Assembly (NCBI GenBank): GCA_903887485.1
Contig: CAISPV010000082.1
Location: 1-47,438 of the forward strand
Direction: 5' to 3'
DNA: 47,438 bases
From: an uncultured Desulfobulbaceae bacterium
Lineage (GTDB): Bacteria > Desulfobacterota > Desulfobulbia > Desulfobulbales > Desulfocapsaceae
The position numbers and the translations under genes are program-made. Below the pieces are notes generated by a model. It was not told the DNA's origin. It saw only the letters and a program-made list of their open reading frames with translations, and did not search any database. Positions 1 through 47,438 of this stretch are shown here, piece after piece. The number at the start of each line of letters is the position of its first letter. The stretch's first letter is position 1.

Positions 1-56
1 CGATGATCCATCTCGGTGATTTGAACTAACAATTTAGAAAAGGACTCGTTCTCCAT
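1..56 (-). CDS. N-terminus of an unidentified gene running off the window
   Basis: Only the first 18-19 codons are present. The ATG (complement of 54-56) follows a strong Shine-Dalgarno, AAGGAGGG, about five bases upstream, so a real gene start is likely. The visible peptide begins MENESFSKLLVQITEMD and shows no diagnostic motif. Its position beside intron and IS debris makes a transposase or other accessory gene possible, but that is a guess. Confidence 0.5.
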   Translation of the reverse strand, partial: MENESFSKLLVQITEMDH

Positions 57-127
57 GGTTCCCTCCTTCTTGTGATATATCAAAAAGATAAGAACCATTG
101 CTTATTTTTCAACACTTAACGGGAACA

Positions 128-146
128 GAGCCAAAAAAATTGGCTC
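128..146. terminator. short A-loop hairpin
   Basis: GAGCCAA at 128-134 pairs perfectly with TTGGCTC at 140-146 around an AAAAA loop. No clear U-tract follows on either strand. It may be a terminator or part of the end of a mobile element upstream of the partial gene at the window edge. Confidence 0.3.
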
Positions 147-180
147 TTCGATGTTTCATGTGGAATTGATGATATTGGTC

Positions 181-606
181 AATGAGGCCGCAATCAGGTA
201 AATCATGGTAATGAAATTTACCGTGTCTGAAGGAAGCCGGAGTGCAGATAAGCGAGCAGCGGGAGACTCCGAAACTATGAGCCGACGAACAGAAATGGCA
301 GATAATAAGGCCAATTTTCCGGGTAAGTCAGCACAACATGACAAAGTCCAGGGTTTTGGAGATATGGTAAATGCCGCGGCAGTGTAGTGACAGATCACGT
401 TCTTATACCCCTCAAGGGGGTACTGAACTGAGTCCGGTAGACCTGCCCGGCAAGCGGTTCACCTCACACTGAACAGCGTTCTTCAAAGCAACATGGAAGA
501 TGATCGGTTAAGAGTCAGCAGAGGCCATAGTAGTTCCACTCCACGGGACGAAGGGCCGAACTCAGAGAAGGGACAAGGCCCTGCAAACTCGGCTACCGCG
601 ATGAAC
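181..606 (+). mobile_element. group II intron remnant, RT gene missing
   Basis: The stretch has the layout of the 5' half of a bacterial group II intron RNA. GTCTGAAGGAAGCCGG lies at 225-240, then CCGACGAACAG, then AACATGACAAAGTCC near 337-352. The pre-ORF segment AGCAACATGGAAGATG...GTCAGCAGAGGCCATAGTAG...GACGAAGGGCCGAA spans about 488-560. These blocks are typical of intron domain I and of the leader before the intron-encoded reverse transcriptase. An ATG occurs at about 600, but no reverse transcriptase frame follows and no domain V/VI is visible. The element is therefore a deletion derivative. A second, shorter copy of the same segment lies at 2094-2345. Confidence 0.7.
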
Positions 607-683
607 CTAATTTCTAATTTTCCTTGAAAACCGCTATTGTTTTGCGCTCAGCGTTTAGTGACTGGTTAGGATTTTGTTTTTTA

Positions 684-1952
684 TTATTTATCTTTTAATA
701 AAAGCAAAGGAATAAAGGGCATTAAGTAGTCCAGTTTAATATTTGGACCTGTTACTTGCTCAAATTCTATCGCTTTTAAGATTCCTTTAGCTCCAGCTAT
801 ATAGAGGAAGTTTTCACTAATTGTAAGGTTACTATTTGCAGGAATCGTAGCCGACCAAACATCCTTATGAGTATTTAAGTCGATGGCATATACTTTACTT
901 GAGGTTTGTACAAGCAAGTGCGAATTCGTCACAATAATAGTTCCATTGATGCTATCTGCAGGTAACTCCCAAGCCCATAGTTGATTTCCAGTCTGTTGAT
1001 CACGAGCTGTCAATGCACCAGAATCGATAGCGTAAATGATTCCATTTGCTACCGAAGGTTGCCCTGAAAAGTTGCCAGCTAACTGCCAGCGAATATTTCG
1101 ATTGGCGATATCAAAACTAATCAATCGTCCATCATGAATTACTATAATATCATCTGCCCCGCCCACTACAGGAGCAAGATTCATACTCCATCCGTTCCAA
1201 TTGAAATCAGGATCAGGGATATTGAAGACCAGTTCTCCGGTAAGCCTGTCTAATACATAGAGAGCAGGTGAGTTTTCTCCGAGGTAAGCATATGCCCAAT
1301 TTTGATCAACAGCAGGAGTCCATTGGTCGTATTGAGGGAGATCACTGAACCACTTTTGAGTTCCGGTGTAGGCATCGAAAGCATACATCCCGCCATTGTA
1401 CCCACCATTAATGTAGATAGTTCCATCGTAAATTGTTGGAGCGTAATATCGTTCCCATTGTGCCGCGAATTCTTTTCTGAAAACTAATTCACCTGTATCG
1501 GCTTTATAAGCACGTAAATAAGGAGCATCTGCAGTCGAACCTATACCTTTACCTGTTTGAATATACACATTTCCATATGCAAAACTCGGAGGATTAACCG
1601 AAAACACTTCGCCGAATTGTTTGCTCCACAAAGTGTTGCCTGTAGTCGCATCTAAAGCATACAATCCGAAATTGTTAAAATATGTCTTTCCTGAAACAAA
1701 TATTTTTCCATATGAAACAGTTACTGGATTCAAATCATATGTTCCAATTGTCCGTTCCCATTTTTGTCTGAATGTACCTGGAGCAATGGTAATTGGAATA
1801 TAACCAGTGTGGGAGGCATCTTTTTGAAACATTGGCCAGGGTTCATCTACAAAAGGATTAGCTGTTGCGTCAAGATGCCATGATATTATTAAGAAAAAAA
1901 TCAGGACAAGAACAAAGTTAATCGTATTAGGAACCCCCCTGCGCATAATCAT
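684..1952 (-). CDS. exported PQQ-type beta-propeller repeat protein
   Basis: The 422-residue product starts with a basic stretch and a hydrophobic segment (about residues 12-30) followed by a likely signal-peptidase site, so it is probably periplasmic or outer-membrane associated. The mature part opens with PWPMFQKDASHTGY, the classic first blade of PQQ-like quinoprotein propellers. It then repeats blades of the form LYALDATTGNTLW, YAFDAYTGTQKW, LYVLDRLTGELV and ITARDQQTGNQLW-like units. No quinoprotein dehydrogenase catalytic residues are evident, so it is more likely a BamB-like scaffold or adhesion propeller than an enzyme. An in-frame ATG two codons downstream is an alternative start. It is AT-rich and flanked on both sides by group II intron fragments, which suggests an acquired gene. 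Confidence 0.8.
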   Translation of the reverse strand: MIMRRGVPNTINFVLVLIFFLIISWHLDATANPFVDEPWPMFQKDASHTGYIPITIAPGTFRQKWERTIGTYDLNPVTVSYGKIFVSGKTYFNNFGLYALDATTGNTLWSKQFGEVFSVNPPSFAYGNVYIQTGKGIGSTADAPYLRAYKADTGELVFRKEFAAQWERYYAPTIYDGTIYINGGYNGGMYAFDAYTGTQKWFSDLPQYDQWTPAVDQNWAYAYLGENSPALYVLDRLTGELVFNIPDPDFNWNGWSMNLAPVVGGADDIIVIHDGRLISFDIANRNIRWQLAGNFSGQPSVANGIIYAIDSGALTARDQQTGNQLWAWELPADSINGTIIVTNSHLLVQTSSKVYAIDLNTHKDVWSATIPANSNLTISENFLYIAGAKGILKAIEFEQVTGPNIKLDYLMPFIPLLLLKDK

Positions 1953-2093
1953 TTAATATCTCCTTATAAATTTATATCCCAACTAATTGTTTTCTCTTAT
2001 CTTTTGTGCAAACTTAACGATGGGCGCTAAGCAGCGCCGCCGATTAACTTCCCGAAAACCACCGCGCTGGCCGGCGTCTGTTTTAGGCCCCTG

Positions 2094-2345
2094 GTGTACG
2101 CCCGGCACGGGCGTGATCTAATGGAGTGTAAGTCCCCTGTATGTAAACCCGGTACTGTTGTGATAACAGAACCATAAATACTAGCCAAAGGCAAGGGCGA
2201 CCTCGCGAGAGTTCGTCTGAAGGAAGCCGGAGTGCAAAGCTATGAGCCGACGAACAGAAATAGCAGATAAAGCCAAGTTTCCGGGTAAGTCAGCACAACA
2301 TGACAAAGCCCAGGGTTTGGGAGATATTGAAAATGCCGCATATGG
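2094..2345 (+). mobile_element. 5' end of a second group II intron copy, truncated
   Basis: The segment begins GTGTACGCCCGGCACGGGCG, a good match to the GUGYG-type 5' boundary and first stem of bacterial group II introns. It continues with a TAATGGAGTGTAAGTCCCC block and then repeats the 225-378 segment nearly base for base at 2215-2340. Relative to the other copy it lacks an insertion of about 24 nt after AGTGCA and has point differences. The homology stops near 2345, with no leader, reverse transcriptase or domain V after it. It is a relic of an independent or duplicated insertion. Confidence 0.68.
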
Positions 2346-2527
2346 AAAATGGGGACGTTGCTGATATTTAATGTTTTGTCCTGCCGGGTGTTGCGGTGGG
2401 CGGCGGGTGGAGCAATATCCGGGCAGGGCTGGAACGCAATCGCTTCCCTGCACAGTCCGGCTTTTCCAGACTGTGCCACTTGTCCAAACCAGTTTGCCTC
2501 TATCCCGGATGTCCGGTTGCACGTATC

Positions 2528-2755
2528 TTATTTCTTTTTCAGGAAGTCGTCAGGTAAGATGCCAGCCTGTTTGAGAATGGCCCGAAGAGTACCCTCCGGC
2601 ATATCACCAGGGTGATTGGGAATTGTGGTATATCTGTCAGACTGCTCGTTGTACCAGATTTCGTGACTACCGGCAGCCTGCCGGTCAAAAACAAAGCCAA
2701 ACGATTTGAGTATCTTGGCAATTTCACGGTAACGGAAACCAGATAATCGGCCCAT
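2528..2755 (-). CDS. hicA: HicA-family mRNA interferase toxin
   Basis: The 75-residue product matches the HicA fold: an N-terminal helix (REIAKILKSFGFVFDRQ), the GSHEIW segment containing the catalytic His, then IPNHPGDMPEGTLRAILKQAG. HicA toxins bind dsRNA-like folds and cleave mRNAs. The ATG at 2753-2755 directly abuts the stop codon of the upstream hicB with no gap, so translation is coupled. Length is normal for the family. Confidence 0.9.
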   Translation of the reverse strand: MGRLSGFRYREIAKILKSFGFVFDRQAAGSHEIWYNEQSDRYTTIPNHPGDMPEGTLRAILKQAGILPDDFLKKK

Positions 2756-2986
2756 CTATGCACCTACGACCAAGGCACAGTCAAAAGAATCTCCAATGAT
2801 GGGCAAGTTCGAATTCTTTCGTCTTTCTGCTTGAGCTTCCAGTATTTTTCGAGCGACATCACGCGCAATTTCCATGGCCTCGGTCACTGTCCGGCCTTGA
2901 GCTACCAGACCAGGGATATCGTCGGATGTGGCAAGATAGACACCTTCGGGCAATTTCTCTACGTGGATATTGATGATCTGCTCCAT
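2756..2986 (-). CDS. hicB: HicB-family antitoxin (short form)
   Basis: The 76-residue product has the HicB partial RNase H-like fold: VEKLPEGVYLATSDDIPGLVAQGRTVTEAMEIARDVARKIL. It lacks the C-terminal DNA-binding extension of long HicB proteins. It is predicted to neutralise the HicA toxin encoded immediately downstream. A GGGGAAAACC purine run precedes the ATG. Antitoxin-first order is common in hicBA loci. Autoregulation cannot be judged because no obvious operator was seen. Confidence 0.85.
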   Translation of the reverse strand: MEQIINIHVEKLPEGVYLATSDDIPGLVAQGRTVTEAMEIARDVARKILEAQAERRKNSNLPIIGDSFDCALVVGA

Positions 2987-3164
2987 GGTTTTCCCCTCTT
3001 ATCCAATCACTTGTGCTGGTACAGTTCCTTCTTGAGAAACAAGTTTTATCATACTCATAAAGATATCTTAGCACACCAGGGCTAAAATTTCAGATTTTTT
3101 GCTAAATATAGCAAAATGCAGCTCGAATGCATGAAGCTAATGGACGAAGAGAGTCAAATCTATT

Positions 3165-3353
3165 TTTCCCCGCCTGATCAGTTTGAAGACCGAGCGGGTG
3201 TTCTTCTCAAACTATACGACAAGAGATGCGGCCAGAAATGACATCGTTGACTATATTGAAATGTTTTATAACAGCAGAAGGCTTCATTCATATTTGGGTT
3301 ACATGAGCCCAAAAGAATTTGAGAAAAAGTGGCTTCTTAAAAAAGCCGCTTAG
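3165..3353 (+). pseudogene. C-terminal fragment of an IS3-family transposase (OrfB)
   Basis: From about 3186 the frame reads KTERVFFSNYTTRDAARNDI and then VDYIEMFYNSRRLHSYLGYM-SPKEFE, which is the end of the DDE integrase domain of IS3-type OrfB. The final catalytic glutamate region and everything upstream are missing or unrecognisable. The frame ends at TAG 3351-3353. The gene is dead. Confidence 0.85.
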
Positions 3354-3383
3354 TAAACTGCCCATTTTTACTTGACCACCTCA
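3354..3383 (+). repeat. probable right terminal end of the IS3-type element
   Basis: Directly after the transposase stop the sequence runs TAAACTGCCC then TTTTTACTTGACCACCTCA, ending in CA as IS3-family ends do. The left end was not found, so the boundary is inferred from the usual gene-to-end spacing. Confidence 0.45.
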
Positions 3384-3572
3384 TGAAAAACAGGACCGCA
3401 ACAATGTACAACAATGCAAGAAATCAAAAGAAATCAGGGCCAGACCACTTTTTGTTTCAAACTTTCCCGTATACCATACCCAAGTCAACCGTAATTCAAA
3501 ATCAAAACATTCTCGAGATTCCGGAGACAGTATCTTTTTCTGATTCCTTTCCTTTGCGAAAGTGCGAAAAAG

Positions 3573-3613
3573 TTGACTTGTTTATAATGGTTGTTATAAT
3601 AACCATTATAAAC
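3573..3613 (+). promoter_or_regulatory. promoter with overlapping palindromic operator
   Basis: TTGACT at 3573-3578 and TATAAT at 3595-3600 are separated by 16 bp, close to a consensus sigma-70 promoter. Around the -10 box lies a perfect inverted repeat: GTTTATAATGGTT at 3580-3592 and AACCATTATAAAC at 3601-3613, with the spacer containing most of the -10 box. This is the arrangement expected for autorepression by the antitoxin (or antitoxin-toxin complex) encoded just downstream. Confidence 0.8.
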
Positions 3614-3634
3614 AAAATCAAAGGAGGTGCCTAC

Positions 3635-3898
3635 ATGCAGATGATTGAAACATATATCCCAATTACTCAGGCCAAAATGAAGCTTCTGGATATGGTGAGA
3701 CAATTACATGATACAAACGACACAATCGCCATCACAAAAAACGGTGTTCCAGAGGCTATTTTACTCTCAATGAAGACCTTTGAGGGTCTGTTGGAAACTA
3801 TAGATGTGCTTGCTGACCCGGCAATGATGTCACAGCTTCATGAATCTTCTAAAGATCTACAAGCTGGAAACTTGATTGACTTGGATGAGGCGTTTTAA
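3635..3898 (+). CDS. Phd/YefM-family antitoxin
   Basis: The 87-residue product has the N-terminal Phd/YefM DNA-binding fold (ITQAKMKLLDMVRQLHDTND followed by IAITKNGVPEAILLSMKTFEGL) and a flexible acidic C-terminus that would wrap the toxin. I chose the ATG at 3635 over longer frames because it follows AAGGAGGT at 3621-3628 and the operator-promoter lies immediately upstream. The stop (TAA 3896-3898) overlaps the toxin start by one base, giving tight translational coupling. Confidence 0.88.
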   Translation: MQMIETYIPITQAKMKLLDMVRQLHDTNDTIAITKNGVPEAILLSMKTFEGLLETIDVLADPAMMSQLHESSKDLQAGNLIDLDEAF

Positions 3899-4179
3899 TG
3901 CCCTATCAAGTAAAAATTACAACTTATGCAAACGAGGCAGGAAAGAAACTTAATCCTGAAGTCAGAAAAGCCGCAAAAACAGCTTTAAAAGATCTTGCAT
4001 TGAATCCATACACAGGAAAGGAGTTGCAGGCAGAATTAAGTGGGTTTTGGTCGTTAAGGTTCCTGCGCTATCGAATTATTTATAAAGTAGATATTCAACA
4101 GAAAATCATTGTCGTTTGGGCTATTGGTCATCGGCGAAATATCTATGAAGCATTTAGCGAATATGTGGTCAAGAAATGA
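3898..4179 (+). CDS. RelE/ParE-family toxin
   Basis: The 93-residue product has the compact RelE/ParE layout: KITTYANEAGKKLNPEVRKA, a basic middle, LSGFWSLRFLRYRIIYKVD and a C-terminal IVVWAIGHRRNIYE strand. RelE members cut mRNA on the ribosome, whereas ParE members poison gyrase. The GHRRNIYE end and the Phd/YefM partner favour the RelE side, but sequence alone does not settle it. The ATG overlaps the antitoxin stop. Confidence 0.88.
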   Translation: MPYQVKITTYANEAGKKLNPEVRKAAKTALKDLALNPYTGKELQAELSGFWSLRFLRYRIIYKVDIQQKIIVVWAIGHRRNIYEAFSEYVVKK

Positions 4180-4293
4180 CAAGTTGCAGTCTAAAGTTCA
4201 CAGGGAAATACAGGGAAATAGGGGACAGACCAGAATGGCGCTAGTTTAAGCGGTTGCGGCATTACTCCCCCCTCCAAAAATAAAGGCTGAAAT

Positions 4294-4551
4294 ATGATAG
4301 ATTTTAACAGTTACTGCACTTTTGTCCTCCAATTCTTCTCTAACAATATCCTGATTGCCATTGCCCTTGGTATCGCCATTTGCTTCTCCCTGTACAAAAA
4401 ACCGGAGATAACTGTTAAGTTTCTGGCCCTCTGTTTTTTTCTGGTGGCTGTCTTTTACACGATGTCCCTGCTCAGTCAATCAACTACTCAGCAAGAGCAA
4501 GACAACCTGATTCATAAATCTGAACGTCAGATGAACGATCCTGCTCGCTGA
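4294..4551 (+). CDS. small two-helix membrane protein, function unknown
   Basis: The 85-residue product has two hydrophobic segments (about residues 18-36 and 42-60) separated by a short KKPE turn, then a polar tail rich in Gln, Asn and Arg. It lacks a signal peptidase site, so a hairpin inner-membrane protein is likely. The ribosome site is weak (AAGG about eight bases upstream). I do not recognise a family. A 30-odd base stretch just upstream (about 4198-4235) carries the short direct repeat ACAGGGAAAT. Confidence 0.5.
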   Translation: MIDFNSYCTFVLQFFSNNILIAIALGIAICFSLYKKPEITVKFLALCFFLVAVFYTMSLLSQSTTQQEQDNLIHKSERQMNDPAR

Positions 4552-4599
4552 TTTCCACAGGAGACCGCAGTGAACTTATCAGCTATTCCAATAACTTAT

Positions 4600-4645
4600 A
4601 AAAATTGGCAACGGATTTATCTATCGCTAAAACCATCCGTTGCCA
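4600..4645 (-). terminator. intrinsic terminator of the AAA+ gene
   Basis: TGGCAACGGAT at 4606-4616 pairs perfectly with ATCCGTTGCCA at 4635-4645. Read on the minus strand, the stem is followed by a run of five T residues, so it terminates transcription arriving from the gene ending at 4723. Confidence 0.75.
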
Positions 4646-4722
4646 CCATGATGTAAATCGAGTGAAAAAAAGAGGAAAGAGCAAACAGAAACTACCCACA
4701 TTCCACTCTTCCTTATCTCCTC

Positions 4723-6984
4723 CTACCACACCGCCCGCAATCCCTTATTCTTCCTGAGCTGATCAATGCGACGCTCCAGCTCCACCCGCCACTCGGCATG
4801 AATCCGGGCAGCTGACGGGGCAATGAGTTCGGGCAGGCCATAGACGATGCGGTCCGAGGCCCGGCTGGCCTCAATCACCGCCTCGATGGAACGGGCACCG
4901 AATTTATAGTTCCCAAGCAGCAGGCGGAGCAGCAGGCCCGAGGTCTTGCGCGCCGCCTTCTTCCAATGGGTATCCATCTGGTGGGCAATGATAAAGGCCC
5001 GCTTGAGCAAGACCCGCCGCAGTTCTTCCAGCTCAACCGGGGTGGCGGAATCACGAAGCAGGCTGTCACCAATCTCAATGCCGTCAATATCAAGCACCAC
5101 CCGCAACCGGCTCATGAAATCGGGGATCTTCAGGGTCTTCATCTTTTCCAGCATTTCCGGCTTATCCGCATCGAGCAATTTTTCCATCCCCTCCCAACTG
5201 GCCTTCACCCCGCCGGCAAAAACAAAGATGGCTCTGCCAATATAGTGAGGGATCCCATTGACATAGGTGACACCATCCTGCATGGAGGGCAGAAAATAAC
5301 GGAGATAACCAAATTCATTGCCCTCATACCGGCAATCAAACTCATCCCAGAAGACAATGGGTACCTTGCCCCTGGCCACGGCCGCCCGCACCGGTTCAAT
5401 GGCCGAATTGATCTCATCAGGGGATGAAAACTGGGTCAGATTGAACTCAAACAGATCAAAGGGATCCCCTTGAAATTTTTTGGCAATGACCGCAGCCACC
5501 TGCCGGACGGCAAAGGACTTTCCCGATCCCGGAGGCCCGAAGACCCCAATACAGAGAGGCCGGTGAACATTTTCTTTGGACACATAGGAATCCATGACAT
5601 TCTGCAGGGTGATCACCGGATCGATCTCCGCCGGGTCAGTGGTGCGCAGATGGCCCACATTAAAGATCGGCAGATTATGAAACCCGGTCTTGCGGTTCAC
5701 CTCTTCTTTGAGATCATGAAGCACCGAAACAATTTCATCCAGATACCCATAGGCCCCGGCAAGGGGCGCGTGTTGAACCATGGGCGAGGTCTTGCCCAGA
5801 TAGAAAAATTTACGGAGGGCCGCTTTTTTCTGGGCCGACCAGATCTGGCTGGAAACCAGATCGAGGACGGTTTCAAAATCTGGGGAAAGCTCAGGAAGCT
5901 CAAAAAAAGCGGGATCTGGCCCATTATCCACATACGAACAGGCATAACCGCCGGGATAACTCTTGACAAAATCAAGGTTGGGAAATTCCAGGGTATCCTT
6001 GAAATAATAGCCATGCTGATACAGGCTCGCCCAGTTATGCATCACCCGTTGCGAAAAATCATAAAAATAATTGCGGCTGAAGATAAAGCCGCCAAACCGC
6101 AGGGCGTCCATGGCCAGCATGGCCAAAATCAAGGTGTCATAACAAGGGACAGATCCCCGTTGCCGCGGTGAACTCTTCTCGGGCAGACAGCCTTTACGAT
6201 GGCGGAAAAATATGGCATCCGGCCCGATATAGAGGATCCCATGCGGAAACATCTCGACGATGATATGACAGCGAAACTTCTTGGTCACACCGTCCCAGAG
6301 CCCTACCTCCTCGGTACGCAAGGCCCGCAGACACATGGCGACAATAGTCTCCCAGTTGACCGAGCAGTCCATCTCCATGCGAGTCGTTTCCAGATCCGCC
6401 AGCCGGCAGAACAAGGCGATTCTTGATCCGCACATCTCGGCCCACCGCCGCCAGTGGGCGACACTGATGCCCATGGCAATGACCCAGGCATCGGGATTAC
6501 GGGCAAAATCCTCCGCAGTCAGATGCGGAGGACAGCCGGAATCATCGATCACGATCAGCCCGTTATTGTTACTGAAAAGCTCCCGGTTGCTGTCGTCGAT
6601 ACGAAAAGGCTCGGCACTCTTGGCCCGAGCGCCAGCCGGCAGATACTGATTGACCATGAACCAGCCATGATCCTCCCGCTCCATCTCCGCACCGCTCTGT
6701 TTACGAAATATCTGAAAAATATCCTTCTGCTCCCCATAGGAGACCGAATGGATGCGCGGATTGAGATCAGACTCAGCAATATAGGCGGCAAGCCAGGTCA
6801 GGCACTGCTCCAGTCGGCCATACTCAATGGAGACGTCCCCGGCCATGAGCTCAATCGGATCACCAGGATTATAGCCATAGGCCGGCAGGCTTCCCTCTTC
6901 AAGGAGACTGACCTGTTTGATCGGGAGATTGCGAATCTTGACATTGGAACCCAGCAGGGTGATTTTTTGTGATTGTCCGTCCAT
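4723..6984 (-). CDS. large AAA+ ATPase with an unrecognised N-terminal half
   Basis: The 753-residue protein has a clear P-loop ATPase in its C-terminal half: Walker A GPPGSGKS at residues 483-490, Walker B VPIVFWDEFD at 541-550, and a lid region rich in Arg/Leu to about 700. The first 430 residues contain no motif I can name; they have alternating hydrophobic strands (GLIVIDDSG near 142-150, HIIVEMFPHGILYIGPD near 240-256). No membrane helix or signal peptide is visible, so it is cytosolic. Downstream is a good intrinsic terminator and upstream an opposing hairpin, so it is probably monocistronic. A remodelling or signal-sensing NTPase is plausible; the substrate is unknown. Confidence 0.75.
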   Translation of the reverse strand: MDGQSQKITLLGSNVKIRNLPIKQVSLLEEGSLPAYGYNPGDPIELMAGDVSIEYGRLEQCLTWLAAYIAESDLNPRIHSVSYGEQKDIFQIFRKQSGAEMEREDHGWFMVNQYLPAGARAKSAEPFRIDDSNRELFSNNNGLIVIDDSGCPPHLTAEDFARNPDAWVIAMGISVAHWRRWAEMCGSRIALFCRLADLETTRMEMDCSVNWETIVAMCLRALRTEEVGLWDGVTKKFRCHIIVEMFPHGILYIGPDAIFFRHRKGCLPEKSSPRQRGSVPCYDTLILAMLAMDALRFGGFIFSRNYFYDFSQRVMHNWASLYQHGYYFKDTLEFPNLDFVKSYPGGYACSYVDNGPDPAFFELPELSPDFETVLDLVSSQIWSAQKKAALRKFFYLGKTSPMVQHAPLAGAYGYLDEIVSVLHDLKEEVNRKTGFHNLPIFNVGHLRTTDPAEIDPVITLQNVMDSYVSKENVHRPLCIGVFGPPGSGKSFAVRQVAAVIAKKFQGDPFDLFEFNLTQFSSPDEINSAIEPVRAAVARGKVPIVFWDEFDCRYEGNEFGYLRYFLPSMQDGVTYVNGIPHYIGRAIFVFAGGVKASWEGMEKLLDADKPEMLEKMKTLKIPDFMSRLRVVLDIDGIEIGDSLLRDSATPVELEELRRVLLKRAFIIAHQMDTHWKKAARKTSGLLLRLLLGNYKFGARSIEAVIEASRASDRIVYGLPELIAPSAARIHAEWRVELERRIDQLRKNKGLRAVW

Positions 6985-7025
6985 AACAGCCTCAGTTTGT
7001 CATTTCATCCATCGATATCTCGTTA

Positions 7026-7060
7026 AATGAAAAAGGAAGGCTAAGCCCTCCTTTTTCATT
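7026..7060 (-). terminator. hairpin between the 30-residue peptide gene and the AAA+ gene
   Basis: AATGAAAAAGGAAGGC (7026-7041) pairs with GCCCTCCTTTTTCATT (7045-7060) with one mismatch and a three-base loop. The A/T-rich outer stem supplies a U-run on both strands. It probably ends the cyd operon transcript. Confidence 0.65.
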
Positions 7061-7076
7061 GCTCTCCAATCCCTGC

Positions 7077-7169
7077 TTACAGCAGGCCCGCCTTATCCAG
7101 GGCAATCACCGCCCCTTTATAGGAAACATAAATCAGGGCAATCCAGGAAAAAATAAGTACAGCAGTCAT
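7077..7169 (-). CDS. 30-residue single-span membrane peptide downstream of cydAB
   Basis: The ATG (complement of 7167-7169) is preceded by AAGGAGGT at ideal spacing, and the frame ends TAA at 7077-7079. The peptide starts MTAVLIFSWIALIYVSYK, one hydrophobic helix, then a short tail ending ALDKAGLL. It lies on the cydAB strand about 210 bp after cydB, beyond two long hairpins. Small single-span subunits such as CydX accompany bd oxidases, but this peptide does not look like CydX in sequence. It could be a bd-oxidase accessory peptide or an accessory of another membrane complex. The strong ribosome site and clean hydrophobic profile are the main evidence that it is real. Confidence 0.6.
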   Translation of the reverse strand: MTAVLIFSWIALIYVSYKGAVIALDKAGLL

Positions 7170-7275
7170 TATATCTACCTCCTTAAAACTAATTGCTTCA
7201 AAAAATCGGCGACAAAATCGACCTCAGAAAAAGCATTACTCAATTTATAACCGATTCTTAATGGTATCTGCCAGA

Positions 7276-7325
7276 GCCGCTTCCCGGAAACAGCCGGAAA
7301 AGATTGGCTGTTTCCGGGAAGCGGC
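7276..7325. repeat. 20-bp perfect hairpin after cydB (distal)
   Basis: Positions 7276-7295 are the exact reverse complement of 7306-7325, with a ten-base loop. There is no U-tract on the cyd strand, so it is not an ordinary intrinsic terminator. RNA processing, stabilisation of the cydAB message or a dispersed palindromic repeat are possible. Confidence 0.7.
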
Positions 7326-7328
7326 ATA

Positions 7329-7383
7329 AGGTGCCGTAAATGAAAAGAGCAGGGAAAGCATTGCTCTTTTCATAACGGCACCT
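7329..7383. repeat. long hairpin overlapping the cydB stop (proximal)
   Basis: AGGTGCCGTAAATGAAAAGA (from 7329) through GCA at 7351 pairs with 7362-7383, with one bulged base and a ten-base loop. One arm overlaps the cydB stop codon at 7382-7384. Like the neighbouring hairpin it lacks a following U-run. Confidence 0.7.
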
Positions 7384-8515
7384 AATAAGCCTCGTCATTC
7401 GCCACTTCATGGGCCGCCAGCTTCTGGGAATCCATCTGCCGCCACACATAGGCCACGTAGGCCAGGACAAACGGGATCCCCAGGGCCACATAGGTCATAG
7501 CCGTAAGCGTGTACAGACTTGACGAGGCATTGAAAATCGTCAGGCTGGACTGAAGATCTGCCTTGGAGGGGTAGAAAGGCGTATGATTAAATCCAGCCGT
7601 GAAAAAGACCGCCAGACCTACCAGCACCGTACCCAGACCCGCCAGCCAGATCCCCTTGCTGCTTCCTTTAAAGGCAGTACCCAGCACAGCCAGGATCACC
7701 AGGACCAGGCCCACGAGCAGAAGACCAAGAACCAGGGGCATGGCCAGCAGATTGAGAAGATACTTATTGGCAACCATGGAGACCACCCCGCTCGCATCGA
7801 CGCTGAATCCCTGCATCAGCAGCAGTGAAACCAGCACATAGAGAAGGAAAGGCAGGGCACAGAGGAAATTGATCCACACCGACTTCCGCAGCCGCGCCTC
7901 AAAGGCATCCATGGCTGAAAAGTTGATATTATTCAGCAGATACATTCCACCCAATACCCTGGCATTAAAAACCAGAAAGAGGCCAAGGGAAAGGTTGAAG
8001 AGTGAGAAGGCCGCCTCAAGCCCACGCAGAGGGTTGGTCCAGGTGACCTGATTATAGACATTCAGGGTAAAGTTGGAACCGGTAAAAAAGGTCCCGACTG
8101 CCGCGCCGATCAAGAGAACACCCACAGTGCCGTTAATCAGCAGAAAAAACTCATAGACCTTGGCGCCCAGAAAATTATCAGGCTTCTTCCGGTATTCGAA
8201 ACTGACGGCCTGGACGATAAAGGTGAAAAGAATCAACATCCACACCCAGTAGGCCCCGCCGAAACTGGTGGCATAGAACTTGGGGAACGCCGCAAACAGG
8301 GCGCCGCCAAAAAGCACCAGGGTGGTAAAGGTAAGTTCCCATTTGCGTCCCAGTGAGTTCATCACCAGCGCGCTCTCCACATCGTTCTTCGCCACCTGCC
8401 AGAGCAGGGTATTGCCGCCCTGGACAAAGGTCAGGAACAGAAACAACGAACCAACAACGCTGCACAGGATCCACCAGATCTGCTGCAAGGTTGCGTAATC
8501 AAGATTTGCTATCAT
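7382..8515 (-). CDS. cydB: cytochrome bd quinol oxidase subunit II
   Basis: The 377-residue product is a polytopic membrane protein with the CydB features LQQIWWILCSVVGSLFLFLTFVQGGNTLL at the start, an internal WTNPLRGLE segment and a C-terminal ALGIPFVLAYVAYVWRQM. Subunit II supports haem d/b595 assembly and proton access in the oxidase, which oxidises quinol and reduces O2 to water with high affinity. Its ATG directly follows the cydA stop, so the two are coupled. In an anaerobe the complex usually serves oxygen protection. A hairpin begins at its stop codon. Confidence 0.95.
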   Translation of the reverse strand: MIANLDYATLQQIWWILCSVVGSLFLFLTFVQGGNTLLWQVAKNDVESALVMNSLGRKWELTFTTLVLFGGALFAAFPKFYATSFGGAYWVWMLILFTFIVQAVSFEYRKKPDNFLGAKVYEFFLLINGTVGVLLIGAAVGTFFTGSNFTLNVYNQVTWTNPLRGLEAAFSLFNLSLGLFLVFNARVLGGMYLLNNINFSAMDAFEARLRKSVWINFLCALPFLLYVLVSLLLMQGFSVDASGVVSMVANKYLLNLLAMPLVLGLLLVGLVLVILAVLGTAFKGSSKGIWLAGLGTVLVGLAVFFTAGFNHTPFYPSKADLQSSLTIFNASSSLYTLTAMTYVALGIPFVLAYVAYVWRQMDSQKLAAHEVANDEAY

Positions 8516-10048
8516 TTATAAACCCTCCGGTCCAATGGAAATCTGCTTCAACATAATTTTTATCTCGGCGATAAGCAGCAGGGTAAAAAGCCCCAGAAAT
8601 ATGAAAAAGGTCGCCTGCACATGACCCACTGCCAGATTGGTCGTGGCCACTTTTACCGGCAGCAACCCCTGAATGGCCCAGGGCTGACGGCCGACTTCAG
8701 CAACGACCCAACCCGTCTGCTGGGCGACAAGACCCAGAAAGAAAGAGATAAAGCCAAGGGGCAGCAACCACCCTGTCTCGGCAATCTTCCCTTTCACCGT
8801 ATAAAAGAGACAAGCAAGAAACAGCACGGGAAAGAGTGAACCAAGAATCACCATGATATGAAAGGAATAAAAGACCGTGCTCACCGGCGGCACCGCCTCT
8901 TCCGGGGTGCTCAGATAACCATACCCCAGGAATTCTTTATTGGCGGTAAATCTGGCCAGGGCATCCTTGGCCAGATTTACATTCTTGTCCTTGCGGGCCT
9001 GTTTGAAGGTGGCAAGATCAGCCACTGCCTGCTGTCCCAGCTTCATCTTTTCGGCAACCCCCATGACCTTCTGTTCCTTATTGCCATAGACCAGATCGTC
9101 AATACCCGGCACAAATGAGCCCGGTGCACGATTGGCCAGCAAGGAAAGAAGGCCGGGAAGCTTTACCTCAAAAAGGAAGGGGCTCTGGGAATCACCAGGT
9201 TTCTTGGCACCATTGATAATCCCGGCGGCTACAAGGCCGGCACTTTGCTCCCCTTTATACAGACCTTCAAAGGCTGCCAGCTTCATCGGCTGCTTCTGGG
9301 CATTCTCAAAGGCGGCCTCATCACCGGTAAACCCGACATACGCTGAGGCCAGCAGACCAAAGACCGAGGCCACCACTATCGATTTTTTGGCCATCTCCAC
9401 ATGCCTGCCTTTCAACAGATACCAGCAAGAGATGGTAACCACAAACAGAGAACCCAAGAGAAAGCCGGAACTGGTCGCATGGGTGAATTTGGACATGGCC
9501 ACTGGTGAAAAGAGCACGGCCCAGAAATTTTCCATCTCAAAACGGGCGGTCTCCGGGTTAAAGGCCATGCCCACCGGATTCTGCATCCAGGCATTGGCCA
9601 CCAGAATCCACAGGGCCGAAAGGTTGGAGCCAATGGCCACCATCCAGGTGGAAAAGAGATGAAAGCCTTTGGAGACCCGGTTCCAGCCAAAAAACATCAC
9701 CGCGAAAAAGGTGGCCTCCAGAAAGAAGGCAAAGATCCCTTCAATGGCCAGCGGCGCCCCGAAGATATCGCCCACCATCCAGGAATAATTTGACCAGTTG
9801 GTGCCGAACTGAAACTCAAGAATAATCCCTGTGGCCACCCCAATAGCAAAGTTGATGCCAAACAGGGTCATCCAGAACCGGGTGAGCGCCTTCCACTTCT
9901 CATTGCCGGTACGCACATAAATGGACTCAAACATGGCGCACAAAAAAGACAACCCCAAGGTCAGGGGCACAAAAATCCAGTGATACATGGCCGTCAAGGC
10001 AAATTGCGCCCTCGACCAGTGCACCAAACTCAGATCTACATCAACCAT
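8516..10048 (-). CDS. cydA: cytochrome bd quinol oxidase subunit I
   Basis: The 510-residue product carries the haem-binding and quinol-site landmarks of CydA. The first-helix His is in FALTAMYHWIFVPLT (His23). The LEFQFGTNWSNYSWMVGDIFGAPLAIEG block follows, then FTHATSSGFLLG with the haem b558 His, and the GRQPWAIQGLLP motif near the C-terminus. The Q-loop (about residues 250-330) is moderate in length. RBS AAAGGAGGGATGATCA precedes the ATG. It lies downstream of the Rrf2 regulator and DUF4492 genes on the same strand and is translationally coupled to cydB. Confidence 0.97.
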   Translation of the reverse strand: MVDVDLSLVHWSRAQFALTAMYHWIFVPLTLGLSFLCAMFESIYVRTGNEKWKALTRFWMTLFGINFAIGVATGIILEFQFGTNWSNYSWMVGDIFGAPLAIEGIFAFFLEATFFAVMFFGWNRVSKGFHLFSTWMVAIGSNLSALWILVANAWMQNPVGMAFNPETARFEMENFWAVLFSPVAMSKFTHATSSGFLLGSLFVVTISCWYLLKGRHVEMAKKSIVVASVFGLLASAYVGFTGDEAAFENAQKQPMKLAAFEGLYKGEQSAGLVAAGIINGAKKPGDSQSPFLFEVKLPGLLSLLANRAPGSFVPGIDDLVYGNKEQKVMGVAEKMKLGQQAVADLATFKQARKDKNVNLAKDALARFTANKEFLGYGYLSTPEEAVPPVSTVFYSFHIMVILGSLFPVLFLACLFYTVKGKIAETGWLLPLGFISFFLGLVAQQTGWVVAEVGRQPWAIQGLLPVKVATTNLAVGHVQATFFIFLGLFTLLLIAEIKIMLKQISIGPEGL

Positions 10049-10067
10049 TGATCATCCCTCCTTTCTA

Positions 10068-10301
10068 TTAATGGTTTTGAACCGACGACCTGGCAAGCTG
10101 CTCCAGGACATGGTCGGCCCGTTGTTCATCGGTTTGAAAATTCGTATTCAGATAATTGGGAAAAAAGAATAACTTCAAGACGGCAAACATAATCAGGAGT
10201 TTAATCAGGATAATCTTCCACAAGGTCCTGCCCACCGTCATGGCCTTAAAGCCATTCTGATAAAAGGCGAAAACTTTTGTTACCGGCTGCGACATATCCA
10301 T
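10068..10301 (-). CDS. DUF4492 small membrane protein linked to bd oxidase
   Basis: The 77-residue product reads FYQNGFKAMTVGRTLWKIIL followed by a hydrophobic helix, MFAVLKLFFFPNYL. This is the DUF4492 pattern, a family that in other anaerobes and microaerophiles sits directly upstream of cydAB. It has one membrane helix with a basic N-terminal side and probably stays in the inner membrane. Its role is not known to me; an assembly or accessory subunit of the oxidase is the natural reading from synteny. An alternative ATG is two codons downstream. Confidence 0.85.
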   Translation of the reverse strand: MDMSQPVTKVFAFYQNGFKAMTVGRTLWKIILIKLLIMFAVLKLFFFPNYLNTNFQTDEQRADHVLEQLARSSVQNH

Positions 10302-10352
10302 TCCCCTCTTCGACTGTTTGCGTGTACGGCAGCAATGCAGAGATAATCAGGT

Positions 10353-10796
10353 TCAGCTTTTTCTATTATGCACAGAAAAAACAGGAAGACAAGACTCATC
10401 CTTGCACAACTCAGCAAAGGTGACACCGGCAAGATGCTCCCGCAATTGGGCGCTGGCATCCTCCCAAACCTGATGTACCCGGCAATGAGCGCTGGCTGCA
10501 CAGGTTCCAGGCCGACCGACACAATCATTCAACTGCAATTTTCCAATCATCACCTCAACCACCTCCAACAGGGTCAGCTGGGCAGGATCGCGCAGCAAGA
10601 CATAACCGCCCTTTGGCCCCTGCCGGATCTCGATCAGATGAGCCCGCGCCAGATCCTGAACAATCTTGGCCAGAAAAGGACTGGGAATGTCCGCCTGCTC
10701 AGCAATCTCCTGCTTGACCACCAGAACCCCCTGCCCCTTGAAGGCCAGATACACCATACACCTGATGGCATATTCACCGGCTCGTGTTAATCGCAT
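10353..10796 (-). CDS. Rrf2-family transcription regulator with Fe-S cysteines
   Basis: The 147-residue product has the Rrf2 winged helix (MRLTRAGEYAIRCMVYLA, then FLAKIVQDLARAHLI and GPKGGYVL) and three cysteines at positions 92, 99 and 105 spaced C-X6-C-X5-C. These are the expected ligands for an O2- or NO-sensitive Fe-S cluster, as in IscR/NsrR-type proteins. I set the start at the ATG 10794-10796 because GGAGG lies five bases upstream; a longer TTG start has no such site. It heads the DUF4492-cydA-cydB operon and faces the 10970 pair, so it probably controls one or both. Confidence 0.9.
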   Translation of the reverse strand: MRLTRAGEYAIRCMVYLAFKGQGVLVVKQEIAEQADIPSPFLAKIVQDLARAHLIEIRQGPKGGYVLLRDPAQLTLLEVVEVMIGKLQLNDCVGRPGTCAASAHCRVHQVWEDASAQLREHLAGVTFAELCKDESCLPVFSVHNRKS

Positions 10797-10969
10797 ATCA
10801 ACCTCCAAAACAAGACAAATAAGACTTTATTGATCTTATAAAAGAAATATTCGCTTCAGTCAATAGGAATTTTTCCCATTTATCTTTTTTTGCATTTTTA
10901 ATTTATATCCCCTATAACTCTTGAAACAGAGGAGACAATCCCTACCCAGCAATAAACCGTGGAGGCATC
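10797..10969. promoter_or_regulatory. divergent control region between rrf2-cyd and the bd-like/octahaem pair
   Basis: The 173-bp AT-rich spacer separates two opposite-facing respiratory operons. It contains AAGACTTTATTGATCTTATA around 10822-10841 and other A/T tracts, any of which could be Rrf2 or promoter boxes, but I cannot assign a consensus with confidence. The + strand gene has GGAGG about seven bases before its ATG. Confidence 0.4.
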
Positions 10970-12040
10970 ATGATTCCAACACAGCTTGTTCCCACTCCAG
11001 ACCTGCTACAAGTCCCCTGGGGCTGGTTTCAGCTCCTGCTTTCAACCACCTTTCTCCTGCATCTGCTGGTGATGAATATCATGCTCGGCTGGGCCATCAT
11101 CACCTTTTGCAATCATGCCTTTAAGAAATCAATACCGGCAGAAAGCCAACTGATCTCCCAAAAGCTCCCCTTTACCATCGCCTTTACCGTCAACTTCGGC
11201 GTGGCCCCCCTGCTCTTTCTCCAGGTTCTTTACGGCCACTTCATGTACACAAGCTCGGTGCTCATGGCCGTGTTCTGGCTCTCCATCGTGGCGCTCCTTA
11301 TTCTTGCCTACTATGCAGCTTACATCTATTACCTGCAATTTAGCAAATTGTCCGGCCTGCACACCCTGATCAGCGGCATGATTGCCCTATTTCTGCTGAC
11401 CATCGCCTTTTTCTTTACCAATAACCTGAGCCTGATGGTCAACCCTGAGAGTTGGGTCCGCTATTTTGATCATCCACAAGGGATGCTCCTGAACTTTGCA
11501 GATTCCACCCTGCTGCCCCGCTTTCTCCATTCAGTCTTTGCCTCCGTGGCCGTGGGCGGACTCACCCTTGGCCTCTACCATGACTGGCAAAGCCGCCAGG
11601 GCAACCAGGCGGCGGCAGCCCGCATCCCTTCGGCCATGAATTGGTTTGTTTATGCCACGATCGGTAATTTTGGCGTCGGCACCTGGTACTTCGGCGGCCT
11701 GCCCGTAACTATCCGCACGGTGACCGGGGTTGCCGGCGCATTTTTACTGGGCTTTCTTCTGGCCGGAATTACCGCCGCAATCCTGTCCCTGATCTATGGC
11801 CTGCAACACCGGGTGCGCCATGCCGCTGGCGCTATCCTTGTGGCCATCACCTGCATGACCGGAGTCCGGGAACTTGTCCGCAGACAGACCCTGGCCCCCT
11901 TGTTTTCCACCTCTGATCTGAAAGTTGCGCCCCAATATTCACCCATGATCCTTTTTCTGCTGCTCTTTGCGGCCGGCCTGTATCTGGTCTGGTACATGAT
12001 CAAGCTGGTCCTTCCGGCAAAGAAGGAGGTGCAGTCATGA
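10970..12040 (+). CDS. polytopic membrane subunit paired with the CydA-like octahaem protein
   Basis: The 356-residue product has about nine hydrophobic helices. Its first helix region (GWFQLLLSTTFLLHLLVMNI, His31) resembles the start of bd oxidase subunit I, where a His in helix 1 binds haem. It continues with long membrane segments and a terminal LYLVWYMIKLVLPAKKE. I read it as a CydA-superfamily-like or associated membrane subunit, not a true CydB. The ATG has GTGGAGGCATC upstream. Its stop overlaps the next gene's start (ATGA at 12037-12040), so the two products are made together and probably form one complex. Confidence 0.6.
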   Translation: MIPTQLVPTPDLLQVPWGWFQLLLSTTFLLHLLVMNIMLGWAIITFCNHAFKKSIPAESQLISQKLPFTIAFTVNFGVAPLLFLQVLYGHFMYTSSVLMAVFWLSIVALLILAYYAAYIYYLQFSKLSGLHTLISGMIALFLLTIAFFFTNNLSLMVNPESWVRYFDHPQGMLLNFADSTLLPRFLHSVFASVAVGGLTLGLYHDWQSRQGNQAAAARIPSAMNWFVYATIGNFGVGTWYFGGLPVTIRTVTGVAGAFLLGFLLAGITAAILSLIYGLQHRVRHAAGAILVAITCMTGVRELVRRQTLAPLFSTSDLKVAPQYSPMILFLLLFAAGLYLVWYMIKLVLPAKKEVQS

Positions 12041-14580
12041 ACTATCCTGTCTGGCAATTAGACGCCTTTGGCGGCGGCCTGCTCATTGCCCTCATCGCCA
12101 TCGTCCATGTCTATGTCTCCCATTTTGCCGTGGGTGGCGGGCTTTTTCTGGTGCTGACCGAGATGAAAGGGTTGCGCGAGGGCTCTTCCGAGATCCTGGC
12201 CTACACCCGTAGACACACCAAATTTTTCCTGCTGCTGACCATGGTCTTTGGCAGCATGACCGGTGTCGGTATCTGGTTTACCATCGCCCTGCTCAATCCG
12301 GCCGCGACTTCATCGCTCATCCATATCTTTGTCTTTGGCTGGGCCATGGAATGGGTCTTTTTCCTGGCCGAGATTGTCTCCCTGCTCTTCTACTACTATA
12401 CCTTTGACAGCCTGAGCCCGAGAAAGCATCTGATCCTCGGCTGGATCTACTTCGGCTGCGCCTGGGCCTCGCTTTTTTTCATCAACGGCATCATTGACTT
12501 CATGCTAACCCCCGGGGCCTGGCTGACCGACCACAACTTCTGGTCGGGATTTTTCAATCCCACCTTCTGGCCGGCCCTCTTCTTCCGCACCTTCATGGCC
12601 CTGATGATTGCCGGACTTTTTGGCTTCCTGACCAGTGTAAATATCAAAGAGGCAACACTCCGCCACAAGATGGTCCGCTACTGCGGGCTGTGGCTGGTGC
12701 CGCCCCTGTTCCTGCTTCTGGGCTCAGCCCTGTGGTACAAAACAGCGCTGCCGCCCGCACAACAGGAGCTGATCTTTATCGTCGCTCCTGAGATGAAGCC
12801 ATTTTTGACCCTGTTTATCTGGCTTTCACCCCTGCTCACGGCCGGTGGTCTGGCCATGGCCATCCTCCGTCCACAAGGTGTGCGCCGACCTCTGGCCTGC
12901 CTGCTTCTGCTTCTCGGCATCCTCTACCTGGGCTGTTTCGAGTTTATCCGTGAAGGTGGACGCCGGCCCTATATTATCCGCGACTACATGTACTCCACCT
13001 CCATCAAAAAAGCTGATCTACCCCAGATCCAGAAAAGCGGCGTACTCGCCTCCGCCCGTTGGGCACAAAACAAAAAAATCACCCCGGAAAACCGGATGGC
13101 CGCCGGCAAAGAGCTGTTCACCCTGCTCTGCCTGCCCTGTCACTCAGCAGGCGGCCCTTTAAATAATATCCTGCCCCTGGCCAGACGTTTTTCTCCGGCC
13201 GGGATGCGCTCCTTTCTGGCCACCATGGGCACGGTCAATCCCTATATGCCGCCCTTTGCCGGAACTGAAGAAGAACAGGGGGTGCTTGCCGACTATCTCA
13301 CCACCCGTCTTGTTCAAGGAGTAGCTGACAGCACGATACACATCAGCAAAGAGACAATTGCACCGGCACCCTTTAACCAGGAAACAGCCGAGTATCTGAT
13401 CCTCGCCAGCACCGACAAGGGCATGATTCTCTCTTCCGAACCGGAACAATCGGGAATTGATTTTTCCTTTGCGCCACCGACGCTGCGGACCCAAGTCGTC
13501 CTGCGGGGCACACCCCCCAGCATCCTGACTGAAGATATCCAGGTCACCTACCGGATTGCCACCGACAACGGGCCGCTTATCGGCAACATGACCGTAAAAG
13601 GCACAGCATTTGAGGCAACGCTTGCCGCAATCCCGACGGTCAACAAAGATTTCCGACCGTATCTCTTGGCCGAGATCGAGGCGGTTAAAGATGGCAAGGT
13701 CATTGCCGCCACCCGTCTCAAGATCGGTATCTCAACTGAGATCGGCTGCCGGAACTGTCATGGCGGGCCATGGCGGCAACAGGGCCGCACCGGTCTGTCC
13801 CGGCAGACTGCTTCGGCAATCCTTGCTATCCATGACAAACGCAGCAAGACGCACCTCAGTCAAGAATTTTCCCAAGGCCAGATCGTGGTCTGCGGCTCCT
13901 GTCATGCCGACAGCAGCCGTGGGGCCGCAGGGCAACCCGGGCTGCTGAATCTCTCGGCGGCCATGCATGGTTTTCATGCCGCCTATCTTTACAAAAACAA
14001 CAACAGTTGCGCCTTCTGTCACGCCAGCAGCGATCAAGGAGCAACAGGGAAACTGGAAGATCTGCACGGAACCCTGGGCCTTGAATGCACCAACTGCCAC
14101 GGCACTCTCGCTGATCACGCCATGGGCCTGCTCAAGCAGGAACAACAGGCACAAAAGCCTGGAAGCAGCAAGCTCCTGACCTTGCTTGCGGACAAAGGAG
14201 AAATGACGCAAGCTGCCATCAAAGGCCGGACGCCATGGGTTATGGAGCCCGACTGCCTGACCTGCCATAAAGGATTTCAGCAGCCTGACGCCGGCACCGC
14301 CTTTAACACCTGGAATGCCGATAAGAAGGATTTGTTTACCCACCGACACAGCGACGAAGGATTCCTGCTCTGCGCCTCATGCCATGGCGCGCAGCACTCA
14401 CTTTACCCGGCAGACAATGCTTACAGCAAAGAGGCAGGCAATCTCCAGCCGCTGCAATATCAGAACAATCCTTACCCCATCGGGGCCGACCGGGGTTGCG
14501 CCGTCTGCCATACTGTGGCCATGGAAGACGAACTGCACCATCCAGGCTCGCTGGGGACCTTTCGTAACAGGGTGGAATAG
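12037..14580 (+). CDS. CydA-like membrane domain fused to an eight-haem cytochrome c
   Basis: The 847-residue protein starts with a seven- to eight-helix domain resembling cytochrome bd subunit I: IVHVYVSHFAVGGGLFLVLT with His24 and His29, then HIFVFGWAMEWVFFLAEIVS. A mono-haem c domain follows (CLPCH at residue 365). After a beta-rich linker comes a multihaem region with CRNCH 571, CGSCH 619, CAFCH 658, CTNCH 684, CLTCH 740, CASCH 779 and CAVCH 821. The haem-c parts must be periplasmic. Haem-c-bearing relatives of bd oxidases are known, but eight sites are many. It could pass electrons from quinol to O2, NO or another acceptor, or outwards through c-haems. The partner is the overlapping gene upstream. 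Confidence 0.75.
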   Translation: MNYPVWQLDAFGGGLLIALIAIVHVYVSHFAVGGGLFLVLTEMKGLREGSSEILAYTRRHTKFFLLLTMVFGSMTGVGIWFTIALLNPAATSSLIHIFVFGWAMEWVFFLAEIVSLLFYYYTFDSLSPRKHLILGWIYFGCAWASLFFINGIIDFMLTPGAWLTDHNFWSGFFNPTFWPALFFRTFMALMIAGLFGFLTSVNIKEATLRHKMVRYCGLWLVPPLFLLLGSALWYKTALPPAQQELIFIVAPEMKPFLTLFIWLSPLLTAGGLAMAILRPQGVRRPLACLLLLLGILYLGCFEFIREGGRRPYIIRDYMYSTSIKKADLPQIQKSGVLASARWAQNKKITPENRMAAGKELFTLLCLPCHSAGGPLNNILPLARRFSPAGMRSFLATMGTVNPYMPPFAGTEEEQGVLADYLTTRLVQGVADSTIHISKETIAPAPFNQETAEYLILASTDKGMILSSEPEQSGIDFSFAPPTLRTQVVLRGTPPSILTEDIQVTYRIATDNGPLIGNMTVKGTAFEATLAAIPTVNKDFRPYLLAEIEAVKDGKVIAATRLKIGISTEIGCRNCHGGPWRQQGRTGLSRQTASAILAIHDKRSKTHLSQEFSQGQIVVCGSCHADSSRGAAGQPGLLNLSAAMHGFHAAYLYKNNNSCAFCHASSDQGATGKLEDLHGTLGLECTNCHGTLADHAMGLLKQEQQAQKPGSSKLLTLLADKGEMTQAAIKGRTPWVMEPDCLTCHKGFQQPDAGTAFNTWNADKKDLFTHRHSDEGFLLCASCHGAQHSLYPADNAYSKEAGNLQPLQYQNNPYPIGADRGCAVCHTVAMEDELHHPGSLGTFRNRVE

Positions 14581-14593
14581 GGCGTGACAGGAC

Positions 14594-14640
14594 GCGATAA
14601 CATCCCCTTGAGCAGAGGCTGCTCAAGGGGATGTTATCGC
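14594..14640. terminator. 21-bp perfect hairpin after the octahaem gene
   Basis: GCGATAACATCCCCTTGAGCA (14594-14614, 21 bases) is followed after GAGGC by its exact reverse complement at 14620-14640. It starts 14 bp after the stop codon. A clear U-run is absent, so termination is likely but not textbook; it resembles the U-less hairpins after cydB. Confidence 0.65.
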
Positions 14641-15037
14641 AATAGATGGAAATCAATAAAAAATATAACAAATGGATAAGACGGTCAGGCCCTCATCACA
14701 AATACAATTTACAACCTGAAACACTACAAGATTCTCCACCCTGAATCACCATTCGGAAGAGGGATTTTTCTACCCACTCCTTCCTCAGCACCTCAATAGA
14801 CACGATTAATCTGCCATTTTTATTGTTATTGCGGGGCTCAGGCCTCTTTATTTTGTGCCATCTCCCTCAGAATATCCAAGAAACCCAATAGCCACACCCG
14901 CATCTATCGAAACTTCCTATTTGACTAATAGTCATACATGGGGAACAATATCTCATTGTTCGATAGAGTTTGCTCGGGCGGGGTCTTGTGGTCGGAAGAT
15001 CTATTTTCTGAGAAAAATTGAGGAAGAGGTACAACCA
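14641..15037. other. 397-bp intergenic control region upstream of the double-cubane operon
   Basis: No gene with a convincing start lies here; a frame open upstream of 15038 lacks a ribosome site and family similarity. The first 280 bp show nothing I recognise. The last 120 bp hold the promoter-like box and two palindromes described separately, then the long leader before the ribosome site at about 15019-15030. Confidence 0.5.
14921..14961 (+). promoter_or_regulatory. candidate promoter with two palindromic operator sites
   Basis: TTGACT at 14921-14926 could be a -35 box, with AACAAT at 14944-14949 as a weak -10. Superimposed are two palindromes: TGACTAATAGTCA (14922-14934) and GAACAATATCTCATTGTTC (14943-14961, seven-base arms). 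Such sites suit a dimeric repressor, but no regulator gene is adjacent to name it. Confidence 0.45.
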
Positions 15038-16333
15038 ATGAATGCAGAGTCTTTTGAGATCAAGGCCTATCCTGAGATGTGGAAGGAACTGGGCATGGAT
15101 GTGGAGAGGTTTGACAAGATGCGGTTGATGCTGGGTGAGATCTATCGCAAGACCTATCTGACCCAGAAAAACCGGCCGGCCAGGATGGTCTACTTTGACG
15201 GGATGATCGCCGAGCTTCATGGCGGGCGAATCAAGGAGCTGCTGGCGGCCAAGACGGAAGGACGTCCGGTCATCGGCACCTTTTGTGTCTATATCCCGGA
15301 AGAGGTGGTTCTGGCGGCAGGCGGCATTTGCGTGGGATTGTGCGGAGGCTCGCAAGGGTCCATCCCGGATGCGGAGAAGATCCTACCCCGCAATATCTGC
15401 CCCATGGTGAAGTCGGCCTTCGGCTTCAAGGTCGGCCGGGTCTGTCCCTATATTCAGGTGGTCGATTTTGTCTATGGGGAGACCACCTGCGATGCCAAGA
15501 AAAAGACCTGGGAGATCCTTGACACCATGGTTCCCACCTATGTCATGGAGATCCCGCAGATGAAGAAACAGTCTGACCGGGAGATGTGGCTCCATGAGGT
15601 CAAGGAGTTCAAGGCGAAGATCGAGGAGGTGTCGGGCAGGGAGGTGACGGTCGAAGGGCTGAATAAGGCGGTCAAGGTGATGAATGACAAACGGAGGGCC
15701 CTGCAGCGGCTCAACACCCTGCGTCATACCAAACCGACCCCGATTTCCGGCAAGGATGTGCTGCTGGTGGAGCAGATTGCCTTTTATGACGAGCCGGTGC
15801 GTTTCGCCACCCAAGTCAACGAGTTGTGCGATGAGCTGGAGCAGCGGATTGCCGCCGGTGAGGCGGTGCCGGGTAAGGATGCAGTCAGGATCATGGTGGC
15901 CGGGGTGCCCATGGCCCTGCCCAACTGGAAGCTGCACAATCTGGTGGAGAGCGCCGGGGCGGTGATCGTCAATGAAGAGAGCTGCATCGGCACCCGTTAT
16001 TACAAGGATCTGATGGCGGAGGATGGCAAGGACATGGAGACCATCCTTACCGATCTGACCAGAAGGTACATGAATATCGACTGTTCCTGTTTTACCCCTA
16101 ATGATGAACGGATTGAGCAGGTGCTCAAGGAGTTCCGGGAGTCCGGCGCCGACGGTATCATCCATTATTCGCTGCAGTTCTGTCATACCTATAACATTGA
16201 AGAGATCCGCATCCGTGAGGCCTGCGCCAAAGCAGGGATTCCCTACATGTTTATTGAATCGGACTATTCGCCCGAAGATGTGGGCCAGATTCAGACGCGG
16301 GTCGAGGCCTTTCTTGAGCAGATACGTGGGTAA
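15038..16333 (+). CDS. double-cubane-cluster anaerobic reductase (2-hydroxyacyl-CoA dehydratase family)
   Basis: The 431-residue product belongs to the HgdB/BcrB fold family. It carries the cysteine pattern of the stand-alone double-cubane proteins: TFCVYIPEEV (Cys83), ICVGLCGGS (Cys98, Cys102), RNICPMVKSAFGF (Cys121), VGRVCPY (Cys136) and VYGETTCDAKKKTWE (Cys151). These are expected to hold an Fe-S double cubane that performs low-potential, ATP-driven reductions of small molecules. I chose ATG 15038 because GAGGAAGAGG lies just upstream; a longer frame to 14855 has no support. There is no second dehydratase subunit, which fits a double-cubane protein and not a heterodimeric dehydratase. The activase follows after 22 bp. 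The physiological substrate is unknown. Confidence 0.85.
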   Translation: MNAESFEIKAYPEMWKELGMDVERFDKMRLMLGEIYRKTYLTQKNRPARMVYFDGMIAELHGGRIKELLAAKTEGRPVIGTFCVYIPEEVVLAAGGICVGLCGGSQGSIPDAEKILPRNICPMVKSAFGFKVGRVCPYIQVVDFVYGETTCDAKKKTWEILDTMVPTYVMEIPQMKKQSDREMWLHEVKEFKAKIEEVSGREVTVEGLNKAVKVMNDKRRALQRLNTLRHTKPTPISGKDVLLVEQIAFYDEPVRFATQVNELCDELEQRIAAGEAVPGKDAVRIMVAGVPMALPNWKLHNLVESAGAVIVNEESCIGTRYYKDLMAEDGKDMETILTDLTRRYMNIDCSCFTPNDERIEQVLKEFRESGADGIIHYSLQFCHTYNIEEIRIREACAKAGIPYMFIESDYSPEDVGQIQTRVEAFLEQIRG

Positions 16334-16355
16334 AACCCAAGAAGCAGAGGAGAAG

Positions 16356-17102
16356 ATGTTTGTTGGAGTGGATCTGGGCTCACGGGCCATCAAGCTTTCC
16401 GCCATGCAAGGGGGCAAGCTGGTTGATTTCAAGATAAGGGAAAGTGGGTTTGAACCGCACCGGCAAGTGCAGGAGATGATTCAGGAGTATGAGCCCTGTT
16501 CTGTTGTGGCAACCGGCTATGGCCGTCATCTGGTGAAAGAGTATTTTGCCTATGAGGTAATCACCGAGATCAAGGCCCATAGTCTTGGTATTCACGCCTG
16601 CCTGCCTGAGGCGACAACCGTTGTTGATATCGGCGGCCAGGATTCCAAGGTGATCTCCCTGAATGCCAGGGGGCAGGTTATAAATTTCCAGATGAATGAC
16701 AAATGCGCTGCCGGCACCGGGCGTTTTCTTGAGATCATGGCCGCTTCTCTGGCCTACCCCTTAGGTGAGTTTGGCCCGGCAGCCCTGGAATCAGACCAGG
16801 AGGTGCAGATCAACTCCATGTGCACCGTCTTTGCCGAATCCGAGGTCATCTCCCTGAAAAACCGTGGCGTGCCCCGGCAGCATATTGCCAGAGCGGTGCA
16901 TGCCTCGGTTGCTGATCGTATCCTTTCCATGCTGAACCGGGTCGGTTATGGCGACACCATCGCCTTTTCCGGCGGCGTGGCCAACAACCCCTGTATCGTC
17001 GAGATGGTGCGGCGGAGGTTGGACAATGTGCAGGTGATCGTCCCGGAAAATCCCAGCATCATCGGCGCCCTGGGGGCCTCAATCCAGGCGGGTCGAGCGT
17101 GA
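16356..17102 (+). CDS. ATP-dependent activase (reductase) of the double-cubane protein
   Basis: The 248-residue protein is an ASKHA-fold ATPase of the BadF/HgdC family: GVDLGSRAIK at the N-terminus, TVVDIGGQDSKVI near residues 88-100 and FSGGVANN near the C-terminus. Cys117 (NDKCAAGTGRFLE) and Cys156 (NSMCTVFAESEV) are the ligands that hold the inter-subunit [4Fe-4S] cluster of the homodimer. ATP hydrolysis gates one-electron transfer to the partner encoded upstream. The ATG has GCAGAGGAGA in front. Its stop overlaps the start of the next small gene. Confidence 0.92.
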   Translation: MFVGVDLGSRAIKLSAMQGGKLVDFKIRESGFEPHRQVQEMIQEYEPCSVVATGYGRHLVKEYFAYEVITEIKAHSLGIHACLPEATTVVDIGGQDSKVISLNARGQVINFQMNDKCAAGTGRFLEIMAASLAYPLGEFGPAALESDQEVQINSMCTVFAESEVISLKNRGVPRQHIARAVHASVADRILSMLNRVGYGDTIAFSGGVANNPCIVEMVRRRLDNVQVIVPENPSIIGALGASIQAGRA

Positions 17103-17275
17103 GAAATTTTCTGCCCAGAGTATTCGTTTCTTCCTGGGTATATCATTTTGTGCGCTGGGTGCTGGCGATCTTCTTTCTCTATGCGGGAATGAGTAAACCG
17201 GCCGATCTCCGAGGCTTTGGTGTTATCATTGCCGATTTCGGCCTGCTGCCCGTAATGTGGATAACAGAAAAATAA
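17099..17275 (+). CDS. short MauE/DoxX-like membrane protein, probably truncated
   Basis: A GTG at 17099-17101 overlaps the activase stop by four bases (GTGA) and opens a 58-codon frame ending TAA 17273-17275. It contains FVRWVLAIFFLYAGMSKPAD and then FGVIIADFGLLP. This is the first helix and following motif of the MauE/DoxX-like family, whose usual members have about four helices and 130-150 residues. Here the frame stops after one and a half helices, so it is either a truncated relic or a minimal form. The overlap suggests translation coupled to the activase. Confidence 0.55.
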   Translation: MRNFLPRVFVSSWVYHFVRWVLAIFFLYAGMSKPADLRGFGVIIADFGLLPVMWITEK

Positions 17276-17293
17276 CAGAATGGAGAAAAGTGA

Positions 17294-18307
17294 ATGAAGA
17301 AACTATGGAGTCTTTTAGTAACGATTGCCTTTCTGCTGATGCCGGTGTGGGTATGGGCCGGCAATGAGGGCAGCGGAACAATCACCATGGAATTTGATCT
17401 TTCCGGGCATAAAACCAATGAAGAGGCACAGCTCTGGATTCCCTATCCCCTCTCGGATCGGGACCAGCTTATCAGCAAAGTGAGCGTTAGCGGTGATTAT
17501 GCCGAGTCGACCGTTTACAGTGATCAGGTCTACAGCACACCTACCCTGTATGCACGCTGGGACAAAGGGGCTGCAAGCCACAAGCTGACCCTGTCGTTTC
17601 ATGTCGTGCGCCAGGAGGTAATGCGCCGGAATTTTCCCGCCAAAGAGGCGGCCTGGGATCCTGCTGATTACGCCATAGACCTCGCCCCGACCAGTCTTGG
17701 TCCAATCGATGGTCAGGTGAAAGCACTGGCCGATCAGATCACCAAGGGCAAAATAACCGTACTGGAAAAAGCCAAGGCGATTTATGACTGGACATGTGAA
17801 AATATGTACCGCGATCCAAATACCCGCGGTTGCGGTCCTGGTAACGTCTGTTTGCTTCTGGAAAAACCAGGTGGAAAATGTACCGATATCCATTCTGTTT
17901 TCGTTTCCCTCTGCCGGGCCGCTGGCGTTCCTGCCCGCGAGGTTTTCGGTATCCGCCTGGGAAAAAAGGCGGAAGAGGATATTTCCACATGGCAGCATTG
18001 CTGGGCAGAATTCTACCTGCCCGGATATGACTGGGTTCCGGTGGACCCTGCTGACGTGCGCAAGATGATGCTCGTGGAAAAACTGGAACCTGCTGATCCC
18101 AAAACCAAGCACTATCGAGACTATTTCTGGGGTGGTTGGGATCAATACAGGGTGAAGCTCGCCATGGGACGTGATCTTCGCCTGAATCCTCCGCAGCACG
18201 GAGTACCGCTGAACACCTTCGGGTATCCTTATGCCCAGATCGGCACCGAAACCCTTGACTGGCTTGATCCGAAGACTTTTAAATATACATTTACTTTTCG
18301 TCAGTAA
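17294..18307 (+). CDS. exported transglutaminase-like protein
   Basis: The 337-residue product has a signal peptide (KKLWSLLVTIAFLLMPVWVWA) and an N-terminal beta domain. Its transglutaminase core has the Cys-His-Asp triad: GGKCTDIHSVFVSLCRAAGVPARE (Cys196), TWQHCWAEFY (His235) and VPVDPADVRK (Asp251). Such proteins act in the periplasm as proteases, amidases or peptidoglycan/protein cross-link editors. A GGAGAAAAG site precedes the ATG. It follows the double-cubane genes on the same strand after 18 bp and may be co-transcribed, although no functional link is obvious. Confidence 0.88.
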   Translation: MKKLWSLLVTIAFLLMPVWVWAGNEGSGTITMEFDLSGHKTNEEAQLWIPYPLSDRDQLISKVSVSGDYAESTVYSDQVYSTPTLYARWDKGAASHKLTLSFHVVRQEVMRRNFPAKEAAWDPADYAIDLAPTSLGPIDGQVKALADQITKGKITVLEKAKAIYDWTCENMYRDPNTRGCGPGNVCLLLEKPGGKCTDIHSVFVSLCRAAGVPAREVFGIRLGKKAEEDISTWQHCWAEFYLPGYDWVPVDPADVRKMMLVEKLEPADPKTKHYRDYFWGGWDQYRVKLAMGRDLRLNPPQHGVPLNTFGYPYAQIGTETLDWLDPKTFKYTFTFRQ

Positions 18308-18421
18308 AAAAGAACTATATCAGACCCGGATATGAAGATCGGGAATGATTAAAAGATCGATTGCAGGAGCCAGAACGCCACAGAGTAAGATTACGGGATT
18401 CTTTCAACCGGAATTACGCAT

Positions 18422-18922
18422 ATGATACAAAACTTTTATCAGACAAGAAGCCTTGACAGGCAGTTGGACAAGTTACGAAGATCAGACAAGAAGGGTGTTA
18501 TGGCCGCCAGTCGAGCGGAGCAGGTAATGAACATGCTGATGCGATATTCAGGTGCGGAAACAGATGGTCTTCGATGTAAACGGACAAAATACGGTGAGCT
18601 ACGTCTGCAAAACTGTAGAAAATATGATCTGGGTGGCGGCTACCGATTGCTTTGCCTGCGTAACGGGAACCATTTAATTTTTGTCTATGCCGGCACTCAT
18701 GATGAATGTCATCTGTGGCTGGAAGCACACCGAGGCATCTCCCTTGATGCCGGGATTTTTATGGAATCATTAATACCTCTCACTGTTCCGCAAGGATATG
18801 AGGATCCTGAAGGTACGGAATTTTTGCTGGTCTCTCCGGAACCTGATCAGTATGAAGAAGAGCTTCTCGCCAGATTAGATGAAAAGACATTGAACGATAT
18901 CTTTCGTGGCCTCTCAGGATAA
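18422..18922 (+). CDS. RelE-like small protein with extended C-terminus, function unknown
   Basis: The 166-residue product has a basic N-terminal helix region (DRQLDKLRRSDKKGVMAASR). A strand-rich core follows, YGELRLQNCRKYDLGGGYRLLCL and then HLIFVYAGTHDECHLWLEAH, which resembles RelE/HigB-type toxins (strand-Arg-strand with a His/Asp pair). An acidic tail of about 60 residues follows and is not typical of toxins. No antitoxin gene is adjacent, so a free-standing RNase-like or non-toxic relative is as likely as a toxin. Confidence 0.6.
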   Translation: MIQNFYQTRSLDRQLDKLRRSDKKGVMAASRAEQVMNMLMRYSGAETDGLRCKRTKYGELRLQNCRKYDLGGGYRLLCLRNGNHLIFVYAGTHDECHLWLEAHRGISLDAGIFMESLIPLTVPQGYEDPEGTEFLLVSPEPDQYEEELLARLDEKTLNDIFRGLSG

Positions 18923-18984
18923 AATAAAGTCTAAGTTTTAACTGTTGAAGAGAGCCGCTTGTTGAGAAATCTCCCCTTAGCCAG

Positions 18985-19038
18985 GGAGCCGTTACGAAAT
19001 AACCTTTACATCTCTGACCATTTCGTAAGGGCTCCTTC
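18985..19038. terminator. inverted repeat between converging genes
   Basis: AGGGAGCCGTTACGAAAT (from 18985) pairs with ATTTCGTAAGGGCTCCT about 20 bases later, with one mismatch. Exact 3' limit is good to a few bases. It lies between the convergent 18422 and 19168 genes and is followed by a T-rich stretch on the + strand, so a bidirectional terminator is likely. Confidence 0.55.
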
Positions 19039-19167
19039 TGCCGTTTTTGCCATGTATATAAATGGCAAGGTTATTCATCATAGAAGAAGGCTACTATTAT
19101 CCTCTTGCCTTGACGACAGGCGTTGATCGGCAAGCAGTTTCTTGCTGATCATCGCGGGGCTCCGTTG

Positions 19168-19614
19168 TTATTTAACAAAGTCGCCGCCTTCCCAGGTTCC
19201 GCTTTTGGTTTTCTTGTCCTCACCGGTGAAGGTCCCCTTACCGTGCTGGAGACCATCTTTCCACTGCCCCTCATATTTACTGCCATCCATCCAGATCATT
19301 ACCCCTTGGCCATTCATGAGGTCGGCGGCCCAGTCGCCGTCATATTTCCGGCTGTCAGCGAAACTCATCTTCCCCTTGCCATGGCGGGCGCCAGCCTTCA
19401 TCTCGCCGGTGTACTCTCCCCCGTCGGCATAGAGCATCTTGCCACTGCCCTCGGGGGCCTTGTTTTTGATGGTTCCGGTATACTGTGTCCCATCGTCCCA
19501 GACAAAGGTGCCCTTACCGTTCACGCAATCGCCTTCCACACAACCACTCCAGGCAGTCAAGGGAAGTAAAGAAAGGGAAAAACAGATTGCGGCGGTATAA
19601 AAAGTCTTTTTCAT
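19168..19614 (-). CDS. exported MORN-repeat protein
   Basis: The 148-residue product has a signal peptide (MKKTFYTAAICFSLSLLPL, cleavage before GCVEGD). About five MORN units follow: GKGTFVWDDGTQYTGTI, GSGKMLYADGGEYTGEMK, GKGKMSFADSRKYDGDW, GQGVMIWMDGSKYEGQW and GKGTFTGEDKKTKSGTW. The Cys near the cleavage site does not form a convincing lipobox. MORN stacks bind lipid or protein surfaces. I set the start at ATG 19612-19614 because AAGGAG lies eight bases upstream. It follows gspF on the same strand after about 240 bp. Confidence 0.88.
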   Translation of the reverse strand: MKKTFYTAAICFSLSLLPLTAWSGCVEGDCVNGKGTFVWDDGTQYTGTIKNKAPEGSGKMLYADGGEYTGEMKAGARHGKGKMSFADSRKYDGDWAADLMNGQGVMIWMDGSKYEGQWKDGLQHGKGTFTGEDKKTKSGTWEGGDFVK

Positions 19615-19853
19615 GGTGTTATCTCCTTGTTGATCAGTTTTTTTTAAATGTATGGGATCCAACGTTACCCGGATCTTCTTATTGGGAGGGCAAGATACCA
19701 GAATCCGCCCCATCTTGGGAAGGAAAAATAAGTCCCAGCTCCCTCTTACCAAGATCATATCCGCGGCAGGGGGCAAGGCTCAGCTTCTTTTTCAGCCAGT
19801 AAAATCCAGGGTGTTGCCAAGGATCTGGGTCCTCTTTTACGATTGCCGAAAAT

Positions 19854-21080
19854 TCATCTAACCATCTGATTCATCTCAAAGATGGGGAGTAGGATGGAGA
19901 GGACGACAAAACCGACGGCCGCGCCCATACCCGCAATCATGATGGGCTCAATGAGTGAGGTCATGCCCATGATGGCCATGTCGACTTCCCGCTCATAGGC
20001 ATCGGAGATCTTGGTCAGCATAGGTTCCAGATTACCGCTCTGTTCGCCGACGCTGATCATCTGCACAAAGATGGGGGGAAACCAGGGGGATAAGCCCAAG
20101 GCGCTGGCCATGCTTTTACCCTTGCGAATCTGCTCTATGGCCTCCTCAATCACTTCGGCAATCAGGGAATTGTTGACAATGGACTGGACGATCTGCATGG
20201 AGGTGACCAGCGGAACGCTGCTGCCCAGCAGGCTGGCCATGGTCGAGCCAAAACGGGCGAGGATGATCTTCTGGTTGACAGACCCGGTAATGGGCATCTT
20301 GAGTTTGAGCAGATCCCATAGCCGACGCCCCCTGGCGCTTTGAATGAAAAGACGCAGGGTGTAAAATGCGGCAATCATCATCAACAGAAGCAGCCACCAG
20401 TAACCTCGGAGAAAATTACTTAAGCTGATGAGAAGGCGGGTGGGAAGGGGCAGGGTGCGTTCCATGTCGGCAAAAACCTTGGTAATATTGGGAACGATGT
20501 AGGTAATGAGAATAAAGAGGATGGCGCTGCCAATAACGGCCATAAAGACCGGGTAAATCAGCGCTGCCTTCACGCGGCCCTGGAGAGTTCTTTGTTTCTC
20601 GCCAAAGTCTGCCAGTTTTTCGAGGACGATATCGAGCGAGCCGGATGCCTCTCCGGCGCGAACCATATTGATGTAGATATTGGAAAAGAGTTTTGGGTGC
20701 TTGGCCAGGGAGTTGGTCAGGGTATTGCCTTCGTTCACTGAATCCTTGATCTGGGCCAGCACTTTTTTGAGGGCATGATTTGCCGTCTGTTCAAGAAGAG
20801 AGCTCAGGGCGCCGACCAGAGGGATTCCCGCGCCAAGCAGGGTCGCCAACTGCCGGGTGAAGATGTGTATCTCCATTGATTTGACCCGCTCAAAAACAAG
20901 GAGCGATCCCTGCCCAGCCTTTCCCGCCTTGGTTGAGTGGGAGAGATGTTCCTTGAGATCGACCGGATATTTCCCGGCAGCCCGGAGTTTATTACGGGCG
21001 CCGGCCTCGTTGTCGGCCTCAATGATACCCTTTTTGGATTTACCTTTCTGGTCAAATGCTGTGTATTCGTAGATGGGCAT
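19854..21080 (-). CDS. gspF: GspF/PilC-family inner-membrane platform protein
   Basis: The 408-residue product has the characteristic start MPIYEYTAFDQKGKSKKGII and two T2SSF domains (about residues 70-190 and 275-395). Each has the MEIHIFTRQLATLLGAGIPL-type and GEQSGNLEPMLTKISDAYE-type motifs, with three membrane helices. It forms the cytoplasmic-membrane platform that couples the GspE/PilB ATPase to pilin assembly. The divergent neighbours gspA and gspB favour type II secretion over type IV pili. The other gsp genes are not in the window. Confidence 0.88.
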   Translation of the reverse strand: MPIYEYTAFDQKGKSKKGIIEADNEAGARNKLRAAGKYPVDLKEHLSHSTKAGKAGQGSLLVFERVKSMEIHIFTRQLATLLGAGIPLVGALSSLLEQTANHALKKVLAQIKDSVNEGNTLTNSLAKHPKLFSNIYINMVRAGEASGSLDIVLEKLADFGEKQRTLQGRVKAALIYPVFMAVIGSAILFILITYIVPNITKVFADMERTLPLPTRLLISLSNFLRGYWWLLLLMMIAAFYTLRLFIQSARGRRLWDLLKLKMPITGSVNQKIILARFGSTMASLLGSSVPLVTSMQIVQSIVNNSLIAEVIEEAIEQIRKGKSMASALGLSPWFPPIFVQMISVGEQSGNLEPMLTKISDAYEREVDMAIMGMTSLIEPIMIAGMGAAVGFVVLSILLPIFEMNQMVR

Positions 21081-21303
21081 GGCGAGATGTGCTGGGAAAA
21101 GGCTGATTGTTGGAAACCCTCTTATTGATCTTTATTCTGGTATCGTAGCAGTATTTGGAAGAATTTCAACGAGAAACAAGAAAAAATGGAAACTATTGCT
21201 AATATACCCTATAGTGTGTGCCAGGAAAGTACCTTGTTCAAGCTACCTTTTTGCATGGATATTGATCAGCCTCTTGTTCAGGCCGGTGGTCTGTTTTCTC
21301 ATT

Positions 21304-22395
21304 ATGTACACACATTATTTCGGACTCAAAGAGAAACCCTTCTCCATTGCCCCTGATCCTCGCTATCTCTATATGAGCGCGTTGCATCAGGAGGCCCTTG
21401 CCCACCTGCTTTATGGCATCAGTGGTGATGGCTGTTTTATCCTGCTGACCGGCGACGTGGGCGCCGGCAAAACAACGGTGTGCCGATGTCTGCTGGAGCA
21501 GCTGCCGGAGAACACCGACCTGGCCCTGATTCTGAATCCAAAATTGAATGCCATGGAGTTGCTGGCCTCGATCTGTGATGAGCTGGAGATTGTCGTCAGG
21601 GGCAAAAAGAACAGTGTCAAGTCCTCTGTCGATCACCTGAACCGCTATCTGCTTGCCGCTCATGCCCGAGGGAGGATCACCGCTCTCCTCATTGATGAGG
21701 CCCAGAATCTGAGCATGGATACCCTGGAACAGCTTCGTCTGCTCACCAATCTGGAAACCGGGAAACAGAAACTCCTGAAAATTATCCTGCTGGGCCAGCC
21801 GGAGTTGCGGCAGCTTCTTGAAAATGAGGAGGTTGCCCAGATCAATCAGCGCATTACTTCCCGGTATCACCTGTTGCCTCTGGCCAGTGAGGATGTTGCG
21901 GCATATGTGGAACATCGGCTGGCAGTTGCGGGCGTACGAAGAAGGTTGTTTTCAGAAGGGGCGGTCAGGCGGGTGGCGGAGCTGAGTCGGGGGGTTCCCC
22001 GGTTGATCAATCTCCTTTGCGATCGGGCCCTGCTTGGGGCCTATGTGGAGGAAAAAGATCAGGTGGATCTGCGGATTGTCAATCAGGCCGCGCGGGAAGT
22101 GCTGGGGCGGCCTGTTAATGGTACGGGACTTCGGTCCATGCTGAGCGGGGTCTCCTTCAGCGGCCTGGTTTTAGGCCTGCTGTTGTTGGCCTTGGGCCTT
22201 CTGGCCGTCTCTCATTATTATGGTCATTGGGAGTTTGTCTTCCAGACGAATCAAGGAAATGGGATCAGGGTACAGGAATGGAAACAGGTCCCGGCTGACA
22301 AGAATGAATCGGCGCAGAAAGAGAGTTCTGTGCCTGTTTCGCCGAATAAACAGGAAAATGAGCATGGGGCCAGTCAGGCACATGAAGAAAGATAA
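21304..22395 (+). CDS. gspA: ExeA/GspA-type AAA+ ATPase of type II secretion
   Basis: The 363-residue product opens with MYTHYFGLKEKPFSIAPDPR, the invariant ExeA start, which fixes the ATG at 21304. Walker A GDVGAGKT is at residues 50-57 and Walker B ALLIDEAQ near 127-134, followed by an arginine-finger region. A single membrane helix lies around residues 285-305 and a Gln/Ser-rich periplasmic tail follows. This form lacks the C-terminal peptidoglycan-binding domain of full-length ExeA. With GspB it helps place the secretin in the cell wall. Confidence 0.9.
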   Translation: MYTHYFGLKEKPFSIAPDPRYLYMSALHQEALAHLLYGISGDGCFILLTGDVGAGKTTVCRCLLEQLPENTDLALILNPKLNAMELLASICDELEIVVRGKKNSVKSSVDHLNRYLLAAHARGRITALLIDEAQNLSMDTLEQLRLLTNLETGKQKLLKIILLGQPELRQLLENEEVAQINQRITSRYHLLPLASEDVAAYVEHRLAVAGVRRRLFSEGAVRRVAELSRGVPRLINLLCDRALLGAYVEEKDQVDLRIVNQAAREVLGRPVNGTGLRSMLSGVSFSGLVLGLLLLALGLLAVSHYYGHWEFVFQTNQGNGIRVQEWKQVPADKNESAQKESSVPVSPNKQENEHGASQAHEER

Positions 22396-22419
22396 AACTG
22401 TACGGATGGGCTGGTAATC

Positions 22420-23223
22420 ATGTCATATATCCTCGATGCGCTTAAAAAATCTGACAGGGAACGCAAACAGGGAGAGGTCCCGGATCTGCAAAGTAATCAT
22501 GGGCCTCGGCTTGGCCGTGGCAAAAGGGAGAAAAGATCCTCCTTGTGGATATGGTTGTCGGGGGGTGTCCTGCTGAGTCTGTCGGCACTGGTTCTGTACT
22601 GGGGCATGCAGAAAAACAGTGTTGCCTTGCAGGAAAAAATTTCTGCCCTGGAAAAAAGCGTTGTCCAATTGAAAGAGCAACCTGTTACCGTGGCTGTCCA
22701 TCCACTTGTGGTTAAGGAAGAAACTGTTCCGCAACCGCTTAGGGGCGAGGAAAAGGATAATCCTGTGGAGATATCATCGCCGGCAGTTCCCCCAAAAGCC
22801 GTATTACAACCCGCTTTACAACCATTGGTGATAGAGGCAGAGGATGACAAAGGGTTGGTGGCGGACAAGGCTCAACCGCCCGTGGTTGAAGAAAAAACGG
22901 TGATAAAGCCGGAAGATCTCCCCCGAAAATCCCAGCCGAAGGTTGTCGCCCCTCCCCCCCCGGTGGCATCAAAGATCGCCTCGGAGAAGGCGAACGCGCT
23001 GCCCCTTGTTCAAGACCTGCCTGCCAATGTCCAGAAAATGCTGCCGCCATTGCAACTGACCGGCCATGTCTATGCGAAAGATGCCGCCAAACGGATGATT
23101 ATCATCAACAACAGGATTTGTCGCGAGGGCGATCTGGTTGAGAATCAACTGGTTCTGGAGCAGATTGTCTGGGAAGGTGTGGTGTTGCGCTATCAGGATA
23201 TTCGTTTTCGTATGAAGTTGTAA
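22420..23223 (+). CDS. gspB: GspB-type assembly factor of type II secretion
   Basis: The 267-residue product starts MSYILDALKKSDRERKQGEV, the standard N-terminus of T2SSB proteins. It has one membrane helix (about residues 44-64), a long Pro/Val/Glu-rich periplasmic linker and a small C-terminal domain (LPPLQLTGHVYAKDAAKRMI and following), which is the conserved T2SSB domain. It partners the GspA ATPase encoded 24 bp upstream to assemble the outer-membrane secretin. Confidence 0.88.
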   Translation: MSYILDALKKSDRERKQGEVPDLQSNHGPRLGRGKREKRSSLWIWLSGGVLLSLSALVLYWGMQKNSVALQEKISALEKSVVQLKEQPVTVAVHPLVVKEETVPQPLRGEEKDNPVEISSPAVPPKAVLQPALQPLVIEAEDDKGLVADKAQPPVVEEKTVIKPEDLPRKSQPKVVAPPPPVASKIASEKANALPLVQDLPANVQKMLPPLQLTGHVYAKDAAKRMIIINNRICREGDLVENQLVLEQIVWEGVVLRYQDIRFRMKL

Positions 23224-23232
23224 TGATGGATT

Positions 23233-23335
23233 GTAACTGCCCAGGTAGATAGGCTGAAGGCCGAAGGTTTTTAGGGACAGACAATGTGTGAAGATTGATA
23301 TACTTCAGCCTTCAGCCTAAATACCCGAGTAGTTA
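23233..23335. repeat. imperfect long palindrome, possible MITE-like or terminator repeat
   Basis: GTAACTGCCCAGGTA at 23233-23247 and the following TAGGCTGAAGGCCGAAGG (23250-23267) are mirrored by ACTTCAGCCTTCAGCCTA (23302-23319) and TACCCGAGTAGTTAC (about 23321-23335). About 30-bp arms at roughly 80% pairing enclose a loop of about 35 bases, and the short direct repeat GATGGATTG flanks both sides. A related CCTTCAGCCTTCGGTC string occurs near 42920-42936. Confidence 0.5.
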
Positions 23336-23410
23336 CGATGGATTGAAGCCTGGTGTGCTTTTGTTGAAGAGTGCGTGGCGTTGGCAGAAAAACAAAAAAG
23401 AATCCCCTTC

Positions 23411-24586
23411 ATGAATGAGCCTTTGCTTGCAAAAATGCCGACACCGACTTTGTCCCGCTTGTTCCTGGCCTTTTTTCGCTTGGGACTAACCGCCTTTGGC
23501 GGACCGGCCATGATCGCCTATATACGTGAGTTGGCTGTCGGGCGGGAGCGCTGGCTTGCGAAAGAGGCCTTTCAGGATGGTGTGGCCCTCTGCCAGACGA
23601 TTCCAGGCGCTACGGCCATGCAGGTCGCGGCCTATGTCGGCCTGCGGGTTCGGGGCGTGCGCGGGGCAGTGGTCAGTTATGTCGGCTTTGGCCTGCCGGC
23701 CTTTCTCCTCATGCTGCTGCTCTCAACGGTTTATACCCGGGCCCATGCGCTGCCCGTGGTGATTGCCGCGTTCAGCGGCCTGCAGGCCCTGATTGTCGCC
23801 GTTGTTGCCAATGCCACTCTCTCCTTTGGCCGAACCACCCTGACCAGTTGGCGACAGGGCGTTATTGCCCTGATGGCCGCGGCCCTCTTCTGGATGGTGG
23901 TTCATCCAGTCCTGATCCTGCTCCTGGCTGCCTTGCTGGCTATGGCGCTGCCCAGCGGGCAGCCTACCCCACCCCAGGCCGGGACAAGTACCAAAATCCC
24001 AGCTACCTTTCGGCCGCTCGTCTGCCTGATCGGTGTAGCCGCTGCCGGTTTTACCCTGCTCGCATTTTTCAGTCCCAAACTTGCGCAACTGGCCATGCTC
24101 ATGGCCCGGATTGACCTCATTGCCTTTGGCGGCGGCTTTGCCTCGGTGCCTCTCATGTTTCATGAAATCGTGGAGGTGCGTGGCTGGCTAAATGGCCCGA
24201 CCTTTCTCGACGGCATAGCCCTTGGCCAGTTTACCCCAGGCCCCATTGTGATTACGGCAACCTTTGTCGGCTATCTGCTCCAAGGCCTTGCCGGCGCATG
24301 CGTTGCCACCGGGGCCATGTTCCTCCCTTCCCTGCTGCTGGTGATCGGGATCGCGCCTTATTTTTCCCGGTTGCGCGCCTCCATCTGGTTCAGCCGGGCC
24401 ATTTCCGGGGTGCTGTGCTCCTTTGTCGGCCTGCTGGCGACAGTTACCATCCGCTTTGCCCTGCAGGTGCACTGGGACTGGCTGCATCTGTTGCTTGCCG
24501 TTGGCGCCTTGGGGGCCTTGTCGCGGAAGCTCGATATCCTTTGGGTGATTGTTGCGGGAACGGTTGTCTCTCTTCTTTTCCTGTAG
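23411..24586 (+). CDS. chrA: chromate-type anion transporter (CHR family, long form)
   Basis: The roughly 391-residue product carries two homologous CHR halves. Each has the signature: RLGLTAFGGPAMIAYI with LCQTIPGATAMQVAAYVG in the first half, and RIDLIAFGGGFASVPLMFHE with ALGQFTPGPIVITATFVGY in the second. About ten to eleven membrane helices are expected. Long CHR proteins export chromate, and some relatives move other anions. A GTG at 23375 would add 12 residues; I prefer the ATG 23411 near the conserved start, though neither has a strong ribosome site. Confidence 0.88.
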   Translation: MNEPLLAKMPTPTLSRLFLAFFRLGLTAFGGPAMIAYIRELAVGRERWLAKEAFQDGVALCQTIPGATAMQVAAYVGLRVRGVRGAVVSYVGFGLPAFLLMLLLSTVYTRAHALPVVIAAFSGLQALIVAVVANATLSFGRTTLTSWRQGVIALMAAALFWMVVHPVLILLLAALLAMALPSGQPTPPQAGTSTKIPATFRPLVCLIGVAAAGFTLLAFFSPKLAQLAMLMARIDLIAFGGGFASVPLMFHEIVEVRGWLNGPTFLDGIALGQFTPGPIVITATFVGYLLQGLAGACVATGAMFLPSLLLVIGIAPYFSRLRASIWFSRAISGVLCSFVGLLATVTIRFALQVHWDWLHLLLAVGALGALSRKLDILWVIVAGTVVSLLFL

Positions 24587-24654
24587 TAATATCAGGCCGC
24601 CATTCGGGCAGAAATTTTCTGCCCGCAAAATCTTTCCATTCTTTGGAGGAACGC

Positions 24655-24864
24655 ATGTCCCGTCTTATCTGTTACTGTTTTGGCTACACCGAGGAAGATC
24701 TGTGCCAGGACACCTTGCGTCATGGCCGTTCGCTGATCATGGAACGTATTGTTGCCGAAAAAAAAGAGGGCCATTGCCGGTGCGCGGAGACAAACCCCAC
24801 TGGCCATTGATGTTTGGGCCAAGTCCGCCAGGTGGTGGACTCGATTTTAAAAACCATTGCTTAG
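24655..24864 (+). CDS. small BFD-like [2Fe-2S]-type selenoprotein (UGA read as Sec)
   Basis: The ATG at 24655 follows TTTGGAGGAACGC. The frame reads MSRLICYCFGYTEEDL with Cys6/Cys8, then HCRCAETNPTGH with Cys41/Cys43, and meets TGA at 24808-24810. Decoding continues in frame as Cys-Leu-Gly-Gln-Val-Arg to TAG at 24862-24864, ten or so bases before the next ATG and directly before its ribosome site. The result is 69 residues with Sec52-Cys53. The whole C-X-C...C-X-C...NPxG-x-(U/C)-C-L-G pattern is that of small BFD/CopZ-N-like iron-sulfur proteins, so stopping at the TGA would remove a conserved end. A stem-loop follows the TGA at the right distance. It is likely an electron-transfer or metal-handling protein, and it is coupled to the TauE/SafE gene downstream. 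Confidence 0.85.
24822..24841 (+). promoter_or_regulatory. candidate bacterial SECIS element for the BFD-like selenoprotein
   Basis: AGTCCGCC (24822-24829) pairs with GGTGGACT (24834-24841), eight pairs including one G-U, around the loop AGGT. It starts 11 bases after the UGA at 24808-24810. A short stem with G and U in the apical loop just downstream of UGA is what SelB recognises. Confidence 0.7.
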
Positions 24865-24877
24865 AGGAGGCGCTCTG

Positions 24878-25849
24878 ATGTACTTTCCCGTTGCCGGTAT
24901 AGAGGTCAACCCGTTGGTGCCACCGCTGGTCGCCTTTGTGATTTCCCTGTTCACCTCCATGGGCGGGGTATCCGGGGCCTTTCTGCTCCTGCCCTTTCAG
25001 GTCAGTATGCTGGGCTTCACCAGCCCGGCAGTCAGTTCGACCAATCAGTTATTCAATATTGTGGCCATTCCCAGCGGGGTGTACCGCTATATCCGGGAAG
25101 GCCGGATGGTCTGGCCTCTGACCTGGATTGTGATTATCGGCACCCTGCCGGGAGTGCTGGTCGGGGCCATCGTCCGCATCAAATACCTGCCTGACCCGAA
25201 AAACTTCAAGTTGTTTGTTGGACTTGTGCTCCTCTATATCGGCGGGAGATTGCTCAAAGATCTGTTCTTCACCCAAAAAAAGAAGGATACCCCTTCGACG
25301 GAGGAACGGTTTCAGCAACAACGCAAACAACAACCCCAGACCCAAAAAACCAACTCCTCTGCCCCTGGTGAACAACTCTCCCGCGTCACGGTGCTGCAAT
25401 GGACGCCAGGCCGGATCGTCTATGACTTCTGCGGGGAGACCTTTACCGTCAATGGTGTGGGGGTCATGATCCTCAGCCTGATCGTCGGTATGGTGGGCGG
25501 GGTGTATGGCATTGGCGGCGGGGCGATCATTGCCCCGTTTCTTGTCAGTTTTTTCGGGCTGCCGGTCTATACCGTGGCCGGTGCGGCGCTGATGGGAACC
25601 TTTGTCACCTCGGTGGCCGGGGTGATCTTTTACCAGATTCTGGCGCCCTGGTATCCCGGCATGGCCATTGCCCCGGATTGGCTTCTGGGTTTTCTCTTCG
25701 GGATTGGTGGATTTGCCGGTATGTATTGCGGGGCACGGCTGCAGAAGTTTGTGTCGGCGCGATTCATCAAGTGGATTCTGGTGGTGTGCCTGCTCTTCAC
25801 GGCCAGCAAGTATATCTGGCCCTTCCTTGTTTCAATGGTGAACCCTTGA
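24878..25849 (+). CDS. TauE/SafE-family transporter with a cytoplasmic insert
   Basis: The 323-residue product has two TSUP halves. The first contains ISLFTSMGGVSGAFLLLPFQ with TSPAVSSTNQLFNI, and the second contains LIVGMVGGVYGIGGGAIIAPFLV, each followed by more helices. A Gln/Lys/Thr-rich hydrophilic segment of about 70 residues (around 125-190) separates them. TSUP proteins export sulfite or small organosulfonates, and some move other anions. AGGAGG lies seven bases before the ATG and touches the stop of the small selenoprotein gene. The stop overlaps the next gene (TGATG). Confidence 0.85.
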   Translation: MYFPVAGIEVNPLVPPLVAFVISLFTSMGGVSGAFLLLPFQVSMLGFTSPAVSSTNQLFNIVAIPSGVYRYIREGRMVWPLTWIVIIGTLPGVLVGAIVRIKYLPDPKNFKLFVGLVLLYIGGRLLKDLFFTQKKKDTPSTEERFQQQRKQQPQTQKTNSSAPGEQLSRVTVLQWTPGRIVYDFCGETFTVNGVGVMILSLIVGMVGGVYGIGGGAIIAPFLVSFFGLPVYTVAGAALMGTFVTSVAGVIFYQILAPWYPGMAIAPDWLLGFLFGIGGFAGMYCGARLQKFVSARFIKWILVVCLLFTASKYIWPFLVSMVNP

Positions 25850-27057
25850 TGAACAAGGAGAAAACCTATTTCGGCTTCGGTCGGAACGTCTTTTTCACCG
25901 GACTCGTCAGCTTCTTTATGGACGTGAGTTCCGAGATGATCTACCCGCTGGTCCCCATTTTCCTGGCAGGTGTGCTGGGAGTCAACATGTCGATGATCGG
26001 CCTGATCGAGGGGATTGCCGAATCAACGGCCAGTCTGCTCAAGGTCTTTTCCGGCTGGCTTTCCGATCGAACCATGCAGCGCAAGAATTTGATGCTGGCC
26101 GGATATGCCATCTCCACCCTGAGCCGGCCAATCATGGCCATGGCCGGCTCCTGGCAGCAGGTCCTGGCTTCCCGCTGCACCGATCGTCTGGGCAAGGGAG
26201 TCCGTACGTCCCCCCGGGATGCAATCATTGCCGAATCCACCGAATCTACCCATCTGGGCCGCGCCTTCAGCTTCCACCGGGCCATGGACACCCTGGGGGC
26301 AGTGGTCGGCCCGGCCATCACCTTTGCGCTTCTTGGGTTTTTCAATAACGACTATCGCAAGATCTTCTGGCTGTCGATGGTGCCCGGGGTGATTGCGGTC
26401 ATCTTGATTATCCTTTTCATCCAGGAGAAGAAAAGACAGCTGAAACCCGAGGCCGAACGGCCCAAGCTGACCCTCAACCATTTTGACTGGAAGGTGAAGT
26501 TCTTCATCGTGATTGCAGCCCTGTTTGCCCTGGGAAATTCAAGCGACGCCTTTCTGATCCTGCGGGCGCAGCAGATCGGGATCCCAACGCTCACGATCCC
26601 AATAGTGTATCTGGTGTTCAATCTTGTGTACTCCCTATCGGCTCTTCCGGCCGGGATGGCGGCGGACAGATTCGGCAGGAAGAGGATTATCCTGCTCGGG
26701 TTCGTGCTCTTTGCCGGGCTTTATTACGGCTTTGCGGTTGCCAAAAATATTTCTACTATCTGGATATTATTCGGCCTGTATGGTCTGTTCATGGGATTTA
26801 CCGAGGGGGTGCAAAAGGCGTTCCTGGCCACCATCATTCCCCCTGATTTCACGGCGACTGCCTTTGGTGTCTATGCCGCCGCCGTGGGTCTTGCCATGTT
26901 ACCGGCCAGCCTCATTGCCGGCTGGCTCTGGGATCATGTTTCTCCGGCTGCAACCTTCTATTTCGGTGCGGCCACGGCGAGTTTGTCGGCAATCCTTTTC
27001 GGCGTGTTGATGCTTCTGATCCGGTATTCGCAACCTGCGATAGTACGTGAGTTGTAG
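25849..27057 (+). CDS. major facilitator superfamily transporter
   Basis: The 402-residue product has about twelve helices and MFS marks: a conserved GWLSDRTMQRKNLMLAGYAI loop 2-3 motif and RLGKGVRTSPRDAIIAESTE between helices 4 and 5, typical of the drug/unknown-substrate branch often listed as MFS with a GKG-R motif. A second DRFGRKRIIL motif follows helix 8. The ATG overlaps the TauE/SafE stop by one base, so it is in the same operon. The substrate cannot be named. Confidence 0.88.
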   Translation: MNKEKTYFGFGRNVFFTGLVSFFMDVSSEMIYPLVPIFLAGVLGVNMSMIGLIEGIAESTASLLKVFSGWLSDRTMQRKNLMLAGYAISTLSRPIMAMAGSWQQVLASRCTDRLGKGVRTSPRDAIIAESTESTHLGRAFSFHRAMDTLGAVVGPAITFALLGFFNNDYRKIFWLSMVPGVIAVILIILFIQEKKRQLKPEAERPKLTLNHFDWKVKFFIVIAALFALGNSSDAFLILRAQQIGIPTLTIPIVYLVFNLVYSLSALPAGMAADRFGRKRIILLGFVLFAGLYYGFAVAKNISTIWILFGLYGLFMGFTEGVQKAFLATIIPPDFTATAFGVYAAAVGLAMLPASLIAGWLWDHVSPAATFYFGAATASLSAILFGVLMLLIRYSQPAIVREL

Positions 27058-27101
27058 TTTTTTTATCACAAAATTTTGAGTGTCTTTTCTGGAGGATATC
27101 G

Positions 27102-27476
27102 ATGCAGGAGGTTTTATTCATAGCAGGCTTCGGGGCGCTCGGCTGTGTGACCCGCTATTATCTCTCGGGTTGGGCCTATGACCTGTTCGGGAGGAGTTTT
27201 CCCTACGGCACCTTTGCCGTCAACATCCTCGGGGCATTTCTTATCGGCCTGGTTATGGAGTTCGGCATGCGGAGCACGCTGCTGCCGGTCAGTCTGCGTA
27301 TTGGACTGACTATCGGGTTTCTCGGCGGCTTCACCACCTTTTCCACCTTCAGCTATGAGACGTTCCGGTTATTGGAGGAAGGGGACTTTTTTGTAGCCGC
27401 AACCAATGTCCTGGGGAGTGTGATTGTCTGTCTGATTTTTACCTGGTTTGGTATTCATACTGCACGCTATCTTTAA
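27102..27476 (+). CDS. crcB: fluoride channel CrcB/Fluc
   Basis: The 124-residue, four-helix product has the CrcB motifs GALGCVTRYYLSGWAYDLFG, FPYGTFAVNILGAFLIGLV and GFLGGFTTFSTFSYET, with the Asn and Phe-box residues of the pore. Fluc dimers (antiparallel) let fluoride leak out of the cell. TGGAGGATATCG precedes the ATG. No fluoride riboswitch was recognised in the 44-bp gap after the MFS gene. Confidence 0.95.
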   Translation: MQEVLFIAGFGALGCVTRYYLSGWAYDLFGRSFPYGTFAVNILGAFLIGLVMEFGMRSTLLPVSLRIGLTIGFLGGFTTFSTFSYETFRLLEEGDFFVAATNVLGSVIVCLIFTWFGIHTARYL

Positions 27477-27491
27477 AGAATGGGGACAATT

Positions 27492-27833
27492 ATGACACGA
27501 TTCAGCGGCGAAAAGGTATTGATGCGGATATTCCTGGGTGAGAGTGACAAGATCGGGCATCGTCCACTCTATGAAGTCCTGGTTGAATTTTTCAAGAAAG
27601 AAGGGTTTGCCGGGGCCACGGTACTGCGGGGTGTTGCCGGATTTGGTGCGCACAGTGTTTTTCATACCGATAAACTGTTGCGGCTTTCTCTTGATCTTCC
27701 CATTATTATCGAGGTGGTGGAGAGTCAGGAAAAGATCGACGCCGTTATGCCCCGCATCGATGAGATGATGGACGGCGGCATGATCACTCTCGAAAAGGTC
27801 ACCGTGATCCGCTACACTTCCAAAGAAAAATGA
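27492..27833 (+). CDS. DUF190 PII-like small protein
   Basis: The 113-residue product matches the DUF190 family: MRIFLGESDKIGHRPLYEVL, GFAGATVLRGVAGFGAHSVFH and LSLDLPIIIEVVESQEKID. It has a ferredoxin-like PII fold. DUF190 genes commonly neighbour crcB, as here 15 bp downstream, and are presumed to sense or tune it. An ATG four codons earlier is a possible alternative start. Confidence 0.88.
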   Translation: MTRFSGEKVLMRIFLGESDKIGHRPLYEVLVEFFKKEGFAGATVLRGVAGFGAHSVFHTDKLLRLSLDLPIIIEVVESQEKIDAVMPRIDEMMDGGMITLEKVTVIRYTSKEK

Positions 27834-28107
27834 AGGTAAGCGAGACCTGAGAAAAAGAGATTTGCAGGTGTTTTGAACATATTATCTTGAAGGCGTGATT
27901 CTTGAGAGCGTGCGGCACAAGAAAGAGGGTATCGTGCATATGTGCTTTTGATTATTGTTTCAATATGTTATCGGTATAAATTAAGAAATATTGAGTGAAG
28001 ATATTGCAAATCTTCCCGAAGACGTTTATAACAAAATCCACTTTAGATGGGCCTGAAGCCCTGACGAATTCCAATCTTTCTTCCATTTCTTTTACTGGCG
28101 GTATGTC

Positions 28108-29331
28108 ATGACAGAAATTGACCTTTTACCTCTGCGGGCTGAACTGAAAAAGCAGTTTCAGGACAAGCTTCCCAATGCCAGAATCGACTATTGCCTCACC
28201 TGCGGCCTTTGCGCCAGCGGCTGTGCGGCCAGTGGTATCGAAGGCATGGATCCCCGCAAACTCATCCGCTATCTCGTGCTTGGTCAGGACGACCTGCTCA
28301 GAAATACCAACTGGATCTACTCCTGTTCTATCTGTCAGCGCTGCGAATACGCCTGCCCCATGGGGATCAATGTCGGCCGCTTTGTCTATGAGCTGAAAGG
28401 CATGCGCCCCAAGGAGCAACGGCCGGTCAACCTGCAGAGGTCCTGTGAACTGCAGAAGGATCCAGGGAACTCAACCGGTATCCCTAACGAGGATTTTGTC
28501 TGGGTGGTCGGCGATATTCTTGAAGAGATCCATGAAAATGAGCCGGAATGGGCTGATATGCAGGCCCCTATGGATAAGGTGGGCGCTCAGTTCTACCTGA
28601 ACCAGAATGCCAAGGAGCCGACGGTTGAGCCGGAGGAGATGGCCTTCATCTGGAAGATCTTCCATGCGGTCGGCATTGACTGGACCTATTCGTCCAAGTG
28701 GTGGGATGGGGCCAATTACTGCCTCTTCTCCGGTGATCCGGAAGATTGGGAATACACCGTCCGCAAGCAGGCGGAGACGGTGGATGCACTCGGGTGCCCG
28801 ACCTATATCAATACGGAGTGAGGCCACATGCTCTATGCAACCCTGGAAGGGTTGAAACGCTTCAACATCCCCCACAACTTCAATGTTGTCAGTATTATCA
28901 CCTATTATGCCCAGTGGATCCGGGAAGGCCGGCTCAAGGTGGATTCCTCGTGGAACACCGAAGGGTTGAAGTTCACGGTCCAGGATCCCTGCAAACTGGT
29001 GCGCCAGGGCCTTGGCGACCCGGTGGCCGATGACCTGCGTTTTGTTATCAAGCAGGTCTGCGGCGAAGAGAACTTCGTCGATGTCTGGCCCAATAAATCG
29101 AATAACTATTGCTGCGGCGGTGGCGGCGGCGCCCTGCAGGCTGGGTTTACCGATAATCGACGGCAACATGGCAAGATGAAGTTCGAGCAGTTGCATGCCA
29201 CCGGCGCCGATGTGGTGATCACTCCCTGTCATAACTGTCATGGTCAGATCAAGGATCTGGCCGAGTTTTATGGCGGCAAATGGCAGACCACCCACCTGTG
29301 GAACTGGATCGTCAAGGCCCTGGTCAGATAA
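28108..29331 (+). CDS. HdrC-HdrB fusion selenoprotein (HdrD-like) of the Flx-Hdr complex
   Basis: The frame from ATG 28108 has an HdrC-type part with two [4Fe-4S] sets: CLTCGLCASGC (Cys29-39) and CSICQRCEYAC (Cys73-83). It then runs to TGA 28819-28821 and continues in the same frame to 29331. Read through, it is 407 residues with Sec238 in the motif NTE-U-GHMLYATLEG, where HdrD/DsrK/TmcB-type CCG proteins usually have Cys in ECGH. The part after the UGA holds the second CCG motif: DPCKLVRQ, NNYCCGGGGGA and VITPCHNCHGQI. Each half alone would lack parts of the catalytic CCG fold. The expected role is disulfide or thiol redox chemistry at a non-cubane cluster, fed by HdrA. The alternative, two separate subunits with restart at ATG 28828, would need a weak ribosome site. 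Confidence 0.83.
28838..28854 (+). promoter_or_regulatory. candidate bacterial SECIS element of the HdrCB gene
   Basis: CAACCC (28838-28843) pairs with GGGTTG (28849-28854) around the loop TGGAA. It starts 17 bases after UGA 28819-28821, within the usual window for a SelB-binding stem-loop. The loop holds G residues but lacks an obvious GU pair, so it is a moderate candidate. Confidence 0.55.
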
Positions 29332-29358
29332 ACATACAAGGTTCATGGTAAAAAAATA

Positions 29359-32300
29359 ATGGCAGCAGGATCGGTATTAGTGATTGGCGGCGGTATCGCC
29401 GGCGTACAGGCGGCGCTTGATCTGGCAAACAGCGGGTTCCTCGTCCATCTGGTGGAGGGGACAACATCCATCGGCGGCAAGATGTCGCAACTGGACAAAA
29501 CCTTTCCCACCAATGACTGTTCCGCCTGTATCCTCTCGCCCAAGTTGGTCGAATGCGGCCGCCATTTCAATATCAATCTCCTGACCCTGTCAGACCTGAT
29601 TGCGCTTGAGGGCGAGCCGGGCCGCTTCAAGGCCGTTGTTCGCCAGCGTCCCCGCTATATTGATCCGGAAAAATGTATCGCCTGCGGACTGTGTGCTGAA
29701 AAATGTCCGAAAAAGGTGAGCAATGCGTTTAACGAGGGCATCGGCGAGCGCAAGGCGGCCTATCTCAGTTATCCCCAGGCAGTTCCCCTGAAGTATGCCC
29801 TCGATCCCGATCATTGTATCTGGATCAACAAGCCCGGTCGTTGCGGCCTCTGTGCCAAGGTCTGTCCGGCCGGCGCCATCAATTTTGACGACACGGCCAA
29901 AGAACATGTGCTGGAAGTGGGTTCAGTAGTGCTGGCCCTGGGCTTTTCTCCTTATGATCCCTCCTCCCTTGATTTTACCGGTTATGGCCGCCTGCCCAAT
30001 GTCGTGACCGCCATGGAGTTTGAGCGGCTGCTCAGTCCTTCCGGCCCCTGCATGGGCCACATGGAACGACCATCAGACGGTCGGGAACCCAAACGGATTG
30101 CCTGGCTGCAATGTGTTGGCTCCCGTGACATCAACCGAGTCGGCCATCCCTATTGTTCCTCCATCTGCTGCATGTTTGCCCTCAAACAGGCGGTGATTGC
30201 CAAGGAACATGCCCATGGTGAGTTTGAGCCTTCCATCTTTTATATGGATATGCGGACTCACGGCAAAGGCTTTGAGAATTATTATAACCGTGCCAAGGAT
30301 AATGGTGTCCATTTTCATCGGGCGCGGGTGCATTCGGTGATCCCGGCGGCGGATCCGGGTAATCTGCAACTTCGTTATGTAGATGAGCAGGGCCAGGTCA
30401 ACTTTGGTGAGTTTGACATGGTGGTCCTGTCTACTGGTTTACAGGTGGGGAAACAAACCCTGAACATGGCAGCCATGCTGGGCCTGGAGCTTGATGCTGA
30501 TAATTTTATCAAAACGGACAGCTTCAATCCGGTGGCCACCAGCCGACCGGGGATCTATGTCTGCGGCGCCGCCTCAGAACCCAAGGACATCCCCCAGTCG
30601 GTGATGGAGGCCAGTGCGGCCGCGGCGGAAGCAGGCCGAATCATGGCCCCGGCCCGCTGGACCGAGACCAGTAAAAAGGTGTACCCGGCCGAGATGAATA
30701 TTCACTCTCAGGCCCCCCGGATCGGGGTCTTTGTCTGCCACTGCGGCATCAATATCTCCAGTGTCGTTGATGTGGAAGCGGTGGCCGCCCATGCAAAAAA
30801 TCTGGATGGCGTCGTTTTTTCCCAGTGCAATCTCTTCACCTGCTCCCAGGATACGATCAACCAGATGGTGTCGATCATCAAGGAGCAGGGGCTGAATCGG
30901 GTGGTTGTGGCTTCCTGCTCGCCCCGAACCCATGAGCCGCTCTTTCAGGAGACCCTGCGCGACGCGGGCCTAAACAAGTTCCTCTTTGAGATGGCCAATA
31001 TCCGGGATCAGGATTCCTGGGTCCATCAACTCGAGCCGGAGAAGGCGACGGCCAAGGCCAAGGATCTGGTCGCCATGGCTGTGGCCCGGGTGCGGGGTGA
31101 AGGCGCCCTGCCTTATAATACCGTGCCGGTGACCAAATCGGCGCTGGTGATCGGCGGCGGGGTCTCCGGGATGACGGCGGCGCTTTCCATGGCCGAGCAG
31201 AATTATCCGGTGACCTTGATTGAGCAAAGCGATCTTTTAGGCGGCAATGGCCGCAAGGTCTATCGCAACTGGAAAGGAGATAAGTTTCTTCCCTTTATCG
31301 ATGAGCTGACCGCACGGGTTACTACCCATCCGCAGATCAGTGTCAAATTGAACACGGAGATAAGCGATGTCACCGGTTCCGTCGGCAAATTTATCACCAC
31401 CTTCAGTGATGGCCATTCCTTTGAACATGGGGTGGCGGTCATGGCTGTGGGTGGGAAGGCCTATCAGCCGGAAGGGCAATGGCAGTTCCTGCATGGGGTC
31501 AACCCCAATGTCCAGACCCTGCTGGAGCTGGATCAACGCTTCATTGACGAAGATGCAACGCTGAAAAGTATCAAACAGGCGGTCTTTATCCACTGTGTCG
31601 GCTCACGGATTCCCGAGCGGCCCTATTGCAGCCGGGTCTGCTGTACCCATGCCATTGATTCGGCGGTCAGGCTCAAGGAGCTGAATCCGGACATGGATGT
31701 CTTCATGCTCTACCGCGATGTCCGCACCTACGGGCAACGAGAGCGCCTCTATCAGGAGGCCCGGGCCAAGGGGATTCTCTTCATCCGTTACGACCTTGAG
31801 CATCTGCCGCAGGTGAGTGAAAAGGATGGCCAGCTGGTTATTCATGTCCATGATCCGATCATTGATGCCAATGTTATTATCCATCCCGATATGCTGGTTC
31901 TGGCCACGGCGGTGCAGCCCCGGCAGCAGACCGGTGTTCTTTCCAAGTTCTTCAAGTGTGCCGTGGACTCCCAGGGATTTCTGCTGGAGGCCCATATGAA
32001 ACTACGGCCCGTGGATTTTGCCACGGAAGGCGTGTTTCTGGCCGGGCTCTGCCATTATCCCAAACCCATGGAAGAGGCCATCGCCCAGGCCAAGGCCGCG
32101 GCGGCACGGGCTTCCATTATCCTGGCCTATGACGCAGTCCCTGCCGAAAGCGTCACTGCGGTGGTGACTGCGGCAAAATGTACCGGCTGCGGACTCTGTG
32201 TCGCGGTCTGTGCCTATAATGCGGTGAGCCTGAATGAGAATGGAGTGTCCACGGTGAATACCAGCATGTGCAAAGGCTGCGGCGCCTGTGTCGCCGGTTG

Positions 32301-32376
32301 CCGTTCCGATGCGATCAGCCTGAAGAATATCGGTAACGAGCAGATCATGGCTGCGGTTGATGCGGCGTTTTGTTGA
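29359..32376 (+). CDS. hdrA: HdrA-type flavoprotein, electron-bifurcating subunit (double-FAD long form)
   Basis: The 1005-residue protein has two Rossmann/FAD halves (GGGIAG near residues 10-15 and GGGVSG near 597-602). It carries the HdrA-specific QLDKTFPTNDCSACILSPKL (Cys53, Cys56), two ferredoxin motifs in the first half (CIACGLCAEKCP at 106-117, CGLCAKVCP at 162-170), the VFVCHCGINIS block at about 460 and a C-terminal two-cluster ferredoxin (CTGCGLCVAVC, CKGCGACVAGC). HdrA bifurcates electrons from NAD(P)H or H2 to ferredoxin and to the HdrBC disulfide site. It is longer than methanogen HdrA because of the duplicated half. No Sec codon is present. It starts 27 bp after the selenoprotein gene. 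Confidence 0.93.
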   Translation: MAAGSVLVIGGGIAGVQAALDLANSGFLVHLVEGTTSIGGKMSQLDKTFPTNDCSACILSPKLVECGRHFNINLLTLSDLIALEGEPGRFKAVVRQRPRYIDPEKCIACGLCAEKCPKKVSNAFNEGIGERKAAYLSYPQAVPLKYALDPDHCIWINKPGRCGLCAKVCPAGAINFDDTAKEHVLEVGSVVLALGFSPYDPSSLDFTGYGRLPNVVTAMEFERLLSPSGPCMGHMERPSDGREPKRIAWLQCVGSRDINRVGHPYCSSICCMFALKQAVIAKEHAHGEFEPSIFYMDMRTHGKGFENYYNRAKDNGVHFHRARVHSVIPAADPGNLQLRYVDEQGQVNFGEFDMVVLSTGLQVGKQTLNMAAMLGLELDADNFIKTDSFNPVATSRPGIYVCGAASEPKDIPQSVMEASAAAAEAGRIMAPARWTETSKKVYPAEMNIHSQAPRIGVFVCHCGINISSVVDVEAVAAHAKNLDGVVFSQCNLFTCSQDTINQMVSIIKEQGLNRVVVASCSPRTHEPLFQETLRDAGLNKFLFEMANIRDQDSWVHQLEPEKATAKAKDLVAMAVARVRGEGALPYNTVPVTKSALVIGGGVSGMTAALSMAEQNYPVTLIEQSDLLGGNGRKVYRNWKGDKFLPFIDELTARVTTHPQISVKLNTEISDVTGSVGKFITTFSDGHSFEHGVAVMAVGGKAYQPEGQWQFLHGVNPNVQTLLELDQRFIDEDATLKSIKQAVFIHCVGSRIPERPYCSRVCCTHAIDSAVRLKELNPDMDVFMLYRDVRTYGQRERLYQEARAKGILFIRYDLEHLPQVSEKDGQLVIHVHDPIIDANVIIHPDMLVLATAVQPRQQTGVLSKFFKCAVDSQGFLLEAHMKLRPVDFATEGVFLAGLCHYPKPMEEAIAQAKAAAARASIILAYDAVPAESVTAVVTAAKCTGCGLCVAVCAYNAVSLNENGVSTVNTSMCKGCGACVAGCRSDAISLKNIGNEQIMAAVDAAFC

Positions 32377-32406
32377 TAATAACTTGTTATTGTAAGTAAA
32401 ATAACT

Positions 32407-33165
32407 ATGGCTTATATCCGTCCAAAGAGTGCACATAACCTTTCCCCAGAAGAAAAGCGAAAGCTTTTGCAAGAGTATTTTGATTATTATCAAGAGGTGT
32501 CAGCCCATGATCCAAAATTGCTCAATTCTAAACTACCCCGCAGCGCATTAGATGATTTGTTGAATGAAATTGGAGAGTTGATTTCAAACAAAGCCGAGTT
32601 ACTTGCTTCTACTGACAATGAAGTTAGCCACTTTATAGCGGATAACCCTTTGCCAAAGCACTTAGAACAATATCTTCCAGACAATTTTAGAGTTTATTGC
32701 TTAGCACTAAATGCTATAAAGCAATGGTTGTCAGCTGAACAAGCTGCTACTGATCGGTATATTTTTGGAGGTACTGTCCGCGCTCAATGTAAGAGTTTAG
32801 CTAAATCTTGTTTAGTGTCGGGTAAACCTTCGAAGGAATGCACAATAGAGCTTCATCATCCTGTACGAGATGGTAGACCACCTATCCCAATAGCCAAGGA
32901 AGTTCATGCAGAAATCGAAGGTCAAGTTTCATCAGTTGACATACAAGATAAAATAATGGAGACAATCTATCCAATTAAACGGGAAGGTAACCGCTCATGG
33001 GTAATGCTTAAACTGGGTTGCGAGTTATTATTGGATATTGCAAATACAACAAAAAGCAAAAATGTTCAGGCATCTTCAAAAACATTTGCACGAAAAGCCA
33101 GCACTGCATCGGAATTGAATTATGGTGAGTTATTGAATTGGATAGAAACGAATGGACTCACTTAA
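32407..33165 (+). CDS. foreign protein with a degenerate HNH-like HH motif, unknown
   Basis: The 252-residue product is helical in its first 120 residues, then has a Cys/His stretch SKECTIELHHPVRDGRPPIP followed by a further His, reminiscent of a degenerate HNH nuclease core, and a helical tail. I do not recognise a named family. The gene is AT-rich with codons unlike the hdr/flx genes on both sides. It has only a poor ribosome site 30 bp after hdrA. Together with the next small gene it forms an insert in the Flx-Hdr operon; a restriction or defence-type role is possible but only a guess. Confidence 0.6.
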   Translation: MAYIRPKSAHNLSPEEKRKLLQEYFDYYQEVSAHDPKLLNSKLPRSALDDLLNEIGELISNKAELLASTDNEVSHFIADNPLPKHLEQYLPDNFRVYCLALNAIKQWLSAEQAATDRYIFGGTVRAQCKSLAKSCLVSGKPSKECTIELHHPVRDGRPPIPIAKEVHAEIEGQVSSVDIQDKIMETIYPIKREGNRSWVMLKLGCELLLDIANTTKSKNVQASSKTFARKASTASELNYGELLNWIETNGLT

Positions 33166-33232
33166 CATCATGAATGTACGGTGGTTGCATAAAGATTAAC
33201 TTATCGTATTAGAAAGACAAATTAAGCGGAGC

Positions 33233-33571
33233 ATGACCTATATGGCAAAAAGAAATTATTTCACACAGGATGAAATTGTGCTCTGTACTTATGCTGCATT
33301 GTATGATGTGAACGACTTTGGTGGTCAGTCAATGATTTATAGCTTAACTCATCGAAGTAGAGCATCCATCACAATGAAGATTGCGAATATAGCAGCTATG
33401 CTTGATGAAGTAAGTGTCCGTAGATATAACAATGTGACTCCACTTACAGGGCTTCCTCAAGGCCAGGTTGGTCGAAAGACTAATTGGGATATTGTCGGAT
33501 CGATTTATAAATTATCGAAGCATGAATTTCTTAAAAAGTGTCAAGATATTTTAGTAAAGAACCAAACCTAA
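33233..33571 (+). CDS. small foreign protein, HNH-nuclease N-terminus-like
   Basis: The 112-residue product reads FTQDEIVLCTYAALYDVNDF, then SLTHRSRASITMKIANIAAM and LDEVS. This resembles the N-terminal domain that precedes HNH or restriction endonuclease domains in some proteins, but no nuclease domain follows before the stop. It is AT-rich like its neighbour at 32407. Either a truncated gene or a stand-alone partner. Confidence 0.5.
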   Translation: MTYMAKRNYFTQDEIVLCTYAALYDVNDFGGQSMIYSLTHRSRASITMKIANIAAMLDEVSVRRYNNVTPLTGLPQGQVGRKTNWDIVGSIYKLSKHEFLKKCQDILVKNQT

Positions 33572-33676
33572 TAATAGGCTCAAGAAGTTAGTGGAAGATG
33601 TTCTGAATTGTTTATAACGATGTCTCTTATTTTAAATGTTGAAGAGATATGTTCGATCACAATCTGAGAGAAGAAT

Positions 33677-34138
33677 ATGAATGATCAAAGCACGAACTGG
33701 GAACCGAAGATTATTGCCTTCCTGTGTAACTGGTGCAGTTATGCGGGCGCTGATCTGGCCGGTGTCAGCCGCTTTCAGTATCCATCCAATATCAGGATTG
33801 TCAGGGTTCCCTGTTCGGGACGGGTCAGCGAGAACATGATCATGTCGGCGCTGAAATCCGGGGCTGACGGGATTTTGGTGTCCGGCTGCCATCCGGGTGA
33901 CTGCCACTATATCAGCGGTAATTATTTCGCCCGGCGGCGCTTTGCCCTGTTGAGCAATCTCCTCGATTTTATCGGGATTGAACCGGGCCGGGTCAGTTTT
34001 TCCTGGGTGTCGGCCTCCGAGGGCGAGCAGTTTGCCGAAGTTGTCCAAAGCGTGACTGAGAAAGTAAAAGCACTGGGGCCTGCGAGCAGGCTGGTAAAAA
34101 AAATTGATGCCTTAGAAACGGCATTACAGGTCGCGTAA
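33677..34138 (+). CDS. flxD: MvhD/FlxD-type iron-sulfur subunit
   Basis: The 153-residue product has the MvhD cysteine pattern: FLCNWCSYAGADLAG (Cys17, Cys20), RVPCSGRV (Cys46) and VSGCHPGDCHY (Cys71, Cys76). It binds a [2Fe-2S] cluster and passes electrons between the Flx (or hydrogenase) module and HdrA. No hydrogenase genes are present; the neighbours are Flx subunits, so FlxD is the better name. A ribosome site GAGAGAAG precedes the ATG. It is separated from hdrA by the low-GC pair at 32407-33571. Confidence 0.9.
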   Translation: MNDQSTNWEPKIIAFLCNWCSYAGADLAGVSRFQYPSNIRIVRVPCSGRVSENMIMSALKSGADGILVSGCHPGDCHYISGNYFARRRFALLSNLLDFIGIEPGRVSFSWVSASEGEQFAEVVQSVTEKVKALGPASRLVKKIDALETALQVA

Positions 34139-34146
34139 AAAAGATC

Positions 34147-35193
34147 ATGCCAACAATAAACGAAACAGTAAGTGAAGAGATCCGGGCCCAGGCCAGGAAA
34201 CTTTTGGAAGAAGGCACGGTGGCTGCGGTTATCGGCTATGCTGCCGGCAGCCTGCCGATGACGGTCAAACCGTTGGTGGTTCGGAGTCCTGAGGATTGCC
34301 GCAAGCTGATCTGGAACACCTTCTGCGTGCTCAACCTGGCCAACTATCTGCCGGCGACGCTGAAATCGGTTGAACCGCCGCGCGGACCGCGTGATCCCAA
34401 ACCGGAGGGTCCGCTGCCCAAGGTGGCGATTTGTGCTACCGGCTGCTGGTCACGTAACATTGTGGTGCAGATCCAGGAACATCAGGTGGCCCGTGACCGG
34501 GTGGTGGTCATGGGGGTCGGCAGCCGCGGCATGGTGAGCAAACGAAAGGTGCAGGCCCTTTTTGACGGCCGGGAGATCCTGGCGGTGGAAGAGGGTGATC
34601 ATGAGCTGGTTATTCAGGGTGCTGATTTTTCCGAGACCATCAACCGCTGGAGTGTGGTGCGCGATAACTGCCAGACCTGCACCCATCCTGACCCGGTTCT
34701 GGTGGATGTGCGGATTGGCGAGCCTGTCTCGGAGCGGAAGAACCCCAACCCGTTCATGCAGGTTGACGCCCTGGAACAGAAATCAGGGGATGAGCGCTGG
34801 GCCTGGTTTACTGAGGAGTTTTCCACCTGCATCCGCTGCTATGCCTGCCGCAACGCCTGTCCGCTCTGCTACTGTCCTACCTGTTTTGTCGATGATGCCA
34901 AGCCCCAGTGGGTCGGCAAGAGTCTGGATGCGGTGGATACCGGTCTCTTTCATATCCTGCGGGCCTATCATTGCGCCGGTCGCTGCACCGACTGCGGCAC
35001 CTGTGAGACGGTCTGCCCCAAGGGGATCAATATGCGTATGCTGACCAAGAAGCTGAACAAGGATGTCCTTGATCTGTACGGGATTGAGGCGGGCATGCAG
35101 CCTGATGCCCCTTTGCCGCTGACCACCTATACCATGGATGACCCCCAGAAATTTATGGTGGCTGAGCCCTCGGCTGTCAAGGAGGGTAAATAA
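34147..35193 (+). CDS. FlxB-like iron-sulfur subunit
   Basis: The 348-residue product has an N-terminal domain of the type seen in F420/NAD-linked beta subunits. It carries cysteines CATGCWSRN and NCQTCTHPD, then CIRCYACRNACPLCYC and CAGRCTDCGTCETVCPKGI, enough for at least two [4Fe-4S] clusters. No membrane helices. Its place between flxD and the HydB-like gene, with 8-bp and 2-bp gaps, fits the FlxB role of relaying electrons from the flavin subunit. The subunit letter is inferred from order and content, not from a full alignment. Confidence 0.75.
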   Translation: MPTINETVSEEIRAQARKLLEEGTVAAVIGYAAGSLPMTVKPLVVRSPEDCRKLIWNTFCVLNLANYLPATLKSVEPPRGPRDPKPEGPLPKVAICATGCWSRNIVVQIQEHQVARDRVVVMGVGSRGMVSKRKVQALFDGREILAVEEGDHELVIQGADFSETINRWSVVRDNCQTCTHPDPVLVDVRIGEPVSERKNPNPFMQVDALEQKSGDERWAWFTEEFSTCIRCYACRNACPLCYCPTCFVDDAKPQWVGKSLDAVDTGLFHILRAYHCAGRCTDCGTCETVCPKGINMRMLTKKLNKDVLDLYGIEAGMQPDAPLPLTTYTMDDPQKFMVAEPSAVKEGK

Positions 35194-35195
35194 TC

Positions 35196-36233
35196 GTGAA
35201 GGTCTTTAAGATTACACCAGCCGAGCTGGATGCAATGATTCAGGAGTGGAGCAAGGCCCATCCGGTTTATGCTCCAGCCCTTGCCAAACAACCCGCCGCA
35301 TCTCCTGACTGTGCACCTGGCTGGAGCAGGGTGGACGGCAATGCGCCGTTGACACTGCCCGTCGGGCCGCCCCCGGCATCGGTGAAGACATTTTTCTTCC
35401 CGCAGCCGGAAACCCTGCTCACCTATACCCTGGAGAATAACCATCCGGACAAGGGTTTGATGCGGGAACCGGCAAAATCCCAGGGAATACAGGTCGTGGT
35501 TGGCGTCCGTCCCTGTGATGCCAGAAGCGTCCTGCTCAACAATCTGCCTTATCAGGAAGATCCTTTCTTTCAGGCCAACCGGCAGCGGACGGCGCTGATC
35601 GGCTTTACCTGCGAGCAGACCCGGTCAACCTGCTTCTGCACGCAAATGGGTGGCTCGCCGCTCGGTAGTGAAGGTCTTGATCTGGTCTTTTCCCGAACGC
35701 GGGATGGTTTTATTGTCGAGGTGGGCAGCGCCAAAGGTGAGGCCCTGGTGGCTGACCTGGATCTGGCCCCGGCCGATGAGAGCGAGATTTCGGCCCTTGC
35801 CGCGCGCCGCCAAGAAGAGGTCAAGGCCAGTTCAACGGAACTTGACACCTTGAAAGGCAGAGAGCTGGGAAAACTCTATGATGCCCCCCTCTGGCAGCCT
35901 TTGGGCGAGTCGTGCATCAACTGCGGGGCCTGCACCTTTATCTGCCCGACCTGTTATTGCTTTGACATCCAGGATGAGGTGGTGCGCGGCCAGGGACGAC
36001 GCATCCGCTATTGGGACTCCTGCATGTTTCCCCTGTACAGCCTGCACACCTCGGGCCATAATCCCCGGGGGCAGAAGGTGCAGCGGACCCGCAACCGCTT
36101 CCTGCATAAACTGAAATATTTCCCGGATCGCTTCGGACCTTTCTCCTGTGTGGGTTGTGGGCGCTGCGTCCAGGATTGTCCTGTTAACATTGATATCCGT
36201 GAGGTCATGACTGACCTTCTGGCGGTGGAGTAA
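35196..36233 (+). CDS. FlxC/HydB-AsrA-like iron-sulfur subunit
   Basis: The 345-residue product belongs to the HydB/AsrA group (beta subunit of sulfhydrogenase, subunit A of anaerobic sulfite reductase). It has VVVGVRPCDARSVLLNNLPY, then CINCGACTFICPTCYC and CVGCGRCVQDCPVNI, two [4Fe-4S] ferredoxin motifs. It relays electrons between FlxA and FlxB/FlxD. It starts with GTG two bases after the previous stop. Its stop (36231-36233) lies three bases before the next gene's ATG. Confidence 0.82.
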   Translation: MKVFKITPAELDAMIQEWSKAHPVYAPALAKQPAASPDCAPGWSRVDGNAPLTLPVGPPPASVKTFFFPQPETLLTYTLENNHPDKGLMREPAKSQGIQVVVGVRPCDARSVLLNNLPYQEDPFFQANRQRTALIGFTCEQTRSTCFCTQMGGSPLGSEGLDLVFSRTRDGFIVEVGSAKGEALVADLDLAPADESEISALAARRQEEVKASSTELDTLKGRELGKLYDAPLWQPLGESCINCGACTFICPTCYCFDIQDEVVRGQGRRIRYWDSCMFPLYSLHTSGHNPRGQKVQRTRNRFLHKLKYFPDRFGPFSCVGCGRCVQDCPVNIDIREVMTDLLAVE

Positions 36234-36236
36234 GAT

Positions 36237-37070
36237 ATGATATCCTATATGCCCTATCCTGTCCGCATCGACGACATTGTGGTTGAGACGGAAGACGGCA
36301 ACCAGAAGACCTTCAAACTTGTCTTTGAGAATGAGGCCCATAGAAAGGCATGGCGCCATGTGCCGGGTCAGTTTGCCATGCTGTCGCTGGCAGGACAAGG
36401 TGAGATCCCCATCGGTATTGCCTCTTCACCCACCGAGGAAGGGCATCTGCTCTTTACCGTCAACCGGGCCGGCAAGGTGACCACCGCCCTGCACCAGATG
36501 AATATCGGTGATCGCATGGGCGTGCGTGGCCCCTTGGGTAACGGTTTTCCCATCAATACTGACATGTTGGGCAAGAATATTGTCATCATTGCCGGCGGTT
36601 TTGCGGTAACCACCCTGCGGGCCACCCTGCTTTCTCTGCTTGCCCGTCGCCCAGATTACGGCAAGATCACCTTTATCTATGGCGCCCGGACACCGGGTAT
36701 GTTGCTGTATCGGGATGAGCTGAAACAGTGGGCGCAGCGTGAGGATATCGATCTTCATGTCACCATCGACCGCGAGGCGCCGGGCTGGGATGGACTGGTC
36801 GGCTTTGTGCCCACCATTGCCGGTGATGTCGCGCCATCACCGGAAAACAGTGTGGCCCTCATCTGCGGCCCGCCGATCATGATCAAATTTACCATGCCGC
36901 CTCTGGAAAAGATCGGCTGGACGGATGATCAGGTCTATCTTTCGCTGGAAAACAGGATGAAATGCGGGGAAGGGGTCTGCTGCCACTGCAATGTCGGCCC
37001 TACTCTGGTGTGCAAGGACGGCCCGGTTTTTACCCGCAGCCAGGTGAAGCAACTGCCCATTGAATATTGA
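36237..37070 (+). CDS. flxA: FlxA/HydG-AsrB-like NAD(P)H:flavin subunit
   Basis: The 277-residue product is an FNR-type reductase: FAD domain with HVPGQFAMLSLAGQGEIPIG, NAD(P) domain with IIAGGFAVTTLR and ALICGPPIMIKF, and a C-terminal cysteine set MKCGEGVCCHCNVGPTLVCKDG for a [2Fe-2S] cluster. It is the entry point where NAD(P)H is oxidised or NAD(P)+ reduced for the Flx-Hdr complex. It ends the operon. An alternative start at the next Met is possible. Confidence 0.9.
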   Translation: MISYMPYPVRIDDIVVETEDGNQKTFKLVFENEAHRKAWRHVPGQFAMLSLAGQGEIPIGIASSPTEEGHLLFTVNRAGKVTTALHQMNIGDRMGVRGPLGNGFPINTDMLGKNIVIIAGGFAVTTLRATLLSLLARRPDYGKITFIYGARTPGMLLYRDELKQWAQREDIDLHVTIDREAPGWDGLVGFVPTIAGDVAPSPENSVALICGPPIMIKFTMPPLEKIGWTDDQVYLSLENRMKCGEGVCCHCNVGPTLVCKDGPVFTRSQVKQLPIEY

Positions 37071-37094
37071 GAGTGCTACATTCCTTTCGCTGAT

Positions 37095-37147
37095 AAAAAA
37101 CTCATTCCAGACTCCACGCCAGGGGACGACGCAGCGACTGGAATGAG
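37095..37147 (-). terminator. terminator between flxA and the split TSUP gene
   Basis: CTCATTCCAG (37101-37110) pairs perfectly with CTGGAATGAG (37138-37147). On the minus strand the stem is followed by TTTTTT (complement of 37095-37100), so it terminates the TauE/SafE transcript coming from the right; it may also help end flxA transcription. Confidence 0.75.
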
Positions 37148-37164
37148 AAGAAAAATTCCCTTTT

Positions 37165-37554
37165 TTAATAGACACCCAGCAGGTTTAGACCAAGAAGGAT
37201 CAAGCCGGCACAGGCGATACGTTTGACCATGGTGGGGCTTACTTTCTTGGCAATCTGCGGGCCAATATAACCACCGATGATGGCGGCCGGGAACATGACC
37301 AAAAAGAGAATCAGGTCAAAATTGCCAAACTGCATATGGCGGATACTGCCCATGGCCGTACTGAAGAAGATGGCCAGCAGCGAGCTGCCAACAACGATGT
37401 ACATGGGAAGCCGGAGCGCGACGGTCATCAGCGGCACCATGAACGGCCCACCACCAAACCCGAACATGGATGATATGATGGATATCAAAAATCCACCGAT
37501 GCAGCCGACCCACATATTGACTTCAAATTCCTGACCCCAAAAGTCTACTTTCAT
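37165..37554 (-). CDS. C-terminal half of a split TauE/SafE transporter
   Basis: The 129-residue product has about four helices and the second TSUP signature, LISIISSMFGFGGGPFMVPL, followed by LPMYIVVGSSLLAIFFSTAMGS and a terminal helix. Normal TSUP proteins have two such halves in one chain of 250-300 residues. Here the second half is a separate gene 23 bp after the first half gene, so they should assemble as a heterodimer. Confidence 0.85.
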   Translation of the reverse strand: MKVDFWGQEFEVNMWVGCIGGFLISIISSMFGFGGGPFMVPLMTVALRLPMYIVVGSSLLAIFFSTAMGSIRHMQFGNFDLILFLVMFPAAIIGGYIGPQIAKKVSPTMVKRIACAGLILLGLNLLGVY

Positions 37555-37577
37555 AACGGATTTCTCCCGATAAGATT

Positions 37578-38858
37578 TTACTGTTTGCCCTTGGCAGTTT
37601 CTTCCGCCCGTTTCTTGAATTCTTTCAAGATGGCCTGCTCTTTTTTGTTATTGGCAAGATAGCCTGGAGTTGTCTGCCAGAACATCAGAGCTGCCAGAAT
37701 CAGAAGGATCCAGCCGAAGACAAACTTGAATTGATCGAGGGTGATCATCTCGGTAAGTTTCGGGCCGATAAACGCACCCACCAGCATGGCGCAACCGATA
37801 CCGCTACCGAGTTTCCAGTTGATAAATTTAATCTTGTTGTAGTTGTAGATGCCACTACCCTGGGCAAAGAGCACTGTGGGCATAACCGTCCCGGCGACAA
37901 TGGTGTGCGGCAGCGGGAAGAGAGAGACCAGAATAGGATTGAGGATAAATCCACCACCTGCTCCCATGAGGATCCCAAAAATAGAGATAACCAGACTGAG
38001 AAGAAAGGGCCAGATCAGATTGATACTCGTCCCCGCCGTTTTCAGATAAACAGTGGGGAAAGAAATCTTGTTATCAAAAGACGCTATCTCACTTTTGACA
38101 TTTTTGACAGTTTCCTTATCCCCTTCTTTTATCCGCTCGGTGACCGCAGTCACGGTTACATTGTATTTGCCAGGCGCCTGGCCTGCAGGAAGATTGATCT
38201 TGGCCGCATAGGAACCATCAGGTTGGATATTGACACCCGCTCCCAGCAGTTTGCCAACACTGCGGAAACGTCCCTTGGCAAGCTTCATCGATTCACTTTT
38301 AGAGGCCTTTTCATCCATGTCCGGTAATAAATCGCCGCGGGAACCAACAATACTGGCCATGATCGTGGCCTGATAACTATCGATCTTGATCTTGGCGGGC
38401 GCATTGTAAGCGGCATCCGCGCCGATTTTCTTCAGGACTTCCGAATACTTCCATTTGTTGCCATCAGCTTTGGCCCTATCAAGCTCTCCAGCCATTTCTT
38501 TGGGGACAAGAATTTTATAAAAAGCCGGCATATCCTGGGTGATATAAAATTTATAGGGAATCTTGCCGGTTTTTTCATCCTTGACCCCATCAAAGCGATT
38601 GGCTCGTACCTTTTTGTCCGCTGAAAAGATCTCTACATATACTCGCGAACCTGCCGGGGCCTTGCCGGAAACAAGAATATCGCCACCATTATCCAAGGAC
38701 GTTTTATCGATGGTGATGGTTGGGGCGGCAGAATTGGCAACGGCAGCAGGAGGCGCGCCGGCAGCAGCTTCAGATTGTTGTACGGCCCGAACTTGCGGGG
38801 CAAACAACAAGGTCATCGCCAGGGCGAGGGCCGGTAATATACGAAATCTGATATTCAT
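37578..38858 (-). CDS. N-terminal half of a split TauE/SafE transporter with a periplasmic domain
   Basis: The 426-residue product has a signal peptide (MNIRFRILPALALAMTLL, cleavage after VRA) and a roughly 250-residue periplasmic domain with Ig/bacterial carbohydrate-binding-like strands (NGGDILVSGKAPAGSRVYVE and GSYAAKINLPAGQAPGKYNV). About four membrane helices follow, including the TSUP motif ISIFGILMGAGGGFILNPIL, and a Lys/Glu tail. The periplasmic part may bind or sense the exported anion. I chose ATG 38856-38858 because GGAGG precedes it; it overlaps the stop of the leader ORF at 38855-38935 by four bases. Confidence 0.8.
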   Translation of the reverse strand: MNIRFRILPALALAMTLLFAPQVRAVQQSEAAAGAPPAAVANSAAPTITIDKTSLDNGGDILVSGKAPAGSRVYVEIFSADKKVRANRFDGVKDEKTGKIPYKFYITQDMPAFYKILVPKEMAGELDRAKADGNKWKYSEVLKKIGADAAYNAPAKIKIDSYQATIMASIVGSRGDLLPDMDEKASKSESMKLAKGRFRSVGKLLGAGVNIQPDGSYAAKINLPAGQAPGKYNVTVTAVTERIKEGDKETVKNVKSEIASFDNKISFPTVYLKTAGTSINLIWPFLLSLVISIFGILMGAGGGFILNPILVSLFPLPHTIVAGTVMPTVLFAQGSGIYNYNKIKFINWKLGSGIGCAMLVGAFIGPKLTEMITLDQFKFVFGWILLILAALMFWQTTPGYLANNKKEQAILKEFKKRAEETAKGKQ

Positions 38859-38935
38859 ATCATCCACCTCCTGTTTGCAAAGAGAATGTCTTGAAAAGAA
38901 GACGGTCTTGCTTGGATTTCCTTGAGCTGTACCAT
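38855..38935 (-). CDS. 26-codon leader ORF translationally coupled to the split TSUP gene
   Basis: The ATG (complement of 38933-38935) follows AAAGGAGG at four bases, stronger than the site of the transporter gene. The frame reads MVQLKEIQARPSSFQDILF and ends in TGA, overlapping the transporter's ATG (ATGA). No Cys-rich, stalling or membrane motif is evident. It may couple translation or act as a leader peptide. Confidence 0.5.
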   Translation of the reverse strand: MVQLKEIQARPSSFQDILFANRRWMI

Positions 38936-39433
38936 TTGACCTCCTTTGTCGATCTTCACTATCTGACAACCACGGACGATTGCTGAATAAAAACGTTCGG
39001 GCCTGATATGGCATTGTCTCTGTAAAGCAATAATGACGCCAATTGGGCATGACAAGAGTTATTTTTTGTTATCATTCTGAAATTACAGTAATTTTAGATA
39101 ATATTATCACAGAAGCGAGGAGAAATAAAGCAGGAATCGGGCTGATTTGTGCAGTAAAAACTATGCACCGCTGTTTTTTTGTTGCAGAATAAAAAGAAGT
39201 CACTACCCATCAGCCTGCGGGAATGTGGACAGCGGTTGAGAAAACCAGAGGAGAGTGGATCCGGAAAATGAGCCCGTCTCTTATCTCCCTTAATACACTG
39301 GCTCATTTTAGGGATCCACGGTAGAATCTGGTTTCGGATAGTAATTATGGCGGGTAGGTATGAGCAGGAACCATCCAGATCGATACCGCTATTTCATAAA
39401 ATAAGCATTGGCACTGATTGAAGGACAATATAA
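38936..39433. other. 498-bp intergenic region without a convincing gene
   Basis: The left third should hold the promoter of the leader ORF/TSUP operon (minus strand) but no clear boxes were found. The right part holds the hairpin at 39255-39319 and A/T-rich flanks of the small gene at 39434. Minus-strand frames here have no family similarity or ribosome site. Confidence 0.45.
39255..39319. repeat. 20-bp imperfect inverted repeat
   Basis: GTGGATCCGGAAAATGAGCC (39255-39274) pairs with GGCTCATTTTAGGGATCCAC (39300-39319), 18 of 20 positions, with a loop of about 25 bases. No U-run follows. It may be a dispersed repeat or a regulatory hairpin. Confidence 0.5.
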
Positions 39434-39637
39434 GTGGACACAACATTGATATTCACCGGATTGATCTTCGGCTCTATCGGCATGGGGTATATCATCTATG
39501 GTCGGAAGCAAGCCAACATGATTGCTTTTCTTGCTGGTATCTGCCTTTGTGTTTTTCCCTATTTCATCAGCAGTGTCTGGATGTCGATTGTTCTTGGCGT
39601 GGGACTTGTGCTCCTGCCATTTATGATCAGGATTTGA
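39434..39637 (+). CDS. small conserved two-helix membrane protein
   Basis: The 67-residue product begins at GTG 39434, eight bases after AAGGA. It has a first helix with FTGLIFGSIGMGYIIYGRKQ, a short basic loop and a second and third hydrophobic stretch (MIAFLAGICLCVFPYFISSV). This resembles small conserved proteins annotated loosely as amino-acid transport proteins in other Proteobacteria, but nothing supports a transport function. Inner membrane. Confidence 0.65.
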   Translation: MDTTLIFTGLIFGSIGMGYIIYGRKQANMIAFLAGICLCVFPYFISSVWMSIVLGVGLVLLPFMIRI

Positions 39638-39676
39638 TCTGGATGCGCATTGAAATTCTTATGAACGGAGAGGCCT

Positions 39677-42896
<3,220 letters not shown>

Positions 42897-43059
42897 GTGC
42901 TCAAACCTTTAACTCTTTACCTTCAGCCTTCGGTCTTTATTCTGTCCACCAAAATGGTATTTTATTAGTCCCCTGATTCCTATGCCCCCTGACTCTTGCC
43001 CCCCCACAAAACCCGGCCAGTACCCTTCTGATTGTGAAATCCTTGAAGGCTACCGTACC

Positions 43060-43629
43060 ATGGCCAGAAACCAACCTTCCAGACCCGCGCGCAGTGCGGC
43101 CTGGCAAGCAGTGCTTTCCAAGGCCAAGCCCATCAAGATCCTGCTCCTGGATGTGGACGGCGTACTCACCGACGGCAGTCTCATTTACTCCCATGAGGGG
43201 CAGGAGTCCAAGGCCTTCAACACCCAGGATGGCTTTGGCCTGCGTCTCCTCCAGGAGGCTGGCGTGGAGATTGGGGTGATCACCGCCCGCAGCTCAGAAG
43301 CGGTGACCCGGCGTTGCGCCAACCTGAAGATGCGCTATGTCTATCAGGGGACCGGCAACAAAGTAGATGCCTACAAAGAGATCCTCAAGCAATCAGGTTG
43401 TAAGCCCTTTGAAATCGCCTACATGGGGGACGACTGGCTCGATCTGGCCCTCCTCACCCGCGCCGGATTCAGTGCTGCCCCGGCCAATGGTGTGCGAGAG
43501 GTCCAGGAAGCCGCACACTACACCACTGAACACTCGGGCGGCCATGGCGCCGTCCGGGAGATCTGCGACCTGATCCTTGAGGCCAAAGGACGGTACCAGG
43601 AACTTCTGCAAAGCTATATGAGTCGATGA
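43060..43629 (+). CDS. kdsC: Kdo-8-phosphate phosphatase
   Basis: The 189-residue product is an HAD-family phosphatase of the KdsC type: ILLLDVDGVLTDGSLIYSHE (catalytic Asp pair), VITARSSEAVTRRCANLKM and YMGDDWLDLALLTRAG. It removes phosphate from Kdo-8-P. The ATG at 43060 has a weak GAAGG site; an in-frame ATG at 42982 would add 26 residues of no known family. About 160 bp of spacer to kdsA contains no gene. Confidence 0.93.
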   Translation: MARNQPSRPARSAAWQAVLSKAKPIKILLLDVDGVLTDGSLIYSHEGQESKAFNTQDGFGLRLLQEAGVEIGVITARSSEAVTRRCANLKMRYVYQGTGNKVDAYKEILKQSGCKPFEIAYMGDDWLDLALLTRAGFSAAPANGVREVQEAAHYTTEHSGGHGAVREICDLILEAKGRYQELLQSYMSR

Positions 43630-43704
43630 AAATGAACATAAACCGTTTAAAAAAAATAATGGCGCCACCTGAATGGCAAAAACGGCATAAGGAACCGTAA
43701 TTAA

Positions 43705-44316
43705 ATGGTTAAAAATACACTGGTTAGTTCGCAACGGCTCCTAAATAGCAGAAACATTATCTGGCTGATTCCCTTTGCCCTGCTGCTTACCTTCCCTCTG
43801 TGGCGAATACCGCTGGCCGCCTTTCTCGCTCCCCGTGGCGGCTACGACCCGGCCCTGGCCCAAAATCAACCGAACACCCATGATTTCACCATGAATAGCG
43901 TTCATATCACCCAGAGCCATAATGGGAAGACAACCCTTGATCTTCTTGCCACACGGGCCATGACCGGTAACACAACCAATGAATTCAAGATGGAGAACGT
44001 CAACGCCACCATCATCAGTGACCTGGGAGAGCAAACGTACGTCTCCGCCAGAAATGGTCTGTTCGACAAGGCATCAAGCCTGCTCAGCCTCATTGATGAT
44101 GTCGTGATCAAAAAGCCCAAAGATAAATATGAAATCTACACCGACCTGCTTCACTATAACGACAAGACCAAGATAGCCGATTGCCCCGGCGCCACTAAAC
44201 TCATTGGCAAGAAAGTATCTATCAAAGGCGGCAGCCTCAAGTATAATACGCTCACCAGCAGCTACGATATTGGCGGCCGGGTCTACTGCACGCTCTCTGA
44301 ATTTATCCAACCCTGA
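43705..44316 (+). CDS. lptC: LptC-type LPS export protein
   Basis: The 203-residue product has one N-terminal membrane helix (WLIPFALLLTFPLW) and a periplasmic beta-jellyroll of the LptC/OstA type (TMNSVHITQSHNGKTTLDLL, then NEFKMENVNATII and ISIKGGSLKYNTLTSSYDIG-like strands). LptC receives LPS from the LptBFG pump and passes it to LptA. Its position after kdsA-kdsC supports the assignment. No lptA/lptB gene follows in the window; a trmO gene on the other strand converges. Confidence 0.85.
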   Translation: MVKNTLVSSQRLLNSRNIIWLIPFALLLTFPLWRIPLAAFLAPRGGYDPALAQNQPNTHDFTMNSVHITQSHNGKTTLDLLATRAMTGNTTNEFKMENVNATIISDLGEQTYVSARNGLFDKASSLLSLIDDVVIKKPKDKYEIYTDLLHYNDKTKIADCPGATKLIGKKVSIKGGSLKYNTLTSSYDIGGRVYCTLSEFIQP

Positions 44317-44320
44317 CCCA

Positions 44321-45049
44321 TCATCCCTTTCCGGCCTCACTCTTCCCAATCGCCAGCACCAGAAAACGCTGCCCATGGGCCTGCCAGCGAACATTTACAT
44401 CCCAAAGCGCCATCCCATACTCCCGTACCTGATGACGCTGGCTTGCCGGCCGTGGATCCTGCCCCAAGGTCTCGGCAATCAATAACCTGAGCCTGCGGCC
44501 TGTATGGTGTTCATAGTCGCCGCAATATTGCGCGGCCGCCTCGGTAAATACCACCTCTCGCGTCACTGATTCAGGCGGGGGGATAAAACCGCCACTGGCC
44601 GCGGGAATGCTGTCGCTGTAGGGAACATAAGGCTTGATATCAATAACCGGGGTTTTATCGAGCAGGTCGATCTCGGCAATCTCCAGAAACAATCCTTTTT
44701 TTTCTTTCCTGATTCCCGTGAGCCGGACCACCGAGATCCCCAGATAATTAGGCCGGTGAGGACTGCGGCTGGCAAAAACCCCGACCCGATTCTGCCCGCC
44801 CAGCCAGGGAGGACGGAGCGTGGGACGCCATCCGTCCGCCACCGCCTCGTGGAACAGAAACTGGATCCAGATATGCGAAAAGGCATCCAGCCCCTTGACC
44901 ATCTCTTCCCGGTTCCAGGGCGGCAACAACTCCAGACGGCCGCTGCTGCTCGTGACCAGACCCGGCTGCCGGGGAATACCAAATTTCTCCGGATAGCAGG
45001 AGTGAATGATGCCAATCGGCGATATGATGTATGGGGGAAATTCAATCAT
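44321..45049 (-). CDS. trmO: tRNA t6A37 N6-methyltransferase of the TrmO/TsaA family
   Basis: The 242-residue product has the TrmO motifs IISPIGIIHSCYPEKFGIPR at the N-terminus, VGVFASRSPHRPNYLGISVV (SAM/RNA-binding loop) and DLLDKTPVIDIKPYVPYSD. TrmO methylates t6A37 in ANN-decoding tRNAs using S-adenosylmethionine. The C-terminal extension of about 60 residues (HHTGRRLRLLIAETLGQDPR) matches the bacterial long form. The stop is 5 bp from the converging lptC stop. Confidence 0.9.
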   Translation of the reverse strand: MIEFPPYIISPIGIIHSCYPEKFGIPRQPGLVTSSSGRLELLPPWNREEMVKGLDAFSHIWIQFLFHEAVADGWRPTLRPPWLGGQNRVGVFASRSPHRPNYLGISVVRLTGIRKEKKGLFLEIAEIDLLDKTPVIDIKPYVPYSDSIPAASGGFIPPPESVTREVVFTEAAAQYCGDYEHHTGRRLRLLIAETLGQDPRPASQRHQVREYGMALWDVNVRWQAHGQRFLVLAIGKSEAGKG

Positions 45050-45152
45050 TGAAACAAAGATGCAAAAAAGGGTATTCTGATCCAGGAAGTTCCGACCAAA
45101 GGACTATCTTTCATAAACTTCAAAAAAATAACCGCTTCTCCAGGATTTCACC

Positions 45153-45965
45153 ATGGATTTTCTCAATCTTACTGATAAATGTTTTGTCATCTTCGGGCTG
45201 GCCAATAAAAAATCCATTGCCTGTGCAATTGGTAAAACCCTGATTGCCCAAGGGGCACGGGTGATCCATGTGGTCCGTTCCCAGGCCCGTCAGGAGACAG
45301 CGCGCAGCCTGTTTCCCGGATGTCCGGTTTTTATCTGCGATGTGGAGGATGAGAGCAATATTATTCGCGTCCGGAATGAGATTGCCGCAGAGATTCAGGC
45401 CGAAACAGGCGGACGCATTGACGGCCTGATGCACTCCCTTGCCTTTGCCAATTACTCTGAGGGCATGCAGCCCTTTCATGCCACCTTGAAAAAGGATTTT
45501 CTCCAGGCCATGGATATCTCCTGTTTTTCCCTGATTTCCATCTGCAACCATTTTCAGGGAATACTGGCGACCAACGCCTCAGTGGTCACCATCTCCATCT
45601 CCACCACCCGGATGGCGGCCGAGAATTATGGATATATGGCACCGATCAAGGCCGCCCTGGATTCTTCCCTCTGCTTTCTGGCCAAGAGCTTTTCCGCTTT
45701 TTCCACTGTCCGCTTCAACGCTGTTGCTCCAGGGTTGCTCAAGACCTCTGCCTCCGCCGGCATTCCTGGCTATGTGGACAGTTATCTCTTTGCCGAAAAG
45801 GCCACCCTGAGGAAAAAGGCGCTGACCACTCAAGAGGCCGCAGATGCCGCCGTCTTTCTTCTCTCGGAGCGTTCCTCAGGTATCACTGCCCAGACCCTGG
45901 TGGTTGATGCGGGCATGGCCATAAACTATTTTGACCGGGAAATTGTCACCAAGGCCATCAGCTGA
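45153..45965 (+). CDS. fabI: enoyl-ACP reductase (NADH)
   Basis: The 270-residue SDR-fold enzyme has the FabI dinucleotide start [36 protein letters not shown], the Tyr-Lys catalytic pair in [19 protein letters not shown], and [20 protein letters not shown]. It reduces trans-2-enoyl-ACP in fatty-acid elongation. The ATG lies 103 bp from the divergent trmO start; ribosome site weak. Confidence 0.92.
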
Positions 45966-46030
45966 ATCCTGGTGTTTTGATTTTTCAAGACACCCATCTA
46001 TTCAATAAACCATAGAGGAGAAAGCGAAAA

Positions 46031-47137
46031 ATGGGAAAGCATCTGGTTCTGGCAGGCGGCGGACATGCCCACATGGTTACCCTGGCCAACATCAGGCTGT
46101 TGCATGATCTGGGACACACCGTAACCGTCATCGGGCCTTCCGAGTATCATTACTATTCCGGCATGGGCCCCGGAATGCTGGGCGCGACCTACGAGCCGAG
46201 CGACATTCGTTTTGCCACCAGACAGAGAGTTGAAGAGCAGGGCGGCACTTTTCTCTGCGATTCCATTGTCGGTATCAACCCTGCCGGCCGTCGACTGCGC
46301 CTGGCATCCGGCCACAGCGTACATTACGATGTGGTCTCCTTTAATACCGGCAGCAGCATCAAGCTCCCGAAGATTGTCGGCGACGCCTCCACCATCTATA
46401 CCGTAAAACCCATTGAACGCCTGTATGAGGCCCGGCAGCAGATCAAGAAAAAGGCGGAACAACAATCAGTGACGATTGCCGTTATCGGTGGCGGGCCAGC
46501 CGGGGCCGAGGTGGCGGGAAATATCCAGCAGCTTGTCAGCGGAACCGGTCACAAAACAAAGGTATTGCTCTTTGCCGGCCACCGGTTCATGCCCAGGTTT
46601 CCAGAAAATGTGCGCCGCAAGAGTCAACATCTGCTGGAAGAAAATGGGGTGGTCATCCATGAATATGGCCACCTGAAGAGCATCCAGGACAACATTCTCA
46701 TCTTTGATTGCGGGATCACGGAACACGCTGATTTTATTATTCTGGCGACCGGCGTCCACCCCTCTTCTTTTTTTCGTCAGGCCGGGATCGCCGTTGGCCC
46801 GGATGGCGGCCTGCTGGTCAATCGCTATCTGCAAAGCCCTGACTATCCGGAGATCTTTGGCGGCGGCGACTGCATCTCATTTGAGCCCCGTCCACTCGAC
46901 AAGGTGGGAGTCTACGCGGTCAGGGAAAACCCCATCCTCTTCCATAACCTCAAGGCCTCTCTCCAGGGGGAGGAGCTCATCCCCTTTGATCCCGGCGGCG
47001 ACTACCTGCTGATCTTCAATCTGGGGAATGGACAAGGGGTGCTGCGCAAGAAATGGCTGTTTTTTACGGGAAGGCTGGCCTTCCGGCTCAAGGACTGGAT
47101 TGACAGAAGGTTTATGGCCAGATTCCAGAAGGGATAA
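46031..47137 (+). CDS. pyridine nucleotide-disulfide oxidoreductase of the SelD-associated type
   Basis: The 368-residue product has two Rossmann folds: HLVLAGGGHAHMVTLANIRL with the GGGHAH variant, and VTIAVIGGGPAGAEVAGNIQ in the middle, then IILATGVHPSSFFRQAG and IFGGGDCISFE. The GGGHAH start with HYYSGMGPGMLGATYEPSDI is the signature of the family that often appears fused to, or next to, selenophosphate synthetase SelD. Here it stands alone, resembling type II NADH/sulfide:quinone oxidoreductases. In a Sec-using genome a selenium-related role is possible. AGAGGAGAAAGCG precedes the ATG. Confidence 0.82.
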   Translation: MGKHLVLAGGGHAHMVTLANIRLLHDLGHTVTVIGPSEYHYYSGMGPGMLGATYEPSDIRFATRQRVEEQGGTFLCDSIVGINPAGRRLRLASGHSVHYDVVSFNTGSSIKLPKIVGDASTIYTVKPIERLYEARQQIKKKAEQQSVTIAVIGGGPAGAEVAGNIQQLVSGTGHKTKVLLFAGHRFMPRFPENVRRKSQHLLEENGVVIHEYGHLKSIQDNILIFDCGITEHADFIILATGVHPSSFFRQAGIAVGPDGGLLVNRYLQSPDYPEIFGGGDCISFEPRPLDKVGVYAVRENPILFHNLKASLQGEELIPFDPGGDYLLIFNLGNGQGVLRKKWLFFTGRLAFRLKDWIDRRFMARFQKG

Positions 47138-47159
47138 GGCCACATTGGCAGTGCTGATG

Positions 47160-47196
47160 TTCCCCGCCTGAGCTGCAAACGCAGTTCAGCGGGGAA
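47160..47196. terminator. bidirectional hairpin between the oxidoreductase and pit genes
   Basis: TTCCCCGCCTGAGCTGC (47160-47176) pairs with GCAGTTCAGCGGGGAA (47181-47196) with one bulge and a four-base loop. A T-rich stretch follows on the + strand. It lies between convergent genes. Confidence 0.7.
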
Positions 47197-47229
47197 TAAT
47201 CTTATAATTGCTTGGCCAAGGAAAGCGCT

Positions 47230-47438
47230 CTATCTGCCAAGACCGAGAACTATGAACAGCTTATAGGCAAGTGCGGCAACAATTCCGGCGGCGGGGAGAG
47301 TCAGAACCCAGGCCATGACCATGGTCTGGGCCACCCCCCAGCGCACGGCGGATAACCGTTTGCTGGCACCCACGCCGAAGATACTGCCCGAGATGGTATG
47401 GGTGGTGCTCACCGGCATCCCGAAATGGCTGGTCACAA
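47230..47438 (-). CDS. pit: C-terminal end of a Pit-family phosphate transporter
   Basis: The visible 68 residues contain VTSHFGMPVSTTHTISGSIF followed by GASKRLSAVRWGVAQTMV and a last membrane helix, which is the second Pit/PHO4 signature (the STTHTI-SGSI-GVG motif). The gene enters from beyond the right edge and ends at 47230. Pit proteins import inorganic phosphate with a cation. Confidence 0.88.
   Translation of the reverse strand, partial: VTSHFGMPVSTTHTISGSIFGVGASKRLSAVRWGVAQTMVMAWVLTLPAAGIVAALAYKLFIVLGLGR

Follow-up and report, generated by a model that had tools for sequence, protein, structure and literature searches.

The in-frame UGA at 28819-28821 of the window (the whole stretch of DNA that was analysed, 47,438 nt) almost certainly encodes selenocysteine, an assignment made on sequence grounds from a column that holds only UGA or Cys codons, a conserved hairpin, and the presence of selA, selB, selD and tRNA-Sec in the source genome. 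The surrounding gene, at 28108-29331, would on this basis give rise to one 407-residue selenoprotein, with Sec238 inserted with the aid of SelB and the hairpin. We propose with considerable confidence that this protein provides the HdrB/C part of a Flx-Hdr complex fed by NADH, in which Sec238 is a likely free selenolate beside a noncubane cluster. The gene, the features within it and the annotated genes of its operon are all on the + strand.

Coordinates of the open reading frames either side of the UGA, 28108-28821 (237 aa) and 28828-29331 (167 aa), confirm the proposal of the initial annotation that both share the phase of the TGA, and read-through yields a 407 aa product that ends at a TAA stop. 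On this product, Pfam places Fer4_17/Fer4_8 (two [4Fe-4S] motifs) at residues 26-88 and a CCG domain at residues 290-382, in agreement with the earlier description of HdrC-like clusters before the UGA and a CCG domain after it. The layout thus runs from two HdrC-like [4Fe-4S] motifs, through a degenerate CCG-like repeat, to one complete CCG domain. The HdrC-like part (28192-28356), which matches HdrC chains of solved structures with a best E-value of 1.5e-20, contains the two cubane motifs, Cys 29/32/35/39 and 73/76/79/83. The only complete CCG motif (28990-29238; CX39CCX37CXXC), a predicted noncubane [4Fe-4S] site, is formed by Cys295/335/336/374/377, each of which is present in 105/105 representative sequences. 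All of these columns are invariant in the 105-sequence alignment, and residue 238 (Cys or Sec) is the sole invariant Cys/Sec column outside the two cubane motifs and the complete CCG motif. A second complete CCG motif, as expected of an HdrB-type catalytic subunit that carries a pair of noncubane clusters, was not found among the invariant columns of these sequences. The selenocysteine had initially been placed at the CCG motif; it lies not in the complete Pfam motif, but in the degenerate CCG-like repeat that precedes it.

With regard to family assignment, the top NCBIfam matches are HmcF (191.9 bits, cut-off 750), TmcB (172.4, cut-off 735) and DsrK (129.8, cut-off 400), all three far under the curated cut-offs for equivalog membership, and matches to GlpC are weak and likewise under cut-off. 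From its domains and neighbours, the protein is assigned as an HdrC-HdrB fusion (HdrD/GlpC-like) within an hdrA-mvhD-Flx-type operon.

A total of 144 loci were compared, one of which (L038) stops short of the codon. Amongst the 143 homologous genes that reach it, the column at the UGA holds 114 UGA and 29 Cys codons and no others, although this ratio is neither a census nor a frequency, since the homologue set was partly hand-picked and its loci overlap. UAA and UAG are absent from the column (0/143), the frame runs continuously through it in 143/143 genes, and the 29 Cys-containing orthologues, which it had been suggested should be sought, each encode one unbroken protein. Neither homologues split into two polypeptides nor homologues with no Cys or Sec aligned at the UGA, both envisaged beforehand as counter-evidence, were encountered. 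After clustering, the UGA and Cys counts are 103 and 27 at 99.9 %, 78 and 27 at 90 %, and 44 and 18 at 80 %. A scan of genome contigs, in which the nearest named relatives are Desulfocapsaceae/Desulfobulbaceae assemblies, contributed 35 loci, 34 of them long enough to include the codon, which is TGA in 32 and TGC in 2. The phylum-wide set comprises 30 homologues supplied by the search and 79 hand-picked from its listed matches, and partly overlaps with the contig-scan loci; L002, L003, L039-L059 and L166, retrieved for other purposes, were left out of the column count. In the phylum-wide search, 157 of the 395 sampled genomes match at an E-value of 1e-40 or better, some without the UGA, such that a standard gene caller would break up an energy-metabolism subunit in numerous sulfur bacteria. 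On a quick tree built with the codon position masked, at least 10 exchanges between Sec and Cys are needed, 9 of them forced by well-supported branches, compared with 24 for shuffled labels.

A stem-loop had been noted as starting 17 bases past the UGA, and comparative stem conservation bears this out: a SECIS-type hairpin occupies 28838-28854, with arms at 28838-28844 and 28848-28854 and a GGA loop. The fraction of stem pairs formed is 0.956 in the 71 distinct Sec genes of the nearer group, versus 0.592 upon synonymous recoding (sd 0.018, maximum 0.634 in 200 draws), and in distant Sec genes (n=32) the values are 0.805 and 0.514 (sd 0.025). The corresponding values for Cys genes are 0.551 and 0.518 (sd 0.031) for nearer examples (n=16), and 0.478 and 0.443 (sd 0.038) for distant ones (n=11). 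At stem pair 18-30, 37 of the 71 nearer Sec genes have A-T and the remaining 34 have G-C, with no exceptions. At the level of codons, 33 genes combine Thr ACC with GGG for Gly and TTG for Leu, and 31 combine Val GTC with GGA and CTG; the combinations in the last 7 of the 71 are ATC-GGA-TTG (4), GTC-GGG-CTG (2) and GTC-GGA-CAG (1). Synonymous positions therefore track an amino-acid substitution that lies 10 to 12 bases further upstream, the behaviour required of an RNA stem. The evidence for the hairpin is comparative, because its fold as a single sequence is unimpressive and too weak to decide the matter (z -1.83, with 8 of 200 shuffles equally good). Upon folding of 51-nt windows some Sec genes prefer a different fold, and in two fixed registers less than 80 % of the stem is paired in 17 of the 103 Sec genes. 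One Cys homologue, L140:2206-3348, retains 7/7 of the SECIS stem pairs, with a TTC loop as opposed to the G-containing loop of Sec genes; judging by these features, its hairpin is likely a fossil SECIS.

The machinery for selenocysteine insertion was looked for by family searches of the source genome, which is 97.7 % complete. These returned selA (620 bits, cut-off 268), selB (389 bits, cut-off 242), selD (378 bits, cut-off 125) and tRNA-Sec (68.3 bits, cut-off 47), and the absence of selB and selC, which was to have counted against selenocysteine, did not materialise. The selD gene (genome contig C3:75574-76515, L056) has one in-frame TGA, and SelD is thus probably itself a selenoprotein. When 80 genomes were scanned for tRNA-Sec, 78 exceeded the Rfam cut-off, which is a leaky test because weaker second matches and 5 of 14 control genomes also pass it. 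Matches of at least 60 bits occur in 75 genomes, including genomes with the Cys gene and eight in which the phylum-wide search found no homologue. Of the five with no match of at least 60 bits (G057, G077, G205, G232 and G346), all but G077 have the UGA form of the gene, and these four are drafts of 120-350 contigs. Across the 80 genomes, the presence of tRNA-Sec does not separate the Sec and Cys forms.

As for the residue itself, the protein reads NTE-U-GH where relatives such as HdrD, DsrK and TmcB had been said to carry ECGH, and GGECGHM is indeed present in 20/20 DsrK proteins of the same order, which formed the comparison set. Alignment of the DsrK profile with that of the selenoprotein family (E 1e-37) sets Cys341 on residue 238, column for column; the DsrK profile matched no DsrK chain among solved structures. 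The predicted structure of the full-length protein is continuous (mean pLDDT 93.3, pTM 0.91), and amongst solved structures the one that it matches best is Mycobacterium smegmatis EtfD (9ojn; Z 27.1, 2.5 Å, 365 residues). Matches to HdrB (8rvu_B, Z 20.6; 5odc_B, Z 19.5) each extend over 237 residues and cover 160-407 of the model, whilst further matches are to a LutA-LutB integrative model (9a6l_A, Z 20.9) and an H. pylori structure (3kwl, Z 19.1).

Alignment of the family profile to EtfD (9ojn_A) pairs residue 238 with Cys581, 240 with His583 and 241 with Cys584; posterior marks are highest for residues 238 to 240. Excerpts of PMC13083937 give the ligands of the EtfD linear [3Fe-4S] cluster as Cys503, 538, 581 and 584, and those of its noncubane [4Fe-4S] cluster as Cys637, 672, 673, 709 and 712, together with His583. 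The residue aligned with this last ligand, His240 (28825-28827), is His in 104/105 sequences. A check against HdrB and DsrK homologues had been proposed at the outset, and whilst the DsrK part places a Cys on the Sec column, the HdrB part is not significant: when the Sec half is compared by profile on its own, the probability is 0.4 % with the first half of HdrB and 1.3 % with its second half (where Sec lies on the second Cys of CXXC). Comparison with the second half of the selenoprotein itself, at 0.4 %, is likewise not significant. The position of Sec is for this reason argued via EtfD and secondary structure, and the EtfD alignment is firmer ground than the comparison with HdrB. In the model, residue 238 follows a strand and immediately precedes a helix, and Cys374, the first Cys of CXXC, is likewise placed before a helix, which suggests that Sec238 may correspond to the leading Cys of CXXC in a first CCG repeat, although the better of the two HdrB comparisons points to the second Cys. 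The initial annotation had taken the residue to be either a ligand or redox-active at the noncubane site; the EtfD alignment supports proximity to that site, and support extends as far as proximity.

The chief rival to a free selenolate accepts that Sec238 is real, but makes it a direct cluster ligand, for example of the labile iron of the noncubane cluster, or a structural residue, and hence no free nucleophile. Such a role is possible, if somewhat improbable in our judgement. It draws on the fact that the EtfD counterpart, Cys581, ligates a cluster, and on the position of residue 238 ahead of a helix, like the CCG cysteine Cys374. Against this, the other three ligands of the EtfD cluster have no Cys counterpart: that of Cys538 is position 192, which is Trp in 105/105 sequences; that of Cys584 is position 241, which is Cys in 0/105; and Cys503 falls on a glycine, within a weak stretch of the profile alignment. 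Nor is there a conserved Cys at 164-167, the site that secondary structure would indicate for a Cys503 counterpart, with 3 Cys at 164 and 1 at 166 amongst the 105 sequences. Since the partner ligands of the second cluster of EtfD are gone, Sec238 is most likely a free selenolate.

Explanations that dispense with selenocysteine fare far worse. That two genes are translated in turn, an HdrC-like protein from 28108-28821 and a CCG protein from 28828-29331, is very unlikely; although the second frame has an ATG directly past the UGA (28828), 29 of the 143 homologues cross the column with an in-frame Cys codon, the hairpin is kept in UGA genes and lost in Cys genes as a group (L140, with its altered loop, being the exception), and the full-length model is continuous and of high confidence. 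Slightly less credible again is a changed code or a suppressor that inserts Cys or Trp at the UGA, for whilst the residue that alternates with the UGA is Cys, this would account neither for a SECIS-type hairpin retained in UGA genes and lost from Cys genes, nor for a genome with full Sec machinery. A decaying pseudogene with a nonsense mutation, or an error of sequencing, which the single in-frame stop might suggest, can be dismissed given the identical UGA in 103 distinct homologues, the lack of UAA or UAG at the column, and the invariance of 13/13 Cys that mark Fe-S sites. These three explanations were accordingly rejected on the Cys read-through homologues, the conserved UGA and hairpin, and the Sec machinery.

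The Flx-Hdr context put forward in the initial annotation proved right, by NCBIfam and Pfam matches of the downstream genes. An HdrA2-like hdrA of 1005 aa follows at 29359-32376 (NCBIfam NF040770, 948.7 bits, E 2.2e-285, under the cut-off of 1100), and then an mvhD/flpD gene (FlxD-like) at 33677-34138 (Pfam FlpD, E 1.1e-55). Beyond this lie three candidate Flx-type subunits: an Fe-S protein at 34147-35193 (Pfam Fer4_8), which follows mvhD in 19 of 34 relatives; an Fe-S protein at 35196-36233 related to AsrA and sulfhydrogenase beta (NCBIfam E 2.8e-41 to 9.5e-39, under cut-offs); and a FlxA-like FAD/NAD(P)-binding subunit at 36237-37070, related to sulfhydrogenase gamma and AsrB (NCBIfam under cut-offs; Pfam NAD_binding_1, FAD_binding_6 and DHODB_Fe-S_bind). 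Domain and family matches thus provide the content of a FlxABCD-HdrABC-type cluster, namely HdrA, HdrB/C, an MvhD-like protein, two Fe-S proteins and a FAD/NAD subunit. In the 34 contig-scan loci that hold the codon, hdrA comes next in 33, then mvhD in 26 and the next Fe-S gene in 19. Most loci without full synteny end too early; L029 has 4 kb without hdrA, and in L008, which carries a Cys gene, hdrA is present and mvhD is absent from its stretch.

Upstream, at 27102-27833, a crcB family gene and then a DUF190 gene adjoin the operon; both are also found upstream in L004, L005, L008, L037, L038, L060 and L061, and neither turned up in the 4 kb that precede L006. The interval between hdrA and mvhD contains two ORFs of 252 and 112 aa (32407-33571), which have no Pfam or NCBIfam family and no tblastn match in any homologue locus compared, on which last ground a part in the Hdr system was rejected for them; the second has a weak PADLOC match to PDC-S36 (E 0.0016). 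The same interval is ~60 bp in L005, L006, L007 and L037, and about 320-700 bp, with other content, in L009, L010, L011 and L031. GC at 32407-33571 is 0.38-0.40, versus 0.51-0.60 around it, and HdrA ends in a different residue from its L037 counterpart; by its composition and distribution the region looks like a recent insertion. Elsewhere in the window, Rfam matches to group II intron D1-D4 occur at 207-401, 477-556 and 2199-2359 (+ strand). A genome of the same genus harbours a second, distant Sec paralogue (L153, G357:C37; PEUGHAYF), followed by relatives of hdrA and mvhD.

Returning to the favoured reading, a selenoprotein with a free selenolate, its first step is well supported: Sec-tRNA and SelB would decode the UGA at 28819 as Sec238, aided by the hairpin at 28838-28854. 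Electrons from NADH may then enter at the FAD/NAD subunit (36237-37070) and pass via the Fe-S subunits and MvhD to HdrA, and from there through the two cubane clusters to the noncubane [4Fe-4S] cluster. By comparison with EtfD and HdrB, this cluster would be held by Cys295/335/336/374/377 and probably His240, and Sec238 would adjoin it, at the position of a ligand of the second EtfD cluster. The selenolate could attack or hold a disulfide or trisulfide, for example that of DsrC, whilst the cluster donates electrons; a lone selenolate beside a His-ligated noncubane cluster is suggested, probably as the disulfide- or trisulfide-reducing site. Selenocysteine has a lower pKa than cysteine and undergoes faster exchange; in sister genes Cys stands in its place. 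In D. vulgaris, going by the title of one study, DsrC reportedly interacts directly with FlxABCD-HdrABC. DsrC is a fair candidate for the substrate, since excerpts of PMC10553843 describe Flx-Hdr together with DsrC, with electrons moved between NADH, ferredoxin and DsrC, and since the present genome encodes a DsrC with both C-terminal Cys. Extending this, we tentatively suggest, as an idea whose merits are still finely balanced, that the UGH/ECGH proteins, namely DsrK and the present family, represent a class of heterodisulfide-reductase-like sites that have exchanged the second HdrB/EtfD cluster for a single free Sec or Cys, beside a noncubane [4Fe-4S] cluster closed by the His two positions further along, that this selenolate-Fe-S pair cleaves a disulfide or trisulfide (e.g. 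of DsrC), and that Sec has given way to Cys approximately ten times.

Amongst known selenoproteins, the window protein fits the 'Fe-S oxidoreductase-like (GlpC)' family, which is tabulated with a UGH motif in PMC13188914 and also appears in a table of PMC9312934 and in PMC1794560. Membership was judged by motif, layout and hairpin, the family's listed record being WP_174406253.1. PMC1794560 lists Desulfotalea psychrophila, Syntrophobacter fumaroxidans and Desulfovibrio vulgaris as carriers of the selenoprotein. Common to both are UGH at the Sec position, a GlpC/HdrD-like protein with two [4Fe-4S] motifs and then CCG, a SECIS-type hairpin after the UGA, Cys homologues, hdrA and frhD/mvhD partners, and occurrence in Deltaproteobacteria. 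The published operon, glpC-hdrA-frhD-frhG-frhA (PMC1794560), differs in that it continues with the hydrogenase genes frhG-frhA, whereas three Flx-type NADH-linked genes follow mvhD here. The selenoprotein family is therefore not new, having been predicted since 2006 (PMC1794560) and described as largely uncharacterised in the available text of a 2026 review (PMC13188914). The Sec-containing HdrD4 of Desulfobacterium autotrophicum, as described in PMC2702500, similarly unites HdrC and HdrB domains in a single soluble protein; this likeness is one of description.

Similarity to DsrK of DsrMKJOP extends over nearly the full length, yet DsrK has Cys (ECGH) at the Sec column, and its family cut-off is not reached by the window protein. 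Compared with EtfD, nearly the whole model matches and the His ligand of the noncubane cluster is kept, but the membrane part is lacking, and the Cys of the linear [3Fe-4S] cluster have no counterparts except at the Sec position. HdrABC (5odc, 8rvu) shares the HdrC clusters and the HdrB fold, whereas here HdrB and HdrC are fused, one complete CCG motif is present rather than two, and Sec lies in the degenerate first repeat. The FlxABCD-HdrABC of Desulfovibrio vulgaris, whose function is recounted in excerpts of PMC10553843 and PMC6470260, has the same clustered subunits as assigned by domain; in contrast to it, HdrB and HdrC are here fused as a selenoprotein. The activity characteristic of that complex is bifurcation, with NADH driving the reduction of ferredoxin and DsrC, and a dsrC gene is present in the source genome. 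A literature search, mainly of titles, abstract openings and excerpts, found no published placement of this family's Sec relative to a noncubane cluster, nor a mapping onto EtfD. What is new here is this member, its Flx context, and the mapping of Sec238/His240 onto EtfD Cys581/His583. The EtfD alignment thereby gives selenium a testable place, two residues from the His ligand of the noncubane cluster, and the same kind of experiment could test what the conserved Cys in the ECGH motif of DsrK does.
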